Shown here: piece by piece, positions 1-64,000 of the stretch
How the letters are laid out: every line of letters starts with the position of its first letter
Numbering within the stretch: the stretch's first letter is position 1
Assembly: GCA_020466095.1 (NCBI GenBank)
Contig: CM035808.1
Location: forward strand, 11,267,163 to 11,331,162
DNA length: 64,000 bases
Reading direction: 5' to 3'
DNA from: Chlorops oryzae
Lineage: Eukaryota > Arthropoda > Insecta > Diptera > Chloropidae
The notes under the pieces: model-generated
The model's input: only the letters and a program-made list of their open reading frames with translations
Databases searched by the model: none
What the model was told of the DNA's origin: nothing
Made by a program: the position numbers and the translations under genes

Positions 1-735
1 TTTTTTATTTATTTTTTATGTCTTATTTTCCAATTCTGTGGGTGACTTGTCTTTTCTTTTATTCTCTTTTTCTTCTCTTGTATTTTTATATTTTACTTGT
101 TGTCAATGAAAGTGTGTGCCAACCTTTTGTCTCGAGAAATTCTTAGCATACTTTAAGGCAAATTTGTGGAATTTACATTTCGATGGAAATTGAAAATGAA
201 CCGAACTCATTCCAGATTAAACTTGACATTGACAATGACTTTGAATGATAAAAAAAAAATACCTACATATTTTAAGCGTTTCTCAATTGATTTTTTCTTT
301 TTTTTTCCTCCTTGTCGCCCATATCTACGACTATATGGAGGCTGTGTCGCGTATCTTTTTAAGACGAGCTCTTAAGCGTGAATCCACTTAGACAAGTTGT
401 TGAGCTTTTGTTGTTGTTTTCCTTTTACCATTTCATGTTTCTTCTTCTTCTGCTGTATTATGATAGAATGTTGGTAAAATGAGAGAATATTTTCCGCACA
501 AGTAGCGTGTTTGACTTTCTAATGAACGGAATCTTATACTTTTATGCCTTCTTTATTTGAAGCGATTGGTTGCTGGTAACTTACACGTAGCGTAGGAGCA
601 TACAATACGTTTGTATGTGGGGCTTGGAGAACTAACATTTTTCGTATGTATGTACGAAATATGAGCACCCTCTTTTGTTTTACGACTCAACAATCACTTT
701 CTCGAGCGTAAAAAAATACAGTGAAACCTTCATCT
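1..735. other. no gene seen; AT-rich non-coding sequence
   Basis: AT-rich sequence with T-runs and no convincing open frame or repeat boundary. The longest frame, near 166-375, is low-complexity and looks like chance. Probably intergenic or intronic. Confidence 0.5.
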
Positions 736-952
736 AAAGGGTCGTAGTCTTCAACTCGGTTTAAGAGCATCTAACGTTTAAATTTTCGAATATATTCTTT
801 AAGTCTCCATGCCAGTTTAACTCAATAAAATGTCTTTGCTTTATTTGAATTTATCAAGAATTTTTATATAAAATTATTAAGCCTGGTTTAAACTCTCCTG
901 AAGACTTTCATTTGAAGGTTTAAACCCTGGGTTTCACGCCTATGAGCCTAAG
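736..952. mobile_element. MITE-like inverted-repeat element, copy 1
   Basis: The left end contains GTCGTAGTCTTCAACTCGG followed by GTTTAAG. The right end, read in reverse complement, gives AGGCTCATAG, then GTTTAAACC, then AGTCTTCAGG. The same arrangement with the same interior (gctttatttgaatt, ttatataaaa, aagcctg) recurs at 30553-30996, so this is a dispersed family and not a single inverted repeat. It has no coding capacity. The ends are approximate because the terminal repeats are imperfect. Confidence 0.5.
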
Positions 953-2480
953 TATCCCAAAAATGTTTGTAATATGGACTGACCCAAGTGTAGCCTTCGG
1001 TCAGTCCCTAATGTTACCAGTACTAGTCTCCTCATAATTCCACTTCTAATGTATTCAACTGGCCTTTTTAACATGGGCCTGTCATTGGAGAGGGACTAGT
1101 CCACAAAACAGCTGACCGTAGATCTGTTTTTTTGGGTCAATTGTCGTAAATTTGTCTGGTTTTAGGATAGTCAAATAAGGAAAATAAAAAAACCAATTTC
1201 TTATATATATTCTAAGTTGATGAAAGTGTCATTTATAGACTACCCTTAAACCAACAACCGCCGGCTAGCCGAACTTGATGGAGCGAACTGCCATAATATA
1301 ACCGGTAGTTTGGACCGGTCAAAGTCCAGTTCTTCGTAGGAAATTGACCGCCTCATTACTGCAGGGTCTGTTGATTTTCTGCTGTAGGTCGGAAATGTCC
1401 TTATAAAAAATTGTATTTCCATATCTCATAGCGTTTCTTCTTTCAGGTCATTGCAAAACCGACTGATAGAGGATTCACTGTCTGTTGAAGTTTAAGTCCC
1501 AAACGTTAGAAATCGTTAGAGATTTCTCAATTTTATCCTTTTGAAATAGCTTAACATAAATGAGCGAAAATCATCTTTCGAAAATTTTCCCTGTAAATGG
1601 AAAGGGACCTCCACCTTTCCTCCACCCTAACCTCACATAGACCTCATATGGAATCCGCCGCAAGCTGAAGCTTTCAATATTAAAGGATTAAATGACTTGT
1701 AAAACGATTGCCTAAGATTGATTACCAGAATTTCATAGCCGTGAAAAACTTTGGTGTTTCTGTAGTCATTTAAATAAATAATTAATAAGAGCGAAACCAT
1801 AAAAACCGAAAATCCAGAAAGGATAGAGAGCAATAAATTTTGTTTATGCTCATGGTAATTAAAATAGTTCATCAATAATTTATTCATAGTTCTATGAAGT
1901 GAATTTTGCCTTGAGGGTTAATTTGATTTTGCCATGAAAGTTTCATGAATAATTTCAAGAATTTTTCAAAAGAAAAAAACTAATTTTTTTTTAGCTTTCT
2001 GTATGGAAAAAGTTTTACCAAGAAACTCATTTGGGATGAAGTGATAAAACTGTATATTTTTTTTTTGATTTTATTGTTAAATTGATTGGCAGAAATACTG
2101 AATTTTTTATTGCCACCCCAATTTAGAGGGAAACGATCAAAGTTACCATTGTATTCCTTCTTTCAATATATGTGTGTATGTAATTTGTAAACTTTTCCTT
2201 TTTTTTTTTTGTGACAAGAGTTTCTTCAATCAAATTTTTTAGAGTGCTTTCTGGAATATCCTTGGAATTTTACTTCCTTGTAAAGTTCATATCTTTGAAT
2301 GACATTTATGATAGAGCAAGAATATCCTGGCATGTACCTATCAAATCGGCCTTGTAATATTTCATTTTGGTTAAAGAAGTCCTAGATTTGAAAAGAAGTT
2401 GAATATTTTATTTATTTTTCATCCTTTCTTCACACAAGTTCAAAGCTACTCAAGCTCAAAAGGAAATGTAGCTGTAGAAA
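953..2480. other. no gene seen
   Basis: Non-coding AT-rich sequence. An open frame of 84 codons on the minus strand at 1633-1887 has no recognisable motif and its composition matches the background. I see no splice or promoter context for it. Confidence 0.45.
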
Positions 2481-2492
2481 TGCGGTGTCCTT

Positions 2493-2992
2493 TTTATATC
2501 CGGGTCACTCTATGTCGAGGGTATTTTGCGTTTGTGCGGTTGTGTGGCGAGATAAACCATACAAAATGTGTATAGAAATGATCAGCGTCGCCAGGAGATT
2601 GGTTTTAGCTATGTCCGTCTGTCTGTCCTGTCTGTCTGTCTGTCCTGTCTGTATCAATGGAGTTGAGCTACTCCTATCTTGACGAAATGGAATGCGTGTT
2701 CACGGCGACAGAACAAGTTCGAGAATGGGTCGGATCATTTTTAAGGGTACCTCCAGTACTAGGGTCTGTCACAAAAATCCCAAAGCTGTCAAAAATTGGT
2801 GATTTTTGAGATATTTCGATTAATTTTAAAATTTGAGCTTATATTTATTACAGCTTTCAATAAAATTCCCAAGACTTACGAAAATATAAATAAAATAAAA
2901 TTATTAAAATATATTTAGTTCACCCTTTATCTGTGTCGGGTATTGTATTGTCAGGTACGATTGACTTGAACACCCTTAGTTGTTAGTTTTAG
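2493..2992 (+). mobile_element. mini-me/DINE-like repeat with (GTCY)n core
   Basis: The order of blocks matches the best copy in the window (45020-45671): a tcactctatgtcgagggtat start, gcggttgtgtg, aatgatcagcgtc, a gtccgtctgtctgtcctgtc microsatellite, gttgagcta, tcttgacgaaat, gtacctccagtactagggtc, and an end of gtgtcgggtatt followed by aacacccttagttgtt. The combination of conserved core plus GTCY microsatellite is what is known of the dipteran mini-me repeats. It is non-autonomous and carries no protein. This copy lacks part of the middle region. Confidence 0.65.
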
Positions 2993-3340
2993 GCAATGAG
3001 GCAGAAATAATCGTGAAGACACTCAACTTTAGGCAATTCAAAGATGTCTGTCTTTTATCCTTGAAGCTGATATATTGTCATGAAATTTTTGTAACGAATT
3101 CTTAAATAATAATCGAAATAAATGTCATATGCCTAATAGATTGAAAATTTTAATAGAAAATACAAAGAGGTCAATATTTTGTTCATTCCCATTACCATCC
3201 TATCATAAGATAGTCTAAAATTCTTATTAAAATGCATGAATTCTTCGAAAATATTAGAAACGATAGCAGAAAATGTGTCCTAGAAGGACTTGATTTAACA
3301 ATTTTTTTTGTCTTCGTTAATATTATGGGAACCCTCTGGC

Positions 3341-3775
3341 CCAGCAAACATTATAAGTCCACAAATGGCATGTGACTTCTGATTCGGAGTCCGGAGTCGT
3401 ATCTCTCATGATTTGCTCTTATAAGAGCTCTTAAAGAGTGTCCATAAGATAATCATTTATGATTCATATTTGAATGTTAATTTCCTTATAAATATGAGCC
3501 ATTTATGACTCTGCAGCTAGCACAATATTTCCTTATATACAAACATATGGATATGTGCAATGCATGGTTTCCAAAATGCCGTAACAATTACAAGCATTAT
3601 ACGTTGCCGTTTTTTTCCAAAATCCCATTGGATTCCCACGTTTTTCCGATTTTATATTTTAAGTTTCAATGAAGTATTTTTTAATTTTCTTGGAAGTGTT
3701 CATCGTTCCTATTTCAAATTTATTTCGGAACCAATTCGAACTCATAAATACGAAGGCTCCTAAAATGTTTGCTGG
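3341..3775. mobile_element. MITE with CCAGCAAACATT ends
   Basis: The left terminus CCAGCAAACATTATAAG is mirrored by CTAAAATGTTTGCTGG at the right, giving inverted repeats of about 16 bp with one or two mismatches around 435 bp of non-coding DNA. Both arms also carry related internal words such as cataaatac and gagtcgtatc. I could not settle the target-site duplication. The superfamily is unknown. Confidence 0.5.
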
Positions 3776-5046
3776 AAGCGTTATTAACATGATTTTATTT
3801 ATTCTCTGAACAAAGAGTCCGAGTGGAATGTTGAATCGTTTTTGCTTAAAACTCATTTATTTATTTGCTTTAAAGATCTCTGAATATCCTTTTAAAAATG
3901 GCAGCTCGCTCTGACCCCTCTGGCAGATTCACATGCATATGCAATGAAAATTCATTTTTTCCACTCTCGAAAATGTCAAAATTCCAGAATCTTTTATGTT
4001 AAAGAAAAAATTAAATAAATAAAAACATAAAAAGAAGTAATAAAATAAAACAAGGCGATAAAAAAATTATTCATATTTTTAAAAGCACTCTTCACCCGAA
4101 CTCCTTAGAAAAGAGCACAAAAAACCTAAACACGATGACGTTAAAAAATTGCCATAAAATTGAATTTAATATCTTACATCATAAAAGGTAGGTATCTACA
4201 AAGATTTTATCACGTACGAGTGAGTATGCAATTTATTATCTCCATATGTACAGTGAAGACTCGCATACGACGACTGGAGTTCATACAGGACTTAAAAATA
4301 AGTTAAAACTGACATTATTCGATTCAATTGCCCATAAAACTGAGCTCTTACTGTAAAATATTTTAAACTTGACGCCTTCAAGTGGCATGCATTTTTATGG
4401 CAACAATAAAGTCAACAATCCACTTCTTCTTGATTGCTATTATAATTTTTTTTTTTTTTAAACCGTAATCAAATAAATTAATAGACCTTTTAATATGACA
4501 CATTATTTTCGTGACGGAATAAAAGACAACAGAGACAATTTCTCAACAGTCACTCAATCGGACAAAGTTCAATGGCAATCGAATTTCGAAATATTTAATT
4601 TTTTTTACAATCTTGAGTTTTGTTTTTTTTTTTTTGATAATTTTTTAAAGCATTATAGTATAATTTCGAGGTTACTAATCCTATCAAGAGTAAGTTTTTA
4701 CACCGATTACCCTTAAAATAATCTACATACGTATTTGAGACAACCAGAACAAGTTTAAAAGAGATGTTGGGGTGCGGAGCTTCATATAAACATGCTGTCA
4801 TGCCATGTGCAAAGAGCACACACAAATTTCCTATCTACAGACAGATCACAATATGTAAATGAGATAACATAATGTCTGCATATGGCTTCAGCGTTGTTTG
4901 GTGGGGGGAAATAAAAACGTCACTGATAACGGCAAAAATTATTAGCATACGAATGGAGCTCTAAATAAATGCTAATTACTGTATTTGTATGCATTCAGGA
5001 CACATTCAACAACCCGATACCGTAAAGGTACATACATATGCATGTA
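3776..5046. other. no gene seen
   Basis: AT-rich sequence without a supported gene. It ends in a catacatatgcatgtatgtg run that forms the insertion target of the LTR retrotransposon. Confidence 0.5.
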
Positions 5047-5050
5047 TGTG
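5047..5050. repeat. target-site duplication, left (TGTG)
   Basis: TGTG lies directly before the 5' LTR and again directly after the 3' LTR at 9841-9844. A 4-bp duplication is usual for Ty3/mdg4-type insertions. It confirms that this is a complete single insertion. Confidence 0.85.
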
Positions 5051-5281
5051 AGTAACATAGCAACACACATTTTCTTTTTTCTAATTTATTTTCTTTCACT
5101 TTGTCAAATTGATCAAAGTGACATTGGGAATGAAAAATGAAAGAAAATAAATTGATAAGCTTAGAAATATTTTTATAAAAATTATTATTAAGTTTTCTTT
5201 AAACAAAAAAACTTGTAAATAAAAACCTTATTATTGTTCAATAAAAACGAATTTATTAATAACAAAAAAGGTTTTGTTACT
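5051..5281 (+). repeat. 5' LTR
   Basis: 231 bp, starting AGTAAC and ending GTTACT, very A/T-rich, with AATAAA-type words in its second half that could serve as the polyadenylation signal in the 3' copy. I found no difference from the LTR at 9610-9840. Confidence 0.92.
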
Positions 5282-5294
5282 GGCGCAGTCGGTC
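5281..5294 (+). promoter_or_regulatory. primer-binding site, tRNA-Ser type
   Basis: TGGCGCAGTCGGT follows the LTR, its first T being the last LTR base. This matches the 3' end of insect tRNA-Ser including the CCA complement and is the primer type remembered for 17.6 and 297. It primes minus-strand DNA synthesis. Confidence 0.85.
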
Positions 5295-5516
5295 CTTCAG
5301 GATAAAAGAACATTATCCTTTAAACGAGCCTACATTCAAACAAGGACAAAGATATCTTTTGAATCAGATTCAAGAGTTGTGATTCCAGGAGTCTAACAAA
5401 AGGATTTCTGCGTATTGCGACTTATAAGAGGAATTAAAATCCTGCAACAACTTCAAACGTTTACTCCGAAATTCTTCCAAATAAAGCTGGTGCAAAGTGG
5501 ATCGTTTCGAATATTT

Positions 5517-6416
5517 ATGAACAGTGATCAACTGGACGTTATTTGTCAGAAATTGAAAATCCTGGAAATAAACACCGATACCATGCTGGCCAAGGAGAAA
5601 AGAGAAATGTTTTTGCAAACTATCAAACTGATTTTACCATTCAATGGCAATAGAAACTATCTGGCTTTATTTATCGACAACATAGACACCATAGTTCCTG
5701 ATTTCACTTCACTCGCTAACGAGGAAAAACCATTTTATTTTCAATGTATAACAAGTACTCTTCGCGACGCAGCCCTAGACGTTATAAGGAAAGAACAACC
5801 GAAAGATTGGCCAACACTCAAAGGACTGTTAATTGATGAATTTGCTGACCATACACCAATTACAACTCTTATTCTGTCAATCAACAACATAAAATTTAAA
5901 GGTAACGTAAAAACACTCTGCGAAGAAATTAACACCGAAATTTGCAAAATTAAGGATAACATAAAATTAAGCAAAGCCGATTTATCTACACAGTCATTTT
6001 TAAGTAACGAATTACAACAAATTAGTATTAGAACACTTAAAAGAGAATTACCTTACCATCTTACTGCTTTGATTAATGCTAACCTAGCAACGGATATTAA
6101 CTCCGCAATAAAAATTTTGAAAGAAAATGACGTATATGACGCAAAACCATTAAAGAGGAACAACTATAGAAAGAATCAAATGACATTTCAAAATAATTTA
6201 CGACCATCTTATACACCACAAAACATTTTACCTAATTCAGGATCTACCCAAAATTACAATTACCCACAACATTCATTACCTCAACCACCACTAAACTTTC
6301 AAAGGCATAATTCAAATCAATCTCGGATAAGACGTTTCGGACCCCCAGAACCAATGGACCAAGATACTGAAAATTTTCACTTAGTTGCCTCGGAACCTTA
6401 CCTGAAATTGAATTAA
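5517..6416 (+). CDS. gag: Gag of the LTR retrotransposon
   Basis: Structural protein of the retrotransposon, expected to assemble the cytoplasmic particle that packages element RNA. I chose the ATG at 5517 (product starts MNSDQLDVICQ, 299 aa). The frame is open further upstream to 5415, but only with a non-ATG codon. The N-terminal 200 residues are helical and leucine-rich (a capsid-like region around FQCITSTLRDAALDVI). The C-terminal third is rich in N, Q, P and basic residues, with no CxxCxxxxHxxxxC knuckle; nucleic-acid binding is presumably by the basic tail. The last 16 codons overlap pol, and the frameshift heptamer lies inside that overlap. No stop or frameshift damages it. Confidence 0.85.
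   Translation: MNSDQLDVICQKLKILEINTDTMLAKEKREMFLQTIKLILPFNGNRNYLALFIDNIDTIVPDFTSLANEEKPFYFQCITSTLRDAALDVIRKEQPKDWPTLKGLLIDEFADHTPITTLILSINNIKFKGNVKTLCEEINTEICKIKDNIKLSKADLSTQSFLSNELQQISIRTLKRELPYHLTALINANLATDINSAIKILKENDVYDAKPLKRNNYRKNQMTFQNNLRPSYTPQNILPNSGSTQNYNYPQHSLPQPPLNFQRHNSNQSRIRRFGPPEPMDQDTENFHLVASEPYLKLN
6371..6377 (+). promoter_or_regulatory. -1 ribosomal frameshift site (A AAT TTT)
   Basis: In the gag frame the codons read gaA AAT TTT cac, a textbook X XXY YYZ slippery heptamer. The -1 frame has a TGA at 6368-6370 immediately upstream, so pol opens exactly at the heptamer. Gag continues to its stop at 6414-6416. This fits the Gag/Gag-Pol expression known in this group. I did not establish a downstream stimulatory structure. 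Confidence 0.75.
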
Positions 6417-9400
6417 AGATTGCCAACCAACCAGTAAAATTTCTAGTAGATACAGGGTCATCAGTGAGTCTTATTAGACCCAACATACTAAAAAAAGAAA
6501 GTTCCCATACAAGACCAATTAAATTATCAACAATAACAGGAGAGATTATATTACAAGATGTAATAGAAATTTTTAGCTACAATTCAAAACGCACACTCAA
6601 GTTTTACGTTCATGACTTTTCAAAAACACATGATGGGTTACTAGGATGCGATATACTCAAGCTACTTGGCGCTAAAATAGATATAAAAGATGAAAATATA
6701 ATTTTAAATGGTATTAAATACAAATTTTTGAATAATTTAAAAAATCACCCAATACAAAAAAAATTAAATTTAGTAAGTAGTATTGAGGAAACCAAATTTA
6801 GACTAGATCATTTAAATAAAGAAGAATCATCTCAAATTAAGAAATTATTATCTAAATACAGAAATATATTCTATAAAGAAGGGGATACCTTAACATTTAC
6901 AAATAGTATAAAACACCAGATAAAAACTATTCATGAGGATCCTATATATGTCAAATCATACAGATACCCCGAAGTCCATAAAGCCGAAGTTAACAAACAA
7001 ATTAAATCAATGTTAGATCAAGGTATAATTTGCCATAGTACATCACCATACTCTGCTCCTATATGGGTCGTTCCCAAGAAATTGGATTCCTCAGGAACCC
7101 AAAAATGGCGAATTGTTGTAGACTATCGTAAGTTAAACGATATTACTATAAACGACAAATTTCCTATTCCAATTATAGATGAAATTCTTGATAAGCTTGG
7201 TCGGTGTATATACTTCAGTACCATCGATCTAGCGCAAGGCTTCCATCAAATAGAAACAGACCCAAAGGATAGAATAAAGACAGCTTTTTCCACACAAAAT
7301 GGACATTATGAGTTTTTGAGGATGCCATTTGGTCTCAAAAACGCCCCATCCACTTTCCAACGGTTGATGAATACGATCTTGGATGGACTTGTTGGAAAAG
7401 ACTGCCTTGTATATTTAGACGATATAATCGTTTTTAGTACTTCTTTGCAGGAACATATTGAATCCCTTGAAAGAGTATTTAACAGACTTAGCAAAGCTAA
7501 TCTTAAAATTCAAATAAGTAAAAGCGAATTCCTAAAAAAAGAAACTGAATTTCTAGGACACATCATTACTCCAAAAGGAATAAAACCTAACCCTAATAAA
7601 GTTGAAGCTATCTTAAAATATCCAATTCCTAAAACAGAAAAAGAGATAAAACAGTTCCTTGGTTTAGCCGGATTTTATAGGAAATTCATAAAAAACTTTT
7701 CAAAAATAACAAAACCACTAACATATTGTCTTAAAAAAGGCAATAAAATTGATATATCTAATGACGAATATAAAAACGCAGTAGACACCATAAAGCTTTT
7801 AATAACCAAAGATCCTATATTAGCCTATCCAGACTATGAAAAACTATTTACTTTAACAACAGATGCTTCTAATGTAGCACTTGGGGCAGTCCTAAGCCAA
7901 CAAGGACGTCCCATCTGCTTTGCCAGTCGCACACTTAACGAACATGAATTACATTACTCTACAACAGAAAAAGAACTACTCGCTTTAGTTTGGGCTACAA
8001 AATATTTTAGACCTTATTTATATGGTAGGAAATTCATTATCAATAGCGATCATCGACCACTTCAATGGCTTCATAATTTAAAAGAACCCAACTCCAAATT
8101 ACAGAGATGGAAACTACGATTAAATGAATTTGATTTCGATATAAAATATATTCCAGGCAAAGAAAATCATGTAGCTGACGCTTTATCACGAAACTGCGTT
8201 CAAAAATGCAACTTGGGTGAGGCAATTTCAAATGTTGCTACTATTCACTCAGCAGATGAAGACAACGAAAATTTTATTCCAATCTCTGAGAGACCTCTCA
8301 ATATTTATAAAAATCAGTTGAAATTAATTAAGAGTACCCAAGACAGCGTCCATACTGAAAAAATTTTTAAAAACAACATAACTACAATATATTATACAGA
8401 ACTTACAAAAGAAAAGATAAAAGAAATAATTAAATCATATCTCCTAAACCATCAAGTAACGATCTTCATGCCAAATAATAAAGATTTTTTAGAATTTCAG
8501 AATATTTACAAAACGTTAGTTAACAATAGACGAAATAAAATACTACGAGCTACTATCGAACTTCAAAATATCTTTAATTACCCTGATTTTAAAACAAAAG
8601 TGATCGAAACCCATCTAGAAGGATTGCACCAAGGCATAGAAAAAGTAGCGAGCTGTTTAAAAAAAAAATATTACTATCCTAATTATTTAAAAGAAATCAC
8701 CAAGATCATTAACGAATGTGAATTGTGTAATCGTTGCAAATATGATCACATTACGCACAAAATCCCTTTCAAAATCACCCCTCCCGTTTATGAAAGAAGA
8801 GAAAAATTTGTCATTGATTTTTGGGAATGGGAAAAATCTTATTTTTTGACATGTATTGATATTTATTCTAAATTCGCTACTGTAGAAAAAGTAAATGCAT
8901 TAAATTGGTTAGAAACAAAAAAAGCATTACTCAAAATTTTTAATACAATGGGCCCACCAAAAATCTTAAAGATAGATCAAGATCAAGGTATTAACAACGT
9001 TAACATAAAAGATTGGTGTACCCAATTAGACATAAAAATCGAAGTTACAACAGGAAAAACTGGAATATCAGATATAGAGCGTTTACACAAAACTCTCAAT
9101 GAAAAATTACGAATAATAAACACATCAGGCAACAAAGAACTTCAATATTTTCAAATTGAGCAAACATTGTTCACTTATAACCACAATATAGTACATTCCA
9201 CAACAGGCGAAACTCCATACAATATTTTTTTTAATCAATTACCACCGAAATTTAATCCACAATTGATTAAAGAAAATCGAATACGTAATTCAAATAAAGC
9301 ACGAAACGAAAATCAGATTGATACAAATTACGTAAATGCAGAAAACGTCAGAAAACGTCTCAATAAAAATCAAAATCCCTTTAAAGAAGTAAAATTGGTC

Positions 9401-9517
9401 AAAGCAGAAGATGATAAGGAACACTTTGTAGTAAAGTTTAAAACCAGAAATGTACGAAAATATAAGAATCATTTTAAAAGGAAAAAGAAAAATAATTATT
9501 CTATCAATGAATTGTAA
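6371..9517 (+). CDS. pol: Pol polyprotein (protease, RT, RNase H, integrase), expressed by -1 frameshift
   Basis: An uninterrupted frame of about 1,048 codons. In order: aspartic protease with the DTGSS active site at 6449-6463; reverse transcriptase with the YLDD catalytic box at 7412-7423 and flanking conserved words (FSTIDLAQGFHQI, FGLKNAPSTFQ); RNase H with TTDAS near 7856 and ADALSR near 8173; an integrase zinc finger with HLEGLH followed by CELC at 8613-8732; and an integrase core with D in VIDFW (8816), D in KIDQDQG (8975 or 8981) and E in DIERLH (9077). About 33 residues separate the last pair, close to the usual D,D35E. The first ATG/GTG-like start falls after the protease active site, so translation must enter from gag. 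All catalytic residues that I can check are present. Confidence 0.93.
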   Translation, partial: KFSLSCLGTLPEIELKIANQPVKFLVDTGSSVSLIRPNILKKESSHTRPIKLSTITGEIILQDVIEIFSYNSKRTLKFYVHDFSKTHDGLLGCDILKLLGAKIDIKDENIILNGIKYKFLNNLKNHPIQKKLNLVSSIEETKFRLDHLNKEESSQIKKLLSKYRNIFYKEGDTLTFTNSIKHQIKTIHEDPIYVKSYRYPEVHKAEVNKQIKSMLDQGIICHSTSPYSAPIWVVPKKLDSSGTQKWRIVVDYRKLNDITINDKFPIPIIDEILDKLGRCIYFSTIDLAQGFHQIETDPKDRIKTAFSTQNGHYEFLRMPFGLKNAPSTFQRLMNTILDGLVGKDCLVYLDDIIVFSTSLQEHIESLERVFNRLSKANLKIQISKSEFLKKETEFLGHIITPKGIKPNPNKVEAILKYPIPKTEKEIKQFLGLAGFYRKFIKNFSKITKPLTYCLKKGNKIDISNDEYKNAVDTIKLLITKDPILAYPDYEKLFTLTTDASNVALGAVLSQQGRPICFASRTLNEHELHYSTTEKELLALVWATKYFRPYLYGRKFIINSDHRPLQWLHNLKEPNSKLQRWKLRLNEFDFDIKYIPGKENHVADALSRNCVQKCNLGEAISNVATIHSADEDNENFIPISERPLNIYKNQLKLIKSTQDSVHTEKIFKNNITTIYYTELTKEKIKEIIKSYLLNHQVTIFMPNNKDFLEFQNIYKTLVNNRRNKILRATIELQNIFNYPDFKTKVIETHLEGLHQGIEKVASCLKKKYYYPNYLKEITKIINECELCNRCKYDHITHKIPFKITPPVYERREKFVIDFWEWEKSYFLTCIDIYSKFATVEKVNALNWLETKKALLKIFNTMGPPKILKIDQDQGINNVNIKDWCTQLDIKIEVTTGKTGISDIERLHKTLNEKLRIINTSGNKELQYFQIEQTLFTYNHNIVHSTTGETPYNIFFNQLPPKFNPQLIKENRIRNSNKARNENQIDTNYVNAENVRKRLNKNQNPFKEVKLVKAEDDKEHFVVKFKTRNVRKYKNHFKRKKKNNYSINEL

Positions 9518-9598
9518 ATATCTATTGTAACACTGCACACTTTAAAGTAAGAATGTCCTAAACTCACCAGATACGCAATGAGGACATTGCACTATTTT

Positions 9599-9609
9599 GG
9601 GGTGGGAGG
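9599..9609 (+). promoter_or_regulatory. polypurine tract
   Basis: The run ggggtgggagg lies directly against the 3' LTR. It is interrupted by one T but is the expected plus-strand primer site of the retrotransposon. Confidence 0.75.
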
Positions 9610-9840
9610 AGTAACATAGCAACACACATTTTCTTTTTTCTAATTTATTTTCTTTCACTTTGTCAAATTGATCAAAGTGACATTGGGAATGAAAAATGAA
9701 AGAAAATAAATTGATAAGCTTAGAAATATTTTTATAAAAATTATTATTAAGTTTTCTTTAAACAAAAAAACTTGTAAATAAAAACCTTATTATTGTTCAA
9801 TAAAAACGAATTTATTAATAACAAAAAAGGTTTTGTTACT
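9610..9840 (+). repeat. 3' LTR
   Basis: 231 bp matching 5051-5281 base for base as far as I can read, followed by the TGTG target duplication at 9841-9844. Confidence 0.92.
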
Positions 9841-9844
9841 TGTG

Positions 9845-10233
9845 TATGTTGACATGGCTTTTAATGCGTAGTGTAAGACTTATTTAAATGGTTAAATGGT
9901 TAAAGTTGAATCGGAATTTTCTTTAATTTTTATAACTTTTATTTTAAAAGACAAAAACTTCAGCTCCAAGCCCCACATAACTCAATTTTATGACTCGTTA
10001 AACTTTCAACTCTGTGACGCATTCGCTGGGCATAGGCAAACGTGTCGAATGAATGTTTTTCGTTACTCATACGACGGAGTGGCCATAAATTTCATTGTGT
10101 ACAATATTTGCTTTTTTTTCACGTTGATATGCTGTCGTATTATGACATATGAGTGATGTAAGTTTATTCTCCTCACATTGCAGAGGATTTTTTCTGATTT
10201 CGTATTATGTATTATCTCTTCAGCCCGTATCTA
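9845..10233. other. no gene seen
   Basis: AT-rich flank of the retrotransposon. No supported feature. Confidence 0.45.
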
Positions 10234-10379
10234 TAGTTTACTCTCTCCTCTCAAGCGGACACCTCTCTTAAAAGGACACATTTTGGGAATGCTTTCGTGT
10301 TCCTGCTTCTCAAATAGTTTCTTTTTAAGTGCACACATTTATCGGTCTCGTAGGTTTCCGCTTAGGAGAGAGCACACTG
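10234..10379. mobile_element. short MITE with CAGTGTRCTCTCTCC-type ends, TA target
   Basis: Left end tagtttactctctcc then gcggacacctctcttaaaag; right end, in reverse complement, CAGTGTGCTCTCTCCTAAGC. A TA follows the right end at 10380-10381. The same ends and the same interior (gcggacacc, ttaaaaggaca, ttttgggaa) occur in the outer element at 22036-22974, so this is a family with TA target preference, reminiscent of pogo/Tigger-type Tc1-mariner MITEs. About 146 bp; non-coding. Confidence 0.55.
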
Positions 10380-10435
10380 TACTCAATTATTTTAGATTTT
10401 TATTTTTTTATTGAATTTCTCAATTACCCAGCTAA

Positions 10436-10592
10436 GGGGCCGGCCATGTCGTCCAGCTCTGTCAGAAATGAAAAACTTCATATAAAAAAACGCTTCAGAA
10501 ATGAATCAGAAATTTTCTGAGATGTTTTTGTTCCTATGAAGTTTTTCATTTATGTTTCATTTCTGACAAAACTGGAGATAGCCTCTAAGAAA
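10436..10592. mobile_element. MITE with CAGAAATGAAA subterminal repeats
   Basis: Inverted arms: GTCCAGCTCTGTCAGAAATG then AAAAACTTCAT on the left, and ATGAAGTTTTTCAT with ATTTCTGACAAAACTGGAGA on the right. It forms a near hairpin of about 155 bp. A much shorter relative lies at 14692-14745, which shares TCTGGCAGAAATGAAA and ends in GGGGC/GCCCC. Non-coding. Confidence 0.5.
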
Positions 10593-10799
10593 AAAGTTCT
10601 GGGATATCCTTTGAAAAAAGAAAAAAAAATTATTATTATTTTTTTTTATGACTGGCTTACAATAGTGCAGGTATTTCCTCAACTGCGCTTTTGATCGTAA
10701 CCTGCTCCATATTATACATGCAGGACCCTTGGAGCAAGGTGTGTAAGTCTATTTTAAACTAACAGCTTATTTGAAAACATTATAGCTAGAGCTTGGATT

Positions 10800-11215
10800 T
10801 TTAATATTTTTAATTTTTTTTGAATTATTTGAATTTATTGAATATTTTGAATTTTTTTTGAATTTTTTTGCATTTAACTGTGCTTTTTCAATATTTTATT
10901 CACTGAAGTAGGCGTTTTTTGTTAATTCGACAATTCAACATTTTAATAGGCATACAAAATCGAACTAATTTGGAATTTTTGAATGTCAATTTTTTGAATT
11001 TTTTGACTTTCTGTTTGAATTTTTTTTGAATTTTTTGCATTTTTTTAAAAATATTTTTTGAATATTTTCTGAATATTTTCTGAATATTTTCTGAATATTT
11101 TTTGAGTATTTTTTGAATATTTTTTGAATATTTTCTGAATATTTTTTGAATACTTTTTGAATATTTTTTGAATTTTTTGATTTTTTTGCATTTTTTTTTT
11201 TAATTTTTTTGGTGT
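10800..11215. repeat. minisatellite, 11-bp unit TGAATATTTTY
   Basis: Repeated TGAATATTTTC/TGAATATTTTT units spaced 11 bp in the core (about 11040-11170), decaying on both sides into tgaattttttt and tgcattttttt runs. A/T tracts recur at roughly one helical turn. Non-coding. Confidence 0.75.
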
Positions 11216-14200
11216 TTTTTTTTCATTTTTTTACATATTCAAATTCCGAGGCATACTTATGTATTTTCCTGTGTTAAATGTTTACAGGAAAAGCTGAGTC
11301 GGAATCTATGCGCTATTTAAAACTAGGGATGATTTAAAAAATTTTCAAAAATTAATTTCAAGAAAACTTCTCCAAAAATAGATTTCAAAAAAGCTTTTCC
11401 AAAGCATGGCAACAAAAAACGAAAATTGATTGATTTATTGAATAAATTTTATTCAAGATTGAAAAGAAACTTTTTAACATTACAACTGTTGAGAAAAATA
11501 ACTGATCCATTGTTTTCAAGGAGACTTTGATGTGGGACATTATTTATTTTTCCTTTTTTTTGTTTTTTTGTCAGCAGGGCAAAAATCTCAAAAGTTTTTC
11601 TGACGTCATCGTATATTGGCTCAATGAAAACTTATTATTGAAGTTCAACGCATCATTGGTCAGGTTTTCAATTTCCGAGGAACTTTGAAATATATTCTTA
11701 TCTTACTCCCTTTGGACAAGTTTTCACAAGCCAGCGAAAGCAAATCAACGTGGTTATATGGAGAAGAACGGGAAGGGAATATAGTAGCATTATAAATCGA
11801 GAAGGAGAAAAGTTTTGATATCCTATAATTTCGTTGAGAAACGAAAGCGATGATACTTCGTAGCAAATGCTGCACGTTTCTTTAGTGTAAGGCTGATAAA
11901 ACCAAAAAAAAAAAAAAATAATAATAAAATAAAAAAACAATTAAATGTTTCTAAGTCAGTTTGGCGCAAAGCAACTGTGAAGTGGCTTAATGTCTGAGAA
12001 AAGTTCTCGATGGTCTTCTCAATGACTATTTACGTGGCATTTGTATTTGCGAAAAAAAAAAATTAAATAGAAAAGTGTGAAAACCTTGGAGGGGAATAAA
12101 TATAAAAAGTAAAAGCTCATTCGAGATTAGTTTCATGGATGAAAGCATGTGAGAAAATCGAATCTGTTAAACAGGAGAAAAGAAAAATGATTTTTCTTCT
12201 TTTTTTGTTCGGCTGAATAGAATAATACATATGTATGTATGTATTTTGTTTACTTGGCAGCAATTTGGAGAATTTGTTCAGAACACAAGACAACTTAACT
12301 GTGAAAATGAAAGCCACTTAAATTCGTTCATAAATAATTGAAAGACGCAAGTTTACTTTTTCCTAGAAAGTGGATTAAAAGTGTTTTATAATTCTGCCAT
12401 GAAAGTTTAGAATCAGTGTAAATATTGATTTAACTTTCCAACAAGCGACTTCTTGTTTTTTTTTCTTTTTACTATGTTAACAGAAAACTTATATTTAACT
12501 GCTCCAAGAATGCTTATAGTTGCCTCCCACACAAAAGTATTACCAACGTCAATATTGACGTTTCCATGAGGGAGTTGTTTTTCAATTTAAAACGATATTT
12601 TTCCATACGACAAATCGTAAATATTGTATTTTTCAAGCTAACAACTCGTAATCTGTCAAATACAGGCATGTCGAGTCATGCTGTGCATGAGATGCGAGCT
12701 GCGTCCCATCGAAAGGAAATTGAGTTACCTGACAGATCGAAAAAATAACGAGTTATGGAAAAATACCAAGAGCAATAATTTTACTCTTTTTCTAGCAGCA
12801 ACATTTTTTTATGCTAAATTATTCACCCTTAAATCAACCAATCCTTTGCGGAGAGGATGACACATAAATTTCTTACAATCAGAGGACTGCCAAAAAAATG
12901 AGAGGCAAGTCAGAAAACTCATTAACCGTCTTAATCATATTCAAAAGCATAAAACAGGTTTAACCCTTTGATGGCCGAATTTTAATCTACCGTTTAATAC
13001 TATTCCTTTCGACTTATAACGAAAGATGATGGTGTGTTCTTTGACCAGACGATCAATTACATATGTATGTATGGTAGGTGCTGAAAAAGTCCTAGATGAC
13101 GACTGAAGCCAGTTTTGCAATCGACCTAGCTACTCTGGCACGAATTCGGCTTACTATAGCTTGACTGAGGACACGTCATTAATCAGCGTCATCGTGAACC
13201 TGTTTTTTGTATTATTAGCAAAATGATTTGAAACCAAGCTCAAAGACTTCATTAAAAAATATTCAACAAGAAATCAAGTCCTTTCCCAGTAGCGAAGTGC
13301 AGTTAAATCTTGCAAGCTAACAGGAGTTCCACCTCTTTTTTTATTTAATGCTAATTCCTCTTTAATAAGTTCGACAATTCTGTTCAATATTGCTTTCGAG
13401 AAACGGCAGGTACCGATACTTAAATACACAGTCAGGAAGATGGTAGGGATTTTTTCGATATTTATTTGACTTTATTCTTCGAGTTGGAAAGTTTTCTGTC
13501 AACAAAAGTTGAGTCAATAAATAGTTGTTGCAAATGAATTCTCTTGAATCTTACCCATGTTGTCCCATAAATTAATCATTCGTATCGAATCCATATTTAA
13601 CAATTTTGTTTTTATCGCAAAATAAATTCAATTTAGCGCAGATCAACGCAACGAAAGCAATTGTTTTATATACAAAAGCTTTAAACAGACAAAAACATGC
13701 TTTCACGTCTTTAAGCGTCCTAGCTTAAATATGAACTCTTCCAAAAGTGTAATGACCGAAGGAAATGTTCTTGTTTTTTCCTGAATTCCTTTATCGGAAG
13801 TAATATTTAGGGCAGAAAAAGCAATCGAGCCCTGTTTTCATAGGAAAAAGTTCAATCAACCCGGGCAATGGTAAAGTTGAATGCCCTCAACGGTAATATA
13901 AAAAAATTAATTTCTCTCTTGTGACGAGATAAAACAAGAATTTTTTTTGGCATCGCTGCTTTGTTTTTCACATTTTATCCTCATCAATTCGGCTAATGGA
14001 AACTTCATGTATGAATCTTGAGTAGAAAATATAAGAACGAATTTTCGATCTTAGGAAAGACATTTTCTCTTGTCCTCAGTTTTTTGTGTTTCTCGAAAAA
14101 ATCGAATTCAATGAGGACATTCCACTCAATTTTTCGGCGTTCAATAGCCTCCAAATATTTTCTTTTGCCCTTTCGAATTCGGATAAAATTATCTTGAACT

Positions 14201-14690
14201 CAAGAGGAATAAAAATATTTTATTTTTTATTTTGCCAAGCAAAATCAACCTAAGACAACAGTGATGGCTAATGGCTTATATGCTAATACATACAAAAGAA
14301 TTAATAATTCAACTTGAAACAAATTCGAATAGCCCGTTTCACATAATTTCTTTAGGCAATAATCCTTAAAAGCTGTTAACAGAAAGTCAGAGCTTAATTC
14401 CATTTATAAGCGGCTTACTTATGCTTCTCAGTAACAAGTTAAATCATTACAAATTATTGAAGCAATCAAAAATAAAATAAATAATTTAAAACATCCTTTC
14501 CATTGATATCAGTTTGATGGATGGCCGGCCCAGGGAAGTTTGGCCGTGAATGCCATTCCATTCATTGATTGATATTCCACTCAATGAGTCTGTGTTCAAA
14601 AATTTTCTGTTATCCTGTGGAATTCCGATAAAATTATCTTAACTTATTTAAATGAAGACGAAATCGAAATGCTGATAGGTTTAAATATAA
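11216..14690. other. no gene seen
   Basis: AT-rich non-coding sequence. At 12547-12562 lies the perfect 16-bp palindrome ACGTCAATATTGACGT. A TTAACCCTTTGATGG word at 12959 resembles the TTAA-CCCTTTA ends described elsewhere but has no visible partner. All open frames are short. Confidence 0.4.
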
Positions 14691-14691
14691 G

Positions 14692-14745
14692 GGGCTATCT
14701 CCAGATCTGGCAGAAATGAAAGTTTTTCAACTGGAGAAAGCCCCG
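14692..14745. mobile_element. 54-bp solo MITE remnant, GGGGC ends
   Basis: GGGGCTATCTCCAG at the left and CTGGAGAAAGCCCC at the right form an inverted repeat around TCTGGCAGAAATGAAA. The interior words match the MITE at 10436-10592. Probably an internally deleted copy. Confidence 0.4.
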
Positions 14746-16560
14746 AACAAAGATTTTTTTTCCCTGGCCTCAGTTAGCAACATGAACAGTGAGAACAAAA
14801 AGAGATGAATTTCCATTGTGGTCTAATTTTTTTCCGTATTAACTCATCTTAGCTAAAGGATTAAAGCTTTGTGAATGTCCTCAAGGCTTCACATACTGCT
14901 TCATTTTCTATGGACAGCCAAACGCATAAGGACTCGTGTTTGATTTTGCAATTATTCAATCTGAAATCCAATTCAAAGAAGAATAATTTTTTTTGTTATT
15001 TGAATGAAAATGTGGCAATCTCGCGTGAAATTGAATTTATCCGTATTTTGTTGGAATTTGAATGCTGCGATATGATGAGAAAAGTCAATTAATGAAGACC
15101 TTATTTGAAATTCAATTAAATAGTAACGAACATATGGACATACTTCAAAGCCTAATCAGGTTATTGTCGCACAATTGAAGCTTCATATTTTTCACTTTCA
15201 AGTCTAAGAAAAATTCTTTTCTTTTCGTTTTTTTTTTCAGGTTGAACGGTTTTACTTTTTTATTTTAATCTTAAAGCAGTTAATATTTATATTCTGCTTA
15301 ATCGCCCAAAGACCGAACATAACTGAACATTCACTCAACAACACTTTGGTTTCGAATCGACGACAATGGCATTGGCCTGAACCAAGTTTATAATGGATGT
15401 AACAGAATAACGAATGCACTCACAAGCTGTCATGAGAGAATGAAGAGGAAAAGCAACGACCCTGACTTCCTCGATTGTGGCTGACGACACAAAGGGCAAG
15501 CGACACGAGACTGCCTTGGAAATTACAAAAAATACAACAACAAAAAAATCATATATCAAGGGCGCCATGACACCCATTGCAAACGTGTTACAACAGGGCG
15601 AAAGCATCGTCCTTAAATTGCTAGAATAATTGCAAATTAAAACAATCGAGAGTCCGACAGTGAGTGTACCTCAAATAAAATGGAAAATTTCAAAGACAAG
15701 AAACAAAAAATAGAATCAAATTATCTTTTGCAAGATCCAGAGCTACCAGAGGTTCAGCAATCGGCAAAAAATAATTGTATGATTATCGGTAGGACGTCAA
15801 AACTGATTCTCAGATGGAAAACTAAAGTCTTGCGTAGGTTGAATACTTTTGCAATGGCGTCATCGCAATCTTCCTCATCAAAAAATCATACGACGAAGTT
15901 CCTCTTTTGTTCGCATTTAATTTATTTTTTTTCTGCGCCTTTTTCCATGATTGCTCGGAGCTTTACAAATTGTCTTCCACTTGGCTTGAAAGTTTAAAGG
16001 AGCCAACACAACACATGGAAAGTACTCTGATTAAAAGCCAAGGACTCTGACGTAAATGACGAACCTTTTTGGCTGGAATATTTCTCCTCTATGGGATGTA
16101 GAAATCGATGACTTTGAATAGCAGTCATTGTGGAAATTCTCTGCTGCCATTGTTCATTGTTATCGCGACCACAATTTCACTATCGAGCTATTTGAACGCA
16201 TTGTCGGTTCGGTTGAAGTGCAAGGATATGGAATGCCTTTGGGGCATAGATAGTCTGCGCACATTTTCACGGTTTCCGAATTGTCATCGACACCGTTTGG
16301 CTGTAAACTTCAGCGCGATATCCTCTTAGATGAATACCTTCAAGGACATAAAGTTTAATTTACGATTTCTCACTCAATGATCTCAATGTCATTAAAAGCT
16401 CAAATGTTTGACAGAGCGGTTAAGCCACAAACAAATGGAAGTAAATTATCATCACGTAATACGCTGAAAAGGGCAAATAAATTATGAGAAATTCGATAAT
16501 TTTAATTTTTATAAAAGTTCTCATTGAATCGAATTGCTGGAAATTACAAATTGAAAATTG
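14746..16560. other. no confirmed gene; mixed-complexity sequence
   Basis: Sequence of somewhat higher complexity than the surroundings. Open frames of 90 codons (minus, 15335-15607) and 105 codons (plus, 15680-15997) lack recognisable motifs and convincing splice context. The region could be regulatory, but I cannot support a gene. Confidence 0.35.
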
Positions 16561-17193
16561 CGGCGCTGGAAAAAGAGAACAAATAAAGCCCACTCAAGCC
16601 ACAGCATGTCCGCAGCCATTCACGAGTACTGAATAAACAAGCCGAAAGCGGTCAACCAAAGCTGCAAAGCTGCACTTTCGGATGAAAGGAATTAAAACAG
16701 GGCCAAACAGAAAAGCAATATATTTCAATGGAAATAAATAAACAATGAGCTGTTTCGTGTCAAAGGCAACTCAGAATAGAAAAGAAGAATTGTTTTAATT
16801 TAAAGTTTTAAAGGAGAAATAAACACAGCCGCAATGCGTCACGTCGCAGCGTTGCAAAGTGCAAGAGAGAAAGTGAATCGAAATGGGGCGACTGCGAAGA
16901 GTGCTCGTAAATCTCGAAGCCAATAAAAATTAAAAGTGAAATTTCCAGGACGAAGAAATGTAGAACAAGTACTTTCGGTTTTGCATTAAGATGTCATGAA
17001 AAATGCATTAAGGCTATACTGAATTCAACATGTTCCTGTTGATTCATAGAAACATGTTGCTGAATACAACACACAAACCATCGCTGCTGCTGGTCCATTT
17101 TTAGCAAAACTTTTGAGCTTAAGGAGAGTGGTAAAAAAAAAAGAAAACACATGGAGTGGAAGCGAGTGCTAATACCTGGAGCTTATAAGGCAG
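16561..17193 (+). other. possible promoter/5'-exon region ending at a GTAAGC donor
   Basis: The sequence becomes GC-richer (for example 16830-16920, with gcgtcacgtcgcagcg and gcaagagagaaagtg) and resembles fly 5' untranslated sequence. At 17151 an ATG in a good context (acacATGg) opens 14 codons (MEWKRVLIPGAYKA) that run into CAG|GTAAGC at 17193/17194, leaving phase 1. This could be a small first coding exon. There is no homology or transcript support and the frame is too short to be significant alone. Confidence 0.2.
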
Positions 17194-17924
17194 GTAAGCG
17201 AGAGATAAAGTCCTTTCTATAATAATTTCTAACTAATTCTTGAATTTATTAAATGCCATCCAAATGTTTTTAGGGCTTTCCGAATTTTTCTCTTTTCTTC
17301 TTGTTATTTATTTAAATATAATTTTTTTTATTCAAACTTTAATCCCATTTTCTATGGAATTCAATTAGAAGTTTTTCTTCTCTCACACACGAATAGACCA
17401 CGTGTTCAAAATTCAGAGCAGACGATGCCCTAGTCTTCAATGAGATAATCAATAATTTATTCCTTTTTATAGTCAGTGGCTTCGTGCGCGTTTCAGAAAG
17501 TTCCAAGCACATGTGAATTGGTCACTTCTGGTTGTTAGTTTTGCCTTTGTATTGAAAAACATGCAACATTGGTATGTCGCTTTCACGAAGCTGGCTATTT
17601 TGCTTGTAAATGGTAAAGGATCACTGAAGGAGCTTTTTCTGTTTTTTTTTTTTTTTTTGGTTTTCCTACAATTGTCCGAATACTTAAGACTACAAATGTG
17701 CCGAATAATCAATTCGCAGGATAATCAGTTACCGGATATGCGCTAAGAATTCCTGATCAGATACTATGCGTCTATGAAACATTTCCCGAAATGTCGGACA
17801 TCGTAATAAACACAAAAAAAAAAAAAACCGGCATACCCCTATCCAAAACTTGCATTCAAATGATGTTTAATAATTTGTAGTTCCTCAATCTCCTTTTCTT
17901 CCTCCTCTTCTAGGGCGCGGGAAA
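17194..17924. other. no gene seen
   Basis: AT-rich sequence with T-runs. Overlapping short frames on both strands (17473-17746) look like chance. Confidence 0.4.
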
Positions 17925-18835
17925 AATTTCAGAAAAATATCAGAAAAATTTTTAAAAAATTTTAGAACAATTTTGGAACAATTTTAGAAAAGTTTTAGAA
18001 CAATTTTAGAACAATTTTAAAACAATTCTAAAACAATTCTAAAACAAAACAATTTTAAAACATTTTAGAATATTTTAGAACACTTTTAAACAATTTTAAA
18101 ACAATTTAAAACAATTTAAAACAATTTAAGAACAAACAATTTTAGAAACAATTTTAGAACAATTTTAGAAACAATTTTAAAACAATTTAAAACAAAACAA
18201 TTTTAGAAACAATTTTAGAACAATTTTAAAACAATTTTAGAAACAATTTTAAAACTTTTAGAACAATTTTAGAAACTTTTAAACACTTTTAGAACAATTT
18301 TAAAACAATTTTAAAACAATTTTGAAACAATTTTAAAACAAACAATTTTAGAAAAATTTTAGAACAATTTTAGAACAATTTTAGAACAATTTTAAAACAA
18401 TTCTAAAACAATTCTAAAACAAAACAATTTTAAAACAATTTTAGAAAAATTTTAAAACAATTTTAAAACTTTAAAATTTTAGAACAATTTTAGAATACTT
18501 TTAGAACACTTTTAGAACAATTTTAAAACAATTTTAAAACAATGTTGAAACAATTTTAAAACAAACAATTTTAGAAAAATTTTAGAACAATTTTAGAACA
18601 ATTTTAGAACAATTTTAAAACAATTCTAAAACAAAACAATTTTAAAACAATTTTAGAAAAATTTAAGAACAATTTTAGAACAATTTTAGAACAATTTTAA
18701 AACAATTCTAAAACAATTCTAAAACAAAACAATTTTAAAACAATTTTAGAACAATTTTAGAACATTTTAAACAATTTTAGAACAATTTTAAAACAAATTT
18801 GAAACAATTTTAAAACAATTTCAGAAAAATATCAT
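17925..18835. repeat. minisatellite, 11-bp unit ACAATTTTAGA, with higher-order blocks
   Basis: About 900 bp built from acaattttaga/acaattttaaa units with an 11-bp step. A longer block (attttagaacaatttt repeated, then acaattctaaaac, then aaaacaattttaaaac) recurs near 18346, 18570 and 18665, giving higher-order spacing of about 100 to 225 bp. It is edged on both sides by tttcagaaaaatat. Non-coding. Confidence 0.85.
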
Positions 18836-21800
18836 TTATACGGTTCCGCATTTTATGAAAATATTATAAAAGCCTTGGACACACAATTTATTTTTCCATT
18901 TTTCCTTAGCTTGACAATATTTTTATTGGCTTTTCAAAAGATTTCAATTGTAAAGTTTTTAGCCTCTAGAGGCGAATGAAGGCACGTGGAATCAGTTAGT
19001 TACGCTCTCCCTAGCTCCGCTTTTTTGTGAATTAATTGATAGAAATCTATAAAAAAATTTTCAATTTCATGCGAGTTTTGCCAGCTGTGAGAAAAATTAT
19101 AATATAAATATACCAATTATTTTTTTTCTCTTTATATTGGATGCCAAATTTGATATACTCTCTTTCAGGATGTTACGAATTCCTAAACGATGCAAGGTCA
19201 AAAAGACTTAAGGCACTTGTTAACATCTGCCACAAATATAAAATCATAATCGATAACTATCCTTGTTCAGGCGAAATGAGGTCATTTATGTAGGTAAATT
19301 TGTTAGAAAATTTCTTCCCACAGACGATTTTCCTTTTCAGTAATTTTATATTAATTTTCTTGCCCAAAATAGGAAAATGCCATTCAGCTTTAAGAGTTCT
19401 GCTATCGAAATTTTTAAATAATATACTAAAAATAGAAAAAGCTTTCAGTTGACTAGGTCAGGCGCTATGGGAGATAAGCGACAATATGGCTAGAATGTTT
19501 AATTTATGACGAAGCTTATCGGGTACGAGGCTCGAAAATAGATAAGAATGCTGTAACGAAAAGAGACATCATCTGTAGGAATAAACACTTAATTATGTTG
19601 AAGCCCAATTGAGGCAGTCTTAACAAGTTTAGTTTTAGTTTCTTCGATGCCTTAACCAATTAATCACAATAATGCTCTTTGAGGCATAATATCCTTAAGT
19701 GAGATTACTCCGACATATTTCCCATTGTCTCCGGACATTCTAAGTCCATCGTTCATCGGTCAATGAACTTGTTTCGAAGCAGTCTGGGGGTTTAATTTAT
19801 TCATTATATTATTTCATTGAATTGGAAGGTTTGCTCCTTTTTAATATCAGCTTTAAAAAATTTTTTAAAACGATATGTTTTGTTGGCGGTACTTGAATGA
19901 ATTTCTTCCAACCTTGTTAAAAGCCTTGCGAGGTCAGGCAAAAGAAGAAAGCCAAATGACTTGTACTTTTTTTTTGAGTTAATATTCATGCCAATGATAG
20001 CTCAGAGTTTATAATTAATCTCTTTTATTATCATAATAATTTTTGAGGTCGATTTATCTGTTATTTATTTTCTTTTAATTGGTTCTTAATTACTCCCACC
20101 GAATTCACATCTCTTTCGAAAAAGATTAATCTTTCAAATCTTTTGTTTGGCATTTAATCAGCTCTCGCAATGAAGGAGATTTCAATTTGCCTCTGTGAAA
20201 GATGATTAATGACATTTAGAGGCTTCGCAAAGCTTCTTAACAAATCCACTTAATTGGAAAATTGTTTAAAAGAAAAGGAATTTCGGAGGTTATTTTATAG
20301 GTACCTCTATTTGTCAATAATTTTCGCCTTTATACTTAATTAGTTAAATGAGAAAACCTTTTGTTTCACGAAATTTTTTGAAGCGCTTCAGTTGAGTCAA
20401 TTTCAGCTCACCGAAAGAGCCATCGATTGTGAAAAGGAAATTACAAATTAATTTTACAACTAATCCTCATTCCTTTTGTCGTTGAACGAGGAGGATTTTC
20501 AAAATTGTTATTCCTTATTTTCCACGAACTTGCGGATGGCTTTTATTACGTCTCATTATTGAAATTCAGGGTTTCGGGTGCAAATTAAAGGAATTTCATC
20601 AAGAATTTTCGACTACTTAATTAAAATATTGTGAATTCGTCGAATTTGAAACTTCGATTCGAGAATGGGCAAAAAGGAAGGGGGATTTTAATGTGGTGGA
20701 AATAATTAGGATTTTCCTTAAGCCGAAGACACTCGAAACATTCTCTGTGATTTGATAGATTTTGAAAGCATGAATTTAAAGCATTTAAGATACTCTCAAT
20801 GAACTTTTTCGTTTGAGAGTTAAAAAGAAAACTATTTTGATTTGTCCTCCCAATGAAAAAGTGAAGGAAAATACTTCCCTAGCGAGGAAACTTTTGAAAA
20901 AAAAAACTCCAATTGAATCTCTCAACTTACCTCGGACATTTTCCGTTTCTTCTTCATTTGTGAAAGTTCAGCTGATGGTTTTCAACGTCGGAATAAATGA
21001 TTGCTCTTCGTAATTTACAATTCAAAATGATTTCCTTTCTGTCATCTTTACAACGAAGAATGATTTCTTCGTGGAAGTTTTTCTTTCAACGATATATTCT
21101 CTCTTCGAATTAATCCGCTGCAATATTAGATGAATTTTTTCTTTTTTCGTTGGATTCCTGAAGGACAAGGAAATAGTTGCATTTTTCCACTTTTATTGAA
21201 TTCATAATTTAGTTCGTTTGTAATTTGCATTTTCTTTTTTATTTTCTTTCCATTTTTTATGAAGTTTCATTTTGTAAAATTTTCAAATTCAGGTCACGTC
21301 GTTGAGAGGATGTTTTTGGTCTGTAATGAATTCGAAGAAATTGATTTAATCATTTGCCATGAATTTTATAAAAAAACAAAAATTATGAGCATATTCAATA
21401 TTATGGGCTCTCTAAACTCTTAATTTATTCAATTAAAATAGGCTTAAATAATTTTCTAATTAAAGCAAAATCACTCAAAGTCCTCCAAAAGTAGAGATGG
21501 AAACATAAAATTATGCCATGATCATTTTCACTTCCAAGAAATAAATAATTACGAAAGGGCGGACTGCTAGCTGTATATTAAATATTTTCAGTGCCGTTTT
21601 AGTGCATATTGTGGCCTCAATAGGGGGCCTATGAAGGCTATTAATTAAAGTGCTAAAGCAAAAGAATTTTCAGTTCAATCCTATATGGCATATGGCTATT
21701 TCCAGAAAAAAGTAAGCTTTTTGTCACGTCCGAACACATCTAATTGCCTTTCTGATTGGCATAAAATTTTCATAAGTATAAAATTCCGAAAGAGCTGCTA

Positions 21801-21985
21801 CGATAATAGTTAGAAACATTTATCATTTTCTCCACATTCTTCAATTCGGGATTTAAAATTGATAAAGTCACGTCCGTATAATTTAGGAAATCGTGAGCAA
21901 AATATTGATAACAAAAATTATGAGAAATCTAATTAGTCCGATATATCGGTTATTAAAGTTTTAAGTTTATTTTAAATGACCAAAT
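18836..21985. other. no gene seen
   Basis: About 3 kb of AT-rich non-coding sequence with no open frame above about 70 codons and no repeat boundary that I could define. Probably intergenic or intronic. Confidence 0.45.
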
Positions 21986-22035
21986 TCTCTCTGTGTTTTT
22001 CTAACGCCCAGCACCACTGGAGATAAAACATACTA

Positions 22036-22974
22036 CAGTGTACTCTCTCCTTGCGGACACTCCTCTTAAGGGGGTTGTTTCATTGGGCAAAAATTTTTTT
22101 AACATTTTTTTTGTTGCATTCTTTTCTAGCTTGGATACTTGAGAATATCGTGTTAAAGGAATTTTTTTGAAATTCGAAATAGTTTTGAGGATATAACCTT
22201 CTTTGTCGAGCAAGCTCTGCGCTAAAACGAATAAATTTTGCGTTGCTTCAAACTGTAAAAGAATTTATTTCGAAACCACTTTTTTGAACTGGCTGCCACG
22301 ATTTCTTCAGTTCAACTGGACCGATTTTCATGAAACAAATTGAAATCAAAGCAGAATTGTCACCATTATGGCGTGAACTCAATCATAATTTTAACAAATT
22401 TTTTACTATTTTTTTTTACACTGAACTACAAAAAAATTATTAACCTTTTTGAAATCGAGGGCATTTTTCATATGGACGCCATTTTAGAACAATGAACAAA
22501 GAAATTGTACCATTATGCGTGAAAATCATAATTTTAAGAAGTTTTTACTATTTTTTTTACACTGAACTACAAAAATATACCTGAATATCGAATGTCATTT
22601 TTCAATGGACGCCTTTTGACAAAAAAATTCTCTAAAACTTTTTGGAGATTCACTGAATGTGGCAGCCAGCACAACACCTTTTTTTTGGAGCATCCACTTT
22701 GACGGCCGAGAACTTTTTGATCCGCCCTCACATAAAAAGCAAAGTAATTCTTTATTAACTTTCATTCATTCCTAACACAATAAAAAAAAACTAAATAAAA
22801 ATGCTTTTTTCGTTTGCTGTCAGGAATTTTTTTAAAAAAGGTCCAAAAACAGCCTCGCCAATGAGACAACCCCCTTAAACGGACACCCGTCTTAAAAGGA
22901 GACTTTTTGGGAACGCTCTCAGTGTTCGAACATCTGAAATAGCGGACACCTCTGTTAAGAGAGAGTACAGAGTG
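22036..22974. mobile_element. TA-targeted MITE with CAGTGTACTCTCTCC ends, nested in mini-me
   Basis: The left end CAGTGTACTCTCTCC follows a TA (22034-22035). The right end is gttaagagagagtacag, its imperfect inverse. Subterminal gcggacacctct words occur on both sides. The family is shared with 10234-10379, which shows what the element looks like without the inner insertion: there gcggacacctctcttaaaag is continuous. About 134 bp belong to this element and the rest to the inner one. Confidence 0.6.
22070..22874. mobile_element. TTAA-flanked inverted-repeat element (innermost of the nest)
   Basis: Flanked by TTAA at 22066-22069 and 22875-22878. The left end GGGGGTTGTTTCATTGGGC and the right end, in reverse complement, GGGGGTTGTCTCATTGGC form about 17 bp of inverted repeat with one mismatch. 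Length 805 bp. The interior contains a partial tandem duplication (about 22350-22480 repeated at 22480-22615, sharing ttttttacactgaactacaa). Exact TTAA duplication is the hallmark of piggyBac and Kolobok-type transposons. No transposase frame, so non-autonomous. Confidence 0.75.
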
Positions 22975-23345
22975 TCTGTCTGTCTTCTGTCGGTCCATCT
23001 ACAGTTTTCTTGTCGAAGGAGTTGAGCTTCCAAGACGAAATTCGGTATGCATATTGCCGGAGGAATGAGCAAGAACGAGTTTAAGAATGGGCCTGATCGG
23101 CTAGCAGGTACCTCGGGTACTAGGGTCTGTTACGAGAATCCAAAAACCACTCCAAAATCTGAAATTTTAAAGATAATTTAATAATTATATTACTTAATAA
23201 CATTTTAATACTTAAGGTCGTCCTCCAATTAAAATTCCTAAAATTGGAAAAGGGGACGTGACAAAAGGGCGGTTTCCACTAAGTAATTGAACTGAATTCG
23301 GCCTACGAGGGTCCTTTATGAACTTGAAAATTTCCTGAATGCTTT

Positions 23346-24474
23346 GTCTTAATAGTTGCGGTTTTGATGACTGTTCAACAAAAAGTATTCAAAAAATTTA
23401 AGTATTTATTTGCTTGTGCCGCATTGATTGCATTGCCATCTTCTCTTGACTATAAAACCGGAAAGATAGGAATAACTTTGAGATTTGAATCGATTACAAA
23501 TAAACTATTTTGACCACAAATACATGAGAAATTTTACTGCAAAATATTCAGACTACCAGGATTCCAAAAACTTGTTTGTGCTATGTTTCAAAATTCAAAC
23601 TAAAATCCATGATTTGCTCAACGGCAACGAGAATTGATTCAATTATCCCGAAAAGCCATAGAATTTCGATTACAAATCTTGAAAGTGATTACCAGTTCAA
23701 AGTAGTTACTTCAAGATTGTGTGATCGCATGATTACTAATAACGAATTTCTCTTCACTTGTGAAGTCCGCTTGCAATGCATTATCACCCTTGGGGCTCAT
23801 TAAAATTACTTAAATGACAGGATTTTCGTACGACAGATAAGAACCGACTTAAAAGTTTCAAAGTCATCCTGATTCGGATGATTCGTGAAAACTTTTTGTT
23901 TGATTTTGTCATTTGGAAAAGAAAAGCAAAAAGTTTCTAGACTTGAATTTTGTCAAGTTTGAATTTTTCGCAAAAAAAAAAAAAAATTCTCTGATGAAAC
24001 GAAAAAAACCAAAAGTCGTCGTCTGTTTACGTTGATGATGTCCTTGTTAGTCAGGAAAATTGTTTGAGAGAATTTTTCCGAAGTGGAACTTTTTAGGCCG
24101 CAAGCAAACATGGATTGAAGGCGAAATTTGACGGCCTTGAATATCGGTGGCAATATGAGGAATAGCTGCAAACGGAGCATGGATTAAAAAGTGAAATTCC
24201 CAGATTATTCAGCAGAGATAAATAGAGGCTTTTTCTTTTGTTTCTTTCTTAACAATTGCGATATTTAAGGCTTTGATGCAATTTAAAGCAAGAAAGCAAG
24301 TAGGAAGAGTGAAAAGTTTCACTGCTTAAATCTTCTGGGCATAAAGAAAAAAATTATCCAAATTTTAAAAGTCAAGACGCAGTAATTGAATTAAACAATG
24401 ACTAACTTCGATAAAAGTTGGTGGCCTTTGACAGTCAATGAACTTAGGGGAGATTTTTCCCCAAACTAAGGAAA
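23346..24474. other. no gene seen
   Basis: AT-rich non-coding sequence. A 75-codon frame at 23576-23803 has no recognisable motif. Confidence 0.4.
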
Positions 24475-24985
24475 AGCAAGTAAGAAAGCTAAAGGCGGTC
24501 AGGCCCGACTTTGATATTCCAAGCGTCCCGATAATATTCGTGCGCTATGTTTTGCCTTTCAGTATGGAAATTATTCCAATACAATGTTTGTGGGCTTGAT
24601 AATGGGTGACATACCGGTTTTTTCCAAAATTTTTCAATTCGATGTAGAGAATCTATGTTTTGGATTGGAAATTCCTCTTCTTTTTACTTCGGAAGTTACG
24701 GAAAATCTTTACTCGTAGGCGTGGTAGTGATAGGAAATGGCCCATTTCCATTTGGGATCGTTCTTGGAGCCCTGCATACCTCTGAGCCAAATTTTGACGT
24801 GATTGGTCCAGCCGTTTGGAAGGACATCCGACCACAGACGGACTCACAAACCGACATGTCTAAATCGATTCAGTTTTCGATCCTGAAAAAGAATAAACCT
24901 ATATAACCTGCGGAGCTTCTAGCTGTTCTAGGTGTTACAAGATCCGAAAAAAACGAATATACCTCCCTGCTTACACTGGGTATAA
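24475..24985 (+). mobile_element. degenerate DINE-like repeat (second subfamily)
   Basis: Begins with aaaagcaagtaagaaagct and cggtcaggcccgacttt and closes with cttacactgggtataaaaag, an architecture I associate with dispersed non-autonomous fly repeats of the DINE/Helitron-associated kind. The middle (ttgacgtgattggtccagcc, gacggactcacaaaccgaca) resembles the corresponding middle of mini-me-like repeats. No second copy in the window confirms the borders. Confidence 0.4.
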
Positions 24986-25074
24986 AAAGTAGATATATTG
25001 AGGCAAGCCTTACAAAACAATATCCGAATACAGATAAAAAGGTAGGCTATAAATTTTTGAATTTTTTTTTTTTT

Positions 25075-25617
25075 TGTAGAACAGGCATCAAGACCACGCC
25101 CATTGAGACAAAGTATTCTGGAAATTTTCAGAGCCGAAAAAGAGCCTCATATACCGAATCCTGTTCAATTACCTACTTCATGAAAACCGGCCTTTTGTCA
25201 TGCCTACTTTTCAAATTTTCGGAAATTATATTGTAGACCTTTGAATATATCCAAATTTCATACAAATATCTTAAAAATGTAGGTTTATGAGTGGATTTTC
25301 TGATTTTCAGAACAGACCTCAGTACTGGAGGTACACTTAAAAATTATCCAACCAGGTTCATTGTGGAACTTATTCTTAACCATGTCTTCCCCAATCTGCA
25401 TACCAAATATCGTCTTGAATGGTAAACTCTTTTGACATGAAAACTGCCATCGGACAGACTGAAAGACAGACCGATCTGGCTATATCAAATCTTTCAGTGA
25501 AACTTATCATTCTAGTACAGTATTCATATTGTCTATCTTGAATGGTTCTAGTTGATACACACGTACGTACAAATGCAATATACCTTCGATGCAGAGATCA
25601 TCAGGTATAAAAATGAT
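25075..25617 (-). mobile_element. mini-me/DINE-like repeat, reverse orientation
   Basis: On the minus strand the blocks read in order: a cctgatgatctctgc start, ggtatattgcatttgta, gaaccattcaagatagac, a shortened GTCY tract (ggtctgtctttcagtctgtc), gtgtacctccagtactgag, and gggcgtggtcttgatgcc. This is the same order as 45020-45671. Quite diverged, hence an old copy. Confidence 0.55.
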
Positions 25618-27552
25618 CGATTTTTGAAATTTTCTGTTATCGATCATTTCTATTTTGAGCAACTGTTTTGGCAGCGATCTCATTGAGATGGTACATAGCT
25701 GCCGGTATTTTATTCTATATCGTATCGATTATACTATAAACTTTATAGCAAGTCGCTTAATTTTAAGGCCCTCAGATGCATTAATACGACACTGGATATT
25801 GGCAGCTTAAAAATAAAATTCATTTTTAATAATAACGAATGAAAAGAAAAAACTCATAACGATTTGTTTGCAAACGTGTAAGTGTTAAATTTAATTGCCA
25901 TTCGTTTCGTTTACGTCGTCTTTGGGACTCCACTTTGAGCTCAAATTTTTAACACTCAAATTTCGCTACACAGTGACGAATCGTCCAGGGACTTGAGATA
26001 AGTGTCATTTCAAACAAAAAAAAAAAAAATATATATATAAAATTGAAGCGAACCGTAAAACAAAGCCTCGTTGCAATCAATTTTATGTAAAATTCTAAGA
26101 ATTCAAAAAATAAAATGCGAATAAAAAAATCAGCGTTTTTTCAATTCTCCTTCGTTGGATTGAGCCTCCGCTAAATGTTAAAAAATTCCAGTGATTTTTA
26201 TTATGCTTGAACAAGTGAAATTTGATGGGCGTACATGAAAATTAAGTTGCGACAATTTTAATGGAATTTTTTTTTCTTCTGTTGGTTGATGGTTTTTGTT
26301 GACCCTTTTCCGCTCTTGTTTCGGATTTAATGCTTCAAAAATGAGTGTGTTATGCATCTCTTATGGCATATGTTGCCGCACGATGTGGTTTTTTTGTGGA
26401 CAGAATTTTTTGTGTGCTGTGTTTGTGCGCGACATATGTTGGACATGGTATGACATGAACACCTTCTTTGGTAAACACAGGACGCAGTGATATGAAACCC
26501 TTGATTATACGGAATATTCTAAGTGACTTACCCTTAACTTCTTTTAAAGGCAAGTTTTTTTTTTATGTATAGAGGGCAATCGTTGAAATTATCTCGAGCT
26601 TCGTCAAACAAAATAAGCACTTAGTGCTCCAGACAAATATGCAGCCAGTTTAAATTAAATCATTGACGATATTTATTTACTCTTGATTTAATCAGACAAA
26701 TTTGTTATTGTCGCCACTTGGTAGTGGGTCTTAAAAAGCGTTTCATTCAAAGCACCCTTCAGCCTTTATTGATTTCTGTGTAAGAAAAAAAAAAAATATA
26801 AAAAAAATCTGTTAATCAAATGTCGACGCTCGCACTCTCAAAATCCGATTTGCTCATTAATTTATTTTCTGTTTGCACAATTCATTTGCAAACCAAACGA
26901 CGGCTCTGTCTCGTAATTCTTTCTTTACACAAATTCGAGCTGTTTTCTTCCAACTTTTGAATATTTATTTTCATTCGGTAGCTTCGCACTTGCTTCACGT
27001 GATTGAATGCGGCTATTTTCGTCACAATTTAATACGAATTCGCTAATGAATTTGGAGAAAGATGCTTTTTTGATAGCCTTTGTTCCTTGTTTCTTGCTGC
27101 CTTAATCATAGCGAAGACACTATTTCCCCAAGACACTAAAGGGTAATAATTTCACTGAAGGAAGTTTTTCTCTAACAATGATTTTGAGAAAGCTTTAACC
27201 GAAACATTTAATATGAAATAATATTCCTTAAACTAAAAATTAGCGCATATTTTTCTCTCCATCTTTAATGAGTAATTTTCTTTAGTAGTTTCAAATGCTA
27301 CTTCATTCAAAATAATTTTCCACATCAATTCATTTTCTTGTTTTAAATTCTCAAAATAATTTATGGAATATCAGATTCATACAATGTTGCTTGCGTTGCT
27401 TGAAATAAATGTTGCTGCAACTTTTCAAGGATGAAAATGTGCTGATGGGTCGATGCGAAAATTGTTGCTGCAATAATAAATTTTCCGTTGCTCATTTCCT
27501 CGTAAAATCAAGTCACGTGTAGCAAACTGAAAGCGGCGACACTTTTCTTATC
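25618..27552. other. no gene seen
   Basis: Non-coding. Contains A-runs followed by (TA)n at 26020-26038. No supported open frame. Confidence 0.4.
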
Positions 27553-27556
27553 TTAA

Positions 27557-27720
27557 CCCTCTAATTCTGCTGGCTCCTTCTCTAGACGGACTTTTTTTGA
27601 ACAAATTACCAAAAAAAAATAAAATAATATTTATTTCAGATTCATGTTTTTCTACCCAAAATTAGTCATATCTGAACTTTTCATTGAAAAAAAAAAATAA
27701 AAAATTGTCGCATTAGAGGG
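27557..27720. mobile_element. small TTAA-flanked MITE, CCCTCTAAT ends
   Basis: TTAA at 27553-27556 and 27721-27724 bracket 164 bp that start CCCTCTAATTC and end GCATTAGAGGG, an inverted repeat of about 10 bp. The CCC start plus TTAA duplication fit piggyBac-type MITEs. Non-coding. Confidence 0.6.
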
Positions 27721-27724
27721 TTAA

Positions 27725-29730
27725 ACAGTGAATCCCCACCTCTATTTATATGGCATATGATTTCAGATATATTATTTCCTTATTCTTCTCTGTTCGTTGC
27801 ATCGCTGCGTCCAACTAATTTTGTTTAATTTTATTGAATTGCATAAATTGATCCAACTTCACAATTAATGTTTCCTTGTCCCTCATCGTTGAAGAGGGTC
27901 TATTGAGTGGTTTACTCTTACAGCCAGCATCGCTGGACCCAATGTTCTCAGCTTCCTTTGCGTGTGATGTTCCCATCTTGAGTGTTTATTTAAAAAAAAA
28001 AAACAAAATCAGAATCCGAGACTCTTTGAACTGAGCTGAACCGAATTGAGATGACTTTGAACTTTCATTGAACCTTAAATATTTTTGCGATTCCCCTTTC
28101 TTCGCTTTCGTTAAATCGTCGTTCATATGTTGTATTACTGTGTGTATAGTCTCACGTAATTTCATACTTTTTCGGGCTGCCTCTTACGGTGTGATAATGG
28201 CAATTTTCTTTTACTCAAATTACATGCTGAAAATACCAAAAGTCGAAACAGTGTGTTGTATGGGCTGCATTCATGTGGGTATGCAAATCTTTCCAAATTA
28301 AATTTCAAAAAAAAAAAAATATTAAAATGTGAGTAATTTGAGACTTCTTGTTCGCAAATTATTTAAACTCAAACACTTTTAATTGGAGAGCGTAAGAGAA
28401 TTTCTTCGAATGAGAGAAAGAAAATAAAATTTTCTTTAAAAAATTAGCTTCTTTTTGAAATTTAGTTTCATCGCATCTTCTTTGAGATTAGGATTAAAAT
28501 TAATTGCATTGAAGAACGACAGAATCGCCTTGAACTTTGTCCCTTTTGAAGGTTTCTTTCTTTCCACATATTTCGGATAATAATTTTCCCTATTGAGCTC
28601 CTTTTGAATATACGAATTTCCATGCATTATTCCAATAATACATTCAATTTGAAATCAAAATGCTGAAGCAAAGGCGAGACTCTAATCCATTGGCATGCCT
28701 CTATGAATATTTTCGTTTTCATAAAATAATCGTTTCAGCTCTCATTGTTTGTGCCTAAGAGCCAAAAATTCTTTCTCCTTCAATGAAATCGATTTTGAAT
28801 GAATTTTGTTATTTTAGTTTTTTGATGAAAGCCCATAAATTTTGTCTGGCATAACAACAATCGAGAAAGGATTTAGTCTCATTGGGTTTTCGCATGTTTA
28901 AGGATATCAAATTTTTTTTCGTTTGAACGGTGAAAAAATTGTAAATGAATTCCTTAAGCACGCGATGTATGAGACATCGGAATTTTAGTTCCCCAAAAAA
29001 AAAATGAATAAAAACTGAATTCATTTAGCGTGACAGAAACCAAAACCACTCCGAACAAGTCTTCACTTGTTTGTATATGAATGTACCTAAGAAAATTGTT
29101 GAGCAAAAAAAAAAAAAAAATTATAATTCAAAAATATGAAAGAAAAACTTCAAAATAAGTTCAAGGCCTTGAATCGTAAGTACGAAAGCTCGGTAAGTAG
29201 GCAAGTGAAACGAGCGTTTGCTTTGCCGTCTCTATTGCTTATCTCTGAACGATTGAATAGACTTTGCCATTTATATGCGAATTACGCTTGCACAGGCCTT
29301 TGAGACGCAAGTCACTATGTAGTTCAATGAAGTTTCTCGATCTTAATGCAATTACTTTAAATATTGATTTAAAAAAAAAAAAATACCGATTAAATGAAAA
29401 GTTGTCTTTGTTCAAATCGAGTTCAGATTCGTAGAGGGGAATTTCGGGCCCCTTTTAGTTTTGTTGAAAACTTTAATCTTTGCCAGCTTTTCGGCAAGAG
29501 GTTTTCAAATCAAGGTCTACTTTAATAAGTTCGATAACCCCTTTCAATAGAATTCCATCCAGGTTCTTTGAGAAATTTATTAGTCCACTTTGGAGGGCAG
29601 GTCCATTTTTGGACCAGAAAACTTATCCAAAATAATCCGTCTCCCTTTCGGTACAAGGTATCATCAAGGTGTGTGAGATGTCAAAATAAAGCTCGACTAT
29701 TTGGCTTTTAAAATAAATTCATATCTGAAC
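27725..29730. other. no gene seen
   Basis: AT-rich non-coding sequence with several A-runs (28306, 29105, 29372). No supported gene. Confidence 0.4.
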
Positions 29731-29731
29731 A

Positions 29732-30444
29732 CTAATGTCATGTTCAGACGGCATTATGAATTGAGTAATTGGCTCCATGAATTACAAATCCGAATTAACC
29801 CGTTCAGATGAGAGATTCGTAATTCGTTTCTGACGTTTTGTGTGAAAAGAAACGACCCAGTCGGAAATTTCACCAATTCCAACGTAATGAAACTGTCTCA
29901 ATATAAGTAAAAAATTCTTTTGACCATGAAAATTTCTTTTGAAGAAGGGTCTGTTGTAGCCAGCTCTGGTTTTCATGATATTTTTACAAGAACGACATTG
30001 GAAAGAGCACTAATTGATCTCTTATGTCATGAATGTAATAAATTCCGGCTGGGAGGATTTTGTTTTCTTGCTGATTTCTTCTTCTGGTTTCGATAAATTC
30101 CGATAAAGATTAGGGAAGGCACTGACTTTATCGTTATTCGGATCGTAAATTCAAACTGAATTACGTTCGATGAGGTAATTCGGCTTGTCAAATTTTGTAC
30201 GGCGTACTATGTGATTCACAATAAGGGTATTCCCTTAAAAGTGAAAAGATTGAAAAATCGTAAAAGTGTAAAATTTTTCATACAAAATTTCGTTCATTAA
30301 TTTCTAAGCCTTCTTGATTTACGATTTTTCGAAGTTTTCGAGGCAAATACACGTTTAAGGGAAGACCCCTAATGTTATTCGGCTCGGAATAACGAATGGA
30401 GGCCGAATTACTTAAATCAGGTTGCCGTCTGAACATAGCATAAG
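29732..30444. mobile_element. inverted-repeat element with ATGTTCAGACGGCA ends
   Basis: The left end CTAATGTCATGTTCAGACGG and the right end, in reverse complement, CTTATGCTATGTTCAGACGG match in about 19 of 22 positions. Weaker symmetry continues inward (gagtaattggctccatgaat against aagtaattcggcctccattc). About 710 bp, no transposase. Probably a non-autonomous DNA transposon of unknown superfamily. Confidence 0.6.
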
Positions 30445-30553
30445 GGCCGTTTGCTACTGTTCCGAAAAACAAAATATTTGTGTGAAAATTCTGACATTTT
30501 GAGAGGATATCGTAACGAGAAACTTTAACCGGAACAGTTGCAAATGTGCCTTA
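30441..30553. mobile_element. short MITE, TAAGGSC..TTTGC ends
   Basis: TAAGGGCCGTTTGCTACTGT on the left mirrors, in reverse complement, CTAAGGCACATTTGCAACTG at the right. About 112 bp, almost all arm. It abuts the element on its left and the MITE on its right without a gap. Confidence 0.5.
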
Positions 30554-30996
30554 GAGTCGTAGTTTTCAACTCGATTTAAGAACTTTGAAAGTTTAAATTA
30601 TGGAATATATTTTTTCAGTCTTCATGCCATTTTAACTGAATCAAATACCTTCGCTTTATTTGAATTTTTCAAAAATTTTCATATAAAATCAATAAGCCTG
30701 TTTTAAACTCTCCCGAAGACTATAGGGGTATTCACAAAGGCATCGGATAAAAATAAGTGAAAGGAAATTTATCGTAAAAGTTAAAATCAAAAAAAGTTGA
30801 AATTTAAATAATTTTCATTTCGCTTCGCTTTTAACAACAGTTTAGCAAGACACTAAATTTAAAGTTTAAAAACTTCAGCAATTTTCACAGATTTTCCGAC
30901 TTTCCAACATTTTTAACACACCATTGTGAATACCCCTTATATTTTCAAAGTTTAAACCTTCAAAAAGTTTAAACAAGATTGAAGACTATGAGCCTT
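30553..30996. mobile_element. MITE-like element, copy 2, split by an inner insertion
   Basis: Starts gtcgtagttttcaactcg and ends gaagactatgagcct. It shares tttatttgaattt, atataaaatcaataagcctg and tttaaactctcccgaagact with the copy at 736-952. It is interrupted at 30725-30936 by a smaller element. Confidence 0.55.
30725..30936. mobile_element. 212-bp MITE with GGGGTATTCACA ends
   Basis: GGGGTATTCACAAAGG at the left and CCATTGTGAATACCCC at the right are a 16-bp inverted repeat with one mismatch. The insertion site inside the older MITE is A/T-rich (ctata / ttata), which suggests a short TA-rich target duplication. Non-coding. Confidence 0.65.
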
Positions 30997-33532
30997 ATTG
31001 TACACACTTCTGAAATAGATAATTCTTAAATACATTGTAATAACAAAATTGAACTAGATCAAGAGTAGAGACATATCCAATCCTGGACTTAGTCGAAACT
31101 AGGGAAATCTGCTATGCAAATGAGATTTGCCGTTCCCAAAATAAGCCATCAGCTTTCATGCTGCGTGCTATAATTCTCAGAAGCTCAAAACTTTTGTTGG
31201 TTTTGAGGTGTTTCAAAATTGAAACTCTATGGGCACTCCAAAGGCGCTGGTGAGTCACAGTCACGAAGAATATTGGTCGGTCATATCCGCCAATCGTGAA
31301 TGCCTCTTCCGGCTTAATCTCGAATATTTTCAAATATTCTTGGCAAAAGGTAAGTAATAATGTATCCATTTTACTAAATTCTCCCCGCTTAAATTTTGCC
31401 GCAAAAAATGACGCCAATCAGCTAGAAAAGCCATGACAATTTTTTTTTTTTTCCTGATTTGAAAGCGCAAAATCATTCTGTAGTGTCTTTATATCATGTC
31501 CTTTGAAGGATTTTAATTTGTACCTTTTTTTAATTAAAATTTCTTGGTCCGAAAAGGGCTTAGCAGATTAATTAAGTATGTAGGTATGCATGTTTTTCGT
31601 TTTTCTCTCTTTCGCTTTAATATTTTTGCTACGCTGAAAAAAAACTTGGTGCGGCCAATTCACTGGACAATGTGGAATTTGGTTTATTTCCCTCGGAAGT
31701 ATTTAAGTCATTCGGTTCATAAATTTGCAAACATGAATGGATGACGATCCCGAATAAATGTCATTTTTGCTTAATCGGATTTCTATTTTCATACTGTACT
31801 CTTTCATGTTTAAATAACTTTTATAAATTTTTGCTATGTCAGCCATAAATTTCGAAAACAACATGATACGAGCTGTGCCTAGAGATGGCCAAACTAATGT
31901 ATCGTTTCACATGTTATCGAAAAATCGTACGATTTATTGCAATAAGAAGTATTTTCCGTGTTAATTGTGCCCACTTTTTTTCAACATTTTTTTCTTATAT
32001 TTTTTTTTTAAACCTGTCAAAAATTCATACTTTCGAAGTCAGTTCCAATGCTCCCTCCAAAAATAGAACTGCAATCGGCTGTTTTCTCTTTGAATTTGCA
32101 TAAGAAATGTTTCTAATGAAGAAATCAAGCCAATAATTCGATTGCAACCCTGTGTACTCAGTACTCTCCTATTACGTGGCAACTCAGAATAATCGATAGA
32201 AGCAAAATTTGAAGCAAATGCATCAGAGTTGAGGCTATAAGATCTGAGAAATATTTCTATAACAATTTATTTGGAATCTGAAATAACACATATTTATATA
32301 TATATTTATTTATATATGTATATACATCACGAAAAAGACAGCTTTTCGGTGCCGTTGTCGCGTCGCTTTTTTCCCCCAATTCGTTCTATACCAAATTAAT
32401 TGTTGTCTAGAATGTATTTCCCCAACTTTTCCGATGGAATTGATGCATTTATGTTCGATATGTTAATGAACCGTATCGATATGTATATCCATCATTGCGA
32501 TCACTGGCTGTAAATGAATGTCCATTGACTAATCGAATATTAATTGGCACTATGAAAAATTATGCAATCAATCAATAGTGGCATAAAATATAAGTTCAGT
32601 TCTCATTACTCATTCTGATTGTTTAATTGTTGGAAATATATTTATGTACATATGTATGTATGTTTGTATGTGAGAATGTAGAAATGTGTATTATTGTGCT
32701 TACATGATAATTATTATTTTTCTCCCATTACTCATACCGTTTTTCTATAGCCCTCTACATGAGCTTTTTTTGAGTGATTTTATAATTTAGAAATTGTTCC
32801 AATTCGTTTGCGCTCATCAAATTTGAGCAATGTGTTTATAATAAAAAAAAAAAACTCATGCCTTTTATTTCACTTAATTTCATTTGATTAAACTCATTTG
32901 GAGAATTTAGCATTGAAAATATTTCGCTTTAAATGCGTAAACGTTTCCCCCCATTAAATACTGAATTCATGTGTGGTTTTCATTAAGCCTTTTTATTTCT
33001 ATTCCCTGTGAAGCAAATCCAATGAGAACGATCAGACTTTTTGTGGGAGAAATTCAAAGAAAATAAAAACAAAATCAGCAGAAAGTACGCTATATACGCC
33101 TGATTTCCAATAGCGGAAGAATCTGTGCAAATATTCAACAAATGCAAACGTATTGAGCCAGTTACAATGGAATTTGCAGTTGATTGAAATAGCTTTTATG
33201 ATTTCCAAGAATTCATTCCAAGGATCAAATAATCCTACACTTGAGTGTATATCCAAAGAACTTTCCTTTTACTGGCTGGCTATTTAAAGTGCGAGAACTG
33301 CAACCAGTTTATTCATAGTAGGTACATAGACCCTCAAGTAAATAATTCAGTGCAAAAGCGAATAAAAAAAAAATATGTTAAAAAAAAAAACAAAGACATG
33401 AAAAGGATTTTTTTTTTGGTGCTTTCCAATTCACATTTTCCATTGCTTTAACTTAATTTAACGAATGCAATATTTCAAAAGAAAATTTACAATTTTATTT
33501 ACATACGCCAAAGCCATGTAGCTACCCTGCAG
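30997..33532. other. no gene seen
   Basis: No supported gene. A 101-codon minus frame at 31112-31417 lacks recognisable domains. A single TATCGATA (DRE-type) word occurs at 32474-32481 and (TA)n runs at 32290-32325. Confidence 0.4.
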
Positions 33533-33534
33533 GA

Positions 33535-33884
33535 AGCCTGTCTATATTGACGTCAATATAGACAAGAGAACTAGTTCCAACGTCAACAGTATTTATAGGC
33601 GGTGTCATTAGAGAAACAGTACTGTCAAGAGGTATAGTTTATCTTTATTGACCATGTCAACACATGTCTCCTTATAAAGCGAAAGAGTACTCATTTTGTC
33701 TATATAATAGTACCGACGTCAATAGTTCGTCAATAGTTTTTCGGTCTACTGTTGAAATTCAATGACAAATCAATGTTAAATGTCAATATCGCAAAGCATT
33801 GCGACGGGTATAACTGGTCAGTAGTACTGTTGACGCAGTCAGTAGAGAAAGAGTATAGATTCACTATTGACATTTCCTGCAGGG
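33535..33884. mobile_element. MITE with palindromic CCCTGCAGGAA ends, TA target
   Basis: CCCTGCAGGAA at 33535 and TTCCTGCAGGG at 33874-33884, flanked by TA on both sides (33533-33534, 33885-33886). 350 bp. The interior is unusually dense in GTCAA/TTGAC words (for example tattgacgtcaatatag, acgtcaacag, attgaccatgtcaac, cgtcaatagttcgtcaatag). Non-coding. TA duplication fits the Tc1/mariner group, but the ends are not diagnostic. Confidence 0.7.
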
Positions 33885-34236
33885 TAATTAATATACAAAC
33901 AAATATATGTATATGTAAGTTGATGGGTGCGCACATTTCGTATTGATGGAATGCTTTTGTTTACTGAAATGTTGTTCATGAACTTTATTGCTGAATTCTC
34001 AAAAAATCAAAGTCCATTGAAGCAGTGACGTGCACCGAAGGGATATAAATCGAGCATATCTACTTCTACGATTTCCCTATGAAGGGCTCTCTCTACAGCT
34101 CTTAAAAAAAATTCCATGAAGAAAAGGCGTTCTCCGACACTGGTCGATATAAATTGAAGGTGCTAAAACAACCCAACGAATGATCAAAAAATACAATTTC
34201 TGTTTAAGTTTCTTTACTCGAATTTGTACATTTGGA

Positions 34237-35513
34237 TTAGGTGTAGTAAAAAGAAATCCATTATTTTTGCATTAAATTGAGGGCTTTATTTAAGATAGTT
34301 AGAATGACCCGATTTAGGTCAAATATGCGCCGTTTTGTTCGATAACTTGTTGCCATTTTAAAGGTTATTTCATTATGCCTCTCTCATAGAAGCCCTCGTT
34401 CCTATTATCAAAAAATTGAGACAGTCGAATTTCAGAAGCCTCTCTTGAAGCGAATGTTTCACCAGCAAAATTGTTCGCCATGGACAGGAACAGATGGTAA
34501 TCACTTGGTGCCAGGTCCGGACTATAAGGTGGATGCAGAAGAACCTCCCAACCAAACTCCCGGAGCTTCTGCCGAGTCACTATCGATGTGTGTGGCCTGC
34601 GTTGTCCTGATGGAACACAATTCCTCTCCTATTGGCCAAAGCTGGCCGCTTATGGGCGATTGCTTCCTTCAGACGGTCCAATTGTTGACAGTAGAGTTTC
34701 GAGATAAGAGTTTTGCCGTATGGGAGCAGCTCATAGTAGATAATTCCCTGCCAATCCCACCAAACACACAGCAAAACCTTCCTGGCCGTCAATCCTGGCT
34801 TGGCCACCGTTTCCGCCGGTTCACCGTGTTTCGACCACGACCGTTTTCGCTTGACGTTGTCGTAAGTGACCCACTTTTCATCACCAGTCACCAACCGCTT
34901 CAGAAATGGGTCGATTTGTTGCGGTTCAGCAGCGATTCGCAGATGGAAATTCGGTCTATGAGGTTTTTTTGCGTTAACTCGTGTGGCACCCATACATCGA
35001 GCTTCTTTGTGTATCCAGCCTTATTCCAATGGTTCCAAACGGTTTTTTGTGCAATCTTTAGCTCTTTTGCAATCGAAACAGTGCTAACATGACGGTCGGA
35101 CTCGATAATTTCCATGATTTTATCGACATTTTCGACAATTGGCCTTCCAGTGCGTGGTGCATCCTTGACATCGAAGTTACCGGAACGGAATCGACGAAAC
35201 CAAAATTGCGCATGATTGGCTGTTACAGTATCAGGTCCATAAACGCTATTCACATTTTCAGCCGCCTGGCTTGCGTTTTTCCCTTATCGAAGAAAAACTG
35301 TAAAATGTAGCGAATTTTCTCTTTGCTGATGTCATCTTTGACAAGCTCTCAAACAAAACTAAATCAATCAATCAAAAAGTGTCAAAAAACTTTTTTAGTA
35401 GGAACTGTCATCTTTCAATGCCCCTAGCGAACACGTCGATTATACAACGCGAGATGCAGATAAATAACGCCATCTATTGGAAAAATAAGGATTTATTTTT
35501 AGTTCTTACCATA
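34237..35513 (-). mobile_element. decayed mariner element
   Basis: About 1.28 kb with imperfect inverted ends: left GTAAAAAGAAATCCATTATT, right in reverse complement CTAAAAATAAATCCTTATTT, each close to a TA. It encloses a damaged mariner transposase on the minus strand. The coordinates are good to a few bases because the outermost bases no longer match. Confidence 0.7.
34314..35325 (-). pseudogene. mariner transposase pseudogene
   Basis: Read on the minus strand, the pieces follow a normal mariner transposase: an N-terminal helix-turn-helix segment (FFFDKG, WFRRFRSGNFDV), the WVPHEL motif, VTGDEKW with the first catalytic D, FHQDNA with the second, and YSPDLAPSDYHLF with the third. The frame is broken by one-base deletions near 35280, near 34918 (between NRNK and DPFLKR) and near 34598 (just after the second catalytic D). 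A TAA at 34365-34367 cuts off the last 17 or so residues. The expected initiating ATG is also not in frame. The sequence differs clearly from the Himar1-like element at 60682, so it belongs to another mariner subfamily. Confidence 0.8.
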
Positions 35514-38500
35514 ATATGTGCAAAAGAAAAAAGTAAACCGAAAGTCAATTTACAATTGGGTCTCCCCCCCTGGGGCAATGGTTTGCTCAAATTGATTTGT
35601 TTGGATTTGGAGCATACAGCATTCTGGTTTTTGAGTTTCCCTGGTTGAAAGCTTTAGTGTTATTTCGTTATTTTATGAGATATGTTAATTATGAATTCCG
35701 AGAAAGATCAAAGCGCTCTGCTCCAAACATAATCTGAAGGCATAAATTCGATTTCTTATGACTTGATTTCTTGCTTTAAGTTTCTTGAATGATCTTTGGC
35801 TTTTTTTTAAATTATTTTTCTGTTCTCTAATACGTAAAAAGTGATCTTCAAGTAAGATAGAAAATTGATTCTTTAAGACGTATGAACAATTTTCACTTTA
35901 TATATGTTCTTTATGATCAAACTGATGAGAGTGGCGCGCAGCTTTTGAAAATATTTTACCACGTGTCTATGCATAATGGACAAATATATGCCGCCTCAGG
36001 GTAAGCCAATTTGAAGTGAATCAAATTGTCTGCGTTAAAATTGATTAAACGTGAAATATCAGCTTTCATTGTTTTGTCAACAGCCGCGTTGAAAACAAAA
36101 GCTTCTCGTCACAAAATTAGAAAATTGAATTTACTAACCTAAGTACCTACTTACAATCGAAAACAATCGCCTCTTACCGATGCGAAAAGTGTCAACAAAT
36201 AATCCGTAAATGCCTCACGGAAAAAGCTGAAACTCTCAACCCAAACGAGCGAAGTTTGAAGTGGGAAAAAGACTCGGGAGAATAATTTTCAATTAAAAAA
36301 TTCCCTCGTTGGCAAAAGTTGAACGAGCTCGGGGATCTGTTGCAGCAACATTTGTTGCCATTTCTGATGTTTATTTGTTTTCTATATTGTTCGCTCCTCG
36401 AGCAGAAACCAAATTAATTTTTAATCGTGTGTTTGCTTTTGATTTTGATGTGCTGAGTGTGTGCAGTTTCATATTGTTTTTCTTTTTCTTTTTTCGAATT
36501 ACCAACATATTAAAAACTATTGCATTATCAGGCGAAAGGAATACTGTGCAACATGTTTTTTAACTATTGAAACCTTCGTTCAACAAAACATCTAATTATT
36601 GTGTTGTGATTATTTCCATTGACTTTTCATTATTTAAAAATAATTAGTCTATACATTAGAGAAATGGTAGACCCAATTATTGTTGTTTATTCGACCTGGT
36701 CTTGAGTTCTAAAGTCCTTTTATTTTGGGCTTTAGGTCACTCATTTTCCACTTTATTGTGACGCATGAAAGCCATCGTTGGGCTGTGTTTTCGAATTCAA
36801 TTGTTAACCTAAATATTGAAACAAGCCTTTATAAGATTTTCTTTAATTAAAACCGCTAATCAATGATCTTGGTCCGATTGAAGCAAAGCAACTGTAAAAA
36901 GTGTCAACGAGATGTGGTCACAATCGATGAATTATTTCAGTTCTCTATGATAAACCACATTCAAACATTTGAAAAAATTTTTCTATACAATCATTGATTG
37001 ATATAAAAACCTCACCGGCTTCGACAAATTTACCTCATCTTCGAGTATAAAATGACGTCACCTTGGCTCCGACCGACTATTAATGGCAACACCAAACGAC
37101 TGGAAATACATACAAACCCGAATGCAGTGCTCTGGGATACACAGCCATGTGGATTGAGATACATCAGCTGTTTTTTGTTTTGATGCTCAGCCAAGTCGAG
37201 ATACTTTTTTAGCCCGACAAGTCTACATTCGTGAACTCAGCCAAAATGGTTGGCCAATATGTATATGGTGGGCGGTTGTGGTTCTCATACCAAATCGGAT
37301 TAATTGGTTTTGTATCGAATTACCTCTGTCGCTGGCTAATATGGCAATATTCTGGTCGATGTGGAGAGAACGAAACGAAACGAGAATTTGGCACTTCTCA
37401 ATGGAAAAGTTTGCCGGCAATCAATAATTGGATAAATCAAAGCGTTTCGCAGACATTGGACGGCTTTCGTGTTCGGCTCATTCTCGTTATATGTTATTTG
37501 GCCAAGAACTCGTACTCTCATTGCTCAAGGTCAATAAGTGTTGAAGCCGTAATAATGCGACAAATTCGATGGCAAAAAGCGAATGGAAAGATTATTGCTG
37601 CATCGGATTGGACCACCTGTTCTGCTTTCAATCTGAGAGAGAAATCTATATTAGCGGCTAAAGAATTTTGATCTAATTTCGCTGGAGCATTTAAGAGCTT
37701 AAGACTTGAAAAATGATGTCTTAAAGAATGTTTTTTCGAAAAAATCTGACTTAAGACTGAACAATCCGATAACCAGTTGGAGTAGATACCTACACCTCTC
37801 ACTCTTTTCAAGATATTGAGTCGGAACAGTTCTTGAACTCAATTTTAAAGACTTAAATTCGAAATAAAATATTTATATATATATATTTTTAATAACACAT
37901 GCTCCATTTGGCCCCTCTGTGTGTAGCCGTTTAAAGCAATTATCATTTTTCGGTCATGTTCTACAACTAAAAAACCTCTACACATCGTCTCGCGTTACAT
38001 TTACTTGGATCAGATCCATTCACTTTTAAATGAAAATAAAAAAATTTTGAAAAAAAAAATTAATGGTTTAATGAATGGAAAAAAACACATTTTTAGCCAG
38101 ACGAGTTTATCAGACTTCGAGACAGACGGTCACCTACAGATGTTCTCACAGTCATTCTTCTCGTTCTTGTTTCTTCGTGTTTTCGATCGCGTGCTTTTTT
38201 AAATTCATGTGTGAGAATACATTAAATCCATGTTGTACGTGGTTACAACATTCATTAATGTACACCTTGTACCCTCGCACACGGCGCGTTTCTTTTCGGT
38301 GCATTCGGCGCGAAAACAGACAACAAAATATATAATAAGCATATCAAGTAATGCGAAGCTTTTCAAAATGAGGTCATTCTCGAAAGAAATGAACTATTTT
38401 AAGGGGAATCACAGGAGCTTTTCCATTGTTTTTTTTTTTTTTTTTTGAAATTTCTTATTAAATAAAAATAGGCATTAAATATTCAATTCGTAATCATTCC

Positions 38501-39410
38501 TCTTCGGTCTCAGTCTTAGTCCCTGGATCAGGTCTTCTCTTCTCTTCTCGGCCTTCTTTCGTTTAATCGTGGTGAATGTTGGGAAACAATTTGTTTTTAT
38601 TAAGCGATAAAATGAATACGATAATAATGCGGTATACAAACAAAATTTCAAAGCCACTTAGCCGTCATCTGAACGCATACATTTCACTTTTGATTATTCA
38701 ACATCGACCAGAAGCTAAAGTTCCGATGACTTAACGTGGAAAAACCATAAATTAATAAACTTTCAAACGACTGTATCTACTACAGCCGCCCGATCGACGT
38801 CATTTAGGGACTCATTAAAGCGAGTAATTTATTCAACGTAATTTACATTTTAAAATGAATTTTGTTGAAACCATTTTCCGTTATTTGATATTTGATTGGA
38901 ATATCAACATCGACGCCTCAAGTGACACTTTAGCATTTCGTTGTTGTTTTTTTTTTTGTTTTTTTTAGTGCTTTGTTTTGTCTTTTATTGACAGAAACAT
39001 TTACAATTTAGTGGAGCAGATACAGATACAGATTCAGATAGAATTTCTCCCTCCGAGGATACGAACTTTATCCTTTAAGTGTGTCTGCGTTTGAATATCC
39101 AAAGGCGTCCTTCTTGTTAGTCACTGTTGGCGTTGGAACTTTTTGTTTTGATGCCCCCAAAAGTTTCATGTTCTTTAAATTTTTTTTTAAATGAATTTCC
39201 GAATTTATCAGAAATACGGGTTTATCTTGAAATTCAAGAAAAAATGGAAAAATTTTCGAAAAATTTCCTTTTTGAGAGTGAATGGTTTAAACCAAAAATG
39301 AGCTTCTGAAATGGAAAGCTTTCTTCAAATATGGAAAAATTCGATTTTTATTTAATAACAATGGTATTTTGTGGACAAAAATAATGTCTTTTTTTCGCTG
39401 TAATTGGTTT
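35514..39410. other. no confirmed gene
   Basis: Mostly AT-rich. A plus-strand frame of 142 codons (ATG at 37246 to 37671) is longer than most chance frames here but shows no motif, and both strands are open in parts of it. I see no splice or promoter evidence. T-runs at 38430-38446 and 38950. Confidence 0.35.
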
Positions 39411-39411
39411 T

Positions 39412-39877
39412 ATTAACCCTTTACCGAATGGTATATTAAATAATTGGCGAAAAATCTTTTTCCAGCAAAAGGCCTCATTAACCCTTTAACGCATGATATA
39501 ATCAATTGAAATTTTTTTTCGCCATAAATGACTTTATTAACCCTTTAATCCATGATATATTAAATGAGTGGAAACATTTTTTTCCGAGTAAATAGGTTTT
39601 ATTAACCCTTTACTGCATGATATATTCAATTGAAATTTTTTTTCGCCATAAATGACTTTATTAACCCTTTAATCCATGATATATTAAATGAGTGGAAACA
39701 TTTTTTCCCGCAGTAAATGGTTTTATTAACCCTTTACTGCATGATATAATGAATTGGATTTTTTTTTTTTCGTTAATTATGGTTTTGTAAGTGCTTCAAT
39801 TGTAATTATAAATAGTTTTTCATCAAAAAGAACCTATGTTTTTTCCATATATGGGTTCGTTCGCAGTAAAGGGTTAA
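39412..39877. repeat. tandem array of about 62-bp units, each starting TTAACCCTTTA, closed by an inverted end
   Basis: ATTAACCCTTTA starts at 39412, 39477, 39537, 39601, 39660 and 39724 (spacing 65, 60, 64, 59, 64). Two alternating unit types (ccatgatatattaaatgagt and gcatgatataatcaattgaa) give a higher-order period of about 124 bp. The array ends with GCAGTAAAGGGTTAA at 39863-39877, the inverse of TTAACCCTTTACTGC. It can be read as a TTAA-targeted MITE with a CCCTTTACTGC terminal repeat whose left end has been multiplied. Confidence 0.7.
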
Positions 39878-40110
39878 AAACATTTAAAAGCACGTGGATA
39901 ACTTAAAATTGATAACAGCTCTGTGCCAGTGCTCGAAAAATAAATACTTTCAAAATTTTGACGGAATAAGTTTCATTCCAAAAATTTATTTTGCGGAAAG
40001 TACAGAAAAGGATAGGGGGTTGGAAGTTATGGAGTCGGAGGACAACCATATAGAGTTCGGAACAATCGCTAGAATGGTTACTAACACTGCTTAACAAATT
40101 TGGAATTTAT

Positions 40111-40984
40111 AAAAAGCAACTGAATATTTGTGCAATTTTCCTGTAGATCTCGGCCTCCTAAGCAAGAAAAAAAATTTTTTTAATTTTTTTATGGAAGAGT
40201 TTTTGAGAAAAAATTTTTTGAAATTTTTTTCAGTGCATTTCGTAGGTGCACTTGCTATTTCAAGCATATCTCGGGCCCCGATCTACCGATTTTAATAAAT
40301 ATATTTTCCAAATATAGATAATTAAGCTCCCTACAACTTTTAGAAACAAAGTTTTTGATTTGCATGAGTAGTTTTAGTGCTAGAGGTGCAATTATACAAG
40401 AAAATTGTGTTTTTTTTCAAAAAAATCAGGGTAAATTTTTCATATAAAAATTTGTAAAAAATAGAAATCGAAGTGGAAAACCCATTTTCAAATTTTTTGC
40501 GTATAGCTAAGTATTTCTTCTAAAAAATAAGCCCCGTTTGGCTAAAAGCGGTGAAAAATTTACGGAGCTATGATTTTTTTGCCAAAACACTAAAAAATCG
40601 ATATTTCACAATTTTTGCTTTGTTCACAAAACTTGTTCATATGAGCCGAAATTATTTTATGAAGGTGCAATTGAGTAAATTTTCACATATATAAATGCAT
40701 AAATGCTGCCTCTTTATTGATTAAAAATGAATGTCGTTTTGCCCTGCCTTTTAGAATATTGTGGTGGATTTGTTTACCTGCCGGTCTCAATGACCTGTAC
40801 CAGATAAAAAAGGGTGCAGTGCTTTCCCTTAGTGGAAAAAAATATAAGGTATCATGAATACGTTTTGTGCGTTAACGTCAGTTTTTATACTAAACGTGTT
40901 TCTTTACTTTCAATTTTGCCTAATGAATTGAGCGTAGTATAAAATACCTGAGGTTTTGCATACTTTACATACATACTTACATAC
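40111..40984 (+). repeat. long terminal inverted repeat, left arm
   Basis: 874 bp beginning aaaaagcaactgaatatttg and ending tacatacatacttacatac. It matches the right arm in reverse complement: the gatctcggcctcc landmark at 40146 pairs with 43820, and cctgaggttttgc at 40947 pairs with 43020. A/T-rich, no conserved frame. It lies downstream of the gene. Confidence 0.9.
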
Positions 40985-41112
40985 TTACATACATACACCG
41001 GGGCCGCTGTGATGCAGCCCACTTTAAGACAACATGAACTACCAAATTGGTACAACTCCTGTAAAACATTTGTGAAATAAGCTCTAATGCAAAAGTGTTA
41101 AAGAAATAAAAA

Positions 41113-41118
41113 TTTATT
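41113..41118 (-). terminator. polyadenylation signal AATAAA for the transposase gene
   Basis: On the minus strand AATAAA lies about 14 nt past the TAA stop, just before the left inverted repeat. The usual hexamer in the right place; cleavage site not determined. Confidence 0.5.
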
Positions 41119-41131
41119 TCCAAAATTATTT

Positions 41132-42858
41132 TTATACAATTTGAAAAAAGTTCTTGCTTCCGCTTTGTCTTTTATATTTACTACCATCATTTTCACGCAC
41201 AAGGGACCACACGTAATCACCCATCATTGCCGTGTCGAAAAGGCCGCTATAGCGATTTTCAATATCCTTTAATTGCTGATGAAAACGTTCGCCATGCTCA
41301 TCGCTTACGTCTCCTAAGTTTTCAGGGAAAAAATCCAAGTGCGAATCGAGAAAGTGGATCTTCAACGACATGTGTACTTCGGCTTTCTTATAATTCTTTA
41401 GTAGGTTATTTACTATTTGCTTGTAATCTGGACTTTTGTGGTTGCCCAAAAAATTGTGTATAACAAGTTTGAATGAGCTCCACGCTGCTGCTTCGACTGG
41501 GGACAAAAGGCTTGAGAACTCGTCGTCTTGCAAAAGTTTACGTATTTCTGGACCATTTAGAACTCCTTCCTTGAGTTTTGCGTGTGAAAGGTAGGAAAAG
41601 ATCGCCTTTAAGCGGGCAAAAGCTTCCTGTGTTCCATCTTTTGCCAATTTTTTTATAAAGTTCTTAGCAAGTCCTAATTTTATATGCAGTGGCGGTAATA
41701 TAATATTATTTTTATCAACGAGAGCAGTGCGTTGAATATTGTCTGCACCAACTATAATGTTGGTTCGCAAAGGCCAATCTTTTTTAATATAGTGTAAGTG
41801 GTCAGCGCGACTATCCCACTTGCACAAAAAACAACAATATTTTGTATATCCTCCTTGAAGCCCGCACAGAATTGCCACTACCTTGAGATCAGCGCATATT
41901 TTCCATCTATGCTTGTCATATTCAATATGATCCAAAAGCGTTTTCATTGTTTCGTAGGTTTCTTTAGAATGCGATGCATATGCGACAGGAAGAGACGGTT
42001 TTTGGTTGCCATTGTGTAGGAGGACAGCTTTTAAGCTCTCTTTGTTGCTATCGATAAATAAACGCCACTCTCCGGGATTGTAGACTTCATTGAGCTCTTC
42101 GAATAGGCCTAAAATATTGCTGCAGAAACAGATATCGTCTACTTTTGCGTAAAATTTTCCGTATTGCAAGTGCCGATTTCTGTAAATGCTTGTTTTGACA
42201 TCAGGAGCCACAAATCCGCGTTCTTTCATTCTAGATGCAAAAAGTTCAGCTTTACCCTTTGAAAAACCAAAATCACGAATCCAGTCATTTAATTCGGCCT
42301 GTGAGAGTATTCGTTGCGTTAAACTTGTTTCAAACTGACTTCCACTAGACCCCAGCATTTCCTCTGATGATCCTTCTATTTTGGGTGCTGAGCCAGGGCA
42401 TTCTGGATAAGGCACATCACTTGAATGAGGTAGAGGAAATTTTACCGAATCAACTTTCGCGTATTCCCATTTTAAATGTTTCCCAAATCCACTTCTTGCA
42501 CTAAGGCAAAAATAGCAGTCCACCGAGTGACAAAAGGGCTCACTCCATTCCATTGCCGTGTCAAAATCCATGTAACAGCTAGAATGCAAATAGTTAGTTT
42601 TTTTTATAGCGTATTAAATTTTAATTCTTACCGTTCTCCAGAAGCCCATTTTGATAACTTTCTATGACATAGGTCACATATTCTTTTAGGCGTCCACGGC
42701 TCATTGAGAGTTGGCAAAACACCGAAGTAATGGAAATAGTGCTTTTGCAGTGCTTCAGTAAACGCTAATCCTTTATTTTTTAACATATATAATCCACAAA
42801 TATTGCAAAAATCGTCCGGATTGTTTTTGCACATGAATACACGAGTTCTTTTACTCAT
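41132..42858 (-). CDS. putative transposase of the long-TIR element; two exons (42858-42632, 42578-41132)
   Basis: Joining the exons across the GT-AG intron 42631-42579 gives an uninterrupted 557-aa frame; ATG at 42858, TAA at 41132-41134. The N-terminus has CxxC pairs at residues 18/21, 61/64 and 97/100, the first two spaced like a ZAD or similar zinc domain (FCNICG, ICDLCHRKL). The central part has WRLFIDS (D252), a beta-strand-like KAVLLHNG, then WKICADLKVV (D306), followed by YCCFLCKWDSR (C324, C325, C328). The C-terminal part has HFLDSHLDFFPENLG and SDEHGERFHQ (E503, E506, H509). I read D252, D306 and one C-terminal glutamate as a candidate RNase H-like catalytic triad; this is inference. 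I recall similar uncharacterised proteins in many arthropods, but no named superfamily that I can assign with confidence. Confidence 0.75.
42579..42631 (-). other. 53-nt spliceosomal intron in the transposase gene
   Basis: Minus strand: exon ends gagaacg, then GTAAGAATT, and the acceptor is tttgcattctAG before ctgttacatgg. Without removal the first exon frame would close soon after SGER. With removal an arginine codon (cg|c) bridges the exons and the frame stays open. The length is typical of short fly introns. Confidence 0.75.
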
Positions 42859-42982
42859 TTTTTTATATTTTAAAATTTGTTTTATTTTCAATTGATGTAC
42901 GTTGTTCAAAATTTAGTTCAAGACTACTAATCTAAACGCATAAGTGTTACCCTTTTATATATTGCCATAAATTTTCTATACT

Positions 42983-43855
42983 GTATGTAAGTATGTATGT
43001 AAAGTATGCAAAACCTCAGGTATTTTATACTACGCTCAATTCATTAGGCAAAATTGAAAGTAAAGAAACACGTTTAGTATAAAAACTGACGTTAACGCAC
43101 AAAACGTATTCATGATACCTTATATTTTTTTCCACTAAGGGAAAGCACTGCACCCTTTTTTATCTGGTACAGGTCATTGAGACCGGCAGGTAAACAAATC
43201 CACCACAATATTCTAAAAGGCAGGGCAAAACGACATTCATTTTTAATCAATAAAGAGGCAGCATTTATGCATTTATATATGTGAAAATTTACTCAATTGC
43301 ACCTTCATAAAATAATTTCGGCTCATATGAACAAGTTTTGTGAACAAAGCAAAAATTGTGAAATATCGATTTTTTAGTGTTTTGGCAAAAAAATCATAGC
43401 TCCGTAAATTTTTCACCGCTTTTAGCCAAACGGGGCTTATTTTTTAGAAGAAATACTTAGCTATACGCAAAAAATTTGAAAATGGGTTTTCCACTTCGAT
43501 TTCTATTTTTTACAAATTTTTATATGAAAAATTTACCCTGATTTTTTTGAAAAAAACACAATTTTCTTGTATAATTGCACCTCTAGCACTAAAACTACTC
43601 ATGCAAATCAAAAACTTTGTTTCTAAAAGTTGTAGGGAGCTTAATTATCTATATTTGGAAAATATATTTATTAAAATCGGTAGATCGGGGCCCGAGATAT
43701 GCTTGAAATAGCAAGTGCACCTACGAAATGCACTGAAAAAAATTTCAAAAAATTTTTTCTCAAAAACTCTTCCATAAAAAAATTAAAAAAATTTTTTTTC
43801 TTGCTTAGGAGGCCGAGATCTACAGGAAAATTGCACAAATATTCAGTTGCTTTTT
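42983..43855 (-). repeat. long terminal inverted repeat, right arm
   Basis: Inverse copy of 40111-40984. It lies upstream of the transposase gene, so the promoter is probably in this arm or in the 124-bp spacer 42859-42982. Because the arms are inverse copies, a read-through transcript could fold into a long hairpin. Confidence 0.9.
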
Positions 43856-43872
43856 TTTTGTTTGACAGTGTA

Positions 43873-45019
43873 ATCGACTCCATTTTAAAAACCAACAATG
43901 TAATCCGCTGCGTGATGTTCTAACAACCCTGACAGTTAGTGGTGCTGCCATATTTTCCTATTCTTACAAAAATTGCTATATTGAAAATTATTTCTTTTTT
44001 TTAAATTTTGTATTAATTTTCTAACTTGTACTTAAATACCCTTGATAATACTGGTCCGAAGGATCGAATCTAAAGTAGAGATAAGATAAATTATTTTGTT
44101 TCCTCCAAGCGCAATGAAAACTCCAGTGAAAAGGGCCATACAAGGGCTTGGGTGCATAGGCATTTTCCATTTTTGAATGGTCGTGTTGAACCAAACCTAT
44201 CTCAAATATTGTTCCTGCATTAATATCAATTAAATGAAGGGCTGTGGTAAGCCTAAAAACCATACAAAAATACACAGAGAAAGAGCTAATATTTTATTTA
44301 AACCCTTAATGAGGGTATCGCTTTTAGCGCGTGTGCTAAGTTGTTTAAAAAGTTTTAGCATCAACAGAAAATGTTCTTCATAAAATACTATTTCTCTTAA
44401 AATATGAAAGAAAGAATTTTTTATTTGTATGTAGGTATGTATGTATATAATGGGAGGAAGATAAGTTGGAAAATAAGGAATAAATTTTTGATAATACTTT
44501 CAAGGAAGAATAAAAAAGTTCTTCCAAAGCAATGGAGAAAATTTGTTGTTGTGAATAATATAAAACAGAATAATAAAAACTATTTGCCATTTGAGAATCA
44601 CATATATGCTGGATTTAAGTCCTGTAAGCGATGGAACGTGCAGAATGAGGGGTTCTTCAAACGCGCATCGAAATAAGAAGCGAAAAATGCCCTCAGCTGC
44701 AGTCTGAAATCTTTTGATGAACGCTTTTAAAACGGCTGCTGAGGCAACTTGAGCATTGAAGGATGTGAAGGTCGTTCTTGTCTCTTGGTGGATGTATTTT
44801 GGCGTTACTGCAGAAATGTTGTGTGCAATTCATGAAAGCTTTTTAGCAACATTTGTGCCGGTATCGTCTTATTCTGAAGATCTGTGAGATATTTTAAAAC
44901 TTTGAACTAATTCACTCAGGTTAAATATGAGAAATTATTAGTTGGTTTTCATAGCAACCCTCGAAAAAAGGTGATTCGGAACCTAAAAGAAATGGTCTTA
45001 GCCGAAAAATAAGTATGTT
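43873..45019. other. no gene seen
   Basis: AT-rich flank of the long-TIR element. Short frames on both strands are without motif. Confidence 0.4.
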
Positions 45020-45671
45020 TATACCCGACACACTCTGTGTCAAGGGTATATTGCGTTTGTGTGGTTGTGTGTAACGCCCAGAACCAGTCGAGATAGACCA
45101 CACAAAAATATATAGAAATGATCAGCGTCACCAGGAGATTCGATTTAGACATGTTCGTCCGTCTGTCCGTCTGTCTGTCTGTCCGTCTGTCTGTCTGTCT
45201 GTCCGTCTGTCTGTCTGTATACAGTTATCTTATCGAAGGAGTTGAGCTATCTTGACGAAATTTGGTATGCGTGCTCACGGGGACATGAGTTAGAACAGGT
45301 TCGAGAATGGACCCGATCGGACCATTTTTAGGGGTACCTCCAGTACTAGGGTCTGTCACAAAATTCCCAAAACTGCCTCAAAATCGGACTTTTTCGAAAT
45401 ATTTCGATGAAACTTAGGATTTGAGCGTATATTTAAGCCTCCGATTAGATTGCAAAAAAAAAGGAAAAGTGGGCATGGAAAAGGGGCGGGTTTCATAAAG
45501 AAATTTAACAAAAGTCGGTATATGGGGCCCCTAATGACCTTAAAACCCTCTTGATTATTCTTACTTAGTGGTCCTGTTTTTGGGCGTGGTTCAAAAATTA
45601 TTTAAACATGTGTGTCTGTGTCGGGTATTTTAATGTCAGGCTCGTCTGACTATAACACCCTTACTTGTTTT
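45020..45671 (+). mobile_element. mini-me/DINE-like repeat, best-preserved copy
   Basis: Starts tatacccgacacactctgtg, continues gcgtttgtgtggttgtgtg, taacgcccagaaccagtcga, gatagaccacac, then a long GTCY microsatellite (45155-45220), ttatcgaaggagttgagcta, gtacctccagtactagggtc, gggcgggtttcataaag, gggcgtggttc, and ends gtgtcgggtatttta, ataacacccttacttgtttt. Subterminal CGACAC and TGTCGGG words at both ends are inverse. The conserved core with a GTCY tract is the hallmark of dipteran mini-me repeats. Non-coding and non-autonomous. Confidence 0.75.
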
Positions 45672-46840
45672 AAGAGCATTAGTACCGGCGAAGCAGATTT
45701 CAGCATAAAACATCGAAATTTAACAGCAGCCTCAATTCAATAGACTAATTAAAATATTTAAAAATAATTCATTTATAAAATTCCAATAGTTTTTTTTCAG
45801 TATGTTTCAATTAAATCGCACACAAGGAAGACACAATTCAACATTTTCTTATCAATTTTTTCATTTTTGTATTTTAATGGAGGAAATCCTAAGCTTAAAA
45901 AATAATCTTTTTTATTGTTCGATGCAGCAAATAATTATCTTTCCAGGGTTCAGGATGTTCAAAAATTGCGAAATTTTGAGAAGTGTCGCTTTTGGGATTA
46001 TTGTACGATACATATATGCCTAAAAAAGTCATATCAATACTTGCCATTTATTGCTGATTTAAAGTTTCTCGAAGTAAAAAGCCTTGTTTTAACATTTTTA
46101 AAATACTTATTCACTTCATATTTAGGTACACTGTAACTTTTCGCACTTTGAATATTGATTTTTTAATTTTTTCTCGCATTTAAATGTTACATTGTCTAAA
46201 GAAAAGGGGCATCCCCAAGAATACAAAGACAAAAAAAAAAATTAAAATGTAATCAAAACACTTTTAAGCAAAGAATTTACTTCGTTTGACAATTTGAATG
46301 TCTCAATAAACCCAACAATATTATTTTGAAAACAACAATTTAATTAATTTGCCTTTTAAGAATTTTCGAATATTTTGTTGAATCGCCCAAAATTGAGCTC
46401 CGAACCGGCTAACCGGTTTACCGGAGTCAAAAAAATCATTTGCTTAAAGTTATTTTACGATCGTCGAAGAATGAGAGAAGGTAGCTGCAGACACACTGGC
46501 AACAAATTGAATATTCGGAAACTGCTATTGAGGATGGATGCTTTCAAATGTTTCCTCTAGATAAGGCGAATTCCATTTAAGAATGCCTCGCAAAGAGAAA
46601 CTCACATCCATACATTCAATTACATATAATCAAAACTGATCAGCATCACATTGAGTGGATGTGTTTGTTGAATACCACTCGAGAGACTTCAGAATCATTT
46701 TGGTTTTTGTTTTTTTTTAGATTGCGAAAAAGTTTGCGAATGAAATTATTTTTAATGAGCGACTGCAATGAAGTCAGCTTTTCTGTTTTGTGTCTCTTCG
46801 AATGTGCGAAAATGCATAAAATTTTAATGGCTCCTCGGAT
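45672..46840. other. no gene seen
   Basis: AT-rich. Frames of about 70 codons at 45802-46136 and 46375-46560 lack motifs. No repeat boundary defined. Confidence 0.4.
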
Positions 46841-46849
46841 GGAGAAAAA

Positions 46850-47777
46850 GCAAACAACTCCGAACCACTGATGAACGAACCGAACTCATTGCTCCAGCCT
46901 CAGAGGCACGTAACCGTATCTTTTTATGTTCCCGAACACGTGGCGAGCGTAAAATCGAAAATAAATTTTTTTCTTCTCGCGAACTGCATTGGAACAATAA
47001 CAACAACAACAACAACCAAAATAAAAGTATGATCGAATGCAGAAATGCGAGAGGTAGAGAGGAAGAAAGATGAATTGTCACACAGCGGCCGCTGCTGCGA
47101 CGTCGGCGGAGTGCTCGACTGCGGCATGCAACAACGCAATTCGGGTTTTGATGTTTGTTTTGCTTTTCAATTTTTCGCTTTCAGCTCATCACGAAAGAGA
47201 AGCACGAAATCAAAACAAAACGGAAAGAAGTCGCAAGATACAACTGAGTTTCAAAAGCAAGAAGCAAAAGGCAAAAAAATTAAAAAAAAAAAAAAATTAA
47301 ATCTCATAAATTCATCTCAGCAGAACGATTAATGCGGAAATTTTCAAATCACTCCGAGTCATGAAACTCGTTTTCCTCACATTATTTTTTTTTTCTTTCA
47401 ACTTTGTTTCGCGCTTTATTCAACAAAACACTTGCCTTTTGATTGCTAAAACAAACTTTGCACTCAAACAATAAAAATTAAGATTTTTATTTAATCTTTT
47501 CGGGTTGGAAGATATTTTTATTCGACAGAAAACTCTATATTTTTGTCCAATTAATTAATTATTATTTAATCTTTTCATTTATCGCGTGTTGACTTTTCAC
47601 GGTTTAAATGAAGCAAAAAAAAAACATCCGTGCGCGATTTCACGGACGCAACCTCCCCGAGCAGAATTCAAAAACAAACTAAGCAGCTGTTGAAGTATCT
47701 GAAGGTATCTTTGGTGTCGGCAGTGCAGTGCATACAGTAAGTTATCGATAGAATTATTTGCTACTTTGTTATCGATA
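46850..47777. promoter_or_regulatory. candidate promoter region with two DRE sites
   Basis: The sequence is distinctly GC-richer than its surroundings at 46850-47150. It contains the E-box CACGTG at 46937-46942, (AAC)n at 46996-47017 and the palindrome CAGCGGCCGCTG at 47083-47094. Around 47630-47770 it shows cgtgcgcgatttcacggacg and two TATCGATA words at 47743-47750 and 47770-47777. TATCGATA is the DREF/BEAF-type element of fly housekeeping promoters. A third copy is at 48296-48303. Direction and transcript are unknown; a minus-strand start near 47.7 kb is one possibility. Confidence 0.35.
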
Positions 47778-48326
47778 TGAAATCAAATGAAAATTTTAAC
47801 GTTTTTATTTTTTGAACGGATCTTTAATTAAAGGGTGAAGTTTGGTTTGAAAAAAAATTTTGTTTTTTTGTTGAAGGTCGTCATTTATTTATTTATTGAT
47901 TATTTCTAAGCTTAAGATAATATAAATCGATCTGATAAGCTGTTTAAAAAATGATCTTACTCTAAGTAGAGTTCAGTAATATATTGTTTTTACTTCTATG
48001 TGGGGGGAAGTGGTGCATATCAGACCCGAATCTAAATATGGCCCCATCTGTCATATGAAAATGAAAAGGCTCCTGACGACTTCTTCCAAGCAGCTAAATA
48101 CATTTTATGCTTCTGATTTTTAAACAAATTTTTTCAAAATTTTAATTAATGGTTAAGAAAATAAATGTGAAAATTTTAAATTTCTATATTAAAATTATGG
48201 CAAAATTAGAATTTAAGAGATGGTCATATTTGGAACACGAGTTTTCAAACCTCGAAAGTCGCCACATTGAGTGTTGCTAAAATAATCTATAAAAGTATCG
48301 ATATTCTCTTGCTAATGGTATGTTAA

Positions 48327-49052
48327 GGGGACCTTCTGGTCTAGAGCACGAAAATTTAGGGTATTTTCATGATTTTTGTTTGGTATTAAGCCAAATAAAA
48401 AACGGTTTTCTAAGTATGCAGGCTTATTATATTCTTTATTGACAAAAAATAAAAAATGTTGTTGTAATTTTTTTTCTTTTTTGGTATTTTAAAAATGGCG
48501 TTGAAGTGGACCCTCTTTGAAAAAACACCTCCGTGGTGTGAAAGATTTTGGCAGTTCTGGTAATCGAAAAGAAAAAACAAAAATATGTTATTAATCAGAA
48601 TGAATGCGGCTATGGCAGGAACTAGAATAAAAAAAATTTTTTTTAAATTGACAAAATGGCGCAATTTTTTATTTCAACCATCAAAAACTCCCCTTTTTTT
48701 GACCGTTTTTTTTATGAAAAAATATGAAGTTCTTGAAATAAAAATTCGATTCTAGTTCGGGCCATAGCCATTGATGTTATGAATAATATATAAAAATCCC
48801 AGACAAATCGGTTCGATGGTTTTTTTGTTTTCATTCACACCAGGTCAAAAAAAGGGGTTTTGAGATAAACGCGTTCAAAGTTGCTTTGATCAAGAGCGCT
48901 GCCTGCTGTCTCCACCTACTAAAAAGGCTGTAGCAAAACAAATATTGTCAATATCTTCACGAAACTTTGCCAGCATATTCTTAAAAGTCTATTCCTCCGA
49001 AATATATAAAAAAAAAATCAATTTTCAAAAAATTCTAGACCAGAAGGTCCCC
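48327..49052. mobile_element. TTAA-flanked element with perfect 19-bp inverted repeats
   Basis: GGGGACCTTCTGGTCTAGA at 48327-48345 is matched perfectly in inverse at 49034-49052. TTAA flanks both sides (48323-48326 and 49053-49056). 726 bp with no transposase frame. The superfamily is piggyBac- or Kolobok-like by target only. Perfect ends suggest a fairly recent copy. Confidence 0.85.
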
Positions 49053-49081
49053 TTAAGTTTTCCTCTTTAACATGAGTAAAT

Positions 49082-49328
49082 CCTCATTTAATAACAATCG
49101 ATAAAAGCATAATTGGCTCAACCTTCAGCAGATTTATGCCCAGCTATTCCTAACCGAGGCCATCGAACAAATTATATTACGTATTATAAGTGTATGATCC
49201 AAATATGCTTAATGATACGTAATTATGTAAAATAGAATTAAGATTGTAAAACTTATTGTTAGACTCTTTTATCCAAGGAGTGATACAATAAATAAGAATA
49301 CTGTTTTAAAAAAAAAAAAAAAAAAAAA
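49082..49328 (+). mobile_element. 5'-truncated non-LTR retrotransposon tail, jockey-like
   Basis: About 245 bp ending in acaataaataag and a run of more than 20 A. ACATGAGTAAAT occurs directly before it (49070-49081) and directly after the poly-A (49328 onward), a target-site duplication of about 12-13 bp. The AATAAA at 49289, the poly-A tail and the variable-length duplication are the signature of target-primed reverse transcription. The tail sequence (attaagattgtaaaactta, ttgttagactc) resembles jockey-clade 3' ends as I remember them. No coding part is left. Confidence 0.75.
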
Positions 49329-49340
49329 CATGAGTAAATT

Positions 49341-49958
49341 GATTAAATAGCAAAAATTCTTAAGGGGTCAGAATTCTACGACTTTCCACTTGTAGCGACA
49401 CAAAAAACAAAATTTCAACAAAGCATTATAGTCATTGCAAACGACCCTAAATGGTTCGAAATCAATATAATTGGCAGAAACTGCGGGAAGGCAATCGAAC
49501 ACTTATTGCTAACTAAACACAAAAACGGCTTTGGATTTCCTCCAGTAAAATGCAATCACACATGAATATGTTAATGGGATGTAAATATAGCAGGAATGTT
49601 AGGACCAAGAACGGAATAAGTAAAAAGTAAAGAAAGATAAAAGGGGTTTCCCACTCGATTTGGTACCCTGAATCCCTGATTAACCAAATTGATTAGTACT
49701 CGAAATCAGCCTAAAGCATTTACGAAGATAAACGAAGCTCCAAATCTGAAATATTCGCTGGCATAGCATATAAAAAGCTGAGCCTGAACCGACTGTCTTT
49801 AGCTTTCTTTATGCATCTTGCATCTTGGGTTTTTGATTTTCAAAAATCAAAATGAGTTCCGTTAAGAATGTTTATTATTTTAACCACCCCACAATCTCTC
49901 AAACGGGTTTTTAATCACAATGAACCCGTCTAGCAATCCTATAAAGAGAAGATCTTTA
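49341..49958. other. no gene seen
   Basis: Non-coding AT-rich sequence between the retrotransposon tail and the MITE at 49960. Confidence 0.4.
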
Positions 49959-49959
49959 G

Positions 49960-50310
49960 TACACTGAGCGAACGTAACCATGATTTTTTTAAAAGGGCGC
50001 ATTGTTATTCACAGTCCTTTTGATTTTCGAGCAGAACAAAAATTTCAAAATAAAAATGATTGAGTCAACAACATTTTTGGTTGAATTGAAAGGAAATATT
50101 TTTAATTACATTTCTTTTCGTTCCATTTAAATCCATTTTTGAAAATTATCATTTCAATTCAACCTGAAATATGGTTGATTCAAAAGGAAAATTTTTTATT
50201 TTTTCAATAAGAAAAATCGTTAAAATTAAAAATATTCCTTGTTGAAGCCGTTTTGTATGTTTTTCCTTTTGATTTAACCAGTTTTCTGGTTGATTTTTTT
50301 CTCTGTGTAC
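49960..50310. mobile_element. possible MITE, TACACWGAG ends
   Basis: TACACTGAGCGAACG at the left and CTCTGTGTAC at the right are inverse over about 9 bp with one mismatch. Repeated GGTTGATT/AATTCAACC words lie inside. Short ends only, so this is tentative. Confidence 0.35.
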
Positions 50311-50894
50311 GGAGCAACTTGTATAAAAAATTAATGCACAAATGAAATTCCTTCAAAATCCAATACAAACAATCGTAAAAACAAAACCATCACAAATTTT
50401 ATTTTCCTCTTTATTCAATTGAATCGGAGCCGCGAATAACGGTGTACATAAGTAACAACATTCACAGTTTTGCAAATTTTCCATGCCAGTTAGTACTAAC
50501 AAAGTCATTGCACTTCTTTATGCTTCCGAATTGTTCAGAAATGTCCAAGAGTTGACCAAATAAAAATACTTTTTTGATAGCTCAAAGGGCTAGAGTACTA
50601 TTGACAGCGAAAGTCCGAAAAAATGTAGCCTACAACGTTATTCGCGGCTCCGCTTCAGTTGATGAAACCCCTTTTGTTCAATTGGTTTTGTTGACATATC
50701 GAAAAACTCCACGAAAGAGAACATACGACCACAGAATGAAGAAAAAAACTTCCGTTTCATAAAAAAAAAACTAAATTCGCACTTTAAAATGCATCATGAA
50801 AAAGTACGAAAAATATCAACACTGAAGACCGAATTGATCAGCTATGAGAGAATTGTTCTTGCACCTGTCAGATTGTCCTCGCATGTGCTTTTTG

Positions 50895-51168
50895 AGCGTC
50901 GCATTAGTTTTTTCGCCGAAGTATTCATGTTAAATGCGCGTAAAAAAAGAAAAATTATGTGAAAAGTGTTGTGAAAATGAAAACTCAAGTTCGTTTTTAT
51001 AAGAAAACATTATAAAAGTTGTGTAAAATGTGAAATTAAAGCGGAAATTAATGAAAGTGCGCAACGCGTTGGTTTTTCTTGTTCTTCTTTGTTCTTTTTT
51101 CTTTCGGGCGCGATTCGGTAATGAGAAATTTGTTGTTGCTGCAGAGTAATGTGTTCAGCTGGAGAGAG
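50895..51168 (+). other. possible untranslated first exon with GTAGGT donor
   Basis: The style resembles a fly 5' leader (gtgaaaagtgttgtgaaaat, aaattaaagcggaaattaat, gtgcgcaacgcgttgg) and it ends in ggagagag|GTAGGTTACA. No long open frame. A candidate start lies around 50895, but no TATA box or exact initiator is convincing. It would pair with the short exon at 51357-51428. No transcript evidence. Confidence 0.3.
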
Positions 51169-51356
51169 GTAGGTTACATTTTTTTGCTTCTATTCTGATA
51201 TTGAACGCAAACGATTGGGAGGGAATTGTCACAAATTATTTAATATTATGAAACAGTTGAGAAATTTTGCTTATGAACGAGAATGCATATGTACATGAGA
51301 GACACCGTTTGATAGCATTTTTGTCTGATATAATTTTTCTTTTTCATTTTTCATAG

Positions 51357-51428
51357 GTGCGGAGCTCCCTCTTTGGCTGAACAATTTATTTATTTCTTCA
51401 TTTCTACGTTAAATGTTTGTATAAATTG
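51357..51428 (+). other. possible 72-nt untranslated exon
   Basis: Preceded by a strong acceptor (ttttctttttcatttttcAT AG, ending at 51356) and followed by a strong donor (aattg|GTAAGTGC at 51429). The exon is non-coding. The left border of the large duplication falls at or next to this donor. Confidence 0.35.
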
Positions 51429-52499
51429 GTAAGTGCAATCATTTTCATTACATTTTTATTTGATTTATATTATTTGAATGATTATATATGAAATTTGGCA
51501 CCGCAAAACATTAAAACGAGCGGTTGATAAGAAGTTTGGGGCATTTTAATTCACTTGAAAATTGAAGTTTCGACTTTCGACTTAAATGGTTGTTGAATTA
51601 AACAAATTGCAGTATTTTATTTGCGGAAATATGCTTTTGTCCTACAATGAATACATAGTTAGTTAGTCTGTTCTATACCCTTTGCCATAAAAAATTCTGT
51701 AGAAAATCAGTATAACATCTGTACAGGAAAGCACTAGTGCAGTATGCACCAGAACTATTTTAGTACTTTTGGATAAAATTGGGTAAATTTGCACCAGTTA
51801 AATACTAGTGCTGTTTACGGGAAAAAGGTTCTAGAATCGTTGATTCTCTTCCCATTGTTCCTTAAGTAAATAATGGGAAGAAGCATTTATGTTCAGTCAC
51901 TATCGATTGATATGTTGTTCAACTTTAATGAACGCATATGATTATTCTAATTATCACTAGTATACTTATGGTGGAAGCTTATCCAAAAACTGCACTAGTT
52001 CTTCTAGTTCTGGAAAAAATTACTAGTTCTTTTCAGAGAATTGCCTAACTGTTTACTACAGGGTAGTTACGGAATCTGTGCGACTGCTGTTAGGACCCTT
52101 TATAGATATTATAAAAGATTCATAAAGCTTTTCACCATTCAGGCTTAATATGTATTTCGTGTAGCGTATTCGCGAGGAACATCGCGTAAAAATAATGCCA
52201 ACACTATCCTCTACATTTTCGGGCAACCTACAAGGAAGTGGAAGAGCCAAGAAAGCTCGCATCAATAACATCCATTAATTCCCTTATGGTACTTGAACAG
52301 AGAATTTCCCTTCATTCAAATTATTTGACGAAAACTTCTCAAAATTATGTTATATATTTACACCAAAAGTAAATACGGGTCGTAGAGAGAAATCGGGAGA
52401 CATTGGGACCCGGCTTTAATTCTAAGCCGGTCACAGATTTTATTATTTTCCCAATTTGTTTGTTTACTTTACCGGCTGCCAGCATTGTTCATCCATAGA

Positions 52500-52627
52500 A
52501 TAGCTGTCATTTCTTTGTGTTGGTAAACACAGACGCGTGTGAAGGTTGTACGCTCGTAAAAGTGAATATTTTTTTGTGATTTCGGAGAATTTTTTTGTTA
52601 TAAGGAGAAAACTTATATCTTTTGAAG
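52500..52627 (+). other. possible leader exon inside the repeat, GTAAGT donor
   Basis: Leader-like sequence (acgctcgtaaaagtgaatat, gtgatttcggagaat, tataaggagaaaactta) runs into tttgaag|GTAAGTATA at 52628. The same donor is kept in copy 2 at about 63252. With the open frame at 52819 downstream, it may form a small two-exon gene carried by the repeat. Start point unknown. Confidence 0.25.
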
Positions 52628-52818
52628 GTAAGTATATTTACTTACTTTTAAATTAAACTGAAATTCACGCTTAAATAACTAAATAAAAAAAAAGGCAACA
52701 GTAACCTGTGTTGAAAATGTAGAGAGAGTGAGCAATAGACATTCCGGTGTAAGGGAGGCTTGGGTATGCCCAATGCTCTCTCCTATATGTTTAGTAACAG
52801 AATGAATAAGTTGAGGAA

Positions 52819-52980
52819 ATGTCAGAAGAATGGTTGGATGAAGATGATGTGATAATGATTGACCGAAATTCTCAAATGAATGATTTTGGGCTCCTTAAAT
52901 TTAATACAAAAAAGACTGTTGTGCAGTCCGCAATGTGCAATATGTCGGCAAAACGAAGACATAGGTCATGCCACGGCTGA
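52819..52980 (+). CDS. hypothetical 53-aa acidic protein in direct repeat copy 1
   Basis: ATG at 52819 (context gaaATGt) to TGA at 52978-52980. The product begins MSEEWLDEDDVIMIDRN, acidic at the start and basic at the end (SAKRRHRSCH). It is preceded by a possible acceptor (atatgtttAG at about 52793). In copy 2 the equivalent start at 63445 is followed by TAG after four codons and there is a one-base difference further on, so only this copy is open. A TAG|GTCATG donor-like site near 52968 could join it to another exon. I do not recognise the protein; it may be a chance frame. Confidence 0.3.
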   Translation: MSEEWLDEDDVIMIDRNSQMNDFGLLKFNTKKTVVQSAMCNMSAKRRHRSCHG

Positions 52981-53571
52981 GTTAGTCACATTTGATAAAT
53001 TATTGGTTGTCCAAGCCTCCCTACTACAGGGAGCATTGCATTTTCCTAGTTGAAGTATTTTTAACCGTGGCGCATAACTTTTTTTAATAGTTCAAATCTT
53101 CATTTATCACATTTTTGTCCGCTCTACTGTTGAGAGGCTTAGGTTACCAGGATTGTAAAATTTCTAATATCCCTGCAGATATGAACATGGTTATCCATTA
53201 AAAAAAAACTCAATTTTATATGATTATTTTACTTTTATTGATAAGATAGTATCCTTAATTAATTGAGTGTTTCGATGTGCAAAGAGCAAAAAAAAATTAT
53301 CATTTCAGTACATCAGTACAAAAATAAACTTCTATTTGAAGTCATAAATTGATTAGAAGGGGTTAACTTAATTAATAAAAATGTTTTGACCCCCATTTTT
53401 CTAACAAAAATATCTCTTATTAAAACAAAATTTTTATCCAGTCAAATAATACTTAAACTCTTTGCAATGTACTTGTATTGCGTGACTAAAAAGACAAACT
53501 AAACAGAAAAATAAGTAATGCCTCTATGGTCGTCTGAGATTAAAAATTAAAAATATTATTTCTGTGTGCTG

Positions 53572-53653
53572 ATGTCGACTGGCAGCACGCAATGCCACCG
53601 ACGCGCATCAACAACAATATGTGGGACATTGTTATTTGTCATTCTATTGTTTA
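53572..53653 (+). CDS. candidate first coding exon of a secreted or membrane protein
   Basis: ATG at 53572 (gctgATGt) opens 27 codons: a polar start (MSTGSTQCHRRAS) and then a hydrophobic run (TICGTLLFVILLF) typical of a signal peptide or signal anchor. The exon meets a consensus donor, ttta|GTAAGT at 53654, leaving phase 1, which is common just after signal peptides. Beyond the donor the frame continues without obvious meaning. The upstream end of the exon is not clear; leader exons at 50.9-51.4 kb are possible partners. The remaining exons would lie beyond the window or in parts I could not recognise. No homology was recalled. Confidence 0.4.
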
Positions 53654-53659
53654 GTAAGT

Positions 53660-54945
53660 CTTATCTTGCAAAAAATAACAAATTACCCTTTCTCAATTTA
53701 TGTTTACTTTTTATGAGGAATCTGAAAGCCATTCCAATAAAGAGAACACAAAACGAATTCGCATTATTCCCACCATCGTGACAATGCCAATCAAATTATT
53801 TCGATAAGATGGTCGAATAAGAAAAGAAGGCTTACTCTTTAAAATTTGTCAGTATCAATCTCTAATTTGGGAAGTCATCTATATAGACCCTTTTTTCAAT
53901 ACAAGAAAAGGCTTTGAATTTGAATGACTTAAGTCAAATCCAGCGGTGCGAGTAAGAAGCTTCATCATACTCCTTACAAAACGTCAAGACCAAAATCTTC
54001 TGCTCTAGGCATTCAAATCATTTAGGTCATTTAAGGACGTCCTTCGTCTTCTAACAGACACAAATTCGAAAACATATTTTTTCAATAAAATGAAAAAGGT
54101 CACTATTGCAAATGAGTTGAGAATTTGGATCTCTGACCTTGCCATTTTATATTGTTTCATTTGCATGACTCGAAATTTCTTTAGTATCACATCTTCTCTT
54201 CTTTTCATAAATTTTGCCTTTTTCTTTCAAATTTAGCTGACTTGAAAATTCTTGTTTAAATAAAAAAAAAACCGTTATTTGATATTTCTAAAAACAGTTT
54301 CTTGATCGAAAAGTTAATTTCCATTGATGTCCTTAAGTCTAGACTGAATCTATAAAAGTAAGCAGAAGTAAGGATATTTTATTTCATTCGTGGGAGTTGT
54401 TATTTTGCTCTAAGGAACTGAAAGTTTTAAGCTCACATTCATACGTCCTAAAAACATATTTTCCTTCATCAAAAAAATCAATAGCCGAGCATTTGAAAGG
54501 ATTTCAGCACTTTTTCAAAAACCTCAAAAATACTTGATGGTTGTTCTCTTGACATTATATTCGAATTATTTGAAGATTTGAATATCTCTGCAAAATTATT
54601 TCATTATTAGACAGAGTTCTAAGAAAATTTACATGTTTGCAAACTGAAATTAATTAATGAACTTGAGCTTTAAAGCATAAATGAAGTTGTATACGTTTAG
54701 AATGGCACAAGCGTCGTATTAATAACATTAATTAGACTTGATTTGCAATGCGTATACGCACTGTTGGATCTTCTTCCTTACTTTGCAAAACGTGTGTTGC
54801 CCTTTTCTTAATCTCTTTCCTTTCAACTAGTTCCCAAGCAGTTGCTTACACTTTCGTACAAAAAATTTACCATCGCTTAAAAACATTTTATTAAACTATT
54901 TCGGGGTCGTGAAAAACAAAAATTCGTTTATTTTTCCACAGATTA
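53660..54945. other. no further gene seen (possible intron)
   Basis: AT-rich non-coding sequence. If the exon ending at 53653 is real, this is the start of its downstream intron. Confidence 0.35.
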
Positions 54946-54951
54946 CCTTTT

Positions 54952-55325
54952 GAGGAGGCCTGTCTGTCTGTATAAAGTTTTCTTATCGAAAAAGTTGAGC
55001 TATGTGTATTCAAGGGCACGAGAATGGACTTGTTCCGACCATTTTTAAGGGTACTTCCAGTACTAGAGTCTTCAAGGAAAATCAAAAAAACCACTCTAAA
55101 ACCGGAAGCTTTTAATATATTTTGGATGAAATTCGATATGTGAACATATTTTTATTTCAATAATTTTCAAAAATTCGAAAAGTAGGCTTGGCAAATGGGC
55201 GGTTTTTATAAAGAAATTGAACAAAATTCATATGGGGCGCCTTTTGGCCTTAAAAATCTCTAAAATACTTTATCTTGGGTAGTCTCGTTTGGCCTCGCCT
55301 CACTATGGTATAACACCCTTAAAAT
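54952..55325 (+). mobile_element. mini-me/DINE-like repeat, 5'-truncated
   Basis: Begins inside the GTCY tract (ggcctgtctgtctgtataaa) and continues tcttatcgaaaaagttgagc, gggtacttccagtactagag, gggcggtttttataaag, catatggggcgcc and ends atggtataacaccctta. Order as in 45020-45671. Old copy, front part missing. Confidence 0.55.
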
Positions 55326-55850
55326 CTTTAAGCTTCACATGAAGGACTGTCGTTTAAAGTATAAAAAGACTTTCATGCGAAAATCTCAGGTTCTGTAAAC
55401 TAGTTATTTATTTACTTATATACATATAGCTTAAGTAATAAATTACTTGGCTAGAAAAAGGTTTAAAGCACTAGCATCTAAGGCCTTCGGCTAGCTCTGT
55501 AAACTACTGTTATCAAAAGTTGCTCAATTTCAAATCAAATTTTAAAATTAAAATTTCTCAAGAAACTAAAATGTGAAAATTTCTTCTGCAACACTTCAGG
55601 CAATGATTTAAACAAGAAATTCTTATCATTTTATACAAATTTATTCAAGCAATTGCCTCTTCTCTTGCCTGCAAAAATTTCTCTCAACCGATCACAAGAA
55701 AAAGAGTCTTAAACTCAAATGTCGCCGTGTCTTAACGTATGACGAATCTTTTGTTGTGCTATGTCAACCGACTTAAATACCTACATGTACATATGTATAA
55801 CTCATGCCAATATAAGGCAAAACGATAGTTGGGAGCTTTGTGGAATATCG
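55326..55850. other. no gene seen
   Basis: AT-rich non-coding sequence between the mini-me copy and the minus-strand exon candidate. Confidence 0.4.
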
Positions 55851-55853
55851 TAT

Positions 55854-56040
55854 TCAGGAATGAGTGTGCCGCAGCACGTTTAACGTCTGCGATAGGAATG
55901 TTTGTCCTGTCTGATTTAAATATGTTTGTATTTGTGGCGCCAGAGAAATTTGTATATCGTCGGTGGAATTGCTGCGACTGTCGTTGACTTGAACACCCGG
56001 AGGCATGGCGGTAAAGCTGACTGAATGACTGACGACGCGA
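55854..56040 (-). CDS. candidate exon with a 50-aa open frame (CDS 56006-55854)
   Basis: On the minus strand a good acceptor (tctttttgtctctttcAG, AG at 56042-56041) is followed by 34 nt and then an ATG in a favourable context (ccgccATGc). The frame MPPGVQVNDSRSNSTDD... runs 50 codons to TGA at 55856-55854. Codon choice (GTC AAC GAC AGT CGC AGC) looks like coding sequence, in contrast with the AT-rich surroundings. The alternative frames are less plausible. It could be a terminal coding exon of a minus-strand gene or a short uORF exon. I do not recognise the protein. Confidence 0.35.
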
Positions 56041-56042
56041 CT

Positions 56043-59000
56043 GAAAGAGACAAAAAGATGGAAAAAATAAAATGAGCTCTTTTATTCGAAATATTTTGGC
56101 CAAGAATTTCTCGAGGTATTTTCTGTGAGCTGCGATGGCATATCAAATAACTTTTCTCACATTTTCAATTAATAAGAATCGAACGTAAATGGGAGCTTCA
56201 CATTAACATAAAAATGATTTTGTGGCATGTTTGCATAACATTACCAAAAAATTTTTTGGAATTATTTCCTAATAAATGGAATAATTAAAACGTCCCTTAC
56301 CCGTACCGTGGAGCAATAAAATTTCAAAATAGTCGAGGTGAAAAAAATCAGATTTTCGGCATGGAATCCTTTCAAGAATAGCACAATCTCTCATAAGAAT
56401 TCAAAACTCAGATCCCTTCTCTGTCCAGGAGAATTCTCCAAGTCAAAAGCATATACTTATAGCAAAGAATCTTCACGGGCTATGAATGCAAAGCTCTCTT
56501 GTTCGGGTTGTTCCCTTGAGTAGCAACAACTCATAAAATATGCTGCAAATTTAACCTTAAAAGCAATACTTAAATTATATGTATTTTATTAAAGAATTTG
56601 TTTTGGTTATGGAAACTTCTTCAGGAATTTAACAACAGAATTTATGGCCTTCGAGGCCGTTACTGTGGCATCAATTACAGAATTATGCTAGAAACTATTT
56701 CAATTAAAAGGTCAATAAAAATATTGCAAATCACCGAAGTGTGATGTTTACAATGCCCCGACGATGTTTTCATATGTCGCTCGACTGCCTTCCAATGTTT
56801 GTTAAAGTAATTGCGGGCATTTGACCCTTTGCAATCAGGATTTGTTGTTTCCATCGACATAAGATGTGGTGAAACAGTACCTTTTCGAGGTCAAGATGAA
56901 TTTTGCCTTTCCTTGAATTAATGTCAGTTGAAAGTTTTATGGTTCCATTTTAACAGAGGACAAACATTTTAGGATAGTTTTGAAGCTCGTTCTCATATAC
57001 AATAAGTTTTCATGAAGTTGTTCAACGATTTTGATTAATTTTGCATTGATTTTTGTGTTTGAATGAAACAAAAGCTAAAACTAAAGGAGTCTAAAGGAAT
57101 GAAATATTGAATTCTTCATACTGCACACATGAATTCGACACCAATTAGTAAGCAAAGTGGTACGTATTTGTCATGTAGAGCTATGCTATGGTGTTGAATG
57201 CAAAAGGTGTCCTCTTCTGCGTAACAAGAAGAAATGATGAACGATTTGTGTGACAGAGGAAAGGAATGAAAGCTTAACTTAACCAAGCAGTGTTTAACAA
57301 CGCCCCAAGCCAGATCGAAATTTTCCACTGAGCTGGTCTTTTGATGACATTTGATGCTCCGCTTTTTCACTTTCTGTCCTTCGAAGCGCGAATGGGAATG
57401 ATGCTGTGAAGACTTGATTACCACATTGACTTATTCGCAGCTGGAATTTTTCGTTGAAATTTCAAATGTGACTGCGTTACAGAATTTGCACACGAAAAAC
57501 AATGGAAGACAATCAACAGAATAAACAAAGTGTTCATATATCCGTCTTCATAACATTTTCAAGAGAAAAAAAATATGCTATCATTTGGAAAGTATCTTTG
57601 CTCGAAGGAGGCACGCAGCATTTGTCATAGGCGAAGGCGTGTGCAACCAAAGACCGTGAAAATTGGAGATAAAATTTTTATTTGATCTAATACAAGGGAC
57701 CACAATATAATACTGATAAAAATAAAATAAATGAAAAAAAAAAATGGGGCAAAAGAATTCTGTTTAAGACTGCATAGAAAACAAGCTACTTTATTTGGTA
57801 TCCACTCGAGAAGTGCTCAAGTCATTTTTCACGCCATAAAAACGTGTAATGCAAGAAAAATAAACAACGTGCACAGAATATGTTGGTCGGGTGGGTCTAA
57901 GTAGAACAAAACTCCACTGAGGATAAGTGTTTCATACTCTAATGGTGTGAGCTAAAATGTAAGAACACAAGGACGTGCCCCATCAAATGGTTATAATATT
58001 TGAAAGGACAAAAAGGAAAATGGAGCATACAACGAATAATGAAAAAATATGGCATACCAAGTCCATGTCCGCTGACTGAGCAACATAAATTTGAGCACGA
58101 AACAACAAGTGGTTGCGACAATAATACACAAAAGTACTCGTGCTCGAAGTCATTGCTGCTACGGATAGACGGAAGCCAAGCATTTTCCTATTTGAAAGGG
58201 TGAAAACTGTAAAGGCTAGTTAAGTCAGTGTCGATACGGAAAGGAACTATACTTCAATTTATGTGTTTTTGTGTTTGTTTGCTTGTTTGGTTTAAGAATT
58301 TAATAAAAAAAAAAAGCAAACACATGTTAACTCGTTGTTCATTTTGACTCAAATGTGCGTTGCTATAAATTTTCTTAATGGACATTTTGCGATTGTGTAG
58401 GTCAGTTGGCTGCCTTGCTTTATTTCACTTTCTTTTCGTCGCTTTAATTTTCTTCTCTTTCCAACTTCTCGATTTTGAGCAGTCAAGTTAAGCGTAAAGC
58501 GATTTTGTTTCGAAAATTTCGTAGCATACTTTGCGGCAAATAAAAGTGATCGAAAGTAGATGACTTCACGCTCCATTTAGCCATGTCGTTTAATATTATT
58601 ATTAGTCGAATTTTCGCTTTACCCTGCTCATATTGTGAACAAAGAATATTATTTCTAATGAAATATACAAAATTAATGTTTTTCCGTGGCCGTATGCAAA
58701 TGTATTTGAGACATATAATAGTATTGAAGTCACTTCTTAATCGGTATTTTTTATTTCAATCGGTTTGTTTTGATTTTATCCTTAATGTCCATATCTTTGA
58801 GTGTATTCAAATTTATTAGGGATAAATGTATTCATTGAATTTTATGTTTTACTGTTCTTTTTTAGCAGCACATTCTGTTTAAAAAAGTCACAAAAAATGA
58901 GAATTGAAATGAGATTCTCCACAGAGCGAAAAATTATATTTTTATATTGCTTTCATTTGAAGTGAACGTAGTGAATTCGTAAGAATTAAAGCTCGATATC

Positions 59001-59056
59001 ATATTTAAAGATTTCGGACAAAAACACCTCAATTCCTTTGGTTGAAAAAGAATACA
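56043..59056. other. no confirmed gene
   Basis: Mostly AT-rich. Frames at 57116-57424 (minus, 102 codons) and 58000-58203 (plus, 67 codons) have no recognised motif. May be intronic to the minus-strand exon candidate. Confidence 0.35.
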
Positions 59057-60477
59057 TCAAGAGAAAGAGAGAGTGAGAGAGAGATAGTCAGAGAGTGAGA
59101 GAGAGAGAGTGAGAAAGTGAAGAGTGAGAGAGTGAAGAGTGAGAGAGTGAGAGAGTGAGAGAGTGAGAGAGTGAGAGAGTAGAGAGTGAGAGAGTGAGAG
59201 AGTGAGAGAGTGAGAGAGTGAGAGAGTGAGAGATGAGAGGTGAGAGAGTGAGAGGGTGAGAGAGTGAAGAGTGAGAGAGAGAATGAGAGAGAGAGTGAAG
59301 AGAGAGTGAGAGAGAGAGTGAGAGAAGAGAGAGAGAGGTGAGAGAGAGTGAGAGAGGTGAGAGAGAGAGTGAGAGAAGTGAGAGAGAGTGAGAGAGAGTG
59401 AGAGAGAGTGAGAGAGAGTGAGAGAAGTGAGAGAGAGGAAGAGAGTGGAGAGAGTGAGAGAGAGTGAGAAGAGTGAGAGAGTGAGAGGAGTGAGAGAGAG
59501 TGAGGAGAGAGAAAGAGAGAAAGAGAGAAAAGAAAGAGAGAAAGAAAGAGAGAAAAGAGAAAAGAGAGAAAGAGAAAAGAGAAAAGAGAGAAAGAGAGAA
59601 AGAGGAAAGAGAGAAAGAGAGAAAGAGAGAAAGAGAGAAAGAGAGAAGAGAAAAAGAGAGAAAGAGAGAAAGAGAGAAAGAGAGAAAGGAAAGAAAGAAA
59701 GAGAAAAAGAGAGAGAAAGAGAGAGAAAGAGAGAGAAAGAGAGAGAAAGAGAAGAAAGAGAGAGAAAGAGAGAGAAAGAAGAGAAAGAGAGGAAAGAAAG
59801 AAAAAGAGAGAGAAAGAAGAGAAAGAGAGAGAAAGAGAGAGAAAGAGAGAGAAAGGGAGAGAGAAAGAGAGAGAAAGAGAGAGAAGGAGAGAGAAAAGAG
59901 AGGAAAGAAGAGAAAGAGAGAGAAAGAGAGAGAAAGAGAGAGAAAGAGAGAGAAAAGAGAGAGTGAGAGAGTGAGAGATGAGAGAGTGAGAGAGTGAGAG
60001 AGTGAGAGAGTGAGAGAGTGAGAGAGAGAGAGAGAGAGAAAGAGAGTAAGAGAGTAAGAGAGATTGAGAGAAAAAGAGAGAGGGAAAGAAAAAGAGAGGG
60101 AAAGAAAAAGAGAGGGAAAGAAAAAGAGAGTGAGAGAAAAAGAGAGAGATAAAAAGAGAGAGAGAAAGGCAGAGAGAAAGAGAGGGAGAAAGAGAGAGAG
60201 AATGAGAGAGAGAAAGAGAGAGAGAAGATGGAGAAAGAGAGAAACAGAGAAATAGAGAAACAGAGAAAGAGAGAAACAGAGAAAGAGAGAAACAGAGAAA
60301 GAGAGAAACAGAGAAAGAGAGAAACAGAGAAAGAGAGAAACAGAGAAAGAGAGAAACAGAGAAAGAGAGAAACAGAGAAAGAGAGAAACAGAGAAAGAGA
60401 GAAACAGAGAAAGAGAGAAACAGAGAAAGAGAGAAACAGAGAAAGAGAGAAACAGAGAAAGAGAGAAAGACAGAGAG
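59057..60477 (+). repeat. 1.4-kb GA-rich compound microsatellite/minisatellite
   Basis: Purine-only on the plus strand apart from scattered T and C. Four zones: GAGAGTGA-type (59057-59505), GAGAAAGA-type (59506-59955), GTGAGA-type (59956-60070), then GAGAAAG with a regular 16-bp unit GAGAAACAGAGAAAGA from about 60256 to 60470. Long open frames exist in it only because purine repeats lack stop codons; their Arg/Glu/Lys products are not genes. Confidence 0.95.
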
Positions 60478-60681
60478 ATGCGAATAATTCCTTAGTTATC
60501 TTTTTTGGCTATCCAGAATATTTTAGATGGTGCTACTACAGAAAAAGATAACATCTTGGCAATACATAAAACAACTTTCCTTTCATTTGTACTTTATCTA
60601 ACATCCTTGATTTACGACTTAATAGTGTACACAAGTGTATGGCTAACATTAAGCTTCGCTTTATCACATAAATAACTTATA

Positions 60682-60708
60682 ACAGGTTGGCTGATAAGTC
60701 CCCGGTCT
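60682..60708 (+). repeat. mariner terminal inverted repeat, left
   Basis: 27 bp from ACAGGTTGG to CCCCGGTCT, preceded by TA. It matches the right repeat in inverse without a mismatch and is the transposase binding and cleavage site in this family. Confidence 0.95.
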
Positions 60709-60860
60709 GACACATAGATGGCGTCGCTAGTATTAAATGCATATTATTTTTATATAGTGGCAACCTTCAAATGATTCGTGTCAAAATTTGACGTCTGTAA
60801 GTCAATTAGTTTGTGAGATAGAGCGTCTTTTGTGAAGCAACTTTTGTTATTGTGAAAAAA

Positions 60861-61907
60861 ATGGAAAAAAAGGAATTTCGTGTTTTGATAAAATACTGTT
60901 TTCTGAAGGGAAAAAATACAGTGGAAGCAAAAACTTGGCTTGATAATGAGTTTCCGGACTCTGCCCCAGGAAAATCGACAATAATTGATTGGTATGCAAA
61001 ATTCAAGCGTGGTGAAATGAGCACGGAGGACGGTGAACGCAGTGGACGCCCGAAAGAGGTGGTTACCGACGAAAACATCAAAAAAATTCACAAAATGATT
61101 TTGAATGACCGTAAAATGAAGTTGATCGAGATAGCAGAGGCCTTAAAGATATCAAAGGAACGTGTTGGTCATATCATTCATCAATATTTGGATATGAAAA
61201 AGCTCTGTGCAAAATGGGTGCCGCGCGAGCTCACATTTGACCAAAAACAACAACGTGTTGATGATTCTGAGCGGTGTTTGCAGCTGTTAACTCGCAATAC
61301 ACCCGAGTTTTTGCGTCGATATGTGACAATGGATGAAACATGGCTCTATCACTACACTCCTGAGTCCAATCGACAGTCGGCTGAGTGGACAGCGATCGGT
61401 GAACCGTCTCCGAAGCGTGGAAAGACTCAAAAGTCCGCTGGCAAAGTAATGGCCTCTGTTTTTTGGGATGGGCATGGAATAATTTTTATCGATTATCTTC
61501 AGAAGGGAAAAACCATCAACAGTGACTATTATATGTCGTTATTGGAGCGTTTGAAGGTCGAAATCGCCGCAAAACGGCCCCATATGAAGAAGAAAAAAGT
61601 GTTGTTCCACCAAGACAACGCACCGTGCCACAAGTCATTGAGAACGATGGCAAAAATTCATGAATTAGGCTTCGAATTGCTTCCCCACCCACCGTATTCT
61701 CCAGATCTGGCCCCCAGCGACTTTTTCTTGTTTTCAGACCTCAAAAGGATGCTCGCAGGGAAAAAATTTGGCTGCAATGAAGAGGTGATCGCCGAAACTG
61801 AGGCCTATTTTGAGGGAAAACCGAAGGAGTACTACCAAAATGGTATCAACAAATTGGAAGGTCGTTATAATCGTTGTATCGCTCTTGAAGGGAACTATGT
61901 TGAATAA
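60861..61907 (+). CDS. mariner transposase, Himar1-like, intact (348 aa)
   Basis: Cut-and-paste DDD transposase that binds the 27-bp terminal repeats and inserts at TA. I chose the ATG at 60861 (MEKKEFRVLI); upstream in-frame codons are non-ATG. The length is 348 aa, as for Himar1. Residues 1-110 hold the two helix-turn-helix DNA-binding units (FKRGEMSTEDGERSGRP between them). The WVPREL linker is at 119-124. The catalytic aspartates are D158 (VTMDETW), D252 (HQDNAPCH) and D287 (YSPDLAPSD), the last two separated by 34 residues as in mariners. No stop or frameshift. By memory only a few residues differ from the Himar1 consensus, so it may be active. The base composition is less AT-rich than the flanks, fitting recent arrival by horizontal transfer, which is common for mariners. 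Confidence 0.95.
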   Translation: MEKKEFRVLIKYCFLKGKNTVEAKTWLDNEFPDSAPGKSTIIDWYAKFKRGEMSTEDGERSGRPKEVVTDENIKKIHKMILNDRKMKLIEIAEALKISKERVGHIIHQYLDMKKLCAKWVPRELTFDQKQQRVDDSERCLQLLTRNTPEFLRRYVTMDETWLYHYTPESNRQSAEWTAIGEPSPKRGKTQKSAGKVMASVFWDGHGIIFIDYLQKGKTINSDYYMSLLERLKVEIAAKRPHMKKKKVLFHQDNAPCHKSLRTMAKIHELGFELLPHPPYSPDLAPSDFFLFSDLKRMLAGKKFGCNEEVIAETEAYFEGKPKEYYQNGINKLEGRYNRCIALEGNYVE

Positions 61908-61947
61908 TAAAAACGAATTTTGACAAAAAAATGTGTTTTTCTTTGTT

Positions 61948-61974
61948 AGACCGGGGACTTATCAGCCAACCTGT
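61948..61974 (-). repeat. mariner terminal inverted repeat, right
   Basis: Perfect inverse of 60682-60708, followed by TA at 61975-61976. Confidence 0.95.
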
Positions 61975-62094
61975 TATACATAATGCTCAAAGCTATTTGA
62001 TATGTTTGCCTAACGTTGATGACCGGAAAATCTAGCTTACAGGCTTTCCTGTGTGTAAACAGAATAAATAATGAAAGAAACTTAAATCATGAGA

Positions 62095-64000
62095 AGGTAA
62101 AGTCGAATTTTATTCATCGTTATATTATTTGAATGTATATATAAATTTGGACCAAAAGCATTAAAAATGGTGAAAGATTTGGGGCATTTTAATCACTTGA
62201 AAATTGAAGTTTCGACTTTCGACTTAAATGGTTGTTGAATTAAACAAATTGCAGTATTTTATTTGCGGAAATATGCTTTTGTCCTATAATGAATACATAG
62301 TTAGTTAGTCTGTTCTATACCCTTGCCCATAAAAAATTCTGTAGAAAATCAGTATAACATCTGTACAGGAAAGCACTAGTGCAGTATGCACCAGAACTAT
62401 TTTAGTACTTTTGGATAAAATTGGGTAAATTTGCACCAGTTAAATACTAGTGCTGTTTACGGGAAAAAGGTTCTAGAATCGTTGTTCCTTAAGTAAATAA
62501 TGGGAAGAAGCATTTATGGTCAGTCACTATCGATTGATATGTTGTTCAACTTTAATGAACGCATATGATTATTCTAATTATCACTAGTATACTTATGGTG
62601 GAAGCTTATCCAAAAACTGCACTAGTTCTTCTAGTTCTGGTAAAAGTACTAGTTCTTTTCAGAGAATTGCCTAACTGTTTACTACAGGGTAGTTACGGAA
62701 TCTGTGCGACTGCTGTTAGGTCCCTTTATAGATATTTTAAAAGATTCATAAAGATTTTCACCATTCAGGCTTAATATGTATTTCGTGTAGCGTATTCGCT
62801 AGGAACATCGCGTAAAAGTAATGCCAACACTATCCTCTACATTTTCGGGCAACCTACAAGGAAGTGGAAGAGCCAAGAAAGCTCGCATCAATAACATTCA
62901 TTATTTCCCTTAGGGTACTTGAACACAGAATTTCCCTTCATTCAAAATATTTGACGAAAACTTCTTAAAATTATTTTATATATTTACACCAAAAGTAAAT
63001 ACGGGTCGTAGAGAGAAGTCGAGAGACATTGGCTCCCGGCTTTAATTCTAAGCCGGTCACAGATTTTATTATTTTCCCAATTTGTTTGTTTACTTTACCG
63101 GCTGCCAGCATTGTTCATCCATAGACTAGCTATCATTTCATTGTGTTGGTAAACACAGACGCGTGTGAAGGTTGTACGCTCGTAAAAGTGAATATTTTTT
63201 TGTGATTTCGGAGAATTTTTTTGTTATAAGGAGAAAACTTATATCTTTTGAAGGTAAGTATATTTACGTACTTTTAAATTAAACTGAAATCAAGGCTTAA
63301 ATAACTAATTAAAAAAAAAGGCAACAGTAACCTGTGTTGAAAATGTAGAGAGAGTGAGCAATAGACATTCCGGTGTGAGGGAGGCTTGGGTATGCCCAAT
63401 GCTCTCTCCTATATGTTTAGTAATAGAATGAATAAGTTGAGGAAATGTCAGAAGAATAGTTGGATGAAGATGATGTGATAATGATTGACCGAAATTCTCA
63501 AATGACTGATTTTGGGCTCCTTAAATTTAATACAAAAAAGACTGTTGTGCAGTCCGCAATGTGCTCTATGTCGGACAAAACGAAGACATAGGTCATGTCA
63601 CGGCCGAGTTAGTCACATTTGCCAAATTATTGGTTGTCCAAGCCTCCCTACTACAGGGAGCATTGCTTTTTCCTAGTTGAAGTATTTTTAACCGTGGCGC
63701 ATAACTTTTTTTAATAGTTCAAATCTTCATTTATCACATTTTGGTCCGCTATACTGTTAAGAGGCTTAGGTTACCAGGATTGTAAAATTTCTAATATCCC
63801 TGCAGATATGAACATGGTTATCCATTAAAAAAAACTCAATTTTTATATGATTATTTTACTTTGATTGATAAGATAGTATCCTTGATTAATTGAGTGTTTC
63901 GATGTGCAAAGAGCAAAAAAATTTCAGTACATCAGTACAAAAAAAACTTCTATTTGAAGTCATAAATTGATTAGAAGGGGTGAACTTAATTAATAGAAAT
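62095..64000 (+). repeat. large direct repeat, copy 2 (runs off the window)
   Basis: Matches 51429-53380 from about ggtaa at 62097 to the end of the window. It keeps the GTAAGT donor (about 63252) and the CTAGT-rich block, but the small open frame (ATG at 63445) is closed by TAG at 63457-63459. It lacks about 15 bp near 62480. The full length is unknown because the window ends inside it. Confidence 0.85.

Follow-up and report, generated by a model that had tools for sequence, protein, structure and literature searches.

We found that a 3786-bp element in the window (the whole stretch of 64,000 nucleotides of Chlorops oryzae DNA that was analyzed) is very probably a cut-and-paste DNA transposon of the Chapaev3 group, with a two-exon gene like those of Merrow and Garfield. 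Chapaev3 is a cousin of the transposon family ancestral to RAG1, the antibody-gene recombinase. The assignment rests on the termini, the target site duplication, the motif set, the exon structure, and the predicted fold, and the element was filed under this name because its ends, duplication, motifs, and two exons match published Chapaev3 features. A sequence-only reading of this DNA had placed the transposase in no known superfamily. That claim had to be given up, since a match to an established superfamily, namely Chapaev3 within the CMC or Transib-RAG1 group, was found through these features as they are published for Chapaev3. We regard the element not as a new superfamily but as a Chapaev3 with unusually long repeat ends and an N-terminal domain of predicted ZAD-like shape. 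Chapaev3 has been described as one of the four clades of the Transib superfamily (PMC4411706) and is on record in the fly Calliphora vicina (PMC3630058); its biology was reported to be largely uncharacterized as of 2014 (PMC4079192).

The element spans positions 40085..43870 and has the termini CACTG...CAGTG. The limits proposed earlier, 40083..43872, were nearly correct, with the true termini lying two bases inside them (CACTG at 40085 and CAGTG to 43870). On the plus strand, the element is flanked by a putative TAA target site duplication, the left copy of which (40082..40084) is preceded by C and the right copy (43871..43873) followed by T. Chapaev3 elements examined in the literature produce TWA duplications, reportedly inserted with a preference for A on the 5′ and T on the 3′ side of the duplication (PMC4079192). 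In this one insertion, TAA on both sides matches the 3-bp TWA pattern, and the 3′ T agrees with the flanking preference while the 5′ C does not. As a control for the ends, the two 66-bp end regions were shuffled base by base 20000 times. CACTG at both ends together with an equal adjacent 3-mer was seen in none of the 20000 shuffles; CAC/GTG with an equal TWA occurred in 15/20000, and CAC/GTG with any equal 3-mer in 122/20000.

The description of the element as a long-TIR transposon was borne out. The left inverted arm (40111..40984, plus strand) and the right inverted arm (42983..43855, minus strand) show 0 mismatches across 873 matched positions and a single 1-bp gap, caused by one extra base at 40410 in the left arm. 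The outermost bases of the element are less similar than the arms. The left outermost 26 bp (CACTG CTT AACAAA..., 40085..40110, plus strand) and the right outermost 15 bp (CACTG TCA AACAAA..., 43856..43870, read on the minus strand) share CACTG, followed by three unlike bases, AACAAA, and then gaps, amounting to 3 substitutions plus gaps. The arm edges fall within a poly(A) run and a TACATAC simple repeat (the latter at the inner edge of the left arm), and the outermost bases are unlike; the long arms therefore probably arose as a recent inverted copy of a single subterminal region, or else were recently homogenized. The pattern, seen in a single copy, is consistent with template switching at microhomology that recently produced an inverted duplication, or with gene conversion halting at the arm edges. 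We also considered the arms as two separate inverted nonautonomous elements, which was ruled out by the lack of a GTG terminus at their inner edges. A tandem repeat of ~124 bp × 3.1 lies a short distance to the left of the element (39389-39767).

The window carries several other repeats. A young-looking LTR retrotransposon (5050-9840) has 232-nt LTRs that are 100% identical. Its ORF in the gag position (5397-6410) gave no Pfam hit; its pol ORF (6371-9511) encodes domains for protease, RT, RNase H, and integrase zinc binding, and an integrase core match there scored under the Pfam cut-off. An intact-looking mariner (60678-61978) contains a 361-codon frame that includes Transposase_1 and a Mos1-type HTH, its 35-bp TIRs being 97% complementary, and the remains of a mariner transposase lie in two overlapping frames at 34586-35283 (minus strand). 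The window further contains an 11-bp tandem repeat of ~85 copies (17921-18830) and a 1.4-kb tract of purines (AG), strongly skewed in both GC and AT (59060-60478).

The transposase gene lies on the minus strand. Exon 1 (42632..42858, 227 nt) encodes a putative N-terminal zinc domain with C18xxC21 and C61xxC64, and is separated by a predicted 53-nt GT-AG intron (42579..42631) from exon 2 (41132..42578, including the stop codon), which carries a third CxxC (97-100) and a RAG1/Transib-like catalytic core. The predicted spliced product has 557 aa, with exons of 75.7 and 481 codons. The gene had been described as single and intact; the 557-aa frame is indeed intact, but it is complete only with the putative splice, as the stop-to-stop frame without splicing comprises 493 codons. 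The CxxC pairs of the 557-aa protein lie at 18, 61, 97, and 325, so the three N-terminal pairs noticed earlier are present. By eye, we found a TATA-like stretch ~100 nt ahead of the start codon, in the interval that separates this codon from the inner edge of the right arm, and an AATAAA downstream of the stop. Two exons have been described for Merrow and Garfield, while most other Chapaev3 transposases apparently have one (PMC4079192). Six Merrow/Garfield entries are listed with exon 2 at full length; their exons measure 77-78 and 477-484 aa and the elements 2,092-2,455 bp (PMC4079192, Table 1), and Garfield_BM encodes 556 aa from two exons (PMC4079192). The predicted gene matches this plan, with exon 1, as delimited by the putative splice, close but not identical in size.

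The Chapaev3 DDE residues and the C(2)C, LH, and H(4)H motifs, the last three of which are also reported for the Garfield transposase (PMC4079192), are all present in the protein. Conservation was counted over 55 aligned rows drawn from the 120 listed relatives; codon positions are on the minus strand. The two aspartates earlier put forward as catalytic candidates kept this standing: D252 (42050..42052) is D in 55/55 rows, and D306 (41888..41890) is D in 54/55 and N in one. Both cysteines of the C(2)C motif, C325xxC328 (41822..41833), and the LH motif, L373 H374 (41684..41689), are conserved in 55/55. The histidines of the H(4)H motif, H484xxxxH489 (41339..41356), are found in 54/55, with a gap in one. 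The proposed catalytic glutamate, E503 (41297..41299), is E in 53/55, K in one, and a gap in one, and E506 is E in 54/55 with one gap. W442 is among the invariant positions. Within the DxxH at 335-338 of the window protein, the histidine alone is conserved, the alignment consensus being RAxxxHY. Analogies to RAG1 residues (W893, E962, and an ExGxK context around the glutamate) were considered and given no weight in the assignment. A literature text search with pieces of the SDEHGERFH motif found nothing relevant among the matches listed, and one with a PANTHER family number gave no papers.

A search of ~5.8 billion proteins yielded 1874 relatives of the transposase at E ≤ 1e-3 from 7993 scored candidates, in keeping with the related uncharacterized arthropod proteins mentioned in the sequence-only reading; an organism was named for five rows among the matches listed, all of them insects. 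No loci related to the transposase were found in viral contigs or prokaryote genome contigs. The best 120 of the 1874 were examined further. Several results would agree with the transposase representing a new, unnamed superfamily of the RNase H-like kind: none of the 120 listed relatives has a precomputed Pfam domain, the names given among the matches listed are "hypothetical" or "uncharacterized," a Pfam search gave no match above the cut-off for the window's exons or 20 relatives, and PDB sequence and profile searches found no transposase, with RAG1 appearing only at E 6.9. The predicted fold argues otherwise. The PDB searches suggested by the sequence-only reading thus gave nothing of note; in structure prediction, the exon-2 model matches a RAG1/Transib-type RNase H core with a zinc-binding insertion (Foldseek, VIA), which upholds the RNase H-like transposase of that reading and makes zinc binding probable. 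Because the tested Chapaev3 features all match as well, save the 5′ neighbor of the duplication, we consider a new superfamily very unlikely. The RAG1 importin-binding domain PF12560, which is N-terminal, gave matches in 3/45 rows, the best at E 0.0064, below the cut-off.

A place elsewhere in the broader CMC/Transib group, such as in Chapaev proper, CACTA/EnSpm, or a different CMCT lineage, is also very improbable. The C(2)C and H(3-4)H motifs, mostly CA..TG ends, and 2-5 bp duplications are described as common to the CMCT lineages, including RAG1 (PMC12730594), and would suit such a member; the 3-bp TWA duplication and the exon sizes, however, point specifically to Chapaev3. Last, the gene might be a relic, either domesticated or dead, that sits within a long palindrome unrelated to it, as blastn (E ≤ 1e-3) and tblastn (E ≤ 1) detected just one copy of the element in the window. 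We hold this to be highly improbable given the coherent arms, ends, duplication, and frame, the retention of every motif residue, and arms without a substitution. Chapaev3 remains the preferred reading, and judging from its sequence the element looks intact enough for testing as an active member.

In a tree of the 120 rows, the window protein falls inside a 13-row clade (SH-aLRT 99) that contains P0029 and 12 of the 13 ORFs classed as short (under 500 aa; 13/120 rows), a label that needs 3 changes on this tree. A second tree, built carefully from 47 of the 120 rows, again sets these 13 apart from the others at a branch supported by 100/99, the group having been redefined after the first tree by dropping P0058 and adding P0029. 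A simple cysteine pattern detected the N-terminal domain in 103/120 rows; it is absent from the listed ORF in 12/13 clade rows as compared to 5/107 other rows, P0023 being the clade row with an uninterrupted domain. An MxF at the start of exon 2 opens the window's exon 2 ORF and 7/13 clade rows. Some short ORFs end early near the C terminus and are thus short for another reason, so that a short ORF does not equal the presence of intron 1. Judged by the ORF starts, the clade pattern is consistent with a shared intron. In P0009, P0023, and P0029, the ORF breaks or carries an insert at about the same point, between ...G and NMSLKIHF, suggesting that some members of the clade have a second intron.

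ZAD is the defining domain of the most abundant class of insect transcription factors. Exon 1 matches ZAD (PF07776) with 20.2 bits and E 7e-4, under the Pfam cut-off of 28, and its predicted fold is that of a ZAD. Among the relatives, 17/45 rows gave any PF07776 match at E ≤ 10, and among the alignment rows 16/55 did so at E ≤ 1 (best 3.4e-4). An N-terminal "Chapa" zinc domain, common to RAG1, has been described in Chapaev3 (PMC4411706), and the three CxxC pairs at the N terminus of the transposase were compared with it by description. No link of ZAD with Chapaev or other transposases was found in the best-matching titles and abstracts, a search mostly outside subscription papers; in two of the searches, none of the papers listed contained a Chapaev term together with a ZAD term. 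The ZAD-like exon may offer a testable source for the ZAD domain of insect transcription factors.

The observed ends, duplication, and conserved residues, together with the predicted fold, suggest a mechanism, the chemistry, zinc binding, choice of catalytic glutamate, and mobility of which we infer. The transposase would dimerize and use its putative N-terminal zinc domain to help contact the ends, and by homology its dimers would pair the CAC ends. A RAG1-like RNase H core formed by D252, D306, and E503, with a putative zinc site built from C325, C328, H484, and H489, would nick at the 5′-CAC ends and free the element, presumably leaving hairpins on the flanking DNA by analogy with HzTransib and RAG1. 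The free ends may then attack target DNA with a 3-bp stagger, giving the TWA duplication. This would provide a name and a likely mechanism for a very large protein family without a Pfam label among the matches listed.

Compared with known systems, the element most resembles Merrow and Garfield, which have been described with similar two-exon sizes, a 556-aa transposase (Garfield_BM), C(2)C, LH, and H(4)H motifs, 5′-CAC/GTG-3′ ends, and 3-bp TWA duplications (PMC4079192). It differs in the 5′ neighbor of the duplication (C instead of A) and in its length of 3786 bp with 873-bp near-identical arms, as the six published entries with a full exon 2 measure 2.09-2.46 kb (PMC4079192) and, with ~1.7 kb of coding sequence, therefore have no space for two 870-bp arms. 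Transib proper is reported to generate a 5-bp duplication (PMC4411706) in contrast to the 3-bp TAA found here, and Transib and RAG1 structures (HzTransib 6pqx; RAG1 entries) share ~10-13% identity with the transposase in structural alignments. Galileo/Foldback-type elements (PMC3688188) likewise have a transposase gene enclosed by terminal inverted repeats of unusual length; however, Galileo belongs to the P superfamily and has a THAP domain (PMC3688188), whereas the element described here encodes a RAG1/Transib-like transposase with a ZAD-like N terminus. The predicted exon 1 fold, with four cysteines in two CxxC pairs, is like that of the ZAD structures of M1BP, Grauzone, CG2712, ZNF276, Pita, and Serendipity-delta, but while ZAD in transcription factors is joined to C2H2 fingers, the ZAD-like domain here is fused to a transposase.
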